Shown here: positions 1 through 64,000 of the stretch, piece after piece
Layout of the letters: every line of letters begins with the position of its first letter
Numbering within the stretch: position 1 is the first letter of the stretch
Source: an uncultured Marivita sp.
GTDB lineage: Bacteria; Pseudomonadota; Alphaproteobacteria; Rhodobacterales; Rhodobacteraceae
Direction: 5' to 3'
Assembly (NCBI RefSeq): GCF_947488135.1
Contig: NZ_CANKYW010000001.1
Span: 62,001-126,000, forward strand
DNA length: 64,000 bases
Position numbers and translations under genes: made by a program
The notes under the pieces: model-generated
What the model was told of the DNA's origin: nothing
What the model saw: the letters and a program-made list of their open reading frames with translations, nothing else
Database searches by the model: none

Positions 1-71
1 GCTTCAAACGCGATGGAAAGACCGTGCCCATCGACGTGCTGCGCCAACAGATCCGGTCGGAAATGAGCTGA
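1..71 (+). CDS. 3' end of an unidentified gene (partial)
   Basis: Only the last 22 codons are inside the window. They are read from base 3, end in IRSEMS and stop with TGA at 69-71. The tail is hydrophilic and ends 55 bp before a strong intrinsic terminator, which supports a real gene end. The fragment is too short to assign a family. Confidence 0.55.
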   Translation, partial: FKRDGKTVPIDVLRQQIRSEMS

Positions 72-126
72 CACCAACAGAACACCGCCGGTGCCTGCGG
101 CCCATGATCCGCGGCACTACACCTTG

Positions 127-153
127 CCCCGCCGATCTTCGGCGGGGTTTTTT
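127..153 (+). terminator. Rho-independent terminator
   Basis: A perfect 9-bp GC-rich stem (CCCCGCCGA / TCGGCGGGG) with a 3-base loop is followed directly by six T. It lies 55 bp downstream of the partial gene and 130 bp before the next start codon, so it ends the upstream transcript. Confidence 0.9.
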
Positions 154-283
154 CCGTTCGGCACAGCCAACGGAACCGCCAAAATCGGTGTCAAAAGCGA
201 TGGCGCCTCGTTTGGCGTTCCGTATAACGTCCCGAACAACCGAATTTTTGCCCGGGCGGGGGCGACACAGGGGGGACAGCACC

Positions 284-1057
284 ATGAAATGGGCCAGAGG
301 CTTAACGAAAGATGGCAACGAAATAACGGGTGTCGTTGTGGACGACATGCTGCACCCGCGTGACCATCTTGGGTCCGATGCCGACGCCGGTGATGCCGTG
401 CCCTTGTCGGACGTGTCGCTGCTCCCGCCAGTGGTGCCGGGCAAGTTCATCGGCCTCTGGAACAACTTTAAGGCCGCTGCGGAAAAGAACGGCAACGATC
501 ATCCGAGCCATCCGCTGTATTTCTTCAAGGCCGACACGTCGCTTTCGGGTCCGGGAGCAGAGGTTGAAATTCCCGCGTCTGCTGGGCGTGTCGTGTTCGA
601 AGGTGAGCTTGGCATCGTGATCGGCAAAACCTGCAAAGCCGTGTCTTCCGAAGACGCGGAGCAGGCCATTTTCGGCTATACCTGCGTAAACGACATCACC
701 TCGCTTGACGTTCTTAACGCGGACCCGTCCTTCCCCCAATGGACCCGCGCCAAGAGCTTTGATGGGTTCGGAGTGGTCGGTCCCGTGATCGAAACAGATG
801 TCTCGTGGCAAGACCTGACCGTGACTGTACTGGTCAATGGGCGCGAAAGACAGTCCTACCCGGCGTCAGACATGATCCTGACCCCGCCACAGATCGTGAG
901 CCTTCTGTCGCAAGACATGACGCTCAACGCTGGAGACGTGATCGCCTGCGGAACATCACTGGGTGCACGTCCGATCAAGGCGGGAATGGAGGTCGAAGTG
1001 AAGATCGATGGCATCGGTAGCGTCAGCGTGACGATGACGGCTGCAAAGGAAGCCTGA
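284..1057 (+). CDS. Fumarylacetoacetate hydrolase (FAH) family protein
   Basis: The 257-residue protein has the FAH catalytic fold, typical of hydrolases, decarboxylases and isomerases acting on 2-oxo-acid or acylpyruvate substrates. E106 and E108 (in FEGELGIVIG) and D137 (in VNDITSLD) are the expected divalent-metal ligands, and RAKSFDGFG (155-163) is the conserved substrate-loop lysine region. The ATG at 284 is preceded by a G-rich Shine-Dalgarno stretch; the frame is open further upstream, but that part reads through the terminator and looks non-coding. The substrate cannot be told from sequence. The gene stands alone between a terminator and a 211-bp gap in which I see no gene. Confidence 0.85.
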   Translation: MKWARGLTKDGNEITGVVVDDMLHPRDHLGSDADAGDAVPLSDVSLLPPVVPGKFIGLWNNFKAAAEKNGNDHPSHPLYFFKADTSLSGPGAEVEIPASAGRVVFEGELGIVIGKTCKAVSSEDAEQAIFGYTCVNDITSLDVLNADPSFPQWTRAKSFDGFGVVGPVIETDVSWQDLTVTVLVNGRERQSYPASDMILTPPQIVSLLSQDMTLNAGDVIACGTSLGARPIKAGMEVEVKIDGIGSVSVTMTAAKEA

Positions 1058-1268
1058 CGCATGGAATGCACCAGGTGTGATGTGGACTATCAAACCGCAT
1101 CAAAACCGTTCGAATTTGGGCTTGGCATTCCAACGTGCCACAAATAATCGTGAAAATTCGAAATATATTTGAAACCAACAGGCGTTTGGCGGTTTCTCTA
1201 TCAGGAAAGCAATTTACAGATGATCGGCGCGCGGTCTGCTCCGGCCCGATCGGTTTGAAAGGTTACGT

Positions 1269-1913
1269 ATGTTCACACGACGCCAGATGATTGCAACACT
1301 TGGTGTGTTGGCAACGCCCGCCCTTGCCGGACAAGCGCTTGCTGCGCCCAGCAAATGGGATTCGTGGGATGCTCAGGTTACGCCTGCGAATTTCGACCTG
1401 AGCTCCACGAACCCGTGGGGTCTGCATCCCCGCTACCTCCCGCAGCGTGTGACGGCAAAGCCGGGCCTGACCCCGGGCGATGTCCATGTCGATGCCGTGG
1501 CGCGGTATCTCTACCATATTCAGGACGACGGCACCGCGATGCGTTACGGCGTCGCCATTGGCCGCGACGGTCTTTACGAGCCGGGCGTCTATACGATCCG
1601 TCGCAAGGCGAAATGGCCGAAATGGACTCCGACGCCCGCGATGATCGAACGCGAGCCCGAGAAATACGCGCGCTGGGAAGAGGGCATGCCGCCCGGACCG
1701 GAAAACGCCTTGGGATCACGCGCGCTGTATCTCTTCGTGGGCAACCGCGACACCTATCTGCGCATTCACGGCACACCGGCACCGCGGTCCATCGGCACGC
1801 GGGCCAGTTCGGGATGCGTACGCATGGTGATGCCGCATATCAACCAGCTGTACGAACAGGTCGATACCGGCGTGACCGCGTATCTCTACCCGACTGACGG
1901 CGGGACGCTGTAA
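1269..1913 (+). CDS. Exported L,D-transpeptidase (YkuD domain)
   Basis: The 214-residue protein has a twin-arginine-like start (FTRRQM) followed by a hydrophobic stretch and an AxA cleavage region near residue 26, so it should act in the periplasm. The YkuD signature is complete: H167 in RIHGTP and the nucleophile C183 in SSGCVRM. Such enzymes make 3-3 peptidoglycan cross-links or attach lipoproteins to peptidoglycan. The length and compact single-domain layout match the short Tat-exported L,D-transpeptidases common in alphaproteobacteria. No partner gene is adjacent; the next gene is convergent. Confidence 0.88.
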   Translation: MFTRRQMIATLGVLATPALAGQALAAPSKWDSWDAQVTPANFDLSSTNPWGLHPRYLPQRVTAKPGLTPGDVHVDAVARYLYHIQDDGTAMRYGVAIGRDGLYEPGVYTIRRKAKWPKWTPTPAMIEREPEKYARWEEGMPPGPENALGSRALYLFVGNRDTYLRIHGTPAPRSIGTRASSGCVRMVMPHINQLYEQVDTGVTAYLYPTDGGTL

Positions 1914-1919
1914 TCGCCC

Positions 1920-2204
1920 TTAGCTTTCGTCAGGCGACCTGACGCAAATCGGGTTGCCGTTGGTTGTCCGCAGCGGCAGTTCCGTCGTCTCGACGGGGCC
2001 GCGATGCGTGTACCAGTAGCATCCGTCCTCTGGGCGGATGCGCGCCGTGGTCAGGTCCTGATAGGACGCTGCAATCGACGAAACCGATTCCGGCACAGTT
2101 GCGGCGCCACCGCTACCGGGTCCCCCCGTCGTCGGCATCGGCTCGCATGCCGCGAGGCCAAGAAACATCAAAAAGCCCGCGAGGATCGCCTTCGGTCTGG
2201 TCAT
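1920..2204 (-). CDS. Small lipoprotein of unknown function
   Basis: The 94-residue protein starts with a short basic segment, a hydrophobic core and a lipobox ending LGLAAC, so it should be lipidated at that cysteine. A glycine-rich linker and a short C-terminal domain with two further cysteines follow. The ATG at 2204 places the lipobox about 20 residues from the start; the longer open frame to 2297 would bury it. The gene is convergent with the L,D-transpeptidase with only 6 bp between them. I do not recognise a domain. Confidence 0.7.
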   Translation of the reverse strand: MTRPKAILAGFLMFLGLAACEPMPTTGGPGSGGAATVPESVSSIAASYQDLTTARIRPEDGCYWYTHRGPVETTELPLRTTNGNPICVRSPDES

Positions 2205-2436
2205 GTCGCACTCATTCCATTGTGTTTTGCTGCCCGCGAAGCTTGCACTAGTCGCGCACCGTCGCAAGACCGTGGACAACGATGCCCAAGCGATCATGGC
2301 AACTGTGCCGCAGGCGTCTTGCGCGCCGCCCGCAAGATGTCAGACGTTGAAGTTCCGCGCGCGCGATGTGTAGATGGCATCTCCCGCGACCATCGCCCGA
2401 GCGCCGTCGCAATCTTTCCCGCCACCGGAGGCCAAT

Positions 2437-3309
2437 TTGGACATTCGCGCAATCCTGATGGGACTGGCCTTTGCAGTCATGTGGTCCTCGGCCTTCACCT
2501 CGGCACGGATCATCGTCGCAGACGCGCCGCCCCTGATGGCCTTGGCGTTCCGGTTCGCAATATCTGGTGCGCTGGCCGTTCTGATCGCCCGCTGGATGGG
2601 CCAGAGCTGGCGCCTGACGGCCCCACAATGGCGCGCGACGATCATCTTCGGCATATGCCAGAACGCCCTCTATCTTGGCCTCAACTTCGTCGCCATGCAA
2701 CGGATCGAGGCGTCGCTAGCCGCGATCATCGCCTCGTCCATGCCCTTGCTTGTCGGTGTGGCCGGATGGGCCTTCGCCGGTCAGCGTATTTCACCCTTGG
2801 GCTTGATCGGATTGATCGCGGGGTTCTTTGGGGTCGTCATCATCATGGGTGCACGGCTGGATGCGGGCGCGGATCTCTACGGGATCGGCCTGTGCCTTCT
2901 GGGCGTCCTGTCCCTGACCGTTGCAACTCTGGCACTGCGCAATGCCAGCTCGGGCGGTAATTTCATGATGGTGGTCGGATTGCAGATGTTGATCGGCAGC
3001 GCCGCACTCTGGCCCGCGGGCCTGCTGCTCGAAACGCCCGAAGTCACGCTGTCGACTCGCCTTATCCTGGCATTCATCTACACCACGCTCGTACCCGGCC
3101 TCGCCGCAACCCTGGTCTGGTTCTGGCTGGTCAACCGCATCGGTGCGGTCAAGGCCGCGACGTTCCACTTTCTCAACCCGTTCCTCGGGGTCGCCATTGC
3201 CGCAGTGATCCTGTCCGAAACCCTGGGCGCGATGGACATCATCGGCGTGATCATCATCACCTGCGGAATCCTCGCCGTGCAAATCTCCCGGCAGACCGGA
3301 TCGACCTGA
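2437..3309 (+). CDS. EamA/DMT-family transporter
   Basis: This is a drug/metabolite-superfamily permease with about ten hydrophobic segments in two EamA repeats. Members export amino acids or other small metabolites across the inner membrane. I prefer the TTG at 2437 (reading M-DIRAILMG), because GGAGG sits 5 bases upstream and the first membrane helix then begins near residue 6. An ATG at 2374 would add 21 hydrophilic residues without a clear ribosome site. The protein is 290 residues from the preferred start, usual for the family. The substrate is unknown. It is convergent with aroC, 4 bp apart. Confidence 0.85.
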   Translation: MDIRAILMGLAFAVMWSSAFTSARIIVADAPPLMALAFRFAISGALAVLIARWMGQSWRLTAPQWRATIIFGICQNALYLGLNFVAMQRIEASLAAIIASSMPLLVGVAGWAFAGQRISPLGLIGLIAGFFGVVIIMGARLDAGADLYGIGLCLLGVLSLTVATLALRNASSGGNFMMVVGLQMLIGSAALWPAGLLLETPEVTLSTRLILAFIYTTLVPGLAATLVWFWLVNRIGAVKAATFHFLNPFLGVAIAAVILSETLGAMDIIGVIIITCGILAVQISRQTGST

Positions 3310-3313
3310 CGGC

Positions 3314-4414
3314 TTACCCGATCTTGCCCCGGTTCTCTCCGATCTGACCGCGATGCAGCAGCAGGTGGTCGAGGATGACACAGGCCATCATGGCCTCCCC
3401 CACGGGCACGGCACGAATACCGACGCAGGGGTCGTGGCGGCCTTTGGTGATGATCTCGGTCTCTTCACCGGACTTGGTGATCGTGCGTCGCGTCGACAGG
3501 ATCGACGAGGTCGGCTTGACCGCGAACCTTACCACGATGCCTTGCCCGGTCGAGATCCCGCCAAGGATGCCGCCCGCGTGGTTCGAACTGTACTCCGGCC
3601 CTTCCGGCCCCATGAATATCTCATCCGCGTTCAGCGTTCCCGTCAGCATGGCCGAAGACATGCCCTCACCGATTTCGACGCCCTTGACCGCGTTGATGCT
3701 CATCATCGCCGCCGCCAGATCGGTATCGAGCTTGCCGTAGATCGGCGCACCCAGCCCCGCCGGCACACCGCGCGCCACCACTTCGATGATCGCACCGACG
3801 CTTTCGCCGGATTTGCGCAACCCGTCGAGATACTCGGCCCAGTCGGTCGCCGCTGTCGCGTCAGGTACCCAGAACGGGTTGTTCTCGATCTCGTCCCAGT
3901 CGAACCGATCCCGGTCGATCTTATGTGGACCCATCTGCGTCATGTAGCCGGTGATCTGCACGCCCGGCAGCAACGCCTTGATCGCCTGGCGCGCGAGTCC
4001 CCCCGCCGCGACTCGCGCCGCGGTTTCACGCGCCGAGGACCGACCCCCACCACGATAGTCGCGGATCCCGTATTTCTGCCAGTAGGTGATATCCGCGTGC
4101 CCGGGGCGGAATTTCTCCATGATGTCGGAGTAATCCTTGGAACGCTGATCGGTGTTTTCGATCATCAGTTGCACCGGCGTGCCGGTGGTCTGACCTTCGA
4201 AGACGCCGGAAAGGATCTTGACCTCATCCGCCTCGCGTCGCTGGGTGGTGTATTTGTTCTGCCCCGGTTTGCGACGGTCGAGCCAGTGCTGGATCATGGC
4301 TTCATCGATCGGCACGCCCGGCGGACAGCCATCCACAGTGGCACCCAGCGCAGGCCCGTGGCTTTCGCCCCATGTAGTGACGCGGAAGAGATGTCCGAAG
4401 GTGTTGAGGCTCAT
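3314..4414 (-). CDS. aroC: Chorismate synthase
   Basis: The 366-residue enzyme converts 5-enolpyruvylshikimate 3-phosphate to chorismate using reduced FMN, the last common step of aromatic amino acid synthesis. It begins [20 protein letters not shown], the classical signature, and contains RPGHAD, the [10 protein letters not shown] motif and [14 protein letters not shown]. The length is normal. The start has AGGAG just upstream. It is transcribed away from the thiamine riboswitch region. Confidence 0.97.
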
Positions 4415-4476
4415 GGCGGTCTCCTTGGCTTGAGCGTGTCCTAGGGCAGGGGGCGGCGGCGCTCAAGGAGTTTCGA

Positions 4477-4545
4477 ATTGGCTGCGCCAATCCGACAGCT
4501 TGGGGGCCAACCCCCAAACCCCCGGAGTTTATCTCGCAAGATAAA
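4477..4545. repeat. Cluster of three hairpins upstream of the thi leader
   Basis: Three inverted repeats follow each other: ATTGGC-tgc-GCCAAT (4477-4491), TTGGGGG-ccaa-CCCCCAA (4500-4517) and TTTATCT-cgca-AGATAAA (4528-4545). They lie in the divergent gap between aroC and the TPP riboswitch, the only gene-free stretch over 300 bp (4415-4731). The middle block resembles C-rich intergenic repeats seen in Rhodobacteraceae from memory, which I could not check. Function is unknown. Confidence 0.5.
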
Positions 4546-4599
4546 GGAAAAGCGGATTTCGACTTGAACGCGGCAGGCCGCGCGTCTACCTGTTTCAAT

Positions 4600-4686
4600 A
4601 CCTCGGGGTGCCAGACAGCTGGCTGAGATGCGTGATGCGAACCCGTTGAACCTGAACCGGTTAACACCGGCGGAGGGAAGGTCTGG
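4600..4686 (+). promoter_or_regulatory. TPP riboswitch (THI box)
   Basis: The conserved TPP aptamer core is present: GGGGTGCC, GGCTGAGATG, the ACCCGTTGAACCTGA block, CCGGTTAACACCGG and CGGAGGGAAGGT. It ends 45 bases before the thiB start, so thiamine pyrophosphate should repress thiBPQ. The downstream 45 bases contain the ribosome binding site AGGAG, and no T-run terminator is visible, so control at translation initiation is the more likely mode. Confidence 0.96.
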
Positions 4687-4731
4687 ATCCGTATCCTGCT
4701 TTGCCCTCTCGTCGCAAAACAGGAGTGAGCC

Positions 4732-5721
4732 ATGAAAACGGCCCTTTCATTTGCTGCGGGACTTCTTGCCACGACCACGCTGGTCGCTGCGCAGGACACA
4801 CCCGTTCTGACTGTCTACGCGGGCGACTATATCGTGTCCGAGTGGGGCCCCGGCCCCAAAATCGAAGAGATGTTCGAGGCGCAATGCGCCTGTGATCTGC
4901 AATTCAAGCCGGGGGATCTCTTGCCTCGTATCCTGCTTGAAGGGGCGCAGACCGACGCCGATATCGTGTTCGGCCTGAACACTGACGTGACCCAGCGCGC
5001 CCGCGAAAGCGGACTGTTCGCGCCGCACGGTCAGGACATCTCGAGCCTGACGCTTCCGGTGGAATGGACGGATGAGGTATTTCTGCCCTACAATTACGGG
5101 CACACGGCGTTCATCTACAACGAGGAGCGCATCTCGGATGTGCCCGAGAGCTTTGACGCGCTCTTGAACGCGCCGGACGATCTCAAGATTGTCATCCAGG
5201 ATCCACGGTCCTCGATCTCGGGCCTCGCCTTGGTGCTGTGGGTCAAGGCGATCTACGGCGACGAGGCCGAGGCGGTCTGGGAACGGCTCGCGCCGAAAAT
5301 ACTGACAGTCACGAAGGGCTGGTCGGAAAGCTATGGGCTCTTCACCGATGGCGAAGCCGACATGGTGCTGAGTTACACGACCTCGCCCGCCTATCACATC
5401 ATCGCCGAGAAGGACCGCACCAAGAAGGCCGCGATCTTCCCCGAAGGTCATTACTTCATGGTCGAATTGTCGGCCAAGGTGGCGGGCACCGATGTTCCCG
5501 AGCTGGCGGATCAATTCCTCGAATTCCAACTTTCCGAAGAGTTCCAGACCATGATTGCCACCGGCAACTGGTCGTTCCCGGCCAAGCTCGATCCCGAGAA
5601 ATGGCCCGCGGGCTTCAAGGAGCTGAACCTGCCGGAAAAAGTGCTGTTCTATACCGAGGAAGAGGCCGCCGCGTTGCGGGATGAAACGGTCGAGGAATGG
5701 CGCCGCGCCCTCTCTCAATAA
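4732..5721 (+). CDS. thiB: Thiamine ABC transporter, periplasmic binding protein
   Basis: The 329-residue protein starts with a Sec signal peptide (MKTALSFAAGLLATTTLVAAQ) and continues with VLTVYAGDYIVSEWGPGP, typical of thiamine/spermidine-type binding proteins (ThiB/TbpA). It captures thiamine or its phosphates in the periplasm and hands them to ThiPQ. The TPP riboswitch directly upstream and the permease and ATPase genes downstream settle the substrate. AGGAG precedes the ATG. The 3' end overlaps thiP by 25 bases. Confidence 0.95.
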   Translation: MKTALSFAAGLLATTTLVAAQDTPVLTVYAGDYIVSEWGPGPKIEEMFEAQCACDLQFKPGDLLPRILLEGAQTDADIVFGLNTDVTQRARESGLFAPHGQDISSLTLPVEWTDEVFLPYNYGHTAFIYNEERISDVPESFDALLNAPDDLKIVIQDPRSSISGLALVLWVKAIYGDEAEAVWERLAPKILTVTKGWSESYGLFTDGEADMVLSYTTSPAYHIIAEKDRTKKAAIFPEGHYFMVELSAKVAGTDVPELADQFLEFQLSEEFQTMIATGNWSFPAKLDPEKWPAGFKELNLPEKVLFYTEEEAAALRDETVEEWRRALSQ

Positions 5722-7226
5722 CGCTCGCAGCACTCGCGGCGTTGACCGTGGCCGGTCTGGTGATCGGCCCGGTCACGGCGGTGATCCTGCGCGCCGAGGC
5801 GTTCTCCGGCTTCCGTCCGGCGGATTGGCAGGCGTTACGTTTCACCCTTGTGCAGGCCACCCTGTCTGCCGCGTTGAGCGTGCTTTTCGCCATTCCGCTG
5901 GCGCGGGCCCTGGCCAGACGGCGTTTCGTCGGGAGGGGCGTTCTGGTCGCGCTTCTGGGCGCGCCGTTCATTCTGCCGGTGATCGTGGCGGTGCTTGGCC
6001 TTTTGGCGGTGTTCGGCCAGTCTGGGCTTCTCAACCGGGGACTGGCGCCCTTCGGTGTGCCCGAGCTGCAAATCTACGGTTTGCACGGCGTCGTTCTGGC
6101 GCATGTGTTTTTCAACCTGCCGCTGGCGACGCGTCTGATCCTGCAAGGTTGGCTCGCGATGCCCGCCGAACAGTTCCGGCTTGCTGCCACGCTTGGGATG
6201 GGTCGTCGCGCGATGTGGCGCGCGGTCGAACTGCCGATGCTGCGCAAGATCGTGCCGGGCGCCTTCGCGGTGATTTTCGTGATTTGCCTGTCCTCCTTCG
6301 CTGTCGCCCTGACGCTGGGTGGTGGACCGAGGGCGACGACGCTGGAATTGGCGATCTACCAGTCGATGCGGTTCGATTTCGACCTCGCCCGCGCGGCGGT
6401 GTTGGGGCTGGTGCAGCTGGCCCTGGCCCTCTGCGCGGGATTGATTGCGCTGCGTGTGACCTCGCTTCCCGTTGCGGCAAAGGGGCTGGATCGGATTGTT
6501 CCGCGTTGGGATCGGGTGGATACCTTATCACGCATCCTCGATGCGGTCTGGATCGGGCTTGCCGCATTGTTCCTGCTGACACCGCTCGCGATGGTGGTTT
6601 TGAATGGGGTCGCAGAGATCACCACGCTTGGCGCGTCGGTCTGGCAGGCGGCGGGCCATTCGATCATGGTCGCGCTTGGGTCGACGCTGCTGTGCCTGCT
6701 TTGGGCGCTGCCTCTGGCGACGCGGTGGGGAGAATGGCTCGGCCTTGCCGGGATCGCGCTGTCGCCGCTCGTGCTTGGTATCGGCCTGTTCCTTATCGTG
6801 CGCCCCTTCGCCAACCCGTTCGAGCTGGCGCTTTATGTCACAGCGACTGTCAATGCCTTCGTCAGCCTGCCCTTCGTGCTGCGCATCCTGCGCCCCGAGG
6901 CCGAGGCGATCCGGGCAGACTACACGCGGTTGCGCGACGCGCTTGGATTATCCGCCTGGGCGTGGGGGCGCTGGGTGTTCCTGCCGCGCCTGAAGCGCCC
7001 CTTGGGGTTTGCGGCTGGCCTGACTGCGGCCTTGTCCATGGGCGACCTCGGGGTCATCGCGCTGTTTGCCGATCCCGACCGGGCGACATTGCCGCTCAAG
7101 GTCTATCAACTGATGGGCGCCTACCGGATGGAGCAAGCAGCTGGAGCGGCTCTCCTGCTGCTTCTGCTGAGCTTGGGTCTCTTCTGGCTGTTCGACAGGG
7201 GAGGGCGCGTTGGCTCTTCACCTTGA
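5697..7226 (+). CDS. thiP: Thiamine ABC transporter permease
   Basis: The 509-residue inner-membrane protein has two tandem permease domains, as ThiP does, with roughly twelve hydrophobic segments. EAA-type loops that contact the ATPase occur near residues 150-190 (RLAATLGMGRRAMWR) and again around 400-425. The start inside thiB (25-base overlap) suggests translational coupling. thiQ begins 17 bases before its end. Confidence 0.94.
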   Translation: MAPRPLSITLAALAALTVAGLVIGPVTAVILRAEAFSGFRPADWQALRFTLVQATLSAALSVLFAIPLARALARRRFVGRGVLVALLGAPFILPVIVAVLGLLAVFGQSGLLNRGLAPFGVPELQIYGLHGVVLAHVFFNLPLATRLILQGWLAMPAEQFRLAATLGMGRRAMWRAVELPMLRKIVPGAFAVIFVICLSSFAVALTLGGGPRATTLELAIYQSMRFDFDLARAAVLGLVQLALALCAGLIALRVTSLPVAAKGLDRIVPRWDRVDTLSRILDAVWIGLAALFLLTPLAMVVLNGVAEITTLGASVWQAAGHSIMVALGSTLLCLLWALPLATRWGEWLGLAGIALSPLVLGIGLFLIVRPFANPFELALYVTATVNAFVSLPFVLRILRPEAEAIRADYTRLRDALGLSAWAWGRWVFLPRLKRPLGFAAGLTAALSMGDLGVIALFADPDRATLPLKVYQLMGAYRMEQAAGAALLLLLLSLGLFWLFDRGGRVGSSP

Positions 7227-7914
7227 TCATATCCATGCCCGATCCGGCACTTTTGATCTCACTGCGGATTTGCGGATCGAAGCTGGTCAACGGGTTGCCA
7301 TCATCGGCGCGTCCGGGTCGGGCAAATCCACCCTGCTCGACGTGATTGCCGGGTTTCTGCCACCTGTCTCCGGGAAGGTCCTCTGGAACGGCGCGGACAT
7401 CACCGCAAAATCGCCTGCCGACCGACCCATCAGCATCTTGTTCCAGGACACCAACCTGTTCCCGCATCTGACAATTGCCCAGAACCTTGCGCTGGCTCTC
7501 AACCCGGCTACGGGGCGTGTGCGGTCTGGGGGCATGGCGTTGATCGAAGAGCGTCTTTCGCGGGTCGGCCTGTCGGGGTTCGGTTCTCGCCGCCTGTCCG
7601 AGATGTCGGGTGGGCAACAAAGCCGGGCGGCGCTCGCACGAGTGCTTGTGCAGGCGCGGCCGGTCGTTCTTCTGGACGAACCCTTTGCGGCTCTGGGGCC
7701 TGCACTGAAGGACGAAATGCTGGCTCTGGTGGCTGAGGCGGCCGAGGCGGAGGGGCTGACGGTGCTACTGGTCTCGCACGACCCCAAGGACGCCCGCCGT
7801 TTTGCGCAGCAGAGCATCGTGGTCGAGGCGGGGCAGGTGTCGCCACCGCAGGACACAAACGCGCTTCTGGACAACCCGCCACCGGCTCTGCGGGCCTATC
7901 TCGGTGCGGGCTAA
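7210..7914 (+). CDS. thiQ: Thiamine ABC transporter ATP-binding protein
   Basis: The 234-residue ATPase powers thiamine import. Walker A is GASGSGKST (33-41), the ABC signature LSEMSGGQ is at 129-136, Walker B VVLLDEP at 152-158, and a switch histidine follows in LLVSHDP. The start is a TTG at 7210 inside the end of thiP, consistent with coupled translation. It is the last gene of the riboswitch-controlled operon and is followed by an intrinsic terminator. Confidence 0.94.
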   Translation: MALHLDHIHARSGTFDLTADLRIEAGQRVAIIGASGSGKSTLLDVIAGFLPPVSGKVLWNGADITAKSPADRPISILFQDTNLFPHLTIAQNLALALNPATGRVRSGGMALIEERLSRVGLSGFGSRRLSEMSGGQQSRAALARVLVQARPVVLLDEPFAALGPALKDEMLALVAEAAEAEGLTVLLVSHDPKDARRFAQQSIVVEAGQVSPPQDTNALLDNPPPALRAYLGAG

Positions 7915-7944
7915 GCCGCGCTTGGGGCAACGTGCCGATGCATG

Positions 7945-7975
7945 AAAAAAGCCCCACCGGATTGGTGGGGCTTTT
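7945..7975. terminator. Bidirectional terminator between thiQ and petC
   Basis: The stem GCCCCACC / GGTGGGGC (7951-7958, 7964-7971) has a 5-base loop, an A-run on its left and a short T-run on its right. It can therefore end both thiBPQ from the left and petABC from the right. Confidence 0.9.
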
Positions 7976-7998
7976 CCATTGTTGTCCTCAAAAAGAGG

Positions 7999-8787
7999 TT
8001 ATTCTTTCGCGCGGGCCTTGACCGGCGCCCAGAGGCGCTTGTTGGTCAGATAGAGCAGGACCGACAGAACGGTCAGGAACACGACCCCGACAAAACCGGC
8101 TTGCTTGCGTGCCATCAGCTTTGGCTCTGCTGCCCACATCAGGAACGCGGCCACGTCTTTCGACTGCTGTTCGATGGTGGCTTCGGTGCCGTCGGAGTAT
8201 TCCACGTCGTCACCATAAAGCGGCGGCGCCATGGAAATCCATCCGCCCGGGAACGCTTCGTTCTCGTACAGGATCGCTCCAGCCTCTTCCTTGTCCTCAC
8301 CGGTGTAACCGGCAAGGAGTGAGGCGATATATTCCGGGCCGCCCATGCCTTTGAACAACTGATTGATGCCCAAGCCGTAGGGACCGTGGAACCCGGCACG
8401 GGCTTTCGCCATCATGCTGAGGTCAGGCGCGCCAGCGGCGTTGTTCTCGGGGAAGTGATCCGTCGGACGCGCCGGGCGGAAGTCTTCCAATTCCTCGTCA
8501 TAGACCTCGAAGAACTGCTCCGCATAGGCACGGACCTGATCGTCAGGCATACCGGGACCGTCCTCGGCGGACAGCGTCCGCAGCGGGACATACTTCATCC
8601 CGTGACAGGCAGAGCAGACCTGGGTGTAAACCTGAAGGCCGCGCTGCAACTGCGCCTGATCGTAGGTGCCGAACGGGCCTTCGAACGAGAAGTCGTAGTT
8701 CTCGACGTGACCCGATGCTCCGGCGGCATACGCGCCGGAGACAGGTGCCAGGGCCAAGGTGGCCGCGAGGGCAAGTTTCTTAAGCAT
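7999..8787 (-). CDS. petC: Cytochrome c1 of the bc1 complex
   Basis: The 262-residue protein carries electrons from the Rieske protein to soluble cytochrome c. It has a signal peptide (cleavage after AYA, about residue 21), the haem-binding CSACH (C58, C61, H62), a probable axial Met at 186 (WISMAPPL), and a single C-terminal membrane anchor near residues 232-250. It is the last gene of petABC, 17 bp after petB. Its length fits alphaproteobacterial cytochromes c1. Confidence 0.96.
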
Positions 8788-8804
8788 TGTTCGCTTGTCC
8801 TTTC

Positions 8805-10151
8805 TTACTCGGCCGGGGTCGCAGCAGGTGCGCCCTCTGTGGTCGAGGACTTGCCATAGTGCGCCTTGAAATCGTCTTCGATCGTGTCGGGCTGCGGCAG
8901 CGGCTTTTCAAGCACGCCAAGCAGCGGCAGGATCACAAGGAAGTAGGCGAACCAGTAGGTGGAACCGATGAGGGCGATATACGGATAGATACCTTCCGCC
9001 GGCATCGCGCCAACCCACATCAAAACAAAGAAGTTCACGACGAACAGCCAGAACCACCACTTGAACATCGGACGGTAGCGACCCGAGCGCACCGACGAGG
9101 TGTCGAGCCACGGCACCAGCGCCATGACGATAATCGCACCGAACATCGCCAGAACGCCGAAGAACTTGGCGTCCACGATGCCGCCGGTCAGGAAGCTTGC
9201 CGCGATCACGACCCAGACGTCGCCGTCGAAGGCACGCAGGATGGCGTAGAACGGCAGGAAGTACCATTCCGGAACGATGTGTGCCGGTGTCACCAGCGGG
9301 TTCGCTTCGATGTAGTTGTCCGGGTGGCCAAGATAGTTCGGCATGAAGCCGACAACCGCGAAGAACACCACGAGGATGATCGCCAGTGCGAACAGGTCCT
9401 TGATCACGAAATAGGGCCAGAAGGGCAGGGTGTCTTTCTCGGCATCCGCCTTCGACGTGCGGCGCACTTCAACACCGGTCGGGTTGTTGTTGCCCGTGGT
9501 GTGGAAAGCCCAGATATGCACGATCACCAGACCGGCAATCACGAAGGGCAGCAGGTAGTGAAGCGAGAAGAAGCGGTTCAGCGTGGCATTGTCCACGGCA
9601 GGTCCGCCCAGCAGCCAGGTCTGGATCGATTCACCGATGAACGGGATCGCGCCAAAGAGACCGGTGATCACGGTCGCACCCCAAAAGGACATCTGTCCCC
9701 AAGGCAGAACGTAACCCATGAACGCGGTGCCCATCATCAGAAGATAGATCAACATACCGATGATCCACGTGATCTCGCGCGGCGCTTTGTAGGAGCCGTA
9801 GTAGAGACCCCGGAAGATATGGGCGTAGACCGCAACGAAGAACAGCGAGGCGCCGTTCATGTGCAGATACCGCAGCATGGCGCCGCCGTTCACGTTCCGC
9901 ATGATGTGCTCGACGCTGGCGAAAGCCAGATCGACGTGCGGAGTGTAGTGCATCACAAGAACGATGCCGGTGATGATTTGCAGCGCCAGGCAGAAGGCCA
10001 GGACGATGCCCCAGATCCACATCCAGTTGAGGTTCTTGGGCGTGGGGATCATCAATGTGTCATAGGCCAAACCGACGATCGGCAGCCGCTTGTGCAGCCA
10101 CTTCTCTCCGCCGGTCGACGGCTCGTAATGGTCGTGAGGAATTCCAGACAT
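8805..10151 (-). CDS. petB: Cytochrome b of the bc1 complex
   Basis: The 448-residue membrane protein has eight helices, two b haems, and quinol oxidation and reduction sites. The PEWY motif of the quinol-oxidation site (VPEWYFLPF) is intact, and paired histidines occur in helix B ([20 protein letters not shown]) and helix D ([16 protein letters not shown]). It begins [11 protein letters not shown] and lies between petA and petC in the usual order. Confidence 0.97.
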
Positions 10152-10163
10152 TCGCGCGTCTCC

Positions 10164-10742
10164 TTATCCCAGCAGGATGGTTGTTTCGTCAACGAATTCA
10201 GCGGGGGGAACCGGAAGGTTCTCCGGGGCGGGACCACGGCGGATCCGGCCCGACGTATCATAGTGCGACCCGTGGCAGGGGCAGAACCAGCCGCCGACGC
10301 CACCATCGACAGTGTAATCGCCCGCATTGCCCAGCGGCACACAGCCAAGGTGCGTACACACGCCCATCTGAACCAGCCATTCGCCGGTATCGTCCAGAGC
10401 GCGATTTTCATCGGTCGCTTCCGCTTGGCCGTCGATATTCGCATTGCGCGCGATCGGATCGGGCAGGTCGGAAATGTCTACCGAACGCGCTTCGGCGATT
10501 TCGGCTTCGGTTCGGCGACGAATAAAGACCGGCTTTCCGAGCCACTTCACAGTGATCTGCGAGCCTTCCGAGACGCCCGACACGTCCACGCGGATCGAGG
10601 ACAATGCCAAAACGTCAGCCGACGGGTTCATCTGGTTGACCAGAGGCCAAACCGCTGCACCGGTGGCAACAGCGCCTGCACCGGCAGTCGCGTAGTACAG
10701 GAAGTCCCTCCGGGTGCCTTCGTGGTGTTCTGCGTTGGACAC
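10164..10742 (-). CDS. petA: Rieske iron-sulfur protein of the bc1 complex
   Basis: The 192-residue protein holds the 2Fe-2S cluster that accepts electrons at the quinol-oxidation site. CTHLGC and CPCHGSH are the cluster-binding loops. A twin-arginine segment (TRRDFLYY) and one N-terminal helix anchor it after Tat export. I place the start at the GTG at 10742, giving [13 protein letters not shown] as in other Rhodobacteraceae; GGAG lies upstream at good spacing. An ATG at 10781 is possible but adds 13 residues without support. Confidence 0.95.
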
Positions 10743-10960
10743 GAGGTTATCTCCATTTAACGGCCGATCGTCTGGCCACAATACGGGTTAGGCCGCACTC
10801 TGGGCGGCGTTCCGAACGGGTATTTAGCGGGCTACCCCCTAGCCGTCCACCTCCAGACGACCTAGGTTAGGAATAAGCGCCGAAGTGTCGCGGTAATTGG
10901 CCCTGACGGTGCCACAATGCCATGTTACGCATCGGCCAAACACGAAACGGACGGCTTCCC

Positions 10961-11629
10961 ATGCAGAAAACGATTCTGTCAGGTATTCTTGCTCTCGGAG
11001 CGATTGCAGCGGCATCACCGGCTTTGGCCGAGATGGAGCTTTCGATTTACACCGGTTGGCAGACTGCACCGCATAGCCGCGTCACCGGTGATTATCCCGG
11101 CAGCGGCGAAGATTTCGATGCGCTGATCGGCTGGGAAGGCCGGTCCTTCGAGATGCCGCCTTATTATGGCGTGCGTGGCACGTGGTGGAAGAACGAAAAG
11201 CTCGGCTTCGGGCTCGAATTCACCCATACCAAGGTTTACGCCCCCGATGATGAGAAAGAGGAGATTGGCTTTTCCGATCTCGAATTCACCGACGGTTTGA
11301 ACATCGTGACGGTCAACGCTTATCAGCGCTGGCCGGGTCTGTGGGCCGAAGGCGCTCTGACACCCTATGTCGGTGGCGGCATCGGCATCGCGGTTCCGCA
11401 TGTCGACATCGATACGACGACGGGGATCGAGGAATACGGATTTCAGTACACCGGCCCGGCGGCCCGTCTGACGGCGGGCTTGAGCTACGATCTCAACGAT
11501 CGCTTCGCCGTGTTCGGTGAATATCAGTTCACCTATTCCAGCAACGATGTGGACCTGCCCGAAGGCGGATCGCTCGAAACCGACATCAAGACGAACGCGC
11601 TGAACGTCGGTCTCACGCTGAAGTTCTAG
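10961..11629 (+). CDS. Outer-membrane beta-barrel protein, lipid A oxidase-like
   Basis: The 222-residue protein has a Sec signal peptide ending ALAE near residue 23, then [14 protein letters not shown] and alternating aromatic/polar strands ending in a terminal F (GLTLKF), the hallmark of an outer-membrane barrel. The start of the mature protein resembles what I recall of the LpxQ lipid A oxidase family of rhizobia and roseobacters, which oxidises the proximal glucosamine of lipid A. The barrel is well supported; the enzymatic role is inferred. The ATG at 10961 puts the signal peptide at the N-terminus. Its 3' end overlaps the convergent pssA by 4 bases. Confidence 0.7.
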
Positions 11630-12384
11630 TTTTCCTTCGTTTCCCGCGTTTGCGCCAAAGCGCGGCGCGACGCCGGCAACATCCAGATCACCGCTCCGAT
11701 ATAGATCAGGCTCAGCACGACCAGGGCGATCCAGGTGTAGATCGCAACGGCAGCGCCGATCGCGGCAAATCCCACCAAAAACACTTTGACCCGCCGCTGG
11801 CTGATGCGCGTGGTCTTGAAGGACCACACCGGAAACCGTCCGATCATCAACATACCGATCCCGGCGATATAAATGGCCAGCAACACGTCGGGAATGATCT
11901 GTTCGCTGTCGAAAGCGAAGGACGCGTACATCGGCAGCATCACCAGAATGGCCCCGGCAGGGGACGGAATCCCAAGGAAGTACGCGTTTTCGGCCGATCC
12001 GGTCTCCGCCTTGCGGGCGACGTTGAACCGCGCAAGACGTGTCACGGCGCATACGGCGTAGACGAGAACCGCCAACCAGCCCAACTGCCGGGTATCATCT
12101 AACGCCCACACGTAAAGAAGCATCCCCGGCGCGACCCCGAAATTCAGGAAATCCGCCAGTGAGTCGAGCTCGGCTCCCATCTTGCTGTCGCTGCCAAGCG
12201 CACGGGCCAAACGTCCGTCCAGCCCGTCGAGGATCGCCGCCAACAGGATCAGTTGCACCGCCAGTTCGTAATTGCCCTGCAACCCGAACCGGATTGCCGT
12301 CAGACCTGCGCAGATGGCGGTGACGGTCAGCATGTTCGGCAGAAGCTGAACCAGCGTCAGCTTTTCGCCCGCGCCGTTTGTCAT
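11626..12384 (-). CDS. pssA: CDP-diacylglycerol-serine O-phosphatidyltransferase
   Basis: The 252-residue membrane enzyme makes phosphatidylserine from CDP-diacylglycerol and serine. The CDP-alcohol phosphatidyltransferase motif is complete ([12 protein letters not shown] followed by [10 protein letters not shown]), and about eight hydrophobic segments follow. Its start overlaps the psd stop by 4 bases (ATGA), so the two steps of phosphatidylethanolamine synthesis are translationally coupled. Confidence 0.94.
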
Positions 12385-13043
12385 TTGGTCAGGTCCGCAA
12401 TCACGGTCTCGCCCGCAACCATCGTCTGGCCGATCTTCACCGACGGCTCGACACCATCGGGCAAGTAAATGTCGAGACGCGATCCGAACCGGATCAGCCC
12501 GAACCGCTCTCCTCGATCCAGAACCGCGCCCTCTTGCGTAAAGCTCAGGATCCGCCGCGCCACCAGACCGGCGATCTGGGTTACGGTCAGGATGCGGTCG
12601 TCCTCCATCCGGATGACAAGCGAATTGCGCTCATTGTCCTCGCTCGCCTTGTCGAGCGACGCGTTCAGAAACTTTCCGGGCTTGTAGGCGATCTTTTCCA
12701 CCTTCCCGGCCACCGGCGCGCGGTTGATATGGCAGTTGAACACCGACATGAACACGCTGACCCGTGTCAGCGGCACCTCGGGCAAGCCAAGCTCGCGCGG
12801 CGGCACCGCCGGTTCGATCAACGACACGATGCCGTCGGCGGGGCTGATGACCAGACCCGGCGCATCCGGCACCACCCGTTCGGGATCGCGGAAGAAATAG
12901 TAACACCAGATCGTGAGACCCACGCCGATCCAGCCCAGCACGTCTTCGATCGCGAACAGGACAAGTGTCACCGCCGCGAAGATCGCGACGAACTTTCGCC
13001 CCTCCGGGTGCATCGGCTTGATGAATGTATCGGTCATGCGCAT
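12381..13043 (-). CDS. psd: Phosphatidylserine decarboxylase proenzyme
   Basis: The 220-residue enzyme decarboxylates phosphatidylserine to phosphatidylethanolamine. It belongs to the short (type II-like) class. The self-cleavage site that creates the pyruvoyl group is in RFGSRLD near residue 197, and [11 protein letters not shown] is conserved. Two hydrophobic N-terminal segments suggest membrane attachment. It is first in the psd-pssA pair. Starts at residue 1 or 3 are equally plausible. Confidence 0.94.
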
Positions 13044-13131
13044 CGCGGCAATATCCTCTCAAAGCGTTGCGCGTCGGTAAACCCGCGCAGGCCAACGTGC
13101 AAGGCATCCCGTCATGACGTGCCGTCGCGGC

Positions 13132-13737
13132 TCAGGGATCGGGATGCGTCGCCACCATGCTGTCGCGCTTCGAGAACGTCTCGAACCATGCCGCAAGCCC
13201 ATCGCGCCCCGTCCGCCATGAGCGTTCGTTGTGGCGCAGGTCGAGATAGCCAAGCGCACAGGCCACGGCGATATGCCCCATGTCCATGCGCCCATTGAGA
13301 TGGCTCATCCAGCGCGTGTTCAACGCATCGAGCGCACGGGAGACCTTGCCCCACTGGCCTTCGACCCAGTCCATCATGACCTTCTCTTCGGGCCGGAAGC
13401 GTGTCTCGTAGACCATCAGCACCGCCGCATCGAGAATTCCGTCCGCCGTCGCCTCGAGCGTCAGCGTGTCCCAGATCCGATGTTCCGGATATAGCCCCGC
13501 ATTGGCCCGCGCATCCAGGAACCGGCAAATCACCCGGCTGTCATAGATCGTCGGCCCGTCCGACCGCACCAGCGCCGGGATCTTGCCCACCGGGTTCGCC
13601 GCGATCAGTTTGGAATCGGGGGCCAGCGGAGTGGTGGCCACATCCACGTGCTCGATGTCGTCATATTGCCCGGTTTCGTACAGCGTGACGAGCACCTTGC
13701 GGACGAAGGGCGAGGGGCCTGAACGAAGAAGTTGCAT
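13132..13737 (-). CDS. Glutathione S-transferase family protein
   Basis: The 201-residue protein has the two-domain GST layout: an N-terminal thioredoxin-like half with the glutathione-site region SPFVRKV (9-15), the NPVGKIPAL cis-proline loop, IYDSRVI, and an all-helical C-terminal half. It probably acts on electrophiles in the cytoplasm; the substrate is unknown. It is a single gene, separated from psd by 88 bp. Confidence 0.88.
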   Translation of the reverse strand: MQLLRSGPSPFVRKVLVTLYETGQYDDIEHVDVATTPLAPDSKLIAANPVGKIPALVRSDGPTIYDSRVICRFLDARANAGLYPEHRIWDTLTLEATADGILDAAVLMVYETRFRPEEKVMMDWVEGQWGKVSRALDALNTRWMSHLNGRMDMGHIAVACALGYLDLRHNERSWRTGRDGLAAWFETFSKRDSMVATHPDP

Positions 13738-13853
13738 CTGTCTGCTCCCGATATCTGTGATGAGAAAGGTAATACCTTTGCACGCCGATTGCCAAGCGGC
13801 ACGTCTCGATGCGTCAACGCATCGCTTACGCTAGGCCAACCGAACGTGGGCCG

Positions 13854-14474
13854 TCACAGAACCGGAGGGTCCGCCATCAACGCGGCCAGTGCCTCAAGCT
13901 CTGTCCCAATCCCGCCGAGAACAGAAGCCGCCGCGCTTTCCCGGACCTCATCGGGTTTGTTCTGACCCAATTTCCATGTTGCGGCAATATCCTCGACCAC
14001 CATGCGGCAGGGCACGATCATGCGCATCATCTTCTCAAGAACCTCCGGCGTCATCTTGTCGGTGGTCCAGGGTCGTTTCGGGGCAAGCCGGGTTTCGAAG
14101 AACGCCGACTGCGTGTCCAGCACCTCGCGCATTTTACCATGTGGTAAAAGTTCCAGAACCCCGGTGATCTGCACCGCAACGTAGTTCCAGGTCGGCACCT
14201 GGTCCGCGACGCCGTACCAGTCTGGCGAGACATAGGCGTCCGGGCCCGTCACGGCGATCCGCGCGGGCAGCGGGGCCTTCAACGCCCGGGCAATCGGGTT
14301 CGACCGCACCAGATGGATCAGCACCTCGCGCCCGTCCTCGGACAGCAGGATCGGCACATGCGCCACCATCGGCACGGGATCGCCGTTCATCAAAAGCGTA
14401 CCAAACGCGCGGTCGCGGACAAATGCGATGTCCTTGGCGTGATCCTGGCTGTGGAAATTTGGGTTCGGGTGCAT
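13854..14474 (-). CDS. FMN-binding PaiB-like protein
   Basis: The 206-residue protein belongs to the PaiB / FMN-binding split-barrel family, first described as a negative regulator in Bacillus. Conserved stretches include MHPNPNF at the start, AHVPILL, HLVRSNP, VSPDWYG and WNYVAVQ. The ATG at 14474 gives the family's usual MHP start; the open frame reaches 15 residues further. Whether it regulates transcription or acts as a flavin-dependent oxidoreductase cannot be told from sequence. Confidence 0.85.
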   Translation of the reverse strand: MHPNPNFHSQDHAKDIAFVRDRAFGTLLMNGDPVPMVAHVPILLSEDGREVLIHLVRSNPIARALKAPLPARIAVTGPDAYVSPDWYGVADQVPTWNYVAVQITGVLELLPHGKMREVLDTQSAFFETRLAPKRPWTTDKMTPEVLEKMMRMIVPCRMVVEDIAATWKLGQNKPDEVRESAAASVLGGIGTELEALAALMADPPVL

Positions 14475-14561
14475 GTCGGAAACTCGAAAGCGGCGGAAGC
14501 AACGCGATCTCAATCGCATGCCCCCGTCAGAAAATCCCGCCTTTTATTGTAACCGTCACAC

Positions 14562-15488
14562 TCACCCGGCCTTGGGATGCGACGCCTCGTAAACCTTCAT
14601 CAGATGCACTGTATCGACCGAGGTATAGGCCTGCGTCGTCGACAGCGAAGCATGCCCCAGCAATTCCTGGATCGCCCGTAGATCGCCCCCGGCGGCCAGA
14701 AGATGGGTCGCGAAGCTGTGCCGCATCGCGTGCGGTGTCGCGGTCGCGGGCAGTCCGAGCTGCATCCGCGCCTGTTCGGTGACTTTCTGCACCAAACGCG
14801 CGTTCAACGCGCCGCCCCGCACACCGCGAAAGACCGGGGCGGCAGGCTCCATCTCGAAGGGGCACAACCGAACATAGGTCTGGACCGCCTGCCGCGCGAT
14901 CGGCAGGACCGGAACGACCCGTTCCTTGCCGCCCTTGCCGATAATCCGCATCGCTTCGCCCAAGGGCAGGTCCCGCCCGGTCAGGCCAAGCGCCTCGGAG
15001 ATCCGCAACCCGCACCCATAAAGCAGCGTCACCACCGCCATGTCGCGCGCACCGACCCAATCCTTTTGTGATTGCTGCCCCACCGTTTCGATCATCGCCC
15101 GGGCCGCATCTTCGTTGAGCGGGCGGGGAAGCTTTTTCTGAAACTTCGGCGCCCGCGTCGACAGCACGGCGGTGGGTTCGAACCCCTCACGCTCGGCCAG
15201 CCAGCGGTAGAAGGATTTGACCGCCGACAGCTTGCGCGCAAGCGACCGGGGGCTTGCGCCGCCACCGCGGGTATGTGCCATCCAGGCCCGCATATCCGGC
15301 ACCGCAATCCGCGCCAAGGGTGCAAGCCCCTGCGCCTCGCCGGTGTACTCGGTCATGAAAGCGATGAAATCCACCACGTCGCCGCGATAGGCGGTCAGCG
15401 TGTTCTCCGCCGTTCCGTTGAGCGCGCGGCTCGACGCGAGCCATCCCTCCAGCGCGTCCCGCGCCGCCGGAGAGATCGGGACCGTCAC
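14562..15488 (-). CDS. xerC: Tyrosine recombinase XerC
   Basis: The 308-residue site-specific recombinase resolves chromosome dimers at dif together with XerD. It has an N-terminal SAM-like core-binding domain and the C-terminal catalytic residues Arg (GCGLRISEA), His-x-x-Arg (HAMRHSFATHL), His (LGHASLSTT) and the Tyr nucleophile (QAYTSVD). I choose the GTG at 15488, which overlaps the DUF484 stop by 4 bases (GTGA) and gives a normal length; the open frame extends further but lies over DUF484. DUF484 next to xerC is a known arrangement in many proteobacteria. Confidence 0.94.
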   Translation of the reverse strand: MTVPISPAARDALEGWLASSRALNGTAENTLTAYRGDVVDFIAFMTEYTGEAQGLAPLARIAVPDMRAWMAHTRGGGASPRSLARKLSAVKSFYRWLAEREGFEPTAVLSTRAPKFQKKLPRPLNEDAARAMIETVGQQSQKDWVGARDMAVVTLLYGCGLRISEALGLTGRDLPLGEAMRIIGKGGKERVVPVLPIARQAVQTYVRLCPFEMEPAAPVFRGVRGGALNARLVQKVTEQARMQLGLPATATPHAMRHSFATHLLAAGGDLRAIQELLGHASLSTTQAYTSVDTVHLMKVYEASHPKAG

Positions 15489-16189
15489 GACAGCCAGCGC
15501 CGCATCTGGCGCTCGAACACACCGGTGAAGAAGGTCAGAAGGTCGGTGCCCTGCTGTGGCGTGAAGTGATGCGGATCCTCGGCCCCCATCACCAGCAACC
15601 CCGGCAACCGTCCCGGCCCGAAATCCAGCTTGAGACACGCCTCCGACCGGATCCAGTCGGCCTTTTCGCCGTAAATCTCGCGCGTTCCGGTCTCGATCTG
15701 GCGCAAAGTCACCTGCCGCGGCGCCGTGTTCCGCCCCGCCGTGAGATACTCGTCGATGAAGCCCGGCGCCGCCACCGACAGCACCGATCCCAACCGTTTG
15801 ATCGCGGGGTCCTCGTCATTCTGCACCGATTCCAGCACCAGCTTGATCACATCGACGCGCAGGATCTCGGCCACGTCCCCGCCCAGATCGCGCAGGAAGG
15901 GTTCGAACTCGACCGGATCCATAAGCCGCAGGATCGCGCGATGCACCTGGTTCGTGCCGGCAAGGTTCTCATAAGCCGCCGCGATCACCGACCGGTGCGT
16001 GTCTTCCAGCCGGTCCAGCCTCGCCTCGAGCCGGTCCATCGCGATGCCGCGCAGATCGACGATATTGCCGCCCATCGCACGTTCGTTCGCGGCAATCAGC
16101 GCGCGCATGAGATCCTGATCCTCCAGAATCACATCGGGGCGCGTCATGATCTTTTCGCGCAAGTCGTCGTCGATACGGGGGCTGCTCAT
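15485..16189 (-). CDS. DUF484 family protein
   Basis: The 234-residue protein matches DUF484 (a GAF-like fold) by its layout: an N-terminal helical segment with DVILEDQDLMRALI, then LARLDRLE-type helices and a GAF-like C-terminal half (VLVMGAEDPHHF). The family is found directly before xerC in many proteobacteria, as here, but has no established biochemical role. The stop overlaps the xerC start. Confidence 0.85.
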   Translation of the reverse strand: MSSPRIDDDLREKIMTRPDVILEDQDLMRALIAANERAMGGNIVDLRGIAMDRLEARLDRLEDTHRSVIAAAYENLAGTNQVHRAILRLMDPVEFEPFLRDLGGDVAEILRVDVIKLVLESVQNDEDPAIKRLGSVLSVAAPGFIDEYLTAGRNTAPRQVTLRQIETGTREIYGEKADWIRSEACLKLDFGPGRLPGLLVMGAEDPHHFTPQQGTDLLTFFTGVFERQMRRWLS

Positions 16190-16315
16190 GCCATTCTCGT
16201 GTTCTTGTATTTTGCCGGACCCTATCAGCAGAGCAAAAAAGATGCCCGCATTTTTTCAATCAAATGCGGGCAACTTGCAAAACTGTGACAGATCAGACCG
16301 GCGAAAGCGCGCGGC

Positions 16316-16969
16316 TCAGAGGATCTTGATATTAGCCGCGGCGGCGTCTTTCACGAACTGGTCCAGACCCTTGTCCGTCAGGACGTGGTTCGCCATCGCC
16401 TTGATCACACCCGGAGGCGCCGTCGCCACGTCGGCGCCGATCTTGGCGCAGTCGCTCATGTGATTGGCGGTGCGGATCGACGCGGCGAGGATGTTCGTCT
16501 CGAAGCCGTAATTGTCGTAGATCTCGCGAATATCGGCGATCAGGTCGAGACCATCCATGTTCAGATCGTCCAGACGACCGATGAACGGAGAGATGAATGT
16601 CGCGCCGGCCTTGGCCGCCAGAATGGCTTGATTGGCCGAAAAACACAGCGTCACGTTCACCATCTTGCCTTCATCGGTGAGCACCTTGCACGCTTTCAGC
16701 CCGTCCCAGGTCAGCGGCACCTTCACCGCGATGTTCTCGGCAATCTCGGCCAGCTTGCGGCCCTCCGCGATCATGTCCTCGGCCTTGAGCGCGACCACTT
16801 CCGCCGAAACCGGACCTTCGACCAAATCACAGATCTCTTTGGTCACTTCGAGAATATCGCGTCCCGATTTCTTGATCAGCGAGGGGTTGGTCGTCACCCC
16901 GTCCACCATGCCCAACGCGTTGAGCTCCGCGATCGCGTCAATTTCCGCTGTGTCGACAAAGAATTTCAT
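16316..16969 (-). CDS. Transaldolase / fructose-6-phosphate aldolase-like
   Basis: The 217-residue protein is a small (type 3B) transaldolase of the TalB/FSA group, linking pentose phosphates and glycolysis. The start [13 protein letters not shown] and the TTNPSLI motif (26-32) are diagnostic, and K83 in VKVPLTWDG is the Schiff-base lysine. FSA and true transaldolase of this size cannot be separated safely by eye. The ATG at 16969 is chosen because the conserved family start lies there. It is divergent from priA across 79 bp. Confidence 0.93.
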
Positions 16970-17048
16970 GGCTGTCGCTCCTCTGATGGGTTGGCCTTTC
17001 CTACCTTGGGCTTTACCCCATGACAACGAGGACGGAAACCCTGAACCG

Positions 17049-19247
17049 ATGGCGCTAACATCCAGCTATTTCGACGAAGGCGCGCTGATCGGCGTGTTGA
17101 CCACCCAACCACTGGACCGGGTGCTGGATTATCGTGCACCCGAAGGCGGCTGTCATCTGGGCGCATTCGTCGAGGTGCCGCTGGGGCCGCGCAAGGTGCT
17201 TGGCGTGGTCTGGGGACCGGGCAAGGGCGACTACGACATCTCCAAGGTGCGGTCTGTCATCCGCGTGCTCGACGCCGCGCCGATGCGCGAGGAACTGATG
17301 GCCTTCCTCACCCGCGCCGGGGATTACACGCTCACCCCGATGCCCGCGATGCTGCGGCTGGCCACCCGCGCGCCGGGGCTGGGCGATCCGCCCTCCATGC
17401 GCAAGATCTACCGACTGGGCGACACGACCCCTGATCGCATGACCGACGCCCGCACCCGCGTGCTCGACGTGTTGCGCGACATGGGCGGGTTGTCCCTGAC
17501 CCTCAGGGAGTTGGCCGACGCGGCGGGCGTCACCACCTCCGTGGTCAAGGGCCTCGCCAAGCTGGGTGCCGTGCGCGAGGAAGACAGCCCGCGCGACACA
17601 CCCTTCCCGACGCTCGACCCGACATACGCAGGCAAGGACCTCACCGAAGACCAGTCCACCGCCTCCGCCACCCTGCGCGCCGCAGTCGCCACACGCAGCT
17701 ACGGCACGACCCTTCTCAAGGGCGTCACCGGATCGGGCAAGACCGAGGTCTATCTCGAAGCCGTCGCCGAATGTCTGTCCCAAGGCCGTCAGGCGCTGGT
17801 GCTGCTGCCGGAAATCGCTCTGACCGCCGAATTCCTCACCCGCGTCGATGCACGCTTCGGGGCCAAACCCGCCGAATGGCACTCCGGCGTCACGATCACA
17901 GACCGCCGCCGCGTGTGGAAGATGGTGGCACAGGGCGGCGCGCAGTTGGTCGTCGGCGCGCGCTCGTCGCTCTTCCTGCCGTTCCGCGATCTGGGGCTGA
18001 TCGTCGTGGATGAGGAACACGACACCTCCTACAAACAGGAAGACGGCGTGCTCTACAACGCCCGCGACATGGCCGTGCTGCGCGCGTCGATCTGCGGCGC
18101 GCAGGTGATCCTTGCTTCGGCCACGCCCAGTCTTGAGTCCTGGGCCAATGCCGATGCGGGCAAATACACCAAGCTCGAACTGACCTCGCGCTTCGGTGCC
18201 GCCGTCATGCCCGAAATGCGCGCCATCGACATGCGCAACGAGGACCTGCCCGGGTCAAGCTGGATCTCTCCAACCCTGCAACGCGCGGTGCAACAACGGC
18301 TTGATCAAAAAGAACAGGCGCTGCTCTTCATCAACCGCCGTGGCTACGCCCCCGTCACCATCTGCCGCGCCTGCGGGCACCAGATCGGCTGCGACCACTG
18401 CGATGCGCGCATGGTGGAACATCGCTTCCTCAAGCGCCTCGTCTGCCACCAATGCGGCGAGACCAAACCGCTCCCCAGCGTGTGCCCCTCCTGCGAAGCC
18501 GAAGACAAGCTCGCCGCCGTCGGTCCCGGTGTCGAACGCCTCGCCGAAGAAGCGCAGGCGCTCTTCCCCGACGCCCGCCTCGCGGTGCTCTCGTCGGATA
18601 TGTTCGGCTCTGCCCGCGCGCTGAAGGCCGAGATCGAGACCATCGCCAGCGGCGGCGCGGACCTCATCATCGGCACGCAGCTTGTCGCCAAGGGCCACAA
18701 CTTCCCGCTCTTGACGCTGGTTGGCGTCATCGACGCCGATCTGGGCTTGCAAGGATCGGACCTGCGCGCGGCGGAACGCACCTTCCAACTGATGCGGCAG
18801 GTGGCAGGCCGTGCGGGACGCGCCGACAAGCCGGGGCAGGCGCTGATGCAGACCTACCAGCCCGAACACCCGGTGATCCGCGCGATCCTGTCCGGCGATG
18901 AACAGGACTTCTGGACCGCCGAAGCGGGTGAACGCCGTGCTGCCGGTGTGCCGCCCTATGGACGCCTCGCCGGGATCATCCTGTCATCCACGGACGTGCA
19001 AGAGGTGTTCGACCTCGGCAACGCCCTCGCCCGAAACGACGCCCCCCTGCGCCGCGCCGGTGCCCAGGTATTCGGTCCCGCACCGGCCCCAATCGCCCGC
19101 GTGCGTGGCCGCCACCGCGTGCGCCTGCTGGTCAAGGCCCCCAAGGGCACCGCGCTCCAACCCGCCCTTGCCGAATGGGTCGCCCCGTTCAAGCTCAAGG
19201 GTGAACTGCGCATGGCCATAGATATCGACCCGCAGAGTTTCTACTGA
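17049..19247 (+). CDS. priA: Primosomal protein N' (replication restart helicase)
   Basis: The 732-residue helicase reloads the replisome at stalled forks. Walker A GVTGSGKT begins near residue 225, the DEEH box is in [12 protein letters not shown], and the zinc-binding insertion carries eight cysteines from about residue 439 ([13 protein letters not shown], then CHQC and CPSC). The ATG at 17049 is chosen by comparison with the family start ([12 protein letters not shown]); the frame is open far upstream, but over the divergent aldolase gene. Confidence 0.95.
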
Positions 19248-19337
19248 CTGAATTGGGCGAGAAAGTTCGCACCGAGCCGCCCGGAAGATCAATTCGTGGC
19301 GATGTTCGCCGGTTCGCGATCTCGCGTCGCGCTCTGC

Positions 19338-19715
19338 CTATTTCGGCATCATGAAGAACTCTTCGCGAACGATCATGCCGTCTTCGACCGTGTAGATGGC
19401 GATCTCTCGGAGCGTCATCTGCCGACCGGTCTCTTTATGCGTCACCTCGACCTCGAACCGTACGGCGAAGCGGTTTGGCGGATGGACATAAGGCCCGTCG
19501 GCGTCGAGCTTGTTGATCTCGTGTGCTGCCGCCCACACTTCGCGTTTCGTCTGGATCGCACCGCGTCCCTTGGCGATCCGCACCTCGCGACCGGGCGGAA
19601 CGACCGCCTCGACCGATTCCGCGTTCTCGGTGTAAAGTTCGTCAACATGCGCAATGCCGCGACGATCCCGCATCGCTTGAACGAAGTCGCGCCCGAGTTT
19701 GACCAGATCTTCCAT
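19338..19715 (-). CDS. SnoaL/NTF2-like domain protein
   Basis: The 125-residue protein fits the NTF2-like cone fold: a helical N-terminus (MEDLVKLGRDFVQAM), then strands with WAAAHEINKLDADGPYV, RFEVEVTH and IVREEFFMMP, typical of SnoaL-like proteins. AGGAGG lies 7 bases before the ATG at 19715, which decides the start. No substrate can be assigned; members are polyketide cyclases, isomerases or binding proteins. It is a single gene. Confidence 0.75.
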   Translation of the reverse strand: MEDLVKLGRDFVQAMRDRRGIAHVDELYTENAESVEAVVPPGREVRIAKGRGAIQTKREVWAAAHEINKLDADGPYVHPPNRFAVRFEVEVTHKETGRQMTLREIAIYTVEDGMIVREEFFMMPK

Positions 19716-19858
19716 GGCAGTCCTCCTCATTGCTTTCGCAGTGTACCATCCTTCCCGAAGGCGGGACTTGACTAGGATCATGGTGACCGAGTTTGACCGC
19801 ATGCCGATGTGGCACATGCAGAAGTCGCCATACGCAAAACCCTAACAAAACCTTAATA

Positions 19859-19895
19859 GGACCGATCCGGTCCAAAATGTTTCGCGCGCGAAACA
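19859..19895. repeat. Two adjacent palindromes upstream of the S49 peptidase gene
   Basis: GGACCG-atc-CGGTCC (19859-19873) is followed 4 bases later by an 18-bp perfect palindrome with half-site TGTTTCGCG (19878-19895). They lie 108 bp before the peptidase start in a 288-bp gap with AT-rich flanks. They could be an operator pair or a terminator-like structure; neither is proven. Confidence 0.45.
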
Positions 19896-20003
19896 ATAGG
19901 TCAGGATGCGCACCCTTTCTGACCAGAGGCGAGCGGCCCACAGCGCGCCCCTTTTTCCGCCCATGCCTTGTATGCCCACGCAGGCCAATCTACATGGGCT
20001 TGC

Positions 20004-20801
20004 ATGAAGCGATTTATCCCTTTCGTGAAGTCCGACCCCACGGTCGCCGTCGTCCGCCTTCAGGGCACCATCGCGGCCAGCACACGCGGCACTCTGAGCG
20101 ATGCGAGCCTGCGGACGTTGCTGGAAAAAGCCTTCCGCAGGGGAAAGCCAGCCGCGGTCGCTCTCGAGATCAATTCGCCCGGTGGATCGCCGGTGCAAAG
20201 CTCGCTGATCGGGGCTCGGATCCGGCGCCTGTCCGAAGAGACCGAAATCCCGGTCTACGCTTTCGTCGAAGATGTCGCCGCGTCCGGTGGCTACTGGATC
20301 GCCAGCGCCGCGGACGAGATCATCGCCGATCCCAGTTCCATCCTTGGCTCCATTGGCGTCATTTCCGCAAGCTTCGGCGCGCATGTGTTCCTGCAACGCC
20401 AGGGGATCGAACGGCGCGTGTATACGGCGGGCAAGTCGAAATCCATGCTCGACCCGTTCCGCCCCGAGAACGAAGAGGATGTGGCCCGCCTGAACCGCTT
20501 GCTGGGCCAGTTGCACGACACCTTCATCAATCAGATCAAATCCCGCCGGGGCAGCAAGCTGGCCGACAATCCCGATCTCTTCACCGGGGAAATCTGGGTC
20601 GGTCAGAATGCGGTGGATGTCGGTCTGGCCGATCACGTCGGACACCTCGTCCCGATGATGAAGGACCGCTACGGCGACAAGGTCAAATTCCGCCGCTACG
20701 AACAGCGCCGCCCGTTCTTTAGCCGTTTCGGTGCGAAACTCACATCCGATGCGCTTAGCGCCATCGAAGAACGCGCCGAGTTTGCGCGGTACGGGCTGTG
20801 A
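20004..20801 (+). CDS. S49-family serine peptidase (SppA/SohB-like)
   Basis: The 265-residue protein is a ClpP-fold signal-peptide-peptidase-type enzyme. INSPGGSP (57-64) forms the oxyanion region, S94 in VAASGGYW is the likely nucleophile, and K144 or K146 (AGKSKSMLD) the likely general base. It lacks a clear N-terminal signal or anchor, so it may be cytoplasmic or peripheral. The ATG at 20004 starts MKRFIPFVKSD. The stop is followed 1 base later by the GTG of a tiny gene. Confidence 0.88.
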   Translation: MKRFIPFVKSDPTVAVVRLQGTIAASTRGTLSDASLRTLLEKAFRRGKPAAVALEINSPGGSPVQSSLIGARIRRLSEETEIPVYAFVEDVAASGGYWIASAADEIIADPSSILGSIGVISASFGAHVFLQRQGIERRVYTAGKSKSMLDPFRPENEEDVARLNRLLGQLHDTFINQIKSRRGSKLADNPDLFTGEIWVGQNAVDVGLADHVGHLVPMMKDRYGDKVKFRRYEQRRPFFSRFGAKLTSDALSAIEERAEFARYGL

Positions 20802-20802
20802 C

Positions 20803-20970
20803 GTGATCCTCAAGATCGTCTTTCTCTTCCTGATCTTCATGGGCGTGCTTGCCATGTTCGGAAAGCTGCGCATTCCCGGCGCCAAACGTCTTGCCAGTGC
20901 CAAGTGCCGCAAGTGCGGGCGCTACCGCATCGGCAAGGGGCTGTGTCCCTGTAGCGGAAAGGCAGGCTGA
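20803..20970 (+). CDS. Tiny membrane protein with a C-terminal zinc ribbon
   Basis: The 55-residue protein starts at a GTG 1 base after the peptidase stop. Residues 3-19 are a hydrophobic helix (LKIVFLFLIFMGVLAMF). A basic linker follows, then four cysteines, C35 and C38 (KCRKCG) with C48 and C50 (LCPC), able to bind zinc. It sits tightly between the S49 peptidase and the antiporter gene, whose ATG follows the stop by 1 base, so the three are probably cotranscribed. I do not know the family. Confidence 0.75.
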   Translation: MILKIVFLFLIFMGVLAMFGKLRIPGAKRLASAKCRKCGRYRIGKGLCPCSGKAG

Positions 20971-20971
20971 C

Positions 20972-21925
20972 ATGCTGATGATCTGGGGAGGTGTCGCCAT
21001 CGGGTTGGTGATCCTGCTTCTTGCAGGGGATGCGTTGGTCAAAGGCGCCGTCAATCTGTCGCTGCGCATCGGTATTCCGGCCCTGATCGTCAGCCTGACC
21101 GTTGTGGCCTTCGGCACGTCCGCGCCGGAACTGCTCATCTCGATCAAGGCCGCGATGGAGAACGTGCCGGGCATCGCGCTGGGCAACGTCGTGGGATCGA
21201 ACACGGCGAACATCCTGTTGGTGCTGGGCATCCCGGCGCTTCTGGCGGTGATGCACACCAGCGAATGCAACACGCGCAAGAGCTACGTGATCATGCTGGG
21301 CGCGTCGGTTCTGTTCATCGCGCTGGCGTTCCGGGGTGTCTTTGACTGGCTCGCAGGCATTGTCCTGTTGATCGTGCTGGCGGTGATCCTGGGCGACTCC
21401 ATGCGAGAAGCCCTCGCCCATCGCCGCGCCGGGAAAGAGGCGGAGGACGAGGAAGAGCCCGAAGGGGCCGATCCCGACATGCCGTGGTGGAAGATCATCC
21501 TCTATCTCGTGCTGGGTTTGGTGGGCCTTCCTTTGGGTGCGGACCTCTTGGTCGACAGCTCGGTCGAGATCGCGACGTTGTTCGGCGTCAGCGACACGGT
21601 GATCGGGCTGACGCTGGTGGCATTGGGCACCTCGTTGCCCGAGCTTGCGACCACCGTGATGGCGGCGCTGCGCCGTCAAGCGGATGTGGCGCTGGGCAAC
21701 GTGATCGGGTCAAATATGTTCAACCTTTTGGCCATCATCGGTGTCGCCTCCCTGATCGCGCCGATCCCGGTGGATCCGGAATTCCTGCGCTTCGATCTCT
21801 GGGTCATGCTGGGCGCGTCGCTTCTGATTTTCCCGCTTGTCTTCCTCAAGCGTGACCTGACCCGGATCTGGGGTGTGGTCTTGTCTGCGCTCTATCTGGG
21901 CTACATTGCGCTTGTCATCATGTAA
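20972..21925 (+). CDS. Calcium/sodium antiporter (CaCA family, YrbG-like)
   Basis: The 317-residue protein has ten hydrophobic segments in two inverted halves, each with the diagnostic alpha repeat: GTSAPEL (first) and GTSLPEL (second), each followed by an ALGNV(V/I)GSN motif. An acidic loop (AEDEEEPEGAD) separates the halves. It should exchange Ca2+ for Na+ or K+ at the inner membrane. The ATG at 20972 follows the preceding stop by 1 base; an internal frame extends upstream but over other genes. Confidence 0.92.
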   Translation: MLMIWGGVAIGLVILLLAGDALVKGAVNLSLRIGIPALIVSLTVVAFGTSAPELLISIKAAMENVPGIALGNVVGSNTANILLVLGIPALLAVMHTSECNTRKSYVIMLGASVLFIALAFRGVFDWLAGIVLLIVLAVILGDSMREALAHRRAGKEAEDEEEPEGADPDMPWWKIILYLVLGLVGLPLGADLLVDSSVEIATLFGVSDTVIGLTLVALGTSLPELATTVMAALRRQADVALGNVIGSNMFNLLAIIGVASLIAPIPVDPEFLRFDLWVMLGASLLIFPLVFLKRDLTRIWGVVLSALYLGYIALVIM

Positions 21926-21940
21926 GCGCGGAGGGTCCTC

Positions 21941-22720
21941 ATGAGCAGAGCATTGATCACAGGCGCCGGAAAACGGCTGGGCCGTGCTATGGCCCTCTAC
22001 CTTGCCGATCGCGGATATGACATAGCCGTGCACTACGCCACGTCGGGGGACGAGGCCGAAGAGGTCGCGGGCATGATCCGGGCGAAGGGTCAGAGCGCCT
22101 GCACGGTTCAGGCCGATCTGTTGAACGAGGACGAGACACAGGCGCTGGTCGACAAGACCATCGAGGGCATCGGCGGACCGTTGACGGTGCTGATCAACAA
22201 CGCGTCTATTTTCGAGTATGACACTCTCGAAACCGCCACGCGCGACAGCTGGAACCGGCATCTGGACAGCAACCTGCGCGCGCCATTTGTGCTGACCCAG
22301 AATTTCGCAGCGCAACTGCCGGACCCGGAAACCGATGACCGGGACGAGCCGGTCGCGCCGGGGCTGGTGGTGAACATGATCGACCAGCGGGTGCGCAAGC
22401 TGACGCCGGAGTTCATGACCTACACCATCGCCAAGATGGGTCTCTGGGCCTTCACCCAGACCAGCGCCCAGGCTCTGGGTCCGAAATGCCGGGTCAACGC
22501 CATCGGTCCGGGGCCAACCCTTCGCGGCGGCCGCCAGAGCGAAGAGCACTTTGCCAGACAGCGCGCGGCAACGGTTCTGGAACGGGGTGCCAACACCTCG
22601 GATATCACCGGGGCGCTGGGCTATTTTCTGGACGCGCCGGGCATCACCGGGCAGTTGCTGTGCGTGGATGGTGGACAGCATCTTGCGTGGCAGACACCGG
22701 ACGTGATCGGCGTGGAATGA
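21941..22720 (+). CDS. SDR oxidoreductase, pteridine reductase (FolM/PTR1)-like
   Basis: The 259-residue protein has the NADPH-binding TGAGKRLG (7-14) and INNAS (85-89) of short-chain dehydrogenases. The catalytic positions read D148-Y161-K165 (VNMID, then YTIAK): an aspartate 13 residues before the tyrosine replaces the usual serine, as in PTR1-type pteridine reductases. This supports reduction of dihydrofolate or dihydromonapterin. It lies 15 bp after the antiporter gene and may be cotranscribed. Confidence 0.82.
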   Translation: MSRALITGAGKRLGRAMALYLADRGYDIAVHYATSGDEAEEVAGMIRAKGQSACTVQADLLNEDETQALVDKTIEGIGGPLTVLINNASIFEYDTLETATRDSWNRHLDSNLRAPFVLTQNFAAQLPDPETDDRDEPVAPGLVVNMIDQRVRKLTPEFMTYTIAKMGLWAFTQTSAQALGPKCRVNAIGPGPTLRGGRQSEEHFARQRAATVLERGANTSDITGALGYFLDAPGITGQLLCVDGGQHLAWQTPDVIGVE

Positions 22721-22998
22721 TGTATCCCGCGAGCAAGTTTTGCACCGCTCGCGTTGACGTAACGAAACCGTTACAAAAGTCTTAATGTTTTCAGTCCCTT
22801 GTCGCGCGTTAACAAATTTTAGTATTAGTATCAATGAGTTACATTGGCGCCTAAAAATTAGGCAAATCAGCGAACGGACCGAAAAACAAAGGAAAATCCC
22901 GAACGTCTGAAACTTCTCCGCAGACTTATCCACAGAAACCGTGGATGTCTTAACGGTTGCATACGTGGGATTGATGGGGCAGCGAGATCGAAAGAATC

Positions 22999-24897
22999 GT
23001 GGAATCCACAGAAGCGTCAAATCAGACTGACATGTCCAAGCACACTGACACCGAACCTCTGACCGGGCACGCCTGTATCCAGAGCTATCTCAAGACACTG
23101 GATTCGAGTCCCGGCGTCTACCGGATGCTCGATAGCCAGGCGCGGGTGCTCTATGTCGGCAAGGCGCGCAACCTCAAGGCGCGGGTGTCGAATTACGCGC
23201 GCCTTGCCGGGCATTCGGGGCGCATCGCGCGGATGATCTCGGAAACCGCGTCGATGATGTTTCTCACGACGCGGACGGAAACCGAGGCGCTGCTCTTGGA
23301 GCAGAACCTCATCAAGCAGCTCAAGCCGCGCTACAACGTGCTTTTGCGCGACGACAAGTCATTCCCGAACATCCACGTCACGGATCACGCCTTCCCGATG
23401 ATCCACAAGCATCGCGGCGCGAAAAAGGAAAAGGGCGCGTATTACGGACCTTTCGCCAGCGCGGGCGCGGTGAACCGGACGCTGAACCAGTTGCAGAAGG
23501 TGTTTCTGCTGCGCAATTGCACGGACGCGATGTTCGAAAGCCGCACGCGGCCTTGCCTGCTCTACCAGATCAAGCGGTGCAGCGCGCCTTGTGTCGGGAA
23601 GATTTCGGAAAAGGATTATGCCGAGAGCGTACGCGATGCAGAACGCTTCCTGTCGGGCAAATCCACCAATGTGCAGGAAACGCTGGCCAAACAGATGGCG
23701 CAGGCGTCGGAAGAGATGGAGTTCGAACGCGCCGCCGCCTTGCGCGACCGCATCCGCGCGCTGACGCAGGTTCAGACGGCGCAGGGCATCAACCCGCGTG
23801 GCGTGACCGAGGCGGATGTGATCGCGCTGCACCTGGAGAAGGGACAGGCCTGCGTTCAGGTGTTCTTCATCCGGGCGAACCAGAATTGGGGCAACCGCGA
23901 TTTCTACCCGCGTGTCGGCCCGGACGTGGAAGAGGCCGAGGTGCTGGAGGCGTTCATCGGCCAGTTCTACGACACCAAGGAACCGGCCCGGCTTTTGCTG
24001 CTCTCACATCTGATCGAGAACGAGGATCTGATGACCGAGGCCCTGACGACAAAGCTGGGCCGCAAGGTGGAGATCGCGGTGCCGCGCCGGGGCGAGAAGT
24101 CGGAGCTTGTGGACGGGGCGCTTCGCAACGCGCGGGAGTCGCTGGCGCGGCGGATGGCGGAAACGGCGACACAGGCCAAGCTGTTGCGTGGACTGGCCGA
24201 GGCCTTCGGATTGGACACGCCGCCCGAGCGGATCGAGGTCTACGACAACAGCCATATTCAGGGCACCAATGCCGTGGGCGCGATGATCGTCGCGGGGCCG
24301 GACGGCTTCATGAAGAACCAGTATCGCAAGTTCAACATCAAGGGGGATGACCTTACCCCGGGCGACGATTTCGGGATGATGAAAGAGGTGTTGACCCGGC
24401 GGTTCAAGCGGCTGCTCAAGGATGACCCGGAACGCGACAAGGGGTTGTGGCCCGATCTGTTGCTGATCGATGGCGGCGCAGGGCAGGTGTCCGCCGTGCG
24501 CGAGATCATGAAAGAATACGGGGTCGAGGACGTACCGATGGTCGGCGTGGCCAAGGGCGTGGACCGCGATGCGGGCAAGGAGGAGTTCCATCGCACGGGG
24601 ATGCGCCCCTTTGCGCTGCGCCACAATGATCCGGTGCTGTATTTCGTGCAACGTCTGCGGGACGAGGCGCACCGGTTCGCCATCGGCACGCACCGGGCCA
24701 AGCGGGCGAAGTCGCAGATGGCGAACCCGCTGGATGAGATCGCGGGCGTCGGCGGCGCGCGCAAGCGGGCGCTTCTGGCGCATTTCGGGTCGGCCAAGGC
24801 CGTCAGCCGCGCCAATCTCGCGGACCTCAAGGCGGTGGACGGTGTGAGCGAGGCGTTGGCGGAGCGGATCTACGCGTTCTTCCACGAGAAAGGGTAG
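22999..24897 (+). CDS. uvrC: Excinuclease ABC subunit C
   Basis: The 632-residue protein makes the incisions of nucleotide excision repair with UvrAB. In order: a GIY-YIG nuclease domain (SPGVYRML to [14 protein letters not shown]), a UvrB-binding segment ([14 protein letters not shown]), the RNase H-like endonuclease domain ([24 protein letters not shown]) and a helix-hairpin-helix C-terminus. The start at 22999 gives an N-terminus slightly longer than usual; M12 is an alternative. A 278-bp gap precedes it and contains short AT-rich palindromes but no gene. Confidence 0.95.
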
Positions 24898-24967
24898 CCG
24901 CCCTGCCTCCGGCGCCGCGCTTTGGCGGTGTCTGTTGCGTGTGCATATTTTTTGGAACAATGAAGGT

Positions 24968-25399
24968 TCAGGGGACAAGCGTGCCCAACGCCTCGCGCAC
25001 TTGCGCAGGCAGCGGCGCGGGGCGGTTGTCTGCGCCGACATGCACTTGGGTAAAGAACCCTTCGGCCCCGGCCGTATCGTTGTCATTGGCGAACAGCGCG
25101 ATCTCGTAGCGGAAGGAGGATGTGCCGATATGGGCGATCCTGATCCCGGCTGTCAGGATGTCGGGGAAGCCCAGTTCCGCGTGATAGCGGCAGCCGCTTT
25201 CGACAACGAGAAAGCGGGTCGCTTCGGGGCCTCGGATCTCGATCCCTTGATCCATCTGCCAGAGGCTTACGGCGGTGTCGAAAAGCGCGTAGTAGGTCGC
25301 GTTGTTCAGGTGGCCGTATTCGTCATTGTCCTGCCAGCGCGTCGGCAGAATGCGGAAGGCGCGGTAGTCGGCGCGGGTTCCGGGGGCAGGGCGTGCCAT
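24968..25399 (-). CDS. Acyl-CoA thioesterase (4HBT hotdog fold)
   Basis: The 143-residue protein has the 4HBT signature WQDNDEYGHLNNATYYALFD near residues 22-41, with the Asp, His and Asn expected in hotdog thioesterases. It is a short YbgC/FcbC-type protein acting on acyl-CoA; chain preference is unknown. The ATG at 25399 overlaps the stop of the upstream TIGR02186 gene by 3-4 bases, so the two are coupled. Confidence 0.88.
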   Translation of the reverse strand: MARPAPGTRADYRAFRILPTRWQDNDEYGHLNNATYYALFDTAVSLWQMDQGIEIRGPEATRFLVVESGCRYHAELGFPDILTAGIRIAHIGTSSFRYEIALFANDNDTAGAEGFFTQVHVGADNRPAPLPAQVREALGTLVP

Positions 25400-26157
25400 C
25401 AGCCCGACCGCAGCAGACGGAACGCCGCCGATGCGCCCCATCCGGCGGCGATCGCGATGGCGAGCGACAGAAGGCCATATGCCAGCGGCTGCTGACGTGA
25501 CAGGTTGAAGAGCCAGCGTTCGAGACCGACCTTGCGCACATCGATGCTGGTCTCGTAATGCGACACCACCTTGCCACCGCGGGTCAGGAAGATGCGGGTG
25601 GCGTACTCGCCTTCGGTCAGGTTCGCGGGCATCTGGATCGCCGTGTTGAAAAGCGTGGCTTCCTTCAGGTCGACCGCGCCTTCGTTGAGCACGTAGAGGC
25701 CGTTGTCCATGCGAATGCGGATCAGCGCGTTGATGAAGGCCTGCGGATTGGCGACCTGCGACCAGGCTCCGACGGACCGGATGGCGCGCGGAATCGAGAT
25801 CGTGTGGCGCAGATCGTCGGCTTCGTTGAGAACCTCCTCCCACGGCGCAGAGGTGGCGATGGCGTAAAAGCTCGGCGCGGCGGACACGTTCAGGGAATCG
25901 GCGTTCACCCAGATGCCCAGGATGCGGTCCTTGCGGCGCACGGTGATCGGCTCCAGCGGGCCGGAGATCGTGACGATGACCTGAAGCGGGGGCGCTTGCG
26001 CGATCGGTTCTTCGCGTTTGATCGCTCCGTAAAGGATAATCTCGGATCCGTCGAAATTGGTCGAGATCGAGACCTGATCCCGGCTGAGGCCGAGCACCAC
26101 CTCTTCGGCACGCAAAGGCGCGGCGAGAAGGGTTAGGATCAGGAGCAGCCAACGCAT
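25399..26157 (-). CDS. TIGR02186 family membrane-anchored periplasmic protein
   Basis: The 252-residue protein has a signal peptide (MRWLLLILTLLAAPLRA), then a beta-rich periplasmic region (EEVVLGLSRDQVSISTNFDG) and one C-terminal membrane helix (LAYGLLSLAIAIAAGWGASA). This matches TIGR02186, an alphaproteobacterial family of unknown role usually found beside a TauE/SafE exporter. The ATG at 26157 overlaps the TauE stop, and its own stop overlaps the thioesterase start, giving a chain of coupled genes. Confidence 0.85.
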   Translation of the reverse strand: MRWLLLILTLLAAPLRAEEVVLGLSRDQVSISTNFDGSEIILYGAIKREEPIAQAPPLQVIVTISGPLEPITVRRKDRILGIWVNADSLNVSAAPSFYAIATSAPWEEVLNEADDLRHTISIPRAIRSVGAWSQVANPQAFINALIRIRMDNGLYVLNEGAVDLKEATLFNTAIQMPANLTEGEYATRIFLTRGGKVVSHYETSIDVRKVGLERWLFNLSRQQPLAYGLLSLAIAIAAGWGASAAFRLLRSG

Positions 26158-27071
26158 CAGTGACCCTCCGCCGCGCCGATCGAAAAGAGCTCGGCCGGTT
26201 GGATCAGCAGGTCCAGTGCCAGCTTGCCGCACACGACGAGCACCATGAGCGCCAGCAGGATGCGGAGTTGTTCGGCCTTGAGCCGGGACCCGATCATCGT
26301 GCCGAACTGGGCGCCGACGACGCCGCCGACAAGAAGCAGGACCGCCAGCACCATGTCCACGGTGTAGTTCGTGGTGGCGTGCAGGAGGGTGGTGAAACCG
26401 GTGACGAAGATGATCTGGAAGAGCGATGTGCCCACGACCACCTTTGTGGGCATGCCCAGCAGGTAGATCATCGCAGGCACCATGATGAAACCGCCGCCCA
26501 CACCCATGATCGCCGCGAGAATGCCCACCAGAACGCCGACGATCAGCGGCGGGATCACCGAGATGTAAAGACCCGAGGTGCGGAACCGCATCTTGAAGGG
26601 CAGGCCGTGGATCCAGTTGTGTTTCTTCCGCGCGGGCGGCTTGCCGGACTTGGTCTTGCGGATGGCGTTCAGGCTTTCGACGAACATCAGCGACCCGATG
26701 ATGCCGAGAAACACGACGTAGCAGAGCTTTACCAGCAGATCGACCTGACCCAGGCTTTTGAGGTAATTGAAAACCCAGACACCCAGCGCCGCGCCGACAA
26801 GACCGCCGATCAGGAGGACGGTCCCCATACGCAGGTCGACGGTTTTGCGTCTGAGATGTGCCAGCACGCCCGAAAACGACGACGCGACAATCTGGTTCGC
26901 CTCGGTCGCGACGGCGACGGCGGGGGGGATCCCGATGAAGAACAGCAGCGGTGTCATGAGGAACCCGCCTCCGACACCGAACATGCCCGACAGCACGCCG
27001 ACCGCACCGCCCAGACCCAGCAGGAGAAAGGCGTTTACGGAAACCTCGGCGATGGGGAGGTAGATCATCAT
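26157..27071 (-). CDS. TauE/SafE-family anion exporter
   Basis: The 304-residue membrane protein has eight or so helices in two halves with repeated glycine motifs (GMFGVGGGFLMTPLL and AAIMGVGGGFIMVPAM), the TauE/SafE hallmark. Members move sulfite, sulfoacetate or other organosulfur anions. A cytoplasmic basic loop (RKTKSGKPPARKKHN) lies between the halves. AAGGA before 27071 favours that ATG over the one at 27089. It heads the operon with TIGR02186 and the thioesterase. Confidence 0.88.
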   Translation of the reverse strand: MMIYLPIAEVSVNAFLLLGLGGAVGVLSGMFGVGGGFLMTPLLFFIGIPPAVAVATEANQIVASSFSGVLAHLRRKTVDLRMGTVLLIGGLVGAALGVWVFNYLKSLGQVDLLVKLCYVVFLGIIGSLMFVESLNAIRKTKSGKPPARKKHNWIHGLPFKMRFRTSGLYISVIPPLIVGVLVGILAAIMGVGGGFIMVPAMIYLLGMPTKVVVGTSLFQIIFVTGFTTLLHATTNYTVDMVLAVLLLVGGVVGAQFGTMIGSRLKAEQLRILLALMVLVVCGKLALDLLIQPAELFSIGAAEGH

Positions 27072-27171
27072 GTTTGTCCTTAAACCCAAGCGGCGCGCCG
27101 TTTCAAGGTGTGCAGTGCCGCAGGTGCAAAAAGGACTTAGAATTTGGTCTCAACTGGACTCAGGGTGGGGA

Positions 27172-27230
27172 GGAGGATGCGGTGACGCATCCTCCGGTTT
27201 CCGTTGACGGAAGCAGGCCCGTGTTTGGGC
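27172..27230 (-). terminator. Tandem hairpins at the end of the BMP transporter operon
   Basis: GGAGGATGCG-gtga-CGCATCCTCC (27172-27195) is followed by TTCCG-ttga-CGGAA (27199-27212) and GCCC-gtgttt-GGGC next to the stop codon. No long T-run follows. The same pair of stems recurs at 63764-63803, again at a gene end, so I read them as a terminator-type repeat. Confidence 0.55.
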
Positions 27231-28196
27231 TCAGCGTTCCTTGACGTAGGGCTCACCGCCCGCGCGCGGCGGGATGGCCTTGCCGACGAACCCGGCGAGG
27301 ATGACCACCGTCAGGATGTAGGGCAGCGCGTCCATGAATTGCACCGGCACCACGAAGGCTCCGAGATCGATATTCTGGTAGCGCAGCGCCACGGCTTGCA
27401 GCAGTCCGAAGAGCAGGCAGGCGTAGAGCGCGTACCACGGCCGCCACTTGGCAAAGATCAGGGCGGCCAGCGCGATAAAGCCGCGGCCTGCGGTCATGTC
27501 CTTGACGAACCCGGCCTGAAGCGCCGTGGCGAGATACGCGCCCGCAACACCGCAGAGGATGCCGCAGATGCCCACCGCCACGTAGCGCAGCCCCACGACC
27601 GAAATGCCTGCCGTGTCCACCGCTTCGGGGGCTTCACCGACGGCACGCAGGCGCAGGCCGAAGCGGGTGCGGTAGAGCAACCACCATGTGAGCGGCACCA
27701 TTGCGAAGGCGACGTAGACGAGGACGGAATGACCCGAGATTAGCTCGGAGTAGATCGGTCCGACCAGCGGTATGCCGGCCAGGGATTGTGCGCCTGGCAG
27801 GATGATCGCCTCGAACCGGCCTGCGCCGATCAGCGACGGTGTGCGGCCGCCCTGGCTGAACCAGTCCTGCGCAATGAGGACGGTCAGGCCAGCGGCCAGG
27901 AAGTTGATCGCGACGCCGGAGATAAGCTGGTTGCCGCGAAAGGTGATCGAGGCCAGCCCGTGCAGCACCGACAGGGCGAGCGATGCGGCGATGCCAGCGC
28001 CAAGGCCCATCCAGACATCGCCGGTGATTGAGGCGATGGCAGCGGAAAAGAACGCAGCCGCCAGCATCTTGCCTTCGAGCCCGATGTCGAAGATGCCCGC
28101 GCGTTCGGAAAAAAGCCCTGCAAGACAGGCCAGAAGAAGCGGTGTGGCCAGACGAACGGTGCTGTCGAGGACCTGAAGAAGTGTCAAGAAATCCAT
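27231..28196 (-). CDS. BMP-type nucleoside ABC transporter permease (second)
   Basis: The 321-residue inner-membrane permease is of the BPD_transp_2 family, paired with the permease gene just upstream. Its start (LLQVLDSTVRLATPLLLACLAG) and LFSERAGIFDIGLEG are typical of the YufQ/NupQ subunit of purine nucleoside transporters; about nine hydrophobic segments are visible. It ends the operon bmp-ATPase-permease-permease, 34 bp after the first permease. Confidence 0.93.
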   Translation of the reverse strand: MDFLTLLQVLDSTVRLATPLLLACLAGLFSERAGIFDIGLEGKMLAAAFFSAAIASITGDVWMGLGAGIAASLALSVLHGLASITFRGNQLISGVAINFLAAGLTVLIAQDWFSQGGRTPSLIGAGRFEAIILPGAQSLAGIPLVGPIYSELISGHSVLVYVAFAMVPLTWWLLYRTRFGLRLRAVGEAPEAVDTAGISVVGLRYVAVGICGILCGVAGAYLATALQAGFVKDMTAGRGFIALAALIFAKWRPWYALYACLLFGLLQAVALRYQNIDLGAFVVPVQFMDALPYILTVVILAGFVGKAIPPRAGGEPYVKER

Positions 28197-28230
28197 GGCG
28201 CACCTTTGGCTTGATATTCGTGGTGTGCGG

Positions 28231-29361
28231 TCATTCCGCCGGACCCGTCTGTGCCGACCGCTTGTCGGGCTTGGGTGTGCGGCGCATCGAGAGGAACAGT
28301 TTTTCGAGCGGCATCCGCACCATGTTGTCCAGCGCTCCGGTGAACAGGATCACCAGCGCCTGGATCACCACGATCAGTTCGCGGGGGATGTTCGTCCAGA
28401 GCGCAAGCTCGGCCCCGCCCTGGTAGAGGAACCCGAAGAGCAGCGCCGCCAGAAGGACGCCCAGCGGATGGGATCGGCCCATGAGCGCCACGGCGATGCC
28501 GATGAAGCCGGCACCTTCGGTGGCGTTCATCACAAGCCGCTCGGCTTCGCCCATGGTGGTGTTGAGCGCCATCATCCCGGCCAGTCCGCCCGAGATCAAC
28601 ATCGTGACCACAGTGATCTTGACCGGGCTGATACCGGCGTATTTCGCGGCGGATTCAGAGTTTCCGAAGGCCCGGATTTCGTAGCCAAGCCGCGTCCGCC
28701 AGATCAGCACCCAGACAAAGACACATGCCAGAAGGGCAATGAAGAACGTCACGTTGGCCGGAGCGCCGCGAAACATCGGCTCCGCCGCCGTTGAGAACAT
28801 TTGCTGGAAGGTGGGCAGATGCGTGGGTTCGGGGAAGCGTGCCGTCGCCGGGTCCATCGCGCCTTGCGGGCGCAGGACATTGACGAGGACGTAGTTCAGA
28901 ACCGCAGCCGCGATGAAGTTGAACATGATCGTGGTGATCACGATATGGCTGCCGCGCTTGGCTTGCAGATAGGCGGGGATCAGCGCCCAGAGCGCACCGA
29001 AAAGCGCCGCCGAGACCGTCGCACCGATAAGCGCCACGTACCAGTTGGGCCACGGAATGTAGAGGCAGGCCAGCGCAACGCCCAGACCGCCGATCATCGC
29101 CTGGCCTTCGCCGCCGATGTTGAACAGGCGGGCGTGAAATGCCACGGCGACGGCAAGGCCGGTGAAGATGAAGTTGGTCGCGTAGTAAAGCGTATAGCCC
29201 CAACCGGAGGACCGCATCAGCGCGCCGTCAACCATGAGCTTGAAGGCGGCGATCGGGTCTTCGCCGATACCGATGATGACCAGCGCCGACAGGATCGCGG
29301 CGAGGATGAGCGAAATCAGGGGGACAAGGACCGCGTCGGCCCAGCCGGGCATCTTATCCAT
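28231..29361 (-). CDS. BMP-type nucleoside ABC transporter permease (first)
   Basis: The 376-residue inner-membrane permease corresponds to the YufP/NupP subunit. RLFNIGGEGQAMIGG is the conserved segment and about ten hydrophobic helices are present. The start overlaps the ATPase stop by 8 bases. A basic C-terminal tail (MRRTPKPDKRSAQTG) lies in the cytoplasm. Confidence 0.93.
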   Translation of the reverse strand: MDKMPGWADAVLVPLISLILAAILSALVIIGIGEDPIAAFKLMVDGALMRSSGWGYTLYYATNFIFTGLAVAVAFHARLFNIGGEGQAMIGGLGVALACLYIPWPNWYVALIGATVSAALFGALWALIPAYLQAKRGSHIVITTIMFNFIAAAVLNYVLVNVLRPQGAMDPATARFPEPTHLPTFQQMFSTAAEPMFRGAPANVTFFIALLACVFVWVLIWRTRLGYEIRAFGNSESAAKYAGISPVKITVVTMLISGGLAGMMALNTTMGEAERLVMNATEGAGFIGIAVALMGRSHPLGVLLAALLFGFLYQGGAELALWTNIPRELIVVIQALVILFTGALDNMVRMPLEKLFLSMRRTPKPDKRSAQTGPAE

Positions 29362-31306
29362 CTTTGTCGCTCTCCTTGGGGTCTTTTTTCGGTTCCGGGT
29401 TCTTCGGAGCCGCGTGTGCGGTCTGCGTGATCGTGGCGCTCAGGCTGCCGAGACTGATGGAGTCGGATTTGGGCGGCTGGTCCACGTTGACCGTCTCGGG
29501 TGTGATTTCATCGGCCTTCTTGGTCTGGACCGGTGGCTCAGGTGTTTTTGGCTCTTGCGGGCGGTTAGCGGCCTCAACAGGTGTGTCATCCGGGGTGGGC
29601 GCTTCAGAGGTCTTCGGATCGGCTTCCGCCTCGGGCTGCGTTGCGTCGGAGGTTTCCTTGGCCTTCGCCTCGGCTTCAGCGGCTTGCTGCAACTCTTCTT
29701 CGTTCATCGCCATCGGGGAGGCGGGCATTGCCGCGTGGGCGGTGTCGGTGATGCCTGCCATCAGGAGGCCGAGTTCCTGTTCGTTCGTCTCGGACGGGTC
29801 GCGTTCGCCCATGATCTGACCGTCGAACATCACAGCGATGCGGTCGGAAAGCGAGAAGATCTCGTCGAGTTCGACGGACACCAGGAGGATCGCCTTGCCT
29901 TCGTCGCGCAGGCGGATGATCTGCTTGTGGATGAATTCGATCGCTCCGATATCGACGCCCCGAGTGGGTTGCCCCACCAGAAGAATGTCGGGATTCCGTT
30001 CGATTTCGCGCGCCAGAACGATCTTTTGCTGGTTGCCGCCCGAGAAATTGCGCGCCGCGAGTTTCGGGTTGGGCGGGCGCACATCGAAGCGCTCCATCTT
30101 GGCGGCCGCTTCGGCCTTGATCGCGGCGTTGTTCATCAGCGGTCCAGTCTGGATCTTAGGATCGCGGTGATACCCGAAGATCGTGTTTTCCCAGGCGGTG
30201 AACGGCATGATCAGGCCTGCACGATGCCGGTCTTCGGGCACATGCGCGATCCCGCGCGCGCGACGGGATTGGCCGTCGGAATGTTTGCCGGTCAGGTCGA
30301 TCTCCTGACCGTTGACGCGGATGCTCCCGGTCGCGTTCGCGTAGCCGCCAAGCACTTCGAGCAGTTCGGACTGGCCGTTCCCGGCGACACCCGCGACGCC
30401 GAGGATCTCGCCCGCGTGCACCTCGAGCGAGATCCCTTTGAGCCGTTCGACACCCTTGTCGTCCGTCAGACGCAGGTTTTCCACCTCGAGCACCGGTTTG
30501 CCCGGCGTTGCGGGTTTCTTGTCCACATGCAGCAGAACCTTGCGCCCGACCATCATCTCGGCCAGCCGCTCGGGGCTGGTTTCAGAGGTCTGGACGGTCG
30601 CCGTCATCTCGCCGCGGCGCATCACCGACACGGTGTCGGTGGCGTTCATGATCTCGCGCAGCTTGTGGGTGATCAGGATGATCGTCTTGCCCTCTTTGCG
30701 CAGGTTATCGAGGATGCGGAAAAGGTGATCGGCCTCTGCCGGGGTCAGAACCCCGGTCGGTTCGTCGAGGATCAGGATGTCCGCCTGCCGATATAACGCC
30801 TTGAGGATTTCCACGCGCTGTTGGTGACCGACGCTGAGGTTTTCGATCACCGCGTCGGGATCGACGTTCAGTTCATATTCCTGCGCCAGTTGCTTCAAGA
30901 CACCGCGCGCCTTGTTCAGCGACGGGCGGAGCAACGGGCCGTCCTCGGCCCCGAGGATGACGTTTTCAAGAACGGTGAAATTCTGCACCAGCTTGAAGTG
31001 CTGGAACACCATCCCGATCCCGGCACGGATCGCGGCCTGGCTGTCGGGGATCTGGGTTTCCTTGCCATGAATGAAAATCTGGCCGCTGTCGGCTTTGTAA
31101 AAGCCGTAAAGGATCGACATAAGGGTCGATTTGCCCGCGCCGTTTTCGCCGATGATGCCGTGGATCGTGCCGGGCTTGACGCTGATAGAGATATTCTTGT
31201 TGGCCTGAACCGGTCCAAATGCCTTGGAGATGCCTTTCAGCTGGATCGCGGGGGCGACCGATGTGGTCTCGGCGGTGGCGTCTGGGGCGGCAACAGCGGT
31301 GGTCAT
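29354..31306 (-). CDS. BMP-type nucleoside ABC transporter ATP-binding protein with long C-terminal tail
   Basis: The 650-residue protein has two ABC ATPase domains in tandem, as in NupO/YufO. Walker A GENGAGKST is at 53-61; the second domain has the usual degenerate GVAGNGQSE and a signature FSGGNQQKIVLAREI. Odd: about 130 residues (521-650) beyond the family's normal end are rich in Glu, Ala, Pro, Lys and Thr, with two TAHAA-P elements near each end of the tail. They are encoded in frame with no sign of a frameshift. The tail is likely disordered and its role is unknown. Confidence 0.92.
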   Translation of the reverse strand: MTTAVAAPDATAETTSVAPAIQLKGISKAFGPVQANKNISISVKPGTIHGIIGENGAGKSTLMSILYGFYKADSGQIFIHGKETQIPDSQAAIRAGIGMVFQHFKLVQNFTVLENVILGAEDGPLLRPSLNKARGVLKQLAQEYELNVDPDAVIENLSVGHQQRVEILKALYRQADILILDEPTGVLTPAEADHLFRILDNLRKEGKTIILITHKLREIMNATDTVSVMRRGEMTATVQTSETSPERLAEMMVGRKVLLHVDKKPATPGKPVLEVENLRLTDDKGVERLKGISLEVHAGEILGVAGVAGNGQSELLEVLGGYANATGSIRVNGQEIDLTGKHSDGQSRRARGIAHVPEDRHRAGLIMPFTAWENTIFGYHRDPKIQTGPLMNNAAIKAEAAAKMERFDVRPPNPKLAARNFSGGNQQKIVLAREIERNPDILLVGQPTRGVDIGAIEFIHKQIIRLRDEGKAILLVSVELDEIFSLSDRIAVMFDGQIMGERDPSETNEQELGLLMAGITDTAHAAMPASPMAMNEEELQQAAEAEAKAKETSDATQPEAEADPKTSEAPTPDDTPVEAANRPQEPKTPEPPVQTKKADEITPETVNVDQPPKSDSISLGSLSATITQTAHAAPKNPEPKKDPKESDKDG

Positions 31307-31352
31307 GAACTATCCCTGCGTCTGTCTTCGGGTCTGTCGCCCGTCATACGTT

Positions 31353-31376
31353 GGAGCGGCCGTTCCCGGCCGCTCC
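31353..31376 (-). terminator. Strong hairpin between bmp and ATPase genes
   Basis: The perfect 10-bp stem GGAGCGGCCG / CGGCCGCTCC has a 4-base loop and lies in the 96-bp gap between the binding-protein gene and the ATPase gene. There is no long T-run, so it may be an mRNA-stabilising or partial-termination structure that gives more binding protein than transporter. Confidence 0.65.
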
Positions 31377-31402
31377 GTTCGTTTATCGGTGCTGGTGCGG
31401 TC

Positions 31403-32407
31403 TCAGAAGCTGAGCGCCGGGCAGCTGTCGTTTGCGTAGTAGCTTACAACCTCAATCTCGCCGTCGATGATCTTTTGGCGCGCGTCTTGGACAGCGGTCA
31501 TCATTTCATCTGTGACAAGCGACTCATTGTTTTCGTCGATGGCAACGCCGACGCCGTCTTCTTCCAGACCGAGCGTGATGCTCGTGCCGGTCTCGATGTT
31601 TTCGCCTTGGCTCATGGCGTTGTAGACTGCGACGTCCACGCGCTTCAGCATCGAGGTCAGCACCTTGCCCGGATGCAGGTGGTTCTGGTTGCTGTCGACG
31701 CCGATGGAGAGGATGTCCGCATCCGCCGCTGTTTGCAGGACGCCAACGCCCGTACCGCCTGCGGCTGCGTAGATGACATCCGCGCCCTGGCTGATCTGGG
31801 CCTGAGCCAGTTCAGACCCCTTGACCGGGTCGTTCCACGCGGCCGGCGTGGTGCCCGTCATGTTGGCAATGATTTCGATATCGGGGTTCACCGCCTTGGC
31901 CCCCTGCGCATAGCCGCAGCCGAAGTGGCGGATCAGCGGCACGTCCATACCGCCGATGAAACCAACGGTGCCCGACTCGGACGCCATCGCGGCCATCATT
32001 CCGACAAGGTAAGAGCCCTGGTGTTCCTGAAAGGCGATCATTTGCACATTATCGGGGATCTCGGGCAGAAAGCCGTCAATGTTGACGAACTTGGTCTCGG
32101 GATAATCCGGTGCGACCTCTTCGATCGCCGAGGCGATGGCGAATCCGGTGGTGATGACGGGGTTCGCGCCCGCTTCGGCAAAGCGCCGCAGTGCCTGTTC
32201 CCGCTGTGCTTCGGACTGGATTTCGATTTCCAGGTATTTCCCGCCGGTTTCCTCAGCCCACCGTTGCGCGCCGTTGAAGGCCGCCTCGTTGAACGATTTG
32301 TCGAACTTGCCGCCGAGATCATAGATGAGGGCCGGTTCGGCGATCGCCGCGCCAGCGGACAGCGCCAACGCAGCGACGGCACCGTAAAGTTTGGTCATAA
32401 GGGTCAT
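31403..32407 (-). CDS. BMP family ABC transporter substrate-binding protein
   Basis: The 334-residue periplasmic lipoprotein-like binding protein is of the BMP/PnrA family (purine nucleosides). A signal peptide runs to about residue 23 (ALSAGAAIA); there is no lipobox cysteine, so the protein is probably soluble. YDLGGKFDKSFNEAAFNGA is the diagnostic start of the mature protein. It is the first gene of the four-gene transporter operon and is separated from the rest by a stable hairpin. Confidence 0.94.
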   Translation of the reverse strand: MTLMTKLYGAVAALALSAGAAIAEPALIYDLGGKFDKSFNEAAFNGAQRWAEETGGKYLEIEIQSEAQREQALRRFAEAGANPVITTGFAIASAIEEVAPDYPETKFVNIDGFLPEIPDNVQMIAFQEHQGSYLVGMMAAMASESGTVGFIGGMDVPLIRHFGCGYAQGAKAVNPDIEIIANMTGTTPAAWNDPVKGSELAQAQISQGADVIYAAAGGTGVGVLQTAADADILSIGVDSNQNHLHPGKVLTSMLKRVDVAVYNAMSQGENIETGTSITLGLEEDGVGVAIDENNESLVTDEMMTAVQDARQKIIDGEIEVVSYYANDSCPALSF

Positions 32408-32517
32408 TTGCAGCTCCCAGGTGTTGGACCGCGACGGCTTTATTGCGTCGCTTGGTGAGATCGGGTGATCGGCTGCAATTAACGGTTAGGGATGGCAGGG
32501 GGTCAACCGCTTTTTAG

Positions 32518-32970
32518 CTAAGTTCCCTGTGACGTTGGCGCATCTTCGGATTGACGCTGCGCAATGGCGCGGGAAAGCACCAGAGCATCGTCCTTGGACC
32601 CGTCCCGCAGCGTGTAGTAGCCGCGCCGCGTGCCGACGGGGGCGAATCCCCTGGCAGTGTAGAAGGCGCGGGCAGGGTCGTTGCGGCTGGCCACTTCGAG
32701 CAGGATACGCGCGGCGTTTTCCTGCGCTGCGATGTCGATCAGATCGGACAGGAGCGCCGACGCGATGCCTTTGCGCTGGACGTCCGGTTCGGTGGCGATG
32801 GCAAGGATTTCGCATTCCCCCGCCACCAGTTGCGCGATCAAGCCGCCATTGTCACGCGAGAGGAAATGCGTGTGCGGTCGCGCCAATGTCGCGGCGACCT
32901 CTTCCGCGGACCAAGGACGCATGTCGACATAGGCGCGGTCCATGAGCGCAGCGAACGCCTCTGGTGTCAC
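32518..32970 (-). CDS. rimI: GNAT acetyltransferase, RimI-like
   Basis: The 150-residue N-acetyltransferase probably acetylates the N-terminus of ribosomal protein S18 or a similar target. The acetyl-CoA loop is RKGIASALL with EVASRNDPARAFYTARGF downstream. It overlaps tsaB by 4 bases, the usual arrangement in proteobacteria. The specific target is inferred from context. Confidence 0.85.
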   Translation of the reverse strand: MTPEAFAALMDRAYVDMRPWSAEEVAATLARPHTHFLSRDNGGLIAQLVAGECEILAIATEPDVQRKGIASALLSDLIDIAAQENAARILLEVASRNDPARAFYTARGFAPVGTRRGYYTLRDGSKDDALVLSRAIAQRQSEDAPTSQGT

Positions 32971-33542
32971 GGCAGGATCTTCGGTGCCGCATCGCGGGCG
33001 GGGGCTGCGTCTGCGGGCTTAATGTAAAGCGGTTTCGGGCGCTCTGCCGCCGTTGCATCCGCCTGTGCCGCGACCTCTGCCATGGCGAAGATCAGCGTGT
33101 GGGCATCCGGTGCGAACACGGCATCGGGGGCATCTTGACCCGAGACAAGTTGGGGAGAACCGCCCGGGCTCTGTGCGTAGATCATGTCGCGCGGGGCCAT
33201 GACGGCGGCTGTCGCTTCGGGGTGCAGGTGATGGATCGCCCGAAGTGTGGACACGCCAATGGCGGGCACGCCGAGGCCCAGTGCCAATCCGCGCGCCGCG
33301 GAGACGGAGATGCGGATGCCGGTGAAGTTTCCCGGCCCGACGCCGACGCCAATGCGGGTCAGGTCAGACCACGATCTGCCGTGTTTGCCCAGAAAATCCT
33401 CAAGCATGGGCATCAGGTGTTCTGCCTGTCCGCGCGACATCTCGTCGACATGGGTGGCGATCACGCGACCGTCCCAAAACAAAGCGGCTGCGCAATGCGC
33501 AGCCGATGTGTCGAACGCCAATAGGGTTGTGTCAGACAGCAA
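32967..33542 (-). CDS. tsaB: tRNA threonylcarbamoyladenosine synthesis protein TsaB
   Basis: The 191-residue protein is an ASKHA-fold partner that activates TsaD in making t6A37 on ANN-decoding tRNAs. LLAFDTSAAHCAAAL near the start and GVGPGNFTGIRISVSAARGLA in the middle are diagnostic. It lies between nfuA (11-base overlap) and rimI (4-base overlap), indicating a coupled operon. Confidence 0.93.
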   Translation of the reverse strand: MLSDTTLLAFDTSAAHCAAALFWDGRVIATHVDEMSRGQAEHLMPMLEDFLGKHGRSWSDLTRIGVGVGPGNFTGIRISVSAARGLALGLGVPAIGVSTLRAIHHLHPEATAAVMAPRDMIYAQSPGGSPQLVSGQDAPDAVFAPDAHTLIFAMAEVAAQADATAAERPKPLYIKPADAAPARDAAPKILP

Positions 33543-34095
33543 CCGGGCGAACCTCGGTCACCTCGGGGATGTAGTGGCGCAGCAGGTTCTCGATCCCCAT
33601 CTTGAGCGTCAGCGTCGAAGACGGGCAACCTGCGCAGGCGCCCTGCATGTGCAGATACACGACGCCCCGGTCGAACCCGTGGAACGTGATGTCGCCGCCG
33701 TCCTGGGCAACGGCGGGACGGACGCGGCTGTCCAGCAATTCCTTGATCTGGCCCACAATCTCGCCATCCTCACCGGTGTGTTCGGCATGGCCGGACGGCG
33801 CTTGCGCATCGCCTGCCATGACCGGGTCGCCGGACTGGAAATGCTCCATGATCGCGCCAAGCAATGCCGGTTTGAGATGGTCCCAATCGGTGCCGTCATC
33901 CTTGGTCACGGTGACGAAGTCATGTCCGAAGAACACCCCTTTGACGCCATTGACGTTGAAAAGACGCGTCGCCAGCGGAGAGGCAGATGCCCCCTCGGCC
34001 GTCGGGAAATCCGCAGTGCCCATGTCGAGCACGGTCTGGCCGGGAAGAAACTTGAGCGTGGCCGGGTTCGGCGTGGATTCGGTCTGGATAAACAT
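33532..34095 (-). CDS. Fe-S scaffold protein of the Nfu family
   Basis: The 187-residue protein combines an N-terminal Nfu domain (MFIQTESTPNPATLKFLPG) with a C-terminal NifU-like domain holding the cluster ligands C154 and C157 (GACAGCPSS). It delivers 4Fe-4S clusters to client enzymes. The ATG at 34095 is chosen since the family begins MFIQTE; the open frame extends 18 residues further. It is first in an operon with tsaB and rimI. Confidence 0.92.
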   Translation of the reverse strand: MFIQTESTPNPATLKFLPGQTVLDMGTADFPTAEGASASPLATRLFNVNGVKGVFFGHDFVTVTKDDGTDWDHLKPALLGAIMEHFQSGDPVMAGDAQAPSGHAEHTGEDGEIVGQIKELLDSRVRPAVAQDGGDITFHGFDRGVVYLHMQGACAGCPSSTLTLKMGIENLLRHYIPEVTEVRPVAV

Positions 34096-34194
34096 GGCGT
34101 CGCCTCCTGATGAGAGTTCATATATGCGCATGCGCCGGTGCAGCGTCAAGGTTTAGAACAGTTCTAAGTTTTGCGGGAATGCCCGCATCGCAAT

Positions 34195-34725
34195 TCAGCG
34201 AATAGGCAGCAATCTCACCTCGAATGTGCCTGACACGGGCATCGGCGTCGAAAGGTCGATGGTTTGCCCGAAATCGAAGCTTTGCCCAAGCGTTCCGGTG
34301 AAGCTGCCACTGACCTGCAACAGATCGCCGTCCAGCGCCCTGTCGGTCACGACGACCGCCAAACCACCGCTATCTGCCCGCCCGTACCAGCGTTCGAAGC
34401 CGGAACCACGACTTCTCCGCAAGAGCGACATTTCCGGCAGTTGCGCGCCATTGCGCAAAAGGTCGAACGCCAGTCTGAGAGATTGAAAGCGCTGCCAGGT
34501 TTCGAGGTCTGTGGGGCGGGTCAGGATGCTGACCTTCGCGAACCCGGCAGAGCCGGTCCAATCGCTGTGCCCTGCGTTCAGCGGTAATTCCAACCGCTCG
34601 TCGGCCAAAACGATCGTGATGAAGCCACCTTCCGTGGCGGTCGCCATGTTCGCAGCAAAGAGGCTGGCGCCGAGCCACAGCATCCGCAACGCGCGCAGTG
34701 GGCTTATCTCAAGGCCAGCGGCCAC
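34195..34725 (-). CDS. Exported protein of unknown function
   Basis: The 176-residue protein has a hydrophobic N-terminal segment (LRMLWLGASLFAANMATATEGG) that looks like a signal peptide. The remainder is predicted beta-rich and contains WQRFQSLRLAFDLL and RGSGFERWYGRADSGG. The GTG at 34725 is preceded by AAGGAG at correct spacing, which decides the start over an ATG at 34827 or 34683. No known domain is recognised. It stands alone between nfuA and the stress-protein gene. Confidence 0.65.
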   Translation of the reverse strand: MAAGLEISPLRALRMLWLGASLFAANMATATEGGFITIVLADERLELPLNAGHSDWTGSAGFAKVSILTRPTDLETWQRFQSLRLAFDLLRNGAQLPEMSLLRRSRGSGFERWYGRADSGGLAVVVTDRALDGDLLQVSGSFTGTLGQSFDFGQTIDLSTPMPVSGTFEVRLLPIR

Positions 34726-34767
34726 CTCACTCTCCTTCCTGTGCCGTCGACACGCTCTCTGCCGTGC

Positions 34768-34796
34768 CACCTGACGCAAGGGGGTCGTGTCAGGTG
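34768..34796 (-). terminator. Inverted repeat spanning the usp stop codon
   Basis: CACCTGAC (34768-34775) and GTCAGGTG (34789-34796) form a perfect 8-bp stem with a 13-base loop. The stop codon of the universal stress protein lies in the right arm. It is a plausible 3'-end structure, but no T-run is seen. Confidence 0.4.
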
Positions 34797-35245
34797 ATCG
34801 CTTCGAGCCTTTCTTTCGACAATTCACCCGGCACGATGGTGATCGGAATCGGCAGACTTCCCGAATTCTTGGTCAATTGCGTGACCAGCGGTCCGGGGCC
34901 CTTCTTGCCGGAATTGGCACCCAAGACGAGAACGCCGATATCCGGGTCGTCCTGCACCTGAGCGATGATCTCGGTCACCGCCTCGCCCTCGCGGATGACC
35001 AGTTCCGGGTTCACGTTCTGCTTGTCACGCATCCATTTCGCGAACACCTCGAAATGCGCGTGGATGCGTTCCCGCGCCTCTTCGCGCATGACCTCGCCGA
35101 CACCGATCCAATGATTGAACTCGTCCGCCGGGATGATCGACAGGATCTCGACCCCGCCGCCGGTCTTGGCCGCCCGCATCGCCGCAAAGCGCATGGCGTT
35201 CAGGCATTCGCGGCTGTCATCCAGCACAACAAGGAATTTACGCAT
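34790..35245 (-). CDS. Universal stress protein
   Basis: The 151-residue UspA-fold protein begins MRKFLVVLDDSRECLNAMRFA. The ATP-binding glycine motif near the end (VLGANSGKKGPGPL) is a somewhat variant G-2x-G-9x-G(S/T). Such proteins respond to starvation and stress. The ATG at 35245 gives the standard family start. Confidence 0.9.
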   Translation of the reverse strand: MRKFLVVLDDSRECLNAMRFAAMRAAKTGGGVEILSIIPADEFNHWIGVGEVMREEARERIHAHFEVFAKWMRDKQNVNPELVIREGEAVTEIIAQVQDDPDIGVLVLGANSGKKGPGPLVTQLTKNSGSLPIPITIVPGELSKERLEAIT

Positions 35246-35311
35246 AGATGTTCTCCCGCCGGGGATCATGCCGCAGGAGAGGGACCCGCGCAACAGGAGT
35301 TCGCCCGGCCC

Positions 35312-35776
35312 TCACGTCAGCCCGCTTGGCAAGCTGAGCAAGGGCAACATGCGCTCCGGGATGGCTTCGGATGGGGTGTGTCCGATGCGATGCGCGCCGT
35401 GAGACAGGTAAAACGCTTCCGCATCGGGGTCGGACTCAACGCGGAGCGTGCTGACTCCCGCATCGCAGGCCTGCGCCTTGGCCCAGCCGATCAGGGCGGT
35501 TCCAACGCCACGGCCCATATGATCCGGCGACACGAACAGCTTGGCAAGGTCCGCTTCGTCGCCATTCAGCCGGACTTGAGCCATGCCAGCAAAAGTGGAG
35601 CCGTCGCGAACGACGGCCACCGGGTGTTTCAGATCATCACGCGTGACCCGCAAAACATCGGCGCAGGCCGCCATGAAGGCATCGTCATAGCCCCAATACG
35701 CCTTCGACCGCATGCAGAGGTCGGTCAATGCGGCGAGTGTCGCATCGTCAGCCTCCGTCAGGGGCTCTGGCGTCAT
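35312..35776 (-). CDS. GNAT family N-acetyltransferase
   Basis: The 154-residue protein has the GNAT acetyl-CoA loop (MGRGVGTALIGWAKAQACDAG) and the C-terminal LRVESDPDAEAFYLSHGAH. The substrate is unknown. The ATG at 35776 overlaps the stop of the branched-chain aminotransferase gene by 4 bases, so both are probably expressed together. Confidence 0.85.
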   Translation of the reverse strand: MTPEPLTEADDATLAALTDLCMRSKAYWGYDDAFMAACADVLRVTRDDLKHPVAVVRDGSTFAGMAQVRLNGDEADLAKLFVSPDHMGRGVGTALIGWAKAQACDAGVSTLRVESDPDAEAFYLSHGAHRIGHTPSEAIPERMLPLLSLPSGLT

Positions 35777-36633
35777 TCGGAATGGGCCCAATCCCAATAC
35801 ATCTCGCGCACGCGGCGGGTGACGGGGCCGACTTGATAGGACGTGTCCTCGAACCCGACCACGGGCGTCACCTTGTTCATGTTGCCCGACAGGAACACCT
35901 CGTCCGCCGCTTCGAAATCGGCGAAGGTGAGCACGGTTTCGTGCACCTGAGTACCATCCGCGCGCAGGTTGGTCATGTGGCGCGCCCGGGTGATCCCGGC
36001 AAGGAAGGTGCCGTTGGCGATGGGGGTGAAGACCTCACCATCCTTGACCATGAACACATTGGCGGTGGCGCTTTCGGCGACATTGCCCATCGCGTCGGTG
36101 ACAAGCGCGTTCTGGAAGCCGCGCGCCCGCACTTCGGCCAGCATTCGCGCGTTGTTCGGATACAGGCAACCCGCCTTGGCGTTGACCACCGCGTCCTCGA
36201 GAACGGGACGGCGGAAGCGCGTCTTGCCCAGCGACACGCTGGCGGTTTCGGGCGCCATCGGGATTTCCTCGAGACAGATCGCGAAGCCGGTTTTGTCGGG
36301 CGAGGGCATGATGGCAGAGGCATCGCCGTCGATGGCCCAGTACATCGGCCGGATATAGACCGCGCTGTCCTTGGGGTAGGCGCGCAGCCCGTCCCAGACG
36401 ATCTGCACCATGTCCTCGGCGCTGACGGTGGGCGTGACCATGAGCGCCTCGGCCGATCGGTTCACGCGCTGGCAATGCGCCAGAAGGTCGGGGGCCACAC
36501 CGTTGACGTAGCGTGCCCCGTCGAACACCCCGCTGCCCAGCCACGCGCCATGATCGGCGGCGTTCATCACCGCGACATCGCCGTTGTGCCAGGTGCCGTT
36601 GAAATAGGTGTGAATGTTCGTGCCGGTTGCCAT
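35773..36633 (-). CDS. ilvE: Branched-chain amino acid aminotransferase
   Basis: The 286-residue class IV PLP aminotransferase interconverts branched-chain amino acids and 2-oxo acids. K153 in VVNAKAGCLYPN binds PLP; NVAESATANVFMV and NGTFLAGITRARHM follow in the family order. It overlaps the GNAT gene. A role with D-amino acids or 4-amino-4-deoxychorismate is less likely given the motif set. Confidence 0.87.
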   Translation of the reverse strand: MATGTNIHTYFNGTWHNGDVAVMNAADHGAWLGSGVFDGARYVNGVAPDLLAHCQRVNRSAEALMVTPTVSAEDMVQIVWDGLRAYPKDSAVYIRPMYWAIDGDASAIMPSPDKTGFAICLEEIPMAPETASVSLGKTRFRRPVLEDAVVNAKAGCLYPNNARMLAEVRARGFQNALVTDAMGNVAESATANVFMVKDGEVFTPIANGTFLAGITRARHMTNLRADGTQVHETVLTFADFEAADEVFLSGNMNKVTPVVGFEDTSYQVGPVTRRVREMYWDWAHSE

Positions 36634-36701
36634 CGGAACCTCCTTCGTTGCCGCGCAGGTTAGGTGCGGGGCAGGGGAAGGTCCAGAGCAGGTGGCGGTG
36701 A

Positions 36702-36724
36702 AAGCCGCCCAAAGGCGGCCTTCA
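36702..36724 (-). terminator. Terminator-like hairpin after trpS
   Basis: The GCCGCC / GGCGGC stem with a 4-base loop (36704-36719), with A and T flanks, lies 40 bp beyond the trpS stop and 70 bp before ilvE starts. Confidence 0.55.
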
Positions 36725-36762
36725 ACGCGGTTTCGGTACCTTGGCCATCTGCCCCGGTAATT

Positions 36763-37806
36763 TCAGCTGACCATCCCCACAATCTCGTAGGTCTGTTTCA
36801 GGATCGGCGCCGCAATGGCCCGTGCCCGGTCAGCCCCCTTGCGCAGGATCGCGTCGATCTCGTCAGGTTGCTGCATCAGCCGCGCCATCTCGCCCGAGAT
36901 CGGAGAGAGCTTTTCCACCGCGAGGTCCGACAGCATCGGCTTGAATTCGGAAAACGGCTTGCCGCCGACGTCGCGCAGGACGTCATCGACCGACTGTTCC
37001 GCAAGGGCTGCATAGATGTTGACCAGATTGCGCGCCTCCGGGCGACCCTCAAGGCCATCGGCCTCGGACGGCAGGGCGTCGGGGTCGGTCTTGGCCTTGC
37101 GGATCTTCTGCGCGATGGCATCGGCATCGTCGGTCATGTTGATGCGGCTCGCATCCGACGGATCGGATTTCGACATCTTCTTCGACCCGTCCCGCAAGGA
37201 CATGACCCGCGTCGCGGCACCTTCGATGACGGGTTCCGTCAGTGGGAAGAAATCCGTCTTGAAGTCGTGGTTGAACTTGGTCGCGATGTCGCGGGTCAGT
37301 TCGAGATGCTGTTTCTGATCCTCGCCCACGGGAACGTGGGTGGCATGGTAGACAAGGATATCGGCCGCCATCAGAGCGGGATAGGCAAACAGACCCAAAG
37401 ACGCGTTCTGCTGGTTCTTGCCGGCCTTGTCCTTCCACTGGGTCATCCGCTGCATCCAGCCCATGCGGGCGACGCAGTTGAAGATCCAGGCGAGCTGGGC
37501 GTGTTCGGCCACCTGGGACTGGTTGAACAAAATGGATTTCTCGGGGTCGATGCCGCTGGCGATGTATCCGGCTGCCAGTTCACGCGTCTGCCGACGCAGC
37601 GCATCGGGGTCCTGCCAGACGGTGATCGCATGCATGTCGACCATGCAGTAGATCGTCTCGAAGCCCTGACCCTGCATTTCGACAAAGCGCTTCATTGCCC
37701 CGAGGTAGTTGCCCAATGTCAGGCCGCCCGAGGGCTGGATCCCGGAAAAGACGCGGGTTGTGAACGTGCGAGAGGTTTGGACCCCCTCGGTAGGTGCCGC
37801 AGTCAT
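36763..37806 (-). CDS. trpS: Tryptophanyl-tRNA synthetase
   Basis: The 347-residue class I synthetase charges tRNA-Trp. The HIGH-equivalent is in [16 protein letters not shown] and [14 protein letters not shown] is the KMSKS loop; MVDMHAITV and [15 protein letters not shown] are conserved. The length is normal. It is divergent from the rhomboid-like gene. Confidence 0.96.
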
Positions 37807-37882
37807 CGTAAAACTCCATCTGGCAAAAGTGGTTGCGGTGCCTTACCCATGGCACCCAGTGCCGTCAAGCAAGGGCCCCAAC

Positions 37883-38572
37883 GTGTCTCATCCCCATAAC
37901 GAACCCCCGCTCAACCCGCTTCCACCGGTGGTGATCGCGCTGTTTCTTGTGATCGTCGGGATCGAGATCACGTTCAACCTCGGCGCGCGGGGGCTGTTGG
38001 GTGGCCCTCAGGCCGTCGGGTGGCGGCTTGGCACGATGGAACGCTTCGCGTTTTCGGCAGAGATCTTCGCGTGGATGCGGGACAGCGGGCGATGGCCGCT
38101 GGAGCATGTCCTGCGCTTCGTGTCCTATCCGTTCGTTCATGCCAGTTTCACGCATGCCCTGTTTGCCGGGGTGATGCTTCTTGCCCTGGGCAAGATGGTA
38201 GGCGAGGCCATGGGCAGCCTTGCCGTGGTGGCGATCTTCTTCGTGTCGGCCTCCGGTGGCGCGCTGGTCTATGCGCTGACCATCGGCGACACCGCGCCCC
38301 TGGTCGGTGCGTTCCCAGCGGTTTACGGCCTGATCGGCGGCTTCACCTACATGCTTTGGCTGCGGCTCGGGCAATTGGGCGAAAACCAGATCCGGGCCTT
38401 CACGCTCATCGGGTTTCTCTTGGCGATCCAGTTGATCTTCGGATTGCTTTTCGGCGCCAATGCCGAATGGGTGGCCGACATCGCGGGCTTCGCGATCGGC
38501 TTCGGGCTGTCCACGGTTCTGGCACCGGGCGGGTGGTCCAAACTGGTCGACCGCTTGCGCCAGCGCAGCTAG
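37883..38572 (+). CDS. Rhomboid-fold membrane protein, probably inactive
   Basis: The 229-residue protein has six hydrophobic segments and the conserved rhomboid region FVHASFTHALFAGVMLLALG (85-104). At the catalytic positions, the GxSG-type motif reads VGAFPAVYGLIG (141-152), with Phe144 where the nucleophile Ser should be, and the later His motif reads WVADIAGF with Asp199 in place of His. Both residues of the Ser-His dyad are thus absent, so it is a rhomboid pseudoprotease in my reading. I use the GTG at 37883, just before the family-like start SHPHNEPPLNPLPPV. Convergent with murJ, overlapping by 4 bases. Confidence 0.8.
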   Translation: MSHPHNEPPLNPLPPVVIALFLVIVGIEITFNLGARGLLGGPQAVGWRLGTMERFAFSAEIFAWMRDSGRWPLEHVLRFVSYPFVHASFTHALFAGVMLLALGKMVGEAMGSLAVVAIFFVSASGGALVYALTIGDTAPLVGAFPAVYGLIGGFTYMLWLRLGQLGENQIRAFTLIGFLLAIQLIFGLLFGANAEWVADIAGFAIGFGLSTVLAPGGWSKLVDRLRQRS

Positions 38573-40116
38573 GCGCGTCCGCGTCGGAAGGCCTCCCGGA
38601 ATTCCCGCAAGGAGAACGCGCCGATGAGCTGGCCGAACAGCGCGTAGCTGCCGGCCCCCAGCGCGATCAGAACCGCGAGCGCGATGAAGCGAAGTCCTGC
38701 CGTCGCGAAGAACGGACCAAGCACGACGGTGCTGGCCCACAGCACGCCGCCCATCCCGGCGGAGGCAAGACACACCCGCCAGATACGACGCCGGAACTGA
38801 TCGTCGAACCGCGCCACGTCCCCCAGCTTGCGGCCACCCCGCCCCAGCATCCAGACCATGACCCAGCCTGCCAGGGTGGTCGCAATTGCCGGTGCGATCC
38901 ACCCAAGGACAGGGGCCAGGCCAATCGCCACGGCCGCGTTCACCAGCATCGCCCAGACGGCAAAACGGAACGGAGATTTTGTGTCTTCGCGGGCAAAGAA
39001 CAGGGGCTGTAAAACCTTTTGCAAAACGAAGGCGGGCAATCCCAGACCATAGACCGCCACAGCAGCGGCGATGGCGGCTGAATCGTCCGGGCCGGTTGCG
39101 CCGCGCTCGAACAGGACGGTGACCACGGGTAGCGGGATAACGACGAGCGCGACGGCCGCCGGAATGGTCAGCGCCAGCGACAATTCCCCGGCCCGTGAAA
39201 ACGCGTGTTTGGCACCACGGTCGTCCTGCGCGGTCAGCCGTCGGGACAGGTCCGGCAGAAGAACGATCCCGACGGCGATCCCCACCACGCCGAGCGGCAA
39301 CTGGTAAAGCCGGTCCGCCGCATAAAGCCAGCCGACCGCGTTCTCGAAATGCGACGCAACCTGTTGGCCGACAAGCAGATTGATCTGCATCACGCCCCCC
39401 GCAAGCGCAGCCGGGATCGCGACCACGACCAATCGCTTCATCTCGGGCGTCCAACGTGGCCGCGACGGGCGCAGACGTATCCCGGCGCGATCCGCGGCGA
39501 CCCAGACCAGGGCCAGTTGTGCAAACCCCGCGACCGGGATGGTCCAGACCAGCCATTGGATGACTTCGCCTCCGGTGTAGGCCGCCCAAGCGATTGACAG
39601 GCATACGAAAATATTAAGAAAGACCGGCGCGGCGGCAGCGGCGGCAAAGCGCCCGGTCGCGTTCAAAACGCCAGAAAACAGAGCGGTCAGCGAGATCAGC
39701 AGAATATAGGGAAAGATGATCCGGCCATAGTCGACCGTAAGCGCGAAACGCGGGTCTCCGACGAAGCCGCCTGCGGTCAGCCAGACCAGCCCCGGCATGA
39801 AAACCATCGCCAAAGCGCTCAGGATCAAAAGGACAAAGGCCAGCCCCGAAAGCGCCTGGGTGGCGAAGCCGGTGGCATTGTCATCGGCCTCCAACCGCTT
39901 GGAAAACATGGGAACAAATGACGCGTTGAACGCGCCTTCGGCAAAGAAACGGCGGAACATGTTGGGCAGTCGGAACGCCGCGACGAAGGCGTCCATCACC
40001 GGACCGGGACCGATGAAGGCAAGGATCATGACCTCGCGCAAGACGCCCAGAACGCGGCTCATCAAGGTCCAGAAACCGACGGTGAGAACACCGGAAATGA
40101 GGCGAATGGGTTTCAT
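38569..40116 (-). CDS. murJ: Lipid II flippase MurJ
   Basis: The 515-residue MOP-superfamily protein has about fourteen helices and flips lipid II for peptidoglycan synthesis. RVLGVLREVMIL and AFRLPNMFRRFFAEGAFNASFVPMF are the family signature. AAGGAG precedes the ATG at 40116; the longer frame to 40200 lacks support. The upstream region contains a cluster of GTACGG repeats. Confidence 0.95.
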   Translation of the reverse strand: MKPIRLISGVLTVGFWTLMSRVLGVLREVMILAFIGPGPVMDAFVAAFRLPNMFRRFFAEGAFNASFVPMFSKRLEADDNATGFATQALSGLAFVLLILSALAMVFMPGLVWLTAGGFVGDPRFALTVDYGRIIFPYILLISLTALFSGVLNATGRFAAAAAAPVFLNIFVCLSIAWAAYTGGEVIQWLVWTIPVAGFAQLALVWVAADRAGIRLRPSRPRWTPEMKRLVVVAIPAALAGGVMQINLLVGQQVASHFENAVGWLYAADRLYQLPLGVVGIAVGIVLLPDLSRRLTAQDDRGAKHAFSRAGELSLALTIPAAVALVVIPLPVVTVLFERGATGPDDSAAIAAAVAVYGLGLPAFVLQKVLQPLFFAREDTKSPFRFAVWAMLVNAAVAIGLAPVLGWIAPAIATTLAGWVMVWMLGRGGRKLGDVARFDDQFRRRIWRVCLASAGMGGVLWASTVVLGPFFATAGLRFIALAVLIALGAGSYALFGQLIGAFSLREFREAFRRGRA

Positions 40117-40178
40117 GCGGGCTCCTTGCGCGTGACGCATGGGGTAGAGCAGAAATCGCCCGGCGGAAAGTGCCCGTT

Positions 40179-40313
40179 GTACGGCAGGAGCGTACGGCAC
40201 GTACGGTTCAGGGCGGTTTTTTCACGGATTTGGCGGCGTTCAGCCGGTTTTGGGGACAAACTCGGGACCCACGTACGGTTCGGACGGCTCAACCGTACGG
40301 ATCATTCGTACCG
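40179..40313. repeat. GTACGG repeat cluster between murJ and the Phd-like gene
   Basis: GTACGG occurs five times (40179, 40192, 40201, 40273, 40295) and CGTACCG once (40307). A 12-bp block, CACGTACGGTTC, is repeated exactly at 40198 and 40270, 72 bases apart, and AACCGTACG occurs inverted at 40291. The cluster sits in a 290-bp divergent gap and looks like operator sites. Confidence 0.6.
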
Positions 40314-40406
40314 TTGACCCTGTCGGGCCGCGTCGCGCGGCGCGGTTACGAATTGGCAAGGTTTCGGTGTCACGGTTGTTTCAACGCTGCCAAAGGACCG
40401 ATTCCG

Positions 40407-40709
40407 ATGTACCGCTACAACCTGTCTCCATTGGAGGATGTCAGCACCGACTGGCTGCGCAGCCATTTGCGGCAAGTGCTCGACGAAGTGAATTTCCATG
40501 GCGCCCGATATGCCATCCTTCGACGTGGCAGACCGATCGCTGGGATCGTCCCGATCACCGAGGCGCGCGCCCTTTTCGAGGCGACACGGGTTGACCGCGC
40601 CTACCGAGACATCAGCCGCGATTTGCAAAGGCAGGACGAAGATCGATTGCGCCACGCGGTGTCGGAGATGGCCGGTCAGGACAATCGGGCGGATATCGCG
40701 CGCCGATGA
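40407..40709 (+). CDS. Solitary Phd/YefM-like antitoxin-type protein
   Basis: The 100-residue protein fits the prevent-host-death fold: an N-terminal DNA-binding unit, LRSHLRQVLDEVNFHGARYA followed by ILRRGRPIAGIVPITEARAL, and a charged helical C-terminus. The ATG at 40407 gives MYRYNLSPLEDV; the longer frame to 40170 runs over repeats. No toxin gene is adjacent: downstream lies a 146-bp gap and then the convergent glnD. It may be an orphan regulator, possibly binding the GTACGG repeats. Confidence 0.7.
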   Translation: MYRYNLSPLEDVSTDWLRSHLRQVLDEVNFHGARYAILRRGRPIAGIVPITEARALFEATRVDRAYRDISRDLQRQDEDRLRHAVSEMAGQDNRADIARR

Positions 40710-40855
40710 TCCCTCACAGCGACATATCGGCAATGGGAGGTATCGGGATCATCCACGTGGTATCGCAGTGGTTCGCGTTGTGTCGTTTCTGGTTCGAGGG
40801 GCTTTTGCGGCAGTTATACTTGACCCTCAACTCATTGGCTGGTCCGTCGCGGATA

Positions 40856-43666
40856 TCATTCCTTCGCCCGCGCCGCGCCTTCGGAGATGGCGGTACGCAG
40901 CTTGGCTTCGAGCGACTTTTGCTTGCTCTCCGAATGGAATTTCAGTCCGAACATATCCTTCACATAGAAGGTATCGACGACCTGTTCGCCGTAGGTCGCG
41001 ATCACGGCCGAGGCGATATAGACATTGGCATTGGCCAGCGTGCGGGTGAGATCGAAAAGCAATCCGGGACGGTCGCGCGTGTCGACTTCGATGATCGTGT
41101 AGATCTCGGAGCCTTCGTTGTCGAACGTGATGGAGGTGGGCACGTTGAAGGCGCGTTCGCGTTTCTTGATCTTGTCGCGCGGTTTCATCGCGTCGCGCGG
41201 CACCACTTCGCCGCGCAGGGTCTTTTTGATCATCTCGCGCAGGCGCGGGATACGCACATCCTCGTAGGGCGACCCGTCGCCGTCCTGGATCCAGAAGGCG
41301 GCGGTGGCGAAACCATCCTTGGAGGTGAATGTCCGCGCATCGACCACGTTTGCACCGACCAGGGCCAGCGCGCCGGCCAGACGGGAAAAGATGCCGGGAT
41401 GGTCGGCAAGAGCAAAGCAGACGCGGGTCGCGTCGCGGTCCTCATCGGGATGGATGTCGATGCGAATCTCGTTGTCGTCAATATCGCGCAAAAGCTCTGC
41501 GAAAACCTTGTGCGCGGTGACGTGCAAGCCCTGCCAATAAGGCGGGTAATGGCGCCCGGTCTCGACCCGGAGGTCTTTCGCGTCCCATCCCTTGAGCGCC
41601 TCGCGGAGCGCCTTTTTGGCCTCGGTCCCGCGGTTTTCGCGGTTGAGCGCCTCCATCCCGTCCTCGAGCGCGCGGCGGGTCTGGCGATAGAGCGCGCGGA
41701 TCAGGGCCGCTTTCCAGTTGTTCCACGTGCCGGGCCCGACGCCGCGAATGTCGCAGACCGTCAGGACGCAAAGCAGGTCGAGCCGTTCCTTGGTCTGCAC
41801 CGCCTTGGCGAAATCGCGCACCGTGCGGGGATCGGCGATATCGCGTTTCTGGGCCATGTCGGACATCAGCAGGTGGTAGCGCACCAGCCACTCGACAGTG
41901 GCGCATTCCTGCTTGCTCAGCCCCAGTCGCGGCGCGACCTTGCGGGCGATCTTGGCGCCGAGAACCGAGTGATCTTCGTCCCGGCCCTTGCCGATGTCAT
42001 GCAGCAGAAGCGCCACGTAGAGCACCTTGCGGTTGACGCCGTGCTTGAGGATCGAACTGGCCACGGGCAGCTCTTCGACAAGATGGCCGTTTTCGATCTC
42101 GCTCAGGTGCCAGATGCATTGGATCGTGTGTTCGTCCACCGTGTAGTGGTGGTACATGTTGAACTGCATCATCGCCACGATGGGCTCGAATTCGGGGATG
42201 AACGCGGCGAGCACGCCAAGCTCGTTCATGCGACGCAATGCGCGTTCGGGATTTCCGTGCTTGAGCAGCAGGTCGAGGAAGATGCGCTGGGCTTCCTTGT
42301 CGCTGCGCATGTCCTTGTCGATCAGGTGCAGATTGGCGCTGATCAGGCGCATGGCATCGGCGTGGATCAACAGGCCGGTGCGCAGCGCTTCCTCGAAAAT
42401 GCGCAGAAGGTTCATCTTGTCGGCGAGGAAATCCGCCTCGTCGATGATGGCGAGGCGGTTGTTCACCACCTCGTAGCCGTCCTTCATTTTGGGCGCGCGT
42501 TTCAGCAAGCGCATGAGAAGCGGCGGCTCTTTCTGCTGCGACGCTTCCAGCGAGGTAAGGAAGATCCGGGTCAGATCCCCGACCGACGTGGCATGACGGA
42601 AGAAATCCTGCATGAAGATTTCCACCGCGCGACGACCCCCGCGATCGACGTAGCCCATACGCTCGGCCACTTCGACCTGCATGTCGAAGGTCAGCTGTTC
42701 GGTGGCGCGGCCCGAGGCGAGATGCAAATGACAACGCACCGCCCAGAGGAAGTTTTCCGCCTTCACGAAGGTCTCGAATTCCTCGGGGCGGAAGATGCCC
42801 TTGCGGACAAGTTCGCTGATGTCGTCGGTATGGTGGATGTACTTCGCGATCCAGAAGAGCGATTGCAGGTCGCGCAGGCCGCCCTTGCCCTCCTTGACGT
42901 TGGGCTCCACCATGTAGCGCTGGCCCTGCTTGATGTGACGGGCGTCGCGTTCTGCAAGCTTTGCCTCCACGAATTCGACCTCGGTGCCACGGAAGAGCGT
43001 CTTCCAGAGCTTGGTGTCGAGTTCTTTCGCCAGAGGTTCGTGGCCAACGAGAAACCGATGTTCGAGCATCGCGGTACGGATCGTGAAATCCTCGGCCCCG
43101 AGGCGCAAACAGTCTTTCACGGTGCGCGAGGAGTGCCCGACCTTCAGCTTCAGATCCCAGAGGATGTAGAGCATGGATTCAATCACGCTCTCGGCCCAGG
43201 CGGTGATCTTGTAGGGGGTCAGAAACAGCAGATCGACATCCGAAAACGGCGCCATCTCGCCACGCCCGTAGCCGCCGACGGCCAGCACGGCGAGGCGCTC
43301 ACCCTCTGTCGGGTTCGGGTTCCGGTGGATGCGCTGCGTGGTGATCTCGAAGGTGAGCGCGACCATCTGGTCGGTGAGCCACGTATAGCCGGTCGTCACC
43401 GGCAGAGCGTTACGCGGATTGGCATCGAGTCGCGCCGCGATGGCCGCGCGCCCGGTTTTCTGCGCGGCCTTGAGCGTGTCGACAGTGGTTGCGCGGATCT
43501 CGCGCTCGTCCGTGGTGTCGCCGAGGCTTTGCCACAGACGATCGCGCAGGTCATTGACGTCGAGGATATCCCCGAACGTGTCGGACACCGGTGGGGCGTC
43601 CGACGATTGCTCTTTGATCAAGGACTTAGAAGCCTGCGCCGCCGAAGCCGGATGGGGCTGGGTCAA
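40856..43666 (-). CDS. glnD: [Protein-PII] uridylyltransferase/uridylyl-removing enzyme
   Basis: The 936-residue nitrogen sensor uridylylates and deuridylylates PII proteins in response to glutamine. In order: nucleotidyltransferase domain (LAVGGYGRGEMAPFSDVDLL), a linker, an HD phosphohydrolase domain (LLHDIGKGRDEDHS), and two ACT domains (near ATRVCFALADHPGIFSRLAG and VDTRDRPGLLFDLTRTLA). The length is normal. The start overlaps the LppC-type gene by 41 bases; a slightly later start is possible. Confidence 0.95.
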   Translation of the reverse strand: MTQPHPASAAQASKSLIKEQSSDAPPVSDTFGDILDVNDLRDRLWQSLGDTTDEREIRATTVDTLKAAQKTGRAAIAARLDANPRNALPVTTGYTWLTDQMVALTFEITTQRIHRNPNPTEGERLAVLAVGGYGRGEMAPFSDVDLLFLTPYKITAWAESVIESMLYILWDLKLKVGHSSRTVKDCLRLGAEDFTIRTAMLEHRFLVGHEPLAKELDTKLWKTLFRGTEVEFVEAKLAERDARHIKQGQRYMVEPNVKEGKGGLRDLQSLFWIAKYIHHTDDISELVRKGIFRPEEFETFVKAENFLWAVRCHLHLASGRATEQLTFDMQVEVAERMGYVDRGGRRAVEIFMQDFFRHATSVGDLTRIFLTSLEASQQKEPPLLMRLLKRAPKMKDGYEVVNNRLAIIDEADFLADKMNLLRIFEEALRTGLLIHADAMRLISANLHLIDKDMRSDKEAQRIFLDLLLKHGNPERALRRMNELGVLAAFIPEFEPIVAMMQFNMYHHYTVDEHTIQCIWHLSEIENGHLVEELPVASSILKHGVNRKVLYVALLLHDIGKGRDEDHSVLGAKIARKVAPRLGLSKQECATVEWLVRYHLLMSDMAQKRDIADPRTVRDFAKAVQTKERLDLLCVLTVCDIRGVGPGTWNNWKAALIRALYRQTRRALEDGMEALNRENRGTEAKKALREALKGWDAKDLRVETGRHYPPYWQGLHVTAHKVFAELLRDIDDNEIRIDIHPDEDRDATRVCFALADHPGIFSRLAGALALVGANVVDARTFTSKDGFATAAFWIQDGDGSPYEDVRIPRLREMIKKTLRGEVVPRDAMKPRDKIKKRERAFNVPTSITFDNEGSEIYTIIEVDTRDRPGLLFDLTRTLANANVYIASAVIATYGEQVVDTFYVKDMFGLKFHSESKQKSLEAKLRTAISEGAARAKE

Positions 43667-44816
43667 GAATGGTCACCTGGTTGTTGCGCACGGTCGCGAC
43701 TGCGAGACCGCGCTCATTGGTTCCGTCGGGACGAAGCCGGAATACGCCGTTCGCGCCCTGAAAGCCCGAGTTCTGGGTCAGGGCTCGGGCGCTCAGCGCG
43801 TCGGAACGTCCCTGACGCACAAGCGCGCCGATCGCCGCAATCCCGTCAAAGGCCAGCCCCGCGAGCGGATGCGGTTCCTGGCCGAACCGGGCCCGGTAGC
43901 GGCTGTCGAAAGCGGATTTGGCGGCGTTGTCGGGCAGGGTGAAATATCCGCCCTGTGCGCCGGGCATCGACAGGATCTGCGCGGGCACATCCCAACGGGC
44001 GAGGCCGAGATATTGCGTCGCCGACGGGCTTACGCCGGCCTCGGGCAGCATTTGCAACAGCATGGGAAGCGCGCCCGCCGCGTTCGAGGTCAGGAAAATC
44101 GCGTCGGCTCCGGTGGTCTCGACGCTGCTGCGGATGCGGGGGACTGCGGCGGACACGCCTTGTTGCGAGAACGGGAAGGATTCGATCGCCGCCACGCGGA
44201 CGCCGTTCTGGCTGGCGGCGGCCTGAATCGCGGCCTTGCCGAACTCGCCTTCGACGTTTTGCGGATGCACGATCACCACCGAGCTGTTGCCCTGCCGGGC
44301 CGCGTATCCCAGCAGACGATCGGCGGTGTTTCGAAAGGTCGGCCCCAGGATAAAGACGTTACCGCCCGCGATGGACGGGTTGTTCGAGAAGCTGAGCACG
44401 TTCACGCCATTGTCGGCCACCGCCACACCTGCGGCGTTCGCGGCTTCGCCAAAGAGCGGCCCGAGGATGATCTGCGCCCCTTCGGCGACGGCGGTTTCGG
44501 CCTGAACGGCCGCACGCTGCGCGTTGCCGCCGGTGTCATAGACCCGCAGGTCGATCTGCACCCCGTCGAGAGAGGCCAGCGCCAGACGCGCGGCGTTCTC
44601 GAGGCTTGCAGCCACGGCACCGGCGCCGCTGTCGCTGCGCGGGATCAACAGGGCGACGGGCACGGGCGCGTTCGTGTTCACGCGCGGGCCTGCGCCGCTT
44701 GCTGGACCGGACATCATCGCCGGGTCACAGGCGGCAAGGCCCAGAAACGCGGCGACGGCCACGGCTTTGCGCAACAGCTTGCGGGGGGTGGACAAAACAG
44801 CCAACATAAAACGCAC
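43626..44816 (-). CDS. LppC/LpoA-like penicillin-binding protein activator lipoprotein
   Basis: The 396-residue lipoprotein has a lipobox cysteine near residue 30 (FLGLAACDP), then a periplasmic-binding-protein fold (VALLIPRSDSGAGAVAASLENAARLAL). It matches the LppC/YraM family, whose C-terminal domain activates penicillin-binding protein 1A in gammaproteobacteria. The lpoA-rsmI-yraN order is also seen there, although here rsmI is divergent. Activity on a PBP in this organism is inferred. Confidence 0.85.
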   Translation of the reverse strand: MRFMLAVLSTPRKLLRKAVAVAAFLGLAACDPAMMSGPASGAGPRVNTNAPVPVALLIPRSDSGAGAVAASLENAARLALASLDGVQIDLRVYDTGGNAQRAAVQAETAVAEGAQIILGPLFGEAANAAGVAVADNGVNVLSFSNNPSIAGGNVFILGPTFRNTADRLLGYAARQGNSSVVIVHPQNVEGEFGKAAIQAAASQNGVRVAAIESFPFSQQGVSAAVPRIRSSVETTGADAIFLTSNAAGALPMLLQMLPEAGVSPSATQYLGLARWDVPAQILSMPGAQGGYFTLPDNAAKSAFDSRYRARFGQEPHPLAGLAFDGIAAIGALVRQGRSDALSARALTQNSGFQGANGVFRLRPDGTNERGLAVATVRNNQVTILDPAPSGFGGAGF

Positions 44817-44896
44817 TCCCTGATCGCGTCACGCCATGGCGCGCGCGAAATTTTGATTTGGGGGGATAATAGACAACGCGAAAGGCGGGTCCAGAC

Positions 44897-45754
44897 ATGA
44901 ATTGGCAGACACGCGATATCGCGCCGGGTCTGTACCTTGTGGCGACGCCGCTGGGCAATGCGCGGGACATCACCTTGCGTGCGCTGGATCTTCTGGCGGG
45001 TGCGGATGTTTTGGCCGCCGAAGACACGCGATCGCTGCGCCGGTTGATGGAGATCCACGGCATTGCCTTGGGCGACCGGCCGCTGGTGGCGTATCATGAC
45101 CACAATGGCGATCGGGCGCGGCCCAGGCTGATGGCCGCGCTGGAGGCGGGACAATCGGTGGTCTACGCGTCGGAGGCCGGAACGCCGCTGATTTCGGATC
45201 CCGGTTTTGACCTGATGCGCGCAGCGCTGGAGGCAGGGGTGTCCTGCACGACGGCGCCCGGAGCTACGGCGGCGGTGGCGGCGCTGACCCTGTCCGGGCT
45301 GCCATCGGACCGATTTCTCTTTGCCGGGTTCCTGCCCAACAGTTCGGGCAAGCGAAAGACGATGTTGGCGGAGTTCGTCAGCGTGCCGGCAACGCTGATC
45401 TTCTACGAATCCCCGAAGCGCCTTGGCGCGATGCTGCGAGACGCGGCCGAGGTTCTGGGCGCGGATCGCGCTGCGGTGATATGCCGGGAATTAACCAAGA
45501 AATTCGAAGAGCGTTGCGCGGGAAGCTTGGCGGATTTATCCAAGAAATACGCCGCCGAGGCGCCGAAGGGCGAGATCGTCGTGGTCATCGACAGAGGCGC
45601 GGGCGTGACAACGGATCAGGCCACGCTCGACGACGCGTTGAACGATGCGCTGTCGCGGCTTTCGGTCAAGGACGCAGCAAGCGAAGTGTCAAAGATATTC
45701 GGGGTGCCGAGGCGCGAAGCGTATCAAAGGGCGATGGCGTTAGGGAAACGTTAG
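44897..45754 (+). CDS. rsmI: 16S rRNA (cytidine(1402)-2'-O)-methyltransferase
   Basis: The 285-residue SAM-dependent enzyme methylates C1402 of 16S rRNA. LVATPLGNARDITLRAL is the start signature, LAAEDTR follows, then ASEAGTPLISDPGF and FYESPKRLGAML. It is divergent from the LppC gene across 80 bp, with yraN 38 bp downstream. Confidence 0.95.
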   Translation: MNWQTRDIAPGLYLVATPLGNARDITLRALDLLAGADVLAAEDTRSLRRLMEIHGIALGDRPLVAYHDHNGDRARPRLMAALEAGQSVVYASEAGTPLISDPGFDLMRAALEAGVSCTTAPGATAAVAALTLSGLPSDRFLFAGFLPNSSGKRKTMLAEFVSVPATLIFYESPKRLGAMLRDAAEVLGADRAAVICRELTKKFEERCAGSLADLSKKYAAEAPKGEIVVVIDRGAGVTTDQATLDDALNDALSRLSVKDAASEVSKIFGVPRREAYQRAMALGKR

Positions 45755-45792
45755 ATGTGTTGATTTAGGGTGATTCTGAAGAGGATTGATGG

Positions 45793-46188
45793 ATGGCACT
45801 CGATTTTCAGAATGAACCCGGATGCAAGATTGATGCGCGGCGCACCAATTACCAGGCGGGGGTCAGCGCGGAACAGGCGGTCGCGCGGCGCTATGTTCAA
45901 CAAGGGGCGGCTTTGCGTGAAACCCGGTGGCGCGGACGCTGTGGGGAGATCGATCTGATCTTTGCCGATGGCGATACGATCGTTTTCGTCGAGGTCAAGA
46001 AAAGCCGCACCCATGCACAGGCGGCGCTGCGCCTGTCGGCGCGGCAAATGGCGCGCATTTTGCGCAGCGCTGAAGACTACCTTGGCCAATGTCCGAACGG
46101 AACGCTGACCGATGCGCGGCTGGACGTGGCGCTTGTGGACGCGCAGGGCGTGATCGACATCATCCCCAACGCCAGCATGGCGATGTAG
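45793..46188 (+). CDS. UPF0102 family protein (YraN)
   Basis: The 131-residue protein shows the UPF0102 nuclease-like core: EQAVARRYVQQGAALRETRWRGRCGEIDLIF, FVEVKKSRTHAQAALRL and VALVDAQG. The Glu-Ile-Asp and Glu-Val-Lys segments resemble a restriction endonuclease-like active site. The biological role is unsettled. It follows rsmI, as in many proteobacteria, and is probably cotranscribed. Confidence 0.9.
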   Translation: MALDFQNEPGCKIDARRTNYQAGVSAEQAVARRYVQQGAALRETRWRGRCGEIDLIFADGDTIVFVEVKKSRTHAQAALRLSARQMARILRSAEDYLGQCPNGTLTDARLDVALVDAQGVIDIIPNASMAM

Positions 46189-46254
46189 CGCCGCGATCTT
46201 GCGTGCCCGGATGCCTTGCGCCATTAGGAGGGCAGAGTTTGCGAGGGGCAGCAC

Positions 46255-47187
46255 ATGAAAATCGCGTTTCAAATGGACCCGATTCAATCGGTGAACATCA
46301 ACGCCGACAGCAGTTTCCGGCTCGCCGAAGAAGCGCAGGCGCGGGGCCACGAGCTTTTCTTCTACAGCCCCGACAAGATGGCCTATGACGAGGGGCACAT
46401 CCTCGCGATAGGCCAGCGCTTTTCCGTGCAGCGGGTGCAGGGGGATCATGTTTCGCTGGGCCCACAGGAGCAGGTCGATCTGGCGGACTTCGACGTTGTC
46501 TGGCTGCGGCAGGATCCGCCGTTCGACATGCATTACATCACATCGACCCATCTGCTGGACCGGCTGAAAGGCAAGACGCTGGTGGTGAACGATCCGTTCT
46601 GGGTACGGAACTTTCCGGAAAAGCTCCTGGTGCTGGATTTCCCGGACCTCACGCCGCCAACGATGATCGCGCGGGATCTGGAGACGATCAAAGGGTTCAA
46701 GGCGCGCCACGGGGATATCATTCTCAAGCCGCTTTACGGAAATGGCGGGGCCGGGGTGTTCCGTCTGGATGAAAATGACCGGAACCTGACGTCCCTGCAC
46801 GAGCTGTTCACGGGGTTTTCCCGCGAGCCCTTGATCGTGCAGAAATTTCTTCCCGACGTCTCCGCGGGTGACAAGCGGGTGATCCTCGTGGATGGTGACC
46901 CGATCGGTGCGATCAACCGGGTGCCGGCGGCCGGGGAAACCCGGTCGAACATGCACGTTGGCGGTCGGCCCGAAAAGATCGGGCTTTCGGAGCGCGACCG
47001 GGAGATTTGCGCACGGATCGGGCCGCTTTTGAAGGAGAAGGGGCAGGTGTTCGTCGGGATTGACGTGATCGGTGATTACCTGACCGAAATCAACGTGACC
47101 TCGCCCACCGGGATCCAGGAACTGGAGCGGTTTGACGGGATCAACGTGGCCCAAGCCATCTGGGAGGCGATCGAGGCCAAGCTTTAG
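46255..47187 (+). CDS. gshB: Glutathione synthetase
   Basis: The 310-residue ATP-grasp enzyme joins gamma-glutamylcysteine and glycine. [21 protein letters not shown] is typical; the glycine-rich loop ([16 protein letters not shown]) and the metal/substrate motif ([19 protein letters not shown]) are present. It lies 66 bp after yraN. A pair of TTCGAA-centred palindromes follows its stop. Confidence 0.95.
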
Positions 47188-47193
47188 GGCGCG

Positions 47194-47240
47194 GGCACGG
47201 TTTTCGAAAACCGTGCCAACATCCTTCGAAGGATGTTGGC
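47194..47240. terminator. Paired TTCGAA-centred palindromes between gshB and comM
   Basis: Two perfect palindromes lie side by side: 47194-47217 (arm GGCACGGTT, centre TTCGAA) and 47215-47240 (arm GCCAACATCC, centre TTCGAA), sharing GCC. They occupy the 56-bp convergent gap between gshB and the comM 3' end, so a bidirectional terminator role is likely despite the lack of a T-run. Confidence 0.6.
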
Positions 47241-47243
47241 CGC

Positions 47244-47838
47244 TCAAGTCTGGCTTGGGGGCAAACGGTAGCTGAGCGCCTCGGCGACGTGGTCGCGGGT
47301 GATGGCGTCCGACGCTTCGAGATCGGCGATGCTGCGGGCGACGCGCAGGACGCGGTGGTAGCCGCGCGCGGAGAGGCCGAAGCGGTCCGCGGCATTCGTC
47401 AGGAGCGCGCGTGCCGAAGTGTCGAGCGTTGTGACCGTGTCAAGCAAACTGCCTTCGAGATCGGCGTTCTGCCGCATGTCGGGATGGTCGCGGAACCGGT
47501 CGCTTTGAACGGCGCGCGCGTCGGCCACACGGGCCGCAATCTCGGCGCTACTGGCGCCCGATCCGGGCAGATCGAGATCGCGGAAGGCCACCGGCGGGAC
47601 ATCGACCCGCAGGTCGAACCTGTCCATCAGGGGGCCGGAGATGCGCCCCATGTAATCCTCGCCGCAATTCGGCGCGCGTGAACAGGCACGGGCGGGATCG
47701 CTGAGATAGCCGCATTTGCAAGGGTTTGCGGCGGCGATCAGCATGAAGCGACAAGGATACTTGATATGGGCGTTGGCGCGCGCGACCATGACCTCCCCAG
47801 TTTCGATCGGTTGGCGCAGGGTTTCGAGCACGGCGCGG
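47244..47838 (-). pseudogene. comM: comM (yifB), 3' part separated by the IS1595 element
   Basis: This is the C-terminal part (about 195 codons) of a Mg-chelatase-like AAA+ protein: LETLRQPIETGEVMVARANA, the cysteines of CKCGYLSD, LMDRFDLRVDVPPV and the C-terminal ISADLEAS-type region. It is cut from its N-terminal half at 51731-52647 by the inserted element. A GTG at 47831 could start a fragment, but it lacks the Walker motifs, so no function is expected. ComM is a branch-migration helicase of natural transformation. Confidence 0.9.
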
Positions 47839-47846
47839 GGGAATTC
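47839..47846. repeat. Left 8-bp target-site duplication
   Basis: GGGAATTC precedes the left inverted repeat and recurs at 51731-51738 after the right one. Because the flanking sequence is palindromic, a 10-bp reading (GGGGAATTCC) is also possible; 8 bp fits the IS1595 family. Confidence 0.8.
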
Positions 47847-47870
47847 CGGTATTATGGAGCAAACTCACCA
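47847..47870 (+). repeat. Left terminal inverted repeat
   Basis: It begins CGGTATTATGGAG and ends AAACTCACCA. It matches the right end in 23 of 24 positions; the single difference is C here against T there at position 14. Confidence 0.9.
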
Positions 47871-47881
47871 TATATGATGAT
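47870..47881 (+). promoter_or_regulatory. ATAT-N2-GATGAT site at the left end
   Basis: ATATATGATGAT directly abuts the inner edge of the left inverted repeat. It is one of four matches in the element and may be a binding site for the element's regulator or transposase. Confidence 0.45.
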
Positions 47882-47892
47882 GTTTACGCCGT

Positions 47893-48624
47893 TTATGATA
47901 TTACTGCGTTTTCTGGTGGTTCAATGTTATCCCATCGCTCCGCAATCGTGGCGCAAGCGGCTTCCATGTTTTGAAATCGTCTAGTGGCGTCCGAAGGTGC
48001 GGGAATGAATTTTCCTGTTGCACAGTCTAACGTGAGGCAAAGCTTTTCTTCTGGTGCCGTTTCGTCTTGAACATCAATCATTTTGCGGCAGCCGTACAGA
48101 ACAGATGATTGATAAGCGCCAACCTCTTCATCAAGAGGTTTGTTTTTTGCGTATCGAATTGTTCCAAGGCCAGTTCTTAGCCTGTTTGTCCTGGTCACAC
48201 GCTGAGTGCCAAACCGAATATCGGCATTTACCTCAACGCCATTTATGTTGACCCTGAAGTCAGTCGGAGCATCTACAATTTCAGCGTTGTTGGGAAAGGT
48301 TTCCATGTCAAACACGCTTGCGTATGCCATCAGGAAGTCGCCGTTAATATCGAGAGTGTCGCGCTCAAATTCTGTGTCCGCCATCATGTCAAGAAGACGC
48401 TGGCCCTCCTGCTCTAGTGCGCTTGTGCTTAGAGAGCCGCCACGTAGCGCATTTGTGATAAATGCTTTCGCACGGTCATGCTGGATAGCTCTGGCGATTT
48501 TGCGATACTTGCAGTCGCGAATGATGGTGCGTCGCGCTCGTTCAGATGCGACCATATAGTCACTTAGGTAACGACTGTTGACCTTTGGTATATTGACCAA
48601 GCGATGGGTTGGGGATTCACTCAT
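47893..48624 (-). CDS. Passenger protein of unknown function (243 aa)
   Basis: The 243-residue protein begins MSESPTHRLVNIPKVNSRYL. The first third is helical and basic (ERARRTIIRDCKYRKIARAI), the rest mixed, with YGCRKMIDVQ and KLCLTLDCATGKF. AGAGG lies 8 bases before the ATG at 48624; an earlier ATG at 48648 would overlap the divergent gene start. I recognise no domain. Only 22 bp separate it from the divergent 75-residue gene. Confidence 0.65.
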   Translation of the reverse strand: MSESPTHRLVNIPKVNSRYLSDYMVASERARRTIIRDCKYRKIARAIQHDRAKAFITNALRGGSLSTSALEQEGQRLLDMMADTEFERDTLDINGDFLMAYASVFDMETFPNNAEIVDAPTDFRVNINGVEVNADIRFGTQRVTRTNRLRTGLGTIRYAKNKPLDEEVGAYQSSVLYGCRKMIDVQDETAPEEKLCLTLDCATGKFIPAPSDATRRFQNMEAACATIAERWDNIEPPENAVIS

Positions 48625-48646
48625 TCCAAAAACCTCTGGGGAAATC

Positions 48647-48874
48647 ATGGCAGAACTCTATCTTACCGGGAAAGCGCCAGATGGAAAGCGTCTGATGATT
48701 GCGCCCATCACATCAAAGAAGCTTGCGCGATGCCCAGAACCGCCAACGGACACAAGCGGTTACTTTCTCATGGAAGAGAAAGAGGGGAGTAAAGATGGTG
48801 TGATAACTATTCTCGCTCGTGTGTCAGACGCAGAGGCCGCATTTCGCTTAGGTCGTTTGTTCTGCATGTCCTGA
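48647..48874 (+). CDS. Small passenger protein of unknown function (75 aa)
   Basis: The 75-residue protein reads MAELYLTGKAPDGKRLMIAP to the end LGRLFCMS. GGGGA before the ATG at 48647 supports the start. Its composition is that of a small soluble mixed alpha/beta protein with no known motif. It is divergent from the 243-residue gene by 22 bp and convergent with the DUF6471-like gene, whose stop lies 4 bp away. Confidence 0.6.
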   Translation: MAELYLTGKAPDGKRLMIAPITSKKLARCPEPPTDTSGYFLMEEKEGSKDGVITILARVSDAEAAFRLGRLFCMS

Positions 48875-48877
48875 CAG

Positions 48878-49117
48878 TCAATCAGAAAGCGATAAGCTCG
48901 TTGCCCCTATCGCATCCATGCACATCAGAAAAAACGCAGTTGTGAAGCTGCCACGGCTTATCTTGTTCGCTATGTTCCGCTCTGTCTCTGGCGTCCCAAG
49001 CATCGTCAGTCGATCAGCAAGCTGACCGTAGGTTACACCACGTCGCTTGAGCTCTGCTTTCAGAATGTTCTTGGCTTTGGTTTCGTAGTCGCTGACGACC
49101 TCAACATCCTTGGGCAT
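48878..49117 (-). CDS. DUF6471-like small helix-turn-helix regulator
   Basis: The 79-residue protein contains KAKNILKAELKRRGVTYGQL, ADRLTMLGTPETERNIANKI and SRGSFTTAFFLMCMDAIGA, the pattern I recall for DUF6471, a Cro/C1-like DNA-binding domain. It is divergent from the transposase; the 105-bp gap between the two genes holds two facing ATAT-N2-GATGAT sites, one just upstream of each start. This suggests autoregulation and control of the transposase. Confidence 0.75.
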   Translation of the reverse strand: MPKDVEVVSDYETKAKNILKAELKRRGVTYGQLADRLTMLGTPETERNIANKISRGSFTTAFFLMCMDAIGATSLSLSD

Positions 49118-49143
49118 GGCTTGGCCTTTCGCTAAAACATCTC

Positions 49144-49214
49144 ATATATGATGATATAACCCTTGCATCCGATGAATACTACACCTATATTCAGTGTAGA
49201 ACATCATCGGATAT
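49144..49214. promoter_or_regulatory. Divergent promoter with two facing ATAT-N2-GATGAT sites
   Basis: ATATATGATGAT (49144-49155, plus) and ATCATCGGATAT (49203-49214, minus orientation) frame the gap between the regulator (start 49117) and the transposase (start 49223). The second copy ends 8 bases before the transposase ATG, so binding could block transcription or translation initiation. Confidence 0.55.
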
Positions 49215-49222
49215 GATATAAA

Positions 49223-50182
49223 ATGGCCCAGCACTTCCTCCTTTCACCCGCCGCAAAGACACTTTCGCTTGTGAAGGTGATGCGCATGTCCGAAGAGGAA
49301 GCGCGCACGGCATTCCGCAAAATCCGCTGGACCGAAACAGAAGGTGAGCCGATCTGCCCCGAGTGCGGATGCGTCGATCATTACGACCTGAAAACCCGCC
49401 AAGTGTACAAGTGCAAGGGCTGCAACAAGCAGTTCAGCATCACATCCGGCACCATTTTTCACGGTCGCAAGCTTCACGTCCGCGACATTCTCGCGGCCAT
49501 CGCAATCTTCATAAATGGTGCAAAGGGCTACAGCGCCCTCCAACTGTCCCGCGATCTGTCGGTTGACTACAAGACGGCGTTTGTCCTTCTGCACAAGGTC
49601 CGCGAAAGCATAGAGACGGCTCGTGATGCTGGCGCTCTTTCCGGCGATGTTGAGGTCGATGGCGCTTACTTTGGTGGCTATGTGAAGCCTGCCAATGAAA
49701 TCAAAGATCGCAAAGACCGCCGCAAGAAGGTCAATCAGTCCGGCAAGCGCCAGAGCGTTATCGTTGCGCGTGAGCGCGGTGGCCGCACACTGACATACGT
49801 TGCCAGCACAGAGGCTGATGGCGTTGCGCACGTTGCCGCCAACGTTGCCAAGGGCAGCACGGTTCACGCAGACGAAGCGTCCCACTGGGACAGGCTGGCG
49901 GCATACTTCCCCATAAAGCGCATCAATCACAAAGAGGCGTATTCGAAGGATGGCGCTTGCACCAACCAAGCAGAAAGCTTCTTTAGCCGCCTACGTCGCG
50001 CTGAAATCGGCACACATCACCACATCGCAGGCAAGTATCTTTCGGCCTACGCCGCAGAAATGGCTTGGCGTGAGGATAACAACCGCGTTGCCAATGGCTT
50101 TCAATTCGCAATGGTTATGGGCGCTGTGAGTGCTGCTGAGAAGTCCGCCAAATGGTGCGGGTATTGGCAACAAAAAGACTGA
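49223..50182 (+). CDS. IS1595-family (ISXO2-like) transposase
   Basis: The 319-residue protein has an N-terminal zinc ribbon (C45, C48, C64, C67 in ICPECG and KCKGC), then the ISXO2-like DDE domain with D146 (VEVDGAYFGG), D217 (VHADEASHWDRL) and a third catalytic region at N248-E251 (TNQAESFFSRLRRAEIG). The length is normal for the family. Matching terminal repeats at both ends of the element suggest it may still be active. Confidence 0.95.
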   Translation: MAQHFLLSPAAKTLSLVKVMRMSEEEARTAFRKIRWTETEGEPICPECGCVDHYDLKTRQVYKCKGCNKQFSITSGTIFHGRKLHVRDILAAIAIFINGAKGYSALQLSRDLSVDYKTAFVLLHKVRESIETARDAGALSGDVEVDGAYFGGYVKPANEIKDRKDRRKKVNQSGKRQSVIVARERGGRTLTYVASTEADGVAHVAANVAKGSTVHADEASHWDRLAAYFPIKRINHKEAYSKDGACTNQAESFFSRLRRAEIGTHHHIAGKYLSAYAAEMAWREDNNRVANGFQFAMVMGAVSAAEKSAKWCGYWQQKD

Positions 50183-50261
50183 GTAAACGAAAGCTTCGGC
50201 CAAAACGGGAACATGTAAACGCAGCATTGACGGGGGTGTCGTTTACAGCCATATTGACGAC

Positions 50262-50804
50262 ATGGATTCGGACCTCATCAAAAAACGCCTCCTTGAGCTT
50301 GATAAGCTAGACGCTATCGCGGACAAGGAAATTGAGCATCAGCAGCGCATAAAGGCTGCAAACGCGGATGAGCGCAAGGAGCTGTTCGTTGCTGCAAAGG
50401 TGTTCGCGCGTTTGACAGGCAGTGTTGAAACGCAAGAGTTCAGTCAATTTGAGAAAAGGGCAGTCCAGAGTGCTGACCGGCATGTAGCTGACCTGACGCT
50501 GCCCGAAATGATTTCAAAAGTTCTCGAAGCAATGGGCGGCAAAGGCATGGAGCCAAAGGAAATCTCGGATAAAATTTCCGAGTCGTGGATGCCTGATGTT
50601 GTTGTTAACAACGTTGCTTCTTCGTGTTGGCGCATGTGGAAACAAGGAAGGCTTACAAAGGACGAAGGCACGAAAATTTATCGGTTGCCTCAAACGAATG
50701 AACCCCCAGACGAAAAACTTGGCAGTGAAGCGTCTGAGGGTTCTCTCTTTAATCCAGATCCCGAAGCACAAGGCGTTAAAGCCGCGCCGGGAGGTGGGCC
50801 ATGA
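50262..50804 (+). CDS. Passenger protein, coiled coil plus C-terminal winged-helix-like domain
   Basis: In the 180-residue protein, residues 1-45 are a charged helical, coiled-coil-prone segment (DLIKKRLLELDKLDAIADKE). Residues from about 78 (LPEMISKVLEAMGGKGMEPK) through KQGRLTKDEGTKIYRLP look like a winged helix. A polar tail ends GVKAAPGGGP. It lies 79 bp after the transposase. The same architecture occurs in the gene at the right end. The function is unknown. Confidence 0.6.
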   Translation: MDSDLIKKRLLELDKLDAIADKEIEHQQRIKAANADERKELFVAAKVFARLTGSVETQEFSQFEKRAVQSADRHVADLTLPEMISKVLEAMGGKGMEPKEISDKISESWMPDVVVNNVASSCWRMWKQGRLTKDEGTKIYRLPQTNEPPDEKLGSEASEGSLFNPDPEAQGVKAAPGGGP

Positions 50805-50826
50805 TAATATAGTTCTTACCATGGTT

Positions 50827-50876
50827 GCCCTCGGTGAAAGCCGAGGGCGCTGTAGCATCCAGAGGTGCAACTCTGG
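50827..50876 (+). ncRNA. Candidate structured RNA: two tandem hairpins
   Basis: GCCCTCGG-tgaaag-CCGAGGGC (50827-50848) is followed by CCAGAG-gtgcaa-CTCTGG (50859-50876) in a 173-bp non-coding stretch of the element. Neither is followed by a T-run. They could be a small RNA, a leader structure for the 64-residue gene, or a weak terminator for the gene before. Confidence 0.35.
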
Positions 50877-50977
50877 ACAATCGAAATGACCTACGAGCAG
50901 TCAATTTCTTACCCTAACATTAGGGTAATTTTCGGATTCCGTCAATAACTCGTGGGTCTCAGCGCAAAGGAAAGCGC

Positions 50978-51172
50978 ATGCAAGACCGACCGTTAACACC
51001 GGACATGGTCCCGGTGATCAAGCTGGCTCGTGCCCAGAACATTCCATACTCTTGGATTTCTGGATACTACAAGGGCCTGAACTTTGGGCGTATCGCTGAC
51101 GTAATGAAGGGGCGCAAGTATCCCAAAATCCCGCCAGCGAAAAAGCTGCCGCCAGACTTCCCGGTAGCGTAA
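50978..51172 (+). CDS. Tiny passenger protein, possible helix-turn-helix (64 aa)
   Basis: The 64-residue basic protein contains IPYSWISGYYKGLNFGRIAD followed by VMKGRKYP, which resembles small phage or mobile-element helix-turn-helix proteins where a GRxxxV-GKRxP motif follows the recognition helix. A strong bidirectional terminator follows its stop. The function is unknown; DNA binding is inferred. Confidence 0.55.
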   Translation: MQDRPLTPDMVPVIKLARAQNIPYSWISGYYKGLNFGRIADVMKGRKYPKIPPAKKLPPDFPVA

Positions 51173-51179
51173 ACAACCG

Positions 51180-51207
51180 AAAGGGCGGCTCACATGCCGC
51201 CCTTTTT
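51180..51207. terminator. Bidirectional terminator inside the element
   Basis: The stem GGGCGGC / GCCGCCC (51183-51189, 51196-51202) has a 6-base loop, an A-run before and five T after. It ends the tiny gene on the left and the convergent gene on the right, whose stop codon is in the loop. Confidence 0.88.
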
Positions 51208-51666
51208 CAATGCCCACAGCTTATACGGCCCATTTCCGTCATGATCCTTAGTCCAGCCGTGATCGACCACTAGCCCCTGATCCCGACATCCCTTTATACA
51301 CGCCCCGATCCGCTTGCGCAGCGTGGCATAGGTCGCATCATCGCAGACCAGCCCGCGCTCTGCGGCCCAACGTTCGGTTATCTGGCGCGATGTGAGCGGC
51401 TCGTCGGCTTCTCGTAGACAATCCAGCACAAACCGCTTTACTGAACCTTTCCGCGCCCGGTGTTTCGTCACGTACTGCTTTATGGCGTATGTGTCCGCGT
51501 TGGGATCGAACAAGCGGATTGCGGCGTCCAGGTGGTCTATATCCACCGTCAGCTTTTTGATTTCCGCTTTGTAACGGTCGCGCAGCGCGGATAACTCGGC
51601 GTGCTTTGCGACCAGACCCGATACAGTGTTCGGGCGCTCATAATCTACTGTGTCCTTCATGACCAC
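51190..51666 (-). CDS. Passenger protein, coiled coil plus winged-helix-like domain
   Basis: In the 158-residue protein, residues 16-55 form a likely coiled coil (LVAKHAELSALRDRYKAEIK and following heptads). The C-terminal half (VKRFVLDCLREADEPLTSRQ through ITERWAAERG and LRKRIGACIKGCRDQGLV) looks like a winged helix. Starts at 51666 (MVMKD) or 51660 (MKD) are possible. An ATAT-N2-GATGAT site lies 9 bases upstream. The architecture parallels that of the 180-residue passenger gene. Confidence 0.62.
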   Translation of the reverse strand: MVMKDTVDYERPNTVSGLVAKHAELSALRDRYKAEIKKLTVDIDHLDAAIRLFDPNADTYAIKQYVTKHRARKGSVKRFVLDCLREADEPLTSRQITERWAAERGLVCDDATYATLRKRIGACIKGCRDQGLVVDHGWTKDHDGNGPYKLWALKKGGM

Positions 51667-51674
51667 AGCATAAC

Positions 51675-51686
51675 ATCATCAAATAT
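51675..51686 (-). promoter_or_regulatory. ATAT-N2-GATGAT site at the right end
   Basis: ATCATCAAATAT lies 9 bases upstream of the coiled-coil gene start and 20 bases inside the right inverted repeat, in mirror orientation to the left-end copy. Confidence 0.45.
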
Positions 51687-51706
51687 GGCGTACTAGTCAT
51701 TAAATT

Positions 51707-51730
51707 TGGTGAGTTTACTCCATAATACCG
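51707..51730 (-). repeat. Right terminal inverted repeat
   Basis: It reads TGGTGAGTTTACTCC then ATAATACCG on the plus strand, the complement of the left end apart from one base. It also creates the stop codon (51715-51717) that ends the truncated comM N-terminal frame. Confidence 0.9.
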
Positions 51731-51738
51731 GGGAATTC
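51731..51738. repeat. Right 8-bp target-site duplication
   Basis: This is the second copy of GGGAATTC, part of the comM coding sequence (codons for EFP on the minus strand). Confidence 0.8.
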
Positions 51739-52647
51739 CGGAAACTCATCCATGAAGAGCACGCCGTTATGGGCGAGGCTGATCTCGCCGGGTTTGGCGG
51801 TGCGGCCGCCGCCGACGATTGCGGCCATCGATGCGGTGTGGTGCGGCTCGCGGAAGGGCCGTTCGCGGGAGATGCCGCCCGCTTCGATCAGGCCGGAAAG
51901 CGAATGGACCATGGAGGTTTCCAGTGCCTCGGCGGGGGTGAGCGGGGGAAGGATGCCGGGCAGGCGGGAGGCCAGCATGGATTTGCCGGAGCCGGGCGTG
52001 CCGACCATCAATACGTGATGCCGTCCGGCGGCGGCGATTTCGAGCGCGCGTTTCGCGCGTTCCTGCCCTTTGACGTCGCGCATGTCGCGGGCATCGGGGG
52101 CGTGTTTGACCTCGCCGGGATCGCAGGGCGTCAAGGGGGTTCGTCCGGTGACGTGCTGGATCACGTCCATCAGCCCGGCGGCCCCAATCACCTGGCAGCC
52201 GCCGACCCAGGCGGCCTCGGCCCCGGAGGCGGCGGGGCAGATCAGCGTGCGGTTCTCTTCCGCGGCGGCCATGGCGGCGGGCAGTGCGCCGATCACGGGG
52301 ACCAGCGCGCCATCGAGGGAAAGTTCGCCGAGGGCGACGGTTTCGGCGACGGTGTCTTTTGGCAGGATCTCAAGCTCGGCCAAAAGGGCCAACGCGATGG
52401 GGAGGTCGAAATGCGAGCCCTCCTTGGGCAGGTCGGCGGGCGACAGGTTTACCGTGATCCGTTTCGACGGCAGCGCGATATGCAGGGTGGAAAGCGCGCC
52501 GCGTACCCGGTCGCGTGATTCGGACACGGCCTTATCAGGGAGGCCCACGACAGCGAAGGCGGGCATTCCGGGGGTGACGGCGCATTGCACCTCGACCATG
52601 CGGGCGTCAACGCCTTCGAAGGCGACGGTGTAGGCGTGCGCGACCAT
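51731..52647 (-). pseudogene. comM: comM (yifB), 5' part disrupted by the IS1595 element
   Basis: This is the N-terminal part (about 305 codons) of ComM: the LON-like N-terminal fold ([20 protein letters not shown]), then the AAA+ Walker A GTPGSGKS and Walker B region LFMDEFPEF, where the element cuts. The frame runs into the inverted repeat and stops at 51715 after GIME. It lacks sensor residues and the C-terminal half, so the helicase should be inactive. Confidence 0.92.
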
Positions 52648-52717
52648 GGTGTCCTGTCCTCGTGTCCGGGAAGGGTGGCGCGATCATGGTTGCGAAATGG
52701 TTAACGTGCGGGGGGCG

Positions 52718-52824
52718 ACACTCTCTTTGAAGAGAGTGTTGCCATCCTTCGAAGGATGGCGGGCCGTGGAATTCGTGGGAGCAAACGTCTTTCAAGACGT
52801 TCGTCCGTTCCTTCGAAGGAACGG
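52718..52824. repeat. Four tandem palindromes downstream of the truncated GST gene
   Basis: In order: ACACTCTCT-ttga-AGAGAGTGT (52718-52739), a perfect 20-bp palindrome with arm GCCATCC and centre TTCGAA (52741-52760), AACGTCT-ttca-AGACGTT (52784-52801), and a perfect 20-bp palindrome with arm CCGTTCC and centre TTCGAA (52805-52824). They lie just past the GST tail and before comM. Similar pairs occur at 47194 and 60515. Confidence 0.65.
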
Positions 52825-52904
52825 GCACGGTGTCAGGTGGCTTTTGCCATGTCCATGAAGGCCGGCCAGGCCTCGGGGTCCAGGGCGGTCTCGTCTCGGC
52901 AGAG

Positions 52905-53708
52905 TTAGTTCTCGAACCCGAAGATCCGACCTTCGAATTCAAGAAAATACCGTGGCGTCCCGCCGGTGAAAGGGCAGGTCGCGTTGACCGCCGGGCCGTC
53001 GTCCACCGGTCTTGCGGGCACAGGTTCGGGACCGGGCCACGGCCTTGTGTCGAAGGGTTTGGCGTACCAGGGAAGGGTGTCACCGGTGACCAGCGCCATG
53101 GTGCGCCACTGGCGGAACATCGTGTCGGACAGGTGCGTATCGACATAAGCCTGCGCGACGTCTGACAAGGTCACATCGTATCCGGCAAAGCGTGCGGCGA
53201 CGGGCGCGAAGGCGATGTCGGCGATGGAATAGTTGCCGAGAAGCCAGGGGCCATGTTGGCTGTATCTCTCGCGCGCGTGGGTCCAGATCGTCTCGATCCG
53301 GGCGATATCGGTTTTGGTGGCGTCGGACAGCGGAACGTCGCGATAGGCGGTGCGCAGGTTCATCGGGCATTCGCCGCGCAGCGCCGTAAATCCGGAATGC
53401 ATCTCGCAGGCCAGGGATCGGCCCAGACCGCGGGCTGCCGGATCGTCGGGCCAGAGACCGCCGTCGGGATGGCGCGAGTGCAGTTCTTCCGCCATGGCCA
53501 GCGAATCCCAGACCAGGGTGCCGTCGGGTGTGCGCATGGCCGGGACGGTTCGGGCGGGCGCGGCTTGGGGCATCTGTTCGGCAACACCGGCCTTGTTGAA
53601 ATCCACAAGGTGAACCTGCGGTTTCAGCCCCAGCGCGCGAAAGAGAAGCCACCCGCGCAGCGACCAGCTTGAATAGGCGTAATCGCCGATAAAGAGATCA
53701 TATGTCAT
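52905..53708 (-). CDS. Glutathione S-transferase with an early in-frame stop
   Basis: The 267-residue GST begins MTYDLFIGDYAYSSWSLRGW with the thioredoxin-like half first and a helical second half. It stops at TAA (52905-52907) after GRIFGFEN. The same frame then continues for 23 codons, LCRDETALDPEAWPAF followed by MDMAKAT, to a TGA at 52833. This is the kind of C-terminus I recall for related roseobacter GSTs, so the stop looks like a recent nonsense change or a readthrough site. The main catalytic domains are intact. Confidence 0.82.
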   Translation of the reverse strand: MTYDLFIGDYAYSSWSLRGWLLFRALGLKPQVHLVDFNKAGVAEQMPQAAPARTVPAMRTPDGTLVWDSLAMAEELHSRHPDGGLWPDDPAARGLGRSLACEMHSGFTALRGECPMNLRTAYRDVPLSDATKTDIARIETIWTHARERYSQHGPWLLGNYSIADIAFAPVAARFAGYDVTLSDVAQAYVDTHLSDTMFRQWRTMALVTGDTLPWYAKPFDTRPWPGPEPVPARPVDDGPAVNATCPFTGGTPRYFLEFEGRIFGFEN

Positions 53709-53857
53709 GCAGAAGACCCTCGTGATGCACGGCTTTGTTGCAACCCTAGACGCGATGCGATGCGCTGCCCAATTTCGAATTGTGCGCGAGTCCATCACGG
53801 GAACGAATGAAAGTGACTAAGCGTTGAAGGACTATTGAAACTTTTTCAATGAATCTT

Positions 53858-53886
53858 TGATCCGTACCCGCGCTGCGTCCGTAGAC
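53858..53886 (+). promoter_or_regulatory. Possible RpoE-type promoter of rpoH
   Basis: TGATCC (53858-53863) is followed after 18 bases by TAGAC. The -35 element equals the one known for RpoE of Rhodobacter sphaeroides, which controls rpoHII in the singlet-oxygen response; the -10 match is weak. Confidence 0.4.
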
Positions 53887-53915
53887 GGTATAAGAGATAA
53901 GATCAGGGGGCACCA

Positions 53916-54794
53916 ATGGCACTGGACTCGTTTAACGACCAAACCCTGTCTCGCCGTGCGATGAAGGCGGAACTTCTGGACGCGGAGACGGAACTCAAGC
54001 TTGCTTATGCCTGGCGCGATCAGCGCGACGAGGCGGCGCTGCATCGGCTGATTACAGCTTATATGCGGTTGGCTATTTCGATGGCGTCCAAGTTCAAGCG
54101 ATACGGCGCGCCGATGAATGATCTCATTCAGGAAGCCGGGCTTGGCCTGATGAAGGCGGCCGACAAATTCGATCCGGATCGCGGTGTGCGTTTTTCGACC
54201 TATGCCGTCTGGTGGATCAAGGCGTCGATCCAGGACTACGTGATGCGCAATTGGTCGATCGTGCGGACCGGCTCCACATCATCGCAGAAATCGTTGTTCT
54301 TCAACATGCGCCGCGTTCAGGCGCGGCTGGAGCGGGAAGCAGCGGCCGAGGGCAAGGTGCTCGAAGGGCACGAAATGCGCCGGATGATCTCGGAAGAGAT
54401 CGGCGTGCCTCTGCATGACGTGGAAATGATGGAAGGGCGTCTTTCCGGATCCGATTATTCGCTGAACGCGACCCAATCGACCGAGGACGAAGGTCGCGAA
54501 TGGATTGACGCGCTGGAAGATGACAGCGCGCAGGCCGATGAAACGGTTGAGGTCGATCTGGATCTTGCACAGCTGCGTCAGTGGTTGATGATGGCGATGA
54601 ACCAGTTGAACGAACGCGAACGCTTCATCGTTCGGGAGCGCAAACTGCGCGAAGATGCGCGGACGCTCGAAAGCCTTGGCAACGAGTTGGGCTTGTCGAA
54701 AGAGCGCGTGCGGCAGCTCGAGGCGGCGGCTTTCGCGAAAATTCGCAAGTCGCTTGAAGCGCAAAGCCCCGAGGTGCATCACTTCCTCACATGA
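53916..54794 (+). CDS. rpoH: Sigma-32-type RNA polymerase sigma factor, RpoHII-like
   Basis: The 292-residue sigma factor has region 2 (YMRLAISMASKFKRYGAPMN, FDPDRGVRFSTYAVWWIKAS) and region 4 (SLGNELGLSKERVRQLEAAAFAKIRKSL). The start MALDSFNDQTLSRRAMKAEL and the order with chaN, coaBC and dut downstream fit RpoHII of Rhodobacteraceae, the second heat-shock-type sigma factor involved in photo-oxidative stress. Its stop overlaps the chaN start (ATGA). Confidence 0.9.
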   Translation: MALDSFNDQTLSRRAMKAELLDAETELKLAYAWRDQRDEAALHRLITAYMRLAISMASKFKRYGAPMNDLIQEAGLGLMKAADKFDPDRGVRFSTYAVWWIKASIQDYVMRNWSIVRTGSTSSQKSLFFNMRRVQARLEREAAAEGKVLEGHEMRRMISEEIGVPLHDVEMMEGRLSGSDYSLNATQSTEDEGREWIDALEDDSAQADETVEVDLDLAQLRQWLMMAMNQLNERERFIVRERKLREDARTLESLGNELGLSKERVRQLEAAAFAKIRKSLEAQSPEVHHFLT

Positions 54795-55570
54795 AGCATG
54801 TCCTGACTTTTCTGATGATCGCCCCCACGGCTGTGGCCGCCGGGGGCGTTTTCGATGGGGCGGACGTGATTTTCCTTGGGGAACTGCACGATAATCCGGC
54901 GCATCACGCGCAGCAGGCCGCCTATGTCGCGGAGTTGGCGCCGACCGCTCTCGTGTTCGAAATGCTGACGCAGGCGCAGGCCGATCTGGTGACGGCGGAA
55001 CTGACCCGTGACGAAGCCGCGCTGGAGGCGGCGCTGGGCTGGAACGACAGTGGGTGGCCGGATTTCGCCATGTACTATCCGATTTTCGCCGCAGCGCCGG
55101 AGGCCGCCTATTTCGGCGCGGCTGTGCCGCGTGACGTCGCGCGGCAGGCGATGGCGGACGGGATGGAGGCGGCCTTTCGGGGCGATGCCGCGGCCTATGG
55201 GCTGACTGCCCCTTTGCCCGAGGACGAACAAGCGCAACGAGAGGCGCTGCAACTGGCGGCGCATTGTGATGCGATGCCGGAAGAGATGCTGCCGGTCATG
55301 GTCGACATCCAGCGGTTGCGGGACGCCGAGTTGGCCTTTTCCGCTGTCCAGGCCTTCGAGGCGCATGGCGGACCGGTCATCGTCATCACCGGCAACGGGC
55401 ACGCGCGCAAGGATTGGGGCGCGCCGGTCTATCTCATGGCGGCGGCGCCGGGCATGACGGTGGCCTCGTTGGGTCAGGGCGAAGACGATGCGCCGCCTTC
55501 GGGGCTTTTCGATGTGGTCGAAACCGCGCCCACGGCGGACCGGGGCGATCCCTGCGAGGCGTTCCGCTGA
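54791..55570 (+). CDS. ChaN-family protein
   Basis: The 259-residue protein begins with a signal-like segment (MKHVLTFLMIAPTAVAAGGV), then DVIFLGELHDNPAHHAQQAA and near the end VIVITGNGHARKDWGAPVYL, the two conserved ChaN blocks. Family members bind haem in the periplasm or outer membrane. It is coupled to rpoH by the ATGA overlap, hinting at a stress link. Confidence 0.85.
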   Translation: MKHVLTFLMIAPTAVAAGGVFDGADVIFLGELHDNPAHHAQQAAYVAELAPTALVFEMLTQAQADLVTAELTRDEAALEAALGWNDSGWPDFAMYYPIFAAAPEAAYFGAAVPRDVARQAMADGMEAAFRGDAAAYGLTAPLPEDEQAQREALQLAAHCDAMPEEMLPVMVDIQRLRDAELAFSAVQAFEAHGGPVIVITGNGHARKDWGAPVYLMAAAPGMTVASLGQGEDDAPPSGLFDVVETAPTADRGDPCEAFR

Positions 55571-55629
55571 TTGAGTTTTGTCCGGCGGCCCCGTAACAAA
55601 GGCGTCAGACCCTGTCAGGACCGAGCCTT

Positions 55630-56823
55630 ATGTTGAGCGGCAAACGTATTCTTCTGATCATCGGCGGTGGAATCGCGGCGTATAAATGCCTCGACCTGAT
55701 CCGCCGTTTGCGCGAACGCGGCGCGGTGGTGACGCCTGTGATGACGCGGGCGGCAGAGGAGTTCGTCACGCCCCTGTCGGTGGCGGCTTTGGCCGGAGAG
55801 AAGGTTTACACCGACCTCTTCGACCTGACCGACGAGGCCGAGATGGGGCATATCCAATTGTCCCGTGTGGCGGATCTTGTGCTGGTCGCTCCGACGACGG
55901 CGGATCTCATGGCGAAGATGGCGCAGGGCATGGCAGGCGATCTGGCGACGACGCTTCTTCTGGCCACGGATACGCCGGTAATGATCGCGCCCGCGATGAA
56001 CGTGCGGATGTGGGAGCACGCCGCCACGCAGCGCAACCTGGCGGTGTTGCGCGGCGATGGTGTGGCTGTCGTGGGCCCGAATGACGGCGACATGGCGTGC
56101 GGCGAATACGGGCCCGGTCGGATGGCGGAACCTCTGGAGATCGTCGACGCGGTCGTGGGCGCTTTGGCGGATGGCCCGCTGATGGGCAAGCGGATCGTTG
56201 TGACATCCGGGCCGACGCATGAGCCGATCGACCCTGTGCGCTATATCGCGAATCGATCCTCGGGGGCGCAGGGTACGGCGATCGCGGCGGCGCTTCGGGC
56301 ATTGGGGGCAGAGGTGGTGTTCGTGACCGGCCCGGCAGAGGTGTCGCCGCCTGACGGCGTCGAGGTGGTGCCCGTGGAAACCGCGCGCGAGATGCGCGCG
56401 GCGGTGCTGGCCGCTTTGCCAGCGGACGCCGCTGTCTTTGCGGCCGCCGTTGCCGATTGGCATGTTGTGGATGCGTCGGCGAGCAAGATCAAGAAGGTGG
56501 CGGGAAAGATGCCCACCCTGAGCTTTGACGAGAACCCGGATATTCTGGCCGAGGTGGCACGGATGACAGAGGGGCGGCCAAGCCTCGTGGTGGGCTTTGC
56601 GGCCGAGACCGATGATGTGATCGACAACGCGACCGCGAAGCGCGCCCGCAAGGGCTGTGACTGGATCGTGGCGAATGACGTGTCGCCTAGCACCGGGATC
56701 ATGGGCGGGTCGGAGAACGCGGTGACGCTGATCTCGGACAGTGGAGCCGAGGCGTGGCCGCGCATGGGCAAGGACGCCGTGGCGCGTCAATTGGCAGCAC
56801 GGATTGCCGAGGCGCTGGTCTGA
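55630..56823 (+). CDS. coaBC: Bifunctional CoaBC (phosphopantothenoylcysteine decarboxylase/synthetase)
   Basis: The 397-residue enzyme performs two steps of coenzyme A synthesis. The N-terminal flavoprotein part has [11 protein letters not shown] and the reactive cysteine in [13 protein letters not shown]; the C-terminal synthetase part has [22 protein letters not shown]. The length is normal. It is 59 bp after chaN and 50 bp before dut. Confidence 0.95.
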
Positions 56824-56873
56824 CGGCACCCGTGGGTCAGTTTGCGTATTTGAAAAGAGAAGAAGGGCAAAGC

Positions 56874-57332
56874 GTGGTCACGATTGAGCTGACTTGGGTT
56901 GCTGGTGCGGACCGGTCGCTGGGACTGCCGGTTTACGCCAGTGACGGTGCGGCGGGGGCGGACCTGCGGGCCAATTTCGACGACCGTGGGTCGATGACGC
57001 TTGCGCCCGGGGCGCGGGCGCTTGTGCCGACAGGGCTGCGCATGGCGATCCCAACAGGCTACGAGGTGCAGATCAGGCCACGGTCCGGGCTGGCGCTCAG
57101 GCATGGGATCACCTTGCCGAACGCGCCGGGCACCATCGACAGCGATTATCGCGGCGCGCTGGGTGTGATCGTGATGAATGCAGGGCAGGAGGCGTTCGAA
57201 ATCGCGCATGGCGACCGGATCGCGCAAATGGTGGTGGCGCCGGTGCTGCGGGCGCGCTTTGCCGAGGTGGATGAATTGAGCGACACCGCACGCGGTGATG
57301 GTGGGTTCGGATCGACCGGAGTGTCTGAATGA
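56874..57332 (+). CDS. dut: dUTP diphosphatase
   Basis: The 152-residue trimeric dUTPase has all five motifs: [38 protein letters not shown] and [11 protein letters not shown] choose the GTG at 56874 (MVTIELTWV) because it follows a purine-rich site (AGAAGAAGGG) and matches the family length; the frame is open further back into coaBC. The stop overlaps the next gene by 4 bases. Confidence 0.95.
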
Positions 57333-58396
57333 TTGTCGTGTTTTCCATGGCGGCGGCCCTTTGGGGGCTTGGCGCGTTGATGAAGATGCCGCGCAGCGCA
57401 CGGCTTTACATGATCGGGCTCTTGTATATCGGGGTTCTGTTCATCCAGATCGCCTTGCCCGAAGGCCACCCGCTGCGGCTCGCCACCGGGGAAAGCGCGG
57501 CGCTTTGGATCCTCATCGGCGTGTTCGCGGCGGTTGCCGTGCTCTACGGCCGGGTTGTGAAACGGTTGAAGGACCGTGCGCTGGTCAAGGAAAAGGCCGA
57601 TGCACCGGCGGTGGTGCGGGGGGACAGTTTTTCTGCGAGCGAGTTGGAACGCTACGCACGCCACATCGTGCTGCGCGAAATCGGCGGGCCGGGGCAGAAG
57701 GCGCTGCGCGAGGCCAAGGTTCTGGTGATCGGGGCTGGTGGTCTGGGCGCGCCTGCGCTGCAGTACCTGGCTGCGGCGGGGGTCGGTACCATCGGGGTCA
57801 TCGACGACGACGTGGTGGAAAACGCGAACCTGCAACGGCAGGTGATCCACCGCGATCAGGATATCGGTTTGCCGAAGGTGTTTTCCGCACAGGCGGCGAT
57901 GATCGCGCAGAACCCCTATGTCGATGTGCGACCTTACCACCGGCGGCTGACCGAGACCGTGGCATCGGACCTGCTGGCAGACTACGATCTGGTGCTGGAT
58001 GGCACCGACAATTTCGAGACGCGCTACCTTGTGAATGACGTGGCCGTTGAACTGGGCAAACCGCTGATCTCGGGCGCGTTGGCGCAGTGGGAGGGGCAGA
58101 TTTCGGTCTTCGACCCGGCGTCGGGAACGCCGTGCTACCAGTGCGTGTTTCCGGCGATCCCGGCTGAGGGCCTGGCCCCGTCCTGTGCCGAGGCCGGGGT
58201 GGTCGGACCTTTGCCGGGGGTGATCGGTTCGATGATGGCGGTCGAGGCGATCAAGCTCATCACCGGGGCCGGGCAGGCGCTGAAGGGCGAGATGCTGATC
58301 TATGATGCCTTGTGGGGCGAGACGCGGAAGATCGGACTGAAGCCGCGAGCGGATTGCCCGGTGTGCGGTGCGGCGCGGGCGTCGGCTGCGCGCTGA
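57329..58396 (+). CDS. MoeB/ThiF-type E1-like enzyme with an N-terminal membrane anchor
   Basis: In the 355-residue protein, residues 1-80 contain up to three hydrophobic stretches. A cytoplasmic ThiF/MoeB domain follows: [18 protein letters not shown], the nucleotide loop [34 protein letters not shown], and two CxxC zinc pairs (PCYQCVF and CPVCGAA). It should adenylylate the C-terminal Gly of MoaD- or ThiS-like proteins. The membrane segment is unusual against E. coli MoeB (about 250 residues). It overlaps dut by 4 bases. Confidence 0.88.
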
Positions 58397-58497
58397 TTTC
58401 CGGTTTCCGGCAAGTCACGGCCGTGGTGCATCGCACCGGCCATTGTTGTCCGCGTCCTGCCGATCTAGGTTTCACTCAAACCATGTGGGAGTTTTCG

Positions 58498-60510
58498 ATG
58501 ACCAATCCGTTGCTGGACACCTGGGATACGCCGTTCGGTCTGCCGCCCTTCGACCGGATCGAGGACGCGCATTTCGCGCCCGCCATCGAGGCCGCGATGG
58601 AAGAAGGCTTGGCCGAGGTCGAGGCGGTGGCGACCAATCCCGAGCCGCCCACCTTTGAGAACACCATCGAGGGGTTGATGCGCACCGGCGCTGCGTTGGA
58701 TCGGGTGTTGGGGGTGTTCTACAATCTGGCCGGAGCGGACAGCACCGATGCGCGCGAGGAGATCATGCGGGAATTCTCGCCGAAGCTTGCCGCGCATTCG
58801 GCGGTGATCTACGGCAACAAGGCGTTGTTTTCGCGGATCGAACAGGTCTGGCTGGCGCGCGAGGCGCTGGACCTGACGCCGGAACAGGCACGGGTGCTGA
58901 TGCTGACGCATCGCGGCTTTGTGCGCGCGGGGGCCGCTCTCACCGGCGATGACGCGGCACGGATGAAGGAGCTCAAGGGGCGGCTCGCCACGCTCGGCAC
59001 GCAATTCGGGCAGAACCTGCTTGCGGATGAGCGGGATTGGCAGCGGGCTCTGTCAGAGGACGAGTTGGAGGGGTTGCCCGGCTTTGTTATCGACGCGGTG
59101 CGCGCTGCGGGCAGAGAACGCGGCGCGGACGGGCCGGTGCTCACGCTGTCCCGGTCGGTGATCGTGCCGTTCCTGCAATTCTGTCCCAACCGCGCCTTGC
59201 GCGAAGAGGCCTGGCGCGCCTGGGTGGCCCGGGGCGAAAACGGTGGCAAGACCGACAACCGTGAGATCGCGGCCGAGATCCTGGCATTGCGACAGGAGCG
59301 GGCGAAGCTTTTGGGCTATGACGATTTCGCGTCCTACAAGCTCGAAACCGAAATGGCGAAAACGCCCGAGGCGGTTCGCGGCTTGCTCATGGATGTGTGG
59401 GAGCCTGCGAAGGCCCGCGCGCTCGAAGATGCCGCATTGCTGGAAGAGCGGATGCGCGCGGATGGCGTGAACGGGCCGTTGCAGGCCTGGGACTGGCGAT
59501 ACTATTCCGAGGCGCGGCGGCGCGAGGAGTTCGCGCTGAACGAGGCGGAGTTGAAGCCGTATCTGCAATTGGAGCGCATGATCGAGGCGGCGTTCTCTTG
59601 TGCCAATCGCCTGTTCGGGCTTGAATTCCGGGCGCTGGACGTGCCGCTCTATCACAAGGATGCGCGAGCCTGGGAGGTGACGCGCAATGGCAAGCATGTG
59701 GCCGTCTTCATCGGCGATTACTTCGCGCGCGCATCGAAACGGTCGGGCGCGTGGTGTTCCGCGATGCGGTCGCAGCGCAAGTTCCCGGATGTGCAGGGGC
59801 CAATCGTGGTCAATATCTGCAACTTCGCCAAGGGGGATCCGGCGCTTTTGTCCTATGACGACGCGCGGACGCTGTTCCACGAGTTCGGGCACGCGCTGCA
59901 CCAGATGTTGTCGGATGTGACCTATGAGATGATCTCGGGAACATCCGTGGCGCGGGACTTTGTCGAATTGCCGAGCCAACTTTACGAGCATTGGCTTGAG
60001 GTGCCGGAGGTCTTGCAGGAATTCGCGACGCATGCCGAAACCGGCGAGGCGATGCCGAAAGAGATGCTGGACAAGGTGCTGGCGGCGGCGACTTATGACA
60101 TGGGTTTCCAGACGGTGGAATACGTGGCCTCGGCGCTGGTCGATCTGGCGTTTCACGAGGGTGAACCGCCTGCCGATCCAATGGCGGAGCAGGCGCGCGT
60201 GCTGGCCGATCTGGGGATGCCCGAGTCGATTGTCATGCGCCATGCGACGCCGCATTTCGCGCATGTGTTCACCGGCGACGGTTATTCGTCGGGCTATTAC
60301 AGCTATATGTGGTCCGAGGTGATGGACGCCGATGCGTTCGAAGCCTTCGAGGAAGCTGGCGGCGCGTTCGACCCGGCGATGGCCGAGAAGCTGGAGCGGT
60401 TCATCCTGTCGGCAGGCGGATCGGAAGAGGCGGATGTGCTCTACACCCAGTTCCGGGGGCGGATGCCGGGGGTGGACGCCTTGCTGAAGGGGCGCGGGCT
60501 GGCGGCCTGA
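58498..60510 (+). CDS. M3-family zinc peptidase (Dcp/oligopeptidase A type)
   Basis: The 670-residue cytoplasmic peptidase has the zinc motif HEFGH at 461-465 (LFHEFGHALHQML) and the third ligand region DFVELPSQLYEHW. The start MTNPLLDTWDTPFGLPPFD resembles peptidyl-dipeptidase Dcp; Dcp versus oligopeptidase A cannot be fully separated by eye. A Shine-Dalgarno-like GGGAG favours 58498 over the ATG at 58483. Paired TTCGAA palindromes follow its stop. Confidence 0.92.
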   Translation: MTNPLLDTWDTPFGLPPFDRIEDAHFAPAIEAAMEEGLAEVEAVATNPEPPTFENTIEGLMRTGAALDRVLGVFYNLAGADSTDAREEIMREFSPKLAAHSAVIYGNKALFSRIEQVWLAREALDLTPEQARVLMLTHRGFVRAGAALTGDDAARMKELKGRLATLGTQFGQNLLADERDWQRALSEDELEGLPGFVIDAVRAAGRERGADGPVLTLSRSVIVPFLQFCPNRALREEAWRAWVARGENGGKTDNREIAAEILALRQERAKLLGYDDFASYKLETEMAKTPEAVRGLLMDVWEPAKARALEDAALLEERMRADGVNGPLQAWDWRYYSEARRREEFALNEAELKPYLQLERMIEAAFSCANRLFGLEFRALDVPLYHKDARAWEVTRNGKHVAVFIGDYFARASKRSGAWCSAMRSQRKFPDVQGPIVVNICNFAKGDPALLSYDDARTLFHEFGHALHQMLSDVTYEMISGTSVARDFVELPSQLYEHWLEVPEVLQEFATHAETGEAMPKEMLDKVLAAATYDMGFQTVEYVASALVDLAFHEGEPPADPMAEQARVLADLGMPESIVMRHATPHFAHVFTGDGYSSGYYSYMWSEVMDADAFEAFEEAGGAFDPAMAEKLERFILSAGGSEEADVLYTQFRGRMPGVDALLKGRGLAA

Positions 60511-60514
60511 GCGA

Positions 60515-60561
60515 GGCGCACTCCTTCGAAGGAGTGCGCCCAACTCTTCGAAGAGTTGGGC
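60515..60561. terminator. Paired TTCGAA-centred palindromes between the M3 peptidase and arsR
   Basis: A 26-bp perfect palindrome (arm GGCGCACTCC, centre TTCGAA; 60515-60540) overlaps a 24-bp one (arm GCCCAACTC, centre TTCGAA; 60538-60561). They fill the 51-bp convergent gap completely, the second ending 1 base before the arsR stop. Confidence 0.6.
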
Positions 60562-60894
60562 CTATTGGTCCGAGGTCAGGTTCTCGTTTTTCAGGAAGCG
60601 TTCAAAGGCATCCAGGTTGATGGCTTCGAATTGACCGAACGCTTGCATCCAGACGCTGGCATCCTTGAGCGCGTCGGGTTCCAGTTTGCACCATTTCACC
60701 CGGCCGCGCTTTTCCTGACTGATCAGACCCGCGGCGGCGAGGATCATTAGGTGTTTCGAGATGGCGGCCAGCGACATGTCGAACGGCTCGGCCACATCAG
60801 TCACGGCCATGTCGTCTTCGAGCAGCATCGTCAGGATCTGACGGCGGGTCGGATCGGCCAAGGCGGCGAAGACGGTGTCGAGCGTTTGGGTCAT
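60562..60894 (-). CDS. ArsR/SmtB-family transcription regulator
   Basis: The 110-residue winged-helix protein has LADPTRRQILTMLLE, then DVAEPFDMSLAAISKHLMIL (recognition helix) and GLISQEKRGRVKWCKLEP. The ELCVCD metal site of ArsR is absent, and only one cysteine is seen. It resembles the group that regulates SRPBCC-domain genes rather than metal efflux. An inverted repeat 32 bases upstream may be its own operator. Confidence 0.88.
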   Translation of the reverse strand: MTQTLDTVFAALADPTRRQILTMLLEDDMAVTDVAEPFDMSLAAISKHLMILAAAGLISQEKRGRVKWCKLEPDALKDASVWMQAFGQFEAINLDAFERFLKNENLTSDQ

Positions 60895-60925
60895 GGGGCG
60901 CAGTAGACTGGACCCGATTGGAAAC

Positions 60926-60941
60926 TCAACCGTAAAGTTGA
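60926..60941. promoter_or_regulatory. Inverted repeat upstream of arsR, candidate operator
   Basis: TCAAC-cgtaaa-GTTGA is a perfect 5+5 inverted repeat in the promoter region between arsR and atpI, a spacing suited to an ArsR-type dimer. Confidence 0.45.
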
Positions 60942-61095
60942 ATATGCGATTGGGTGCGCCACGGGTGAAATACTGTGTGCGGCCGTTTGGATGTTATGTC
61001 TTGGCTTTCCAGAAATGGTATATATTTCAATCTCTTGTCTTGATAGATGCCGCGCCCCGCGCCGCCTTGACTCGGATCGTGCTGCACCGTAGCAC

Positions 61096-61473
61096 ATGGC
61101 CAAAGTTCCGACCGGAGTGGAGCGCGTGTCTGAGGACGATCCGAAGCAGAGGCTGAAAGAGCTCGAAGCGCGGATCGCGGCGGCCAAAGGGGCGCCGGAT
61201 GCCAAACCGCACCAGGAGGAACACTACAGCCAAGCGCAGCAAGGGTGGCGCATGGTGATCGAGATGGTGTCCGGTCTTGGGATCGGGTTTGGCATCGGAT
61301 ACGGGCTTGATGCGGTTTTCGGAACGCAGCCCTTCTTGATGGTGCTGTTTACATTGTTGGGCTTTGCGGCAGGGGTGAACGTGATGATGCGCACCGCCAA
61401 GGAGTTCCAAGCCAAGCAACTGGCCGAGCAGGCTGGAGAGAACGAGAGGGATCGACATGGCGACGGAAGCTGA
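61096..61473 (+). CDS. atpI: ATP synthase subunit I (AtpI)
   Basis: The 125-residue protein has an N-terminal charged helix ([18 protein letters not shown]), two membrane helices ([20 protein letters not shown] and [18 protein letters not shown]) and a basic tail, typical of alphaproteobacterial AtpI, which helps insert the c-ring or moves Mg2+. It leads the F0 operon and overlaps atpB by 17 bases. Confidence 0.88.
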
Positions 61474-62215
61474 CGGTCACAGCGACGGCGGGCTGGTGTT
61501 CCACCCGATGGATCAGTTCATCGTCAAGCCGCTTTTCGGCGACGGTGCGGTGGGCATGTTCACATTTACCAACGTGGCGCTGTGGCTCTTGCTGGCCGTG
61601 GCCTGCGTGATCGCGCTGATGGTGCTGGGCACGTCCAAGCGCGCCACGGTGCCGAGCCGCGTGCAGTCCGTGGCCGAGCTGGCGTACGGATTCATCTACA
61701 AGATGGTCGAAGACGTGACCGGCAAGGATGCGGTCAAGTATTTCCCGTATATCTTCACGCTGTTCATGTTCATCGTGTTCTCGAACTTCCTCGCGCTTAT
61801 CCCGATGTCCTTCTCGCCGACATCCCATATCGCGATCACGGCTGTATTGGGTTTCGGCGTGTTTATCGCAGTGACCGTTCTGGGCTTCGTCAAGAACGGA
61901 GCCGGGTTCCTGGGTCTCTTCTGGGTATCGAGCGCGCCTCTGGCATTGCGCCCCATCCTCGCCGTGATCGAGCTGATCTCGTATTTCGTGCGTCCGGTCA
62001 GCCACTCCATTCGTCTTGCCGGTAACATCATGGCAGGCCACGCGGTTCTCAAAGTGTTCGCGGGCTTTGCCGCGATCACCGCCGTGGCTCCGCTGTCTGT
62101 TCTGGGCATCACGGCCATCTATGCACTGGAAGTGCTCGTCGGCTTCATTCAGGCCTACGTGTTCACGATCCTGACCTGCGTGTACCTCAAGGACGCGCTG
62201 CACCCGTCACACTAA
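61457..62215 (+). CDS. atpB: ATP synthase F0 subunit a
   Basis: The 252-residue membrane subunit forms the proton half-channels. The essential arginine is in [36 protein letters not shown] and [19 protein letters not shown] are conserved. It is second in the operon. Confidence 0.96.
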
Positions 62216-62275
62216 AACACGGTGCGTGGCATCACGCATCCTACGCTTCAACTTCCAATCGTAAGGAGAATTCAC

Positions 62276-62500
62276 ATGGAAGGCGATCTCGCACATATCG
62301 GCGCAGGCCTGGCAGCAATCGGTTCCGGCGCAGCCGCAATCGGGGTGGGCAACGTGGCCGGCAACTACCTCGCAGGTGCTCTGCGTAACCCGTCCGCTGC
62401 TGCATCGCAGACAGCAACGCTCTTCATCGGTATCGCGTTCGCAGAAGCGCTGGGGATCTTCGCGTTCCTCGTGTCGCTGCTGCTGATGTTCGCCGTCTAA
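62276..62500 (+). CDS. atpE: ATP synthase F0 subunit c
   Basis: The 74-residue proteolipid has two helices around the polar loop GALRNPSAA; the proton-carrying residue is E57 in [19 protein letters not shown] lies upstream of the ATG at 62276, which gives the usual [11 protein letters not shown] start; the frame opens 18 residues earlier without a ribosome site. Confidence 0.96.
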
Positions 62501-62523
62501 GCTTCGGACTTTTATCCTTACGC

Positions 62524-62552
62524 GCGGGCGGTGCCGTAATCACGCGGCCCGC
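62524..62552 (+). other. GC-rich hairpin between atpE and atpX
   Basis: GCGGGC (62524-62529) and GCCCGC (62547-62552) can pair across a 17-base loop in the 85-bp gap. It may help keep the abundant atpE message stable; this is inference. Confidence 0.35.
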
Positions 62553-62585
62553 CCGATGTAACGACAAGTTCCGACGGAGGACGAC

Positions 62586-63131
62586 ATGGCAACCGAAACC
62601 ACTGGTACAGCCAGCGCATGTGTGGGCCCGGATGGCAGCGCCATCGGCATGCCGCAGCTTTGCGCCGACTGGATGCCGAACCAGATTTTCTGGCTTCTGA
62701 TCGCGCTCATCGCGATTTACTTTGTCCTGTCCCGCATCGCGTTGCCGCGCATTGCGACGGTTCTGGCGGAACGACAAGGCACGATTACAAACGACCTCGC
62801 GGCTGCTGAAGATCTCAAGCAGAAAGCCGTGGAGGCGGAAGACGCCTACAATCAGGCGCTGGCCGATGCACGCGCCGAGGCGCAAAAGATCATCGCCCAG
62901 AACAAGGCCGAGATGCAGGCGGAGCTCGACAAGGCCATCGCCAAGGCGGATGCCGAGATCGCGGCCAAATCAGCGGAATCCGAAAAGGCCATTTCCGAAA
63001 TCCGCGCATCGGCCGTTGAACGCGTCGAAGCCGTGGCGAAAGACACAACCGGCGCCATCGTCGCTGCGTTGGGTGGTCAGGCAGATGATGCGACCGTCAA
63101 CGCTGCCGTTGACGCACAGATGAAGGGGTGA
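62586..63131 (+). CDS. atpX: ATP synthase F0 subunit b' (AtpX)
   Basis: The 181-residue protein has one membrane helix ([20 protein letters not shown]) followed by a long charged, alanine-rich coiled coil, the b' stalk subunit found in alphaproteobacteria and phototrophs. An N-terminal extension before the helix contains two cysteines. The stop overlaps the atpF GTG start (GTGA). Confidence 0.93.
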
Positions 63132-63697
63132 GCGACATGCAACGTATCATGACCATTGCCGCCGCGACCCTGATCGCCAGCCCGGCCTTTGCCGCGACCG
63201 GCCCGTTCTTTTCACTCAGCAACACCGATTTCGTGGTGACCATCGGTTTCTTGGTCTTCATCGGGGTGCTGCTGTATTACAAGGTTCCGACCTTGATCCT
63301 TGGTATGCTGGACAAGCGCGCCGAGGGGATCCGGAGCGAGTTGGACGAAGCCAAGGCCTTGCGCGAAGAGGCGCAGGCGTTGCTGGCCTCCTACGAACGT
63401 CGCCAGCGCGAAGTTCAGGAGCAGTCGGACCGGATCATCGCGCATGCCAAGGAAGAGGCTGTTCTGGCCGGTGAGCAGGCGAAAGCCGATCTGGAGAAGT
63501 CGATCGCGCGCCGTCTGGCTGCGGCCGAGGACCAGATCGCGTCTGCTCAGGCAAGCGCCGTGAAGGAAGTGCGTGATCGTGCAATCGCCGTTGCGATCAA
63601 CGCAGCGCGAGACGTCGTCGCCAAGCAGATGACCGCGAAAGATGCGGCCAAGACGATCGACGATGCGATTGCCGAAGTTGGGCAAAAGCTCCACTGA
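63128..63697 (+). CDS. atpF: ATP synthase F0 subunit b
   Basis: The 189-residue protein has a leader-like start ([20 protein letters not shown]), a membrane helix ([20 protein letters not shown]) and a long coiled coil ending in [12 protein letters not shown]. The GTG at 63128 overlaps the atpX stop; an ATG at 63137 is an alternative. It ends the F0 operon and is followed by an intrinsic terminator. Confidence 0.93.
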
Positions 63698-63722
63698 TCC
63701 TGACATCAGACGATTTTCGTTA

Positions 63723-63757
63723 AAGCCTCGGTTTCACCGGGGCTTTTTCTTTTTTTG
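63723..63757 (+). terminator. Rho-independent terminator of the F0 operon
   Basis: AAGCCTCGGT pairs with ACCGGGGCTT (one G-T pair) around a 3-base loop, followed by a T-rich run. Confidence 0.9.
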
Positions 63758-63763
63758 GGGGGG

Positions 63764-63803
63764 AGGATGTTTCGACGCATCCTAATTTTCCGTTGACGGA
63801 AAA
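63764..63803. repeat. Tandem hairpins like those at 27172
   Basis: AGGATG / CATCCT (63764-63783) is followed by TTTTCCG-ttga-CGGAAAA (63786-63803). Both stems recur, with small changes, at 27172-27212. Here they lie just before the stop codon of the convergent YggS gene. Confidence 0.55.
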
Positions 63804-63808
63804 CCTCG

Positions 63809-64000
63809 CTATTCCGGCGACGTCACCCGCGCGCCGAAGAGAGCGGACCCGACGCGGATATGCGTCGCACCGAAAGCGATGGCTTGCTCGAAATCGTCGC
63901 TCATCCCCATGGACATTTGCGAGAGGCCGTTGCGGTCGGCCAGTTTGCGCAGCAGGGCAAAGTGCAGGGACGGGGTTTCGTCAACCGGAGGGATACACAT
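63809..64000 (-). CDS. YggS-family PLP homeostasis protein (partial, C-terminus)
   Basis: These are the last 63 codons of a YggS/PROSC-family protein whose start is outside the window. [20 protein letters not shown] and [19 protein letters not shown] form the conserved C-terminal block that binds pyridoxal phosphate. The family controls free PLP levels. Confidence 0.9.

What the first reader, a model, noticed from the sequence alone, without database searches (positions are those of the whole stretch)
47847..51730. IS1595-family element carrying six passenger genes
Typical IS1595 elements are about 1 kb with one gene. This one is 3.9 kb with near-perfect 24-bp ends and six extra genes: a DUF6471-like regulator, two proteins that look like coiled-coil plus winged-helix, a tiny helix-turn-helix candidate and two unknowns. 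None is a recognisable resistance or metabolic gene. The set looks built around DNA binding and may serve the element (silencing, target choice, plasmid-like control) or exclude other DNA.
Basis: partly seen in the sequence, partly recalled or inferred. Interest (0 to 1): 0.72.

Follow-up and report, generated by a model that had tools for sequence, protein, structure and literature searches.

The report
Transposon with a swappable targeting protein
A 3.9-kb bacterial jumping element sits at one exact spot in the DNA-uptake gene comM, and comparison with over a hundred relatives suggests that a small DNA-binding protein near its right end is a swappable guide that decides where such elements land.

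Summary
The element is real: an IS1595-family transposon, 47847-51730, with an 8-bp target duplication GGGAATTC, inserted at comM codon 305 beside the Walker B motif. I compared it with 122 relatives (68 loci; 54 more). The transposase, a DUF6471 gene and a small coiled-coil/winged-helix protein (window 51190-51666) recur; other cargo varies. Insertions repeat at identical positions in different hosts and, at the four sites checked, in both orientations: comM codon 305 (29 elements), comM codon 241 (11), glycosyltransferase codons 247/354/388 (16), a terminator-like repeat (10) and others. On the winged-helix tree, 10 site labels over 77 elements need 9 changes, the minimum; the transposase tree needs 27, shuffles about 45. 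Host kinship does not explain it. Best explanation: the winged-helix protein is a modular target selector, working like TnsD or TnsF but unrelated to them. It is not absolute: 8 of 53 elements with a close relative at a named site sit elsewhere, and 46 of 123 elements have no site label. No experiment was done.

The parts
47839..47846 (.). Left copy of the 8-bp target duplication GGGAATTC (comM codons 304-306)
47847..47870 (+). Left terminal inverted repeat CGGTATTATGGAGCAAACTCACCA
   Evidence: same repeat type in 68 other loci
47893..48648 (-). 251-aa variable cargo, no family match; no BLAST relative in the other 68 elements
48647..48874 (+). 75-aa ORF, uncertain gene
48878..49117 (-). DUF6471 protein (79 aa), upstream of and divergent from the transposase; presumed regulator (inference)
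   Evidence: E 9.5e-30; 64 of 69 elements
49223..50182 (+). IS1595-family transposase, 319 aa, zinc ribbon + DDE domain
50262..50804 (+). 180-aa variable cargo; BLAST relatives in 3 other elements
50978..51172 (+). 64-aa helix-turn-helix candidate (by eye; stretch like NQGRIADVMKGR in relatives), family in 17 of 69 elements
51190..51666 (-). Coiled-coil + winged-helix protein (158 aa from the first start codon), proposed target selector
   Evidence: 69 of 69 elements; tree tests; model pLDDT 82
51707..51730 (-). Right terminal inverted repeat
51731..51738 (.). Right copy of the 8-bp target duplication GGGAATTC
51739..52647 (-). 5' part of the interrupted comM (YifB-type AAA ATPase), up to just past MDEFP
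47244..47838 (-). 3' part of the interrupted comM

Best explanation
An IS1595-family transposon whose landing site is chosen by a dedicated, exchangeable protein. Shown: the transposase family, the terminal repeats, the 8-bp duplications, the recurring genes, the exact repeated sites, and the site-by-site match with the tree of the winged-helix protein and not with the transposase or DUF6471 trees. Inferred: the winged-helix domain binds DNA at the target (here the Walker B region of comM), the coiled coil dimerises it and/or contacts the transposase, and the zinc-ribbon/DDE transposase inserts the element there in either orientation. DUF6471 probably regulates expression. The remaining cargo is variable freight, in several relatives defence-like. 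In the window the product is a broken comM, so recombination of incoming DNA should be impaired (inference from published ComM work).
For: 69 elements share ends and gene plan; target duplication 8/8 in 64 of 68 readable. Insertions fall on the same positions: comM codon 305 in 29 (L076 by extrapolation), codon 241 in 11, glycosyltransferase codon 388 in 8, 247 in 6, each in both orientations, with at least 9, 4, 2 and 2 switches of orientation on the winged-helix tree, so these are repeated insertions. First set, 49 labelled rows, 7 labels: 6 changes on the winged-helix tree (the minimum), 16 on the transposase tree; DUF6471 16 with 46 rows. Both sets, 77 labelled rows, 10 labels: 9 (the minimum) against 27; 200 shuffles mean about 45, never below 39. 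Leave-one-out nearest neighbour among labelled rows gives the right site in 77 of 77 by winged-helix protein, 46 of 77 by transposase. Of 16 new elements at a site already in the first set, the nearest old winged-helix protein predicted the site in 14, had no label in 2 and was wrong in 0; the transposase 4 right, 4 without label, 8 wrong. Transposase data reject the comM-241 group as one clade (delta lnL 432, p 3e-62) and the codon-388 group (351, p 1.7e-6). Labels shuffled within host groups never go below 25 changes on the winged-helix tree, observed 9 (200 shuffles). The model is a long helix plus a winged helix; Foldseek's best hits are MarR, PadR and Fur-type DNA-binding regulators, none with E below 0.001.
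Against: Not absolute: of 53 elements whose nearest winged-helix relative is at least 60% identical and at a named site, 45 share the site and 8 sit elsewhere. In the second set 15 elements whose nearest old protein carries a label sit elsewhere, 13 of them at under 50% identity. Two with comM-241-type proteins (L191, L229) sit elsewhere although comM is open in those genomes. 46 of 123 elements have no site label and do not enter the tree test. The transposase tree also carries some signal (27 changes against about 45 shuffled). The trees are quick ones: 22 of 66 inner branches are poorly supported in each first-set tree. Both halves of the protein follow the site equally (9 changes each), so the winged helix is not singled out. 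No binding or transposition data. The sample is biased to near relatives of this transposase.
Confidence: 0.8

Rival explanations
1. The transposase itself recognises the target and the winged-helix protein only travels along or regulates expression.
For: Most IS elements need no helper (recalled). Insertion in both orientations fits a symmetric transposase complex. The transposase tree carries some site signal (27 changes against about 45 shuffled).
Against: Where the nearest transposase relative is at least 60% identical and at a named site, 38 elements share the site, 20 are at another named site and 29 elsewhere; for the winged-helix protein 45, 0 and 8. Transposase tree 27 changes against 9.
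Confidence: 0.07
2. The winged-helix gene is tied to its site by recombination with the flanking gene, since it lies near the end of the element.
For: It lies near the right end in nearly every element.
Against: At each of four sites the element lies in both orientations, so the right end abuts the 5' part of the gene in some and the 3' part in others, inside one group.
Confidence: 0.04
3. Insertion is loose, and only insertions that break comM or polysaccharide genes survive selection.
For: comM is hit at two sites and one kind of glycosyltransferase gene at four; loss of ComM may lower the host's ability to remove mobile elements (argued in PMC11472951, passages read).
Against: Selection for gene loss would scatter insertions along the gene; the 40 comM insertions are at two codons.
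Confidence: 0.04
4. The winged-helix protein is a repressor adapted to each insertion context after landing.
For: Its fold resembles MarR/PadR regulators.
Against: One group of proteins stays with one site across several host orders and both orientations; DUF6471, also a candidate regulator, shows no such link.
Confidence: 0.05

Closest known systems
IS1595 insertion-sequence family (Siguier, Gagnevin and Chandler 2009; title seen in a reference list, content recalled, not read)
   Same: Transposase domains, inverted repeats, 8-bp duplications; passenger genes as such are known in the family (recalled)
   Different: Recurring accessory genes and a protein that predicts the landing site; not described in the listings of my searches, which cover open-licence papers only
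Tn6022 / AbaR-type Tn7-like transposons with TnsF (Faure et al. 2023, PMC10293859; passages and section 14 read)
   Same: Separate target selector; target is the Walker B region of comM
   Different: Tn6022 has TnsABC, TniQ, TnsE and a 498-aa tyrosine-recombinase-related TnsF; here one IS1595 transposase and a 158-aa winged-helix protein
Tsy elements (same paper)
   Same: Non-Tn7 element inserting into comM with a TnsF homologue
   Different: Tyrosine recombinases and no detectable inverted repeats; different chemistry
Tn7 TnsD/attTn7 (recalled)
   Same: Sequence-specific protein reads a conserved coding sequence and directs insertion
   Different: Insertion beside glmS without breaking it and in one orientation

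Membership tests
IS1595 family | ISXO2-like DDE transposase domain (PF12762 / NF033547) | tested here: met
   E 7.5e-42 and 6.4e-46, above the curated cut-offs
IS1595 family | N-terminal IS1595 zinc ribbon (PF12760) | tested here: met
   E 5e-13
IS1595 family | Terminal inverted repeats and an 8-bp target duplication (the value 8 is recalled) | tested here: met
   ends CGG..., 8 bp outside
Tn7-like transposons | TnsA/TnsB/TnsC/TniQ genes | tested here: not met
   no such Pfam, NCBIfam or PADLOC match among the element's ORF products scanned
TnsF target selectors | about 500 aa, tyrosine-recombinase-related | tested here: not met
   158 aa, helix plus winged helix; no tyrosine recombinase among the 25 of 50 Pfam families shown for 91 members
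Target selectors as a functional kind | Binds the target DNA and is required for insertion there | not testable with these tools
   only the tree-site match supports it

The most novel reading that the evidence does not exclude
A family of IS1595 transposons in Alphaproteobacteria carries interchangeable selectors that have converged on the host's DNA-reception genes. Of 123 elements, 40 break comM, 2 radC, 1 comEC, and 26 break genes that look like polysaccharide synthesis or export (17 GT2, 5 NfrB-like, 3 in the ORF beside the NfrB-like gene, 1 ABC-2 permease; the polysaccharide role is inferred from family). A published table of R. capsulatus genes for receiving gene transfer agents lists capsule genes, comF, comM, radC, dprA and recA (PMC10218006 Table 1, passage). 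By this reading the element disarms transformation and gene-transfer-agent reception, the routes by which it could be recombined out. Limits: these glycosyltransferases were not shown to make a receptor, the grouping was made after seeing the hits, no enrichment was computed, and a gene-transfer-agent marker (PF13547) was found in the window's genome but in only 4 of 9 genomes with comM insertions.
Probability: 0.3. Interest if true: 0.92.

Novelty: new variant of a known kind. Interest (0 to 1): 0.85.

Why it matters
Dedicated, swappable target selectors are known for Tn7-like transposons. Here a one-transposase IS family appears to have evolved the same division of labour with a small protein (mostly 110-210 aa) of a different fold. 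Ten named sites occur with related transposases, so swap tests are direct. After Tn6022 and Tsy it is another, unrelated kind of element inserting beside the comM Walker B motif, which bears on the question raised in PMC11472951 (passages read): why ComM is targeted at all. A compact protein that sends a DDE transposase to a chosen site would also interest genome engineers.

Tried and rejected
Other cargo as selector: rejected; no other cluster but DUF6471 is shared widely enough, and DUF6471 does not follow the site. Host taxonomy as the hidden cause: rejected; host order needs 14 changes on the transposase tree and 17 on the winged-helix tree over 64 rows. Winged helix alone against coiled coil alone: no difference (9 changes each). 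DNA conservation at the site beyond what the protein sequence demands: not seen; wobble positions in the duplication vary (judged by eye). Defence role of the window's own cargo: no match. PDB profile search: coiled-coil and weak winged-helix matches only. AU tests for the codon-247 and mnmE groups did not finish. Gene-transfer-agent family PF13547 was found in 12 of 19 element-bearing genomes, the window's included: 4 of 9 with comM insertions, 8 of 10 with glycosyltransferase insertions; this neither supports nor excludes the novel case. The VIA-align library was not available.

Rows dropped: 12 of 80 loci without a clean end pair (L028, L043, L045, L060, L068, L074, L082, L083, L096, L097, L100, L101). 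In the second set 80 stretches were fetched, 2 gave no candidate end pair, 19 failed the end and duplication thresholds, 5 repeated the first set, 54 stayed. Some matches at contig edges or in fragments were not fetched (for example in G305, G171, G535, G962, G814). Two of the 123 elements lack a winged-helix protein in the tree set (121 rows); two others (L212, L204) had it picked by place, not by HMM. Unlabelled in the tree tests: 46 of 123, among them L065 and L093 (single positions in glycosyltransferase genes), the two radC and the comEC insertions. Of 145 cargo proteins listed, 128 were scanned, and only the first 25 families are shown there.
Full report
The observation. The element at 47847-51730 is bounded by CGGTATTATGGAG(C/T)AAACTCACCA repeats (23 of 24 positions alike) and by GGGAATTC on both sides. 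It interrupts comM, whose two parts lie at 51739-52647 and 47244-47838 on the minus strand. The empty reading frame puts the insertion at ComM residue 305, in the EF of MDEFPEF, three to four residues past the Walker B MDE (YifB/ComM-type family match). The transposase is IS1595 family.

Relatives. A scan of one genome per species with the transposase gave 80 loci kept; 68 show the same kind of end pair around the transposase. With the window that is 69 elements of 2.8-7 kb. The 65 with a named order are from Sphingomonadales, Hyphomicrobiales, Rhodobacterales, Caulobacterales, Hyphomonadales, Parvularculales, Rhodospirillales and Acetobacterales. Placing the end one base further out (CGG) gives an 8-bp duplication: 8/8 in 64, 7/8 in 1, 6/8 in 2, 2/8 in 1, unreadable in 1.

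Recurring and variable genes. Clustering of ORFs finds the transposase and the 158-aa-type protein in 69 of 69, and DUF6471 in 64 of 69 by phmmer. The usual plan is left cargo, DUF6471 leftward, transposase rightward, middle cargo, then the winged-helix gene leftward near the right end; in L048 that gene lies on the other strand. Cargo differs from element to element. Among 128 cargo proteins scanned (of 145 listed) are matches to SocA/Panacea (5), KilA-N (3), P63C (3), NYN (2), Abi_2, DNA methylase and Mrr (1 each) in Pfam, and to BstA (3), HEC-09 (2), AbiD and methylase models in PADLOC.

Targets. The flanks show that many insertions share sites. All 40 comM insertions among the 123 elements of the two sets are at two codons, 305 (29, one of them, L076, by extrapolation) and 241 (11). 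GT2-type glycosyltransferase genes are hit at codons 247 (6), 388 (8), 354 (2) and 573 (1) (codon numbers of one reference frame). In sphingomonads an NfrB-like gene is hit at one site (4 elements; placed by eye) and once nearby (L065), and the ORF beside it, called barrel here as a guess, three times. The 3' end of mnmE is hit twice. A GC-rich, hairpin-like stretch followed by TATTT, intergenic, is hit 10 times in genomes of the window's order. At the four sites checked both orientations occur.

What decides the site. In the first set with coarse labels ('other' counted as one), the site label needed 26 changes on the transposase tree and 15 on the winged-helix tree. With exact sites: 16 against 6, the minimum for 7 labels, and 16 for DUF6471. 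On 121 elements with both proteins, 77 labelled, 10 labels: winged-helix tree 9 changes, the minimum; transposase tree 27; shuffled mean 45. Of the 16 new elements at an already known site, 14 were predicted by the nearest old winged-helix protein, 0 wrongly, 2 without a label; by transposase 4 right, 8 wrong, 4 without. In Sphingomonadales alone, 17 elements at five kinds of site need 4 changes (minimum 4) on the winged-helix tree and 7 on the transposase tree. The AU test rejects a single transposase clade for the codon-241 and codon-388 groups.

Results against. Eight of 53 elements with a near (at least 60%) relative at a named site sit elsewhere, among them L024, 88% like the window's protein. 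In the second set, 15 elements whose nearest old protein carries a label sit elsewhere, 13 of them at under 50% identity. Two with comM-241-type proteins sit elsewhere although comM is open in those genomes. At 30-45% identity the nearest neighbour predicts little: 5 same, 8 elsewhere. Of 18 winged-helix hits in 196 genomes of the order, 5 had no transposase match in the roughly 1.5 kb held on each side, so the protein may sometimes stand alone or far from the transposase.

Structure. The AlphaFold model (mean pLDDT 82, pTM 0.59) has a helix 16-53 and a winged helix 75-153. Foldseek finds MarR, PadR and Fur-type regulators, best E 2.2e-3. Pfam gives no family for the window's protein; 9 of 91 members match HARE-HTH at E up to 0.1, best E 1.5e-5, and 10 match DUF4777, best 4.1e-5.

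Comparison. Tn6022 and Tsy use TnsF to insert in comM; binding needs a 10-bp region in the Walker B motif (PMC10293859, section 14 read). The present elements share neither transposition genes nor selector fold with them, so arrival at nearly the same place looks convergent. Searches of the open-licence paper library for IS1595 with passenger gene, with comM, with target site or insertion specificity, with accessory genes in Alphaproteobacteria, with target selection, and for comM insertions in Alphaproteobacteria, listed no paper whose title or abstract start describes this (up to 25 listed each; listings only, except PMC3281130, where one reference-list mention was read). DUF6471 is in no held paper.

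Why comM and polysaccharide genes. [quoted passage not shown] capsulatus gene transfer agent (PMC10883770), and ComM is named for the Bartonella agent too (PMC6899734); capsule genes, comF, comM, radC, dprA and recA are listed as recipient genes (PMC10218006); comM interruption by mobile elements is common in Acinetobacter baumannii and its reason is debated (PMC11472951). Hits here include comM 40, radC 2 (L092 by Pfam UPF0758_N; L235 by similarity to it), comEC 1 (L250, both sides match Pfam Competence) and 26 in polysaccharide-type genes. This is a pattern seen afterwards, not a test.

Noticed in passing
window genome C1:632503-632721 (L287): A second, degraded element of this family: winged-helix remnant with a transposase fragment (58 aa, 72% like L093's) about 0.8 kb away.
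   Followed up: partly
L064, L090, L092, right flanks: The right target duplication is followed directly by another left-type end (CGG..TAGCAA..), as if a second element had landed beside the first at the same site.
   Followed up: no
L203, L204, L205, L207, L208, L210, L212, L218, L220, L222: Ten elements from genomes of the window's order sit at the same position of an intergenic repeat, CCCCCG(G)GATATTTG or CCTCCGGCGGG-ATATTTG-like, just after a hairpin-like stretch; their winged-helix proteins are short (110-130 aa) and form one group.
   Followed up: partly
L046, L053: Insertions at the last codons of mnmE by elements with distant transposases but sister winged-helix proteins.
   Followed up: partly
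L022, L032: Two elements share an unidentified target ending in ...gtctacaaatctaggggcacct.
   Followed up: no
L269 (Rhizobium gallicum plasmid pRGM101a): A relative of the 251-aa cargo protein is annotated as two adjacent hypothetical genes near Fic and type I restriction genes.
   Followed up: no
window 50978-51172 and 16 other elements: Tiny 54-102 aa proteins with a conserved (N)QGRIADVMKGR-like stretch recur beside the selector gene, mostly in the clade of the window's transposase.
   Followed up: partly
L206, L191, L024: Elements outside the named sites sit in a phage-type DNA methylase gene, a relaxase/helicase-like gene and another transposase-like gene (names by eye).
   Followed up: no
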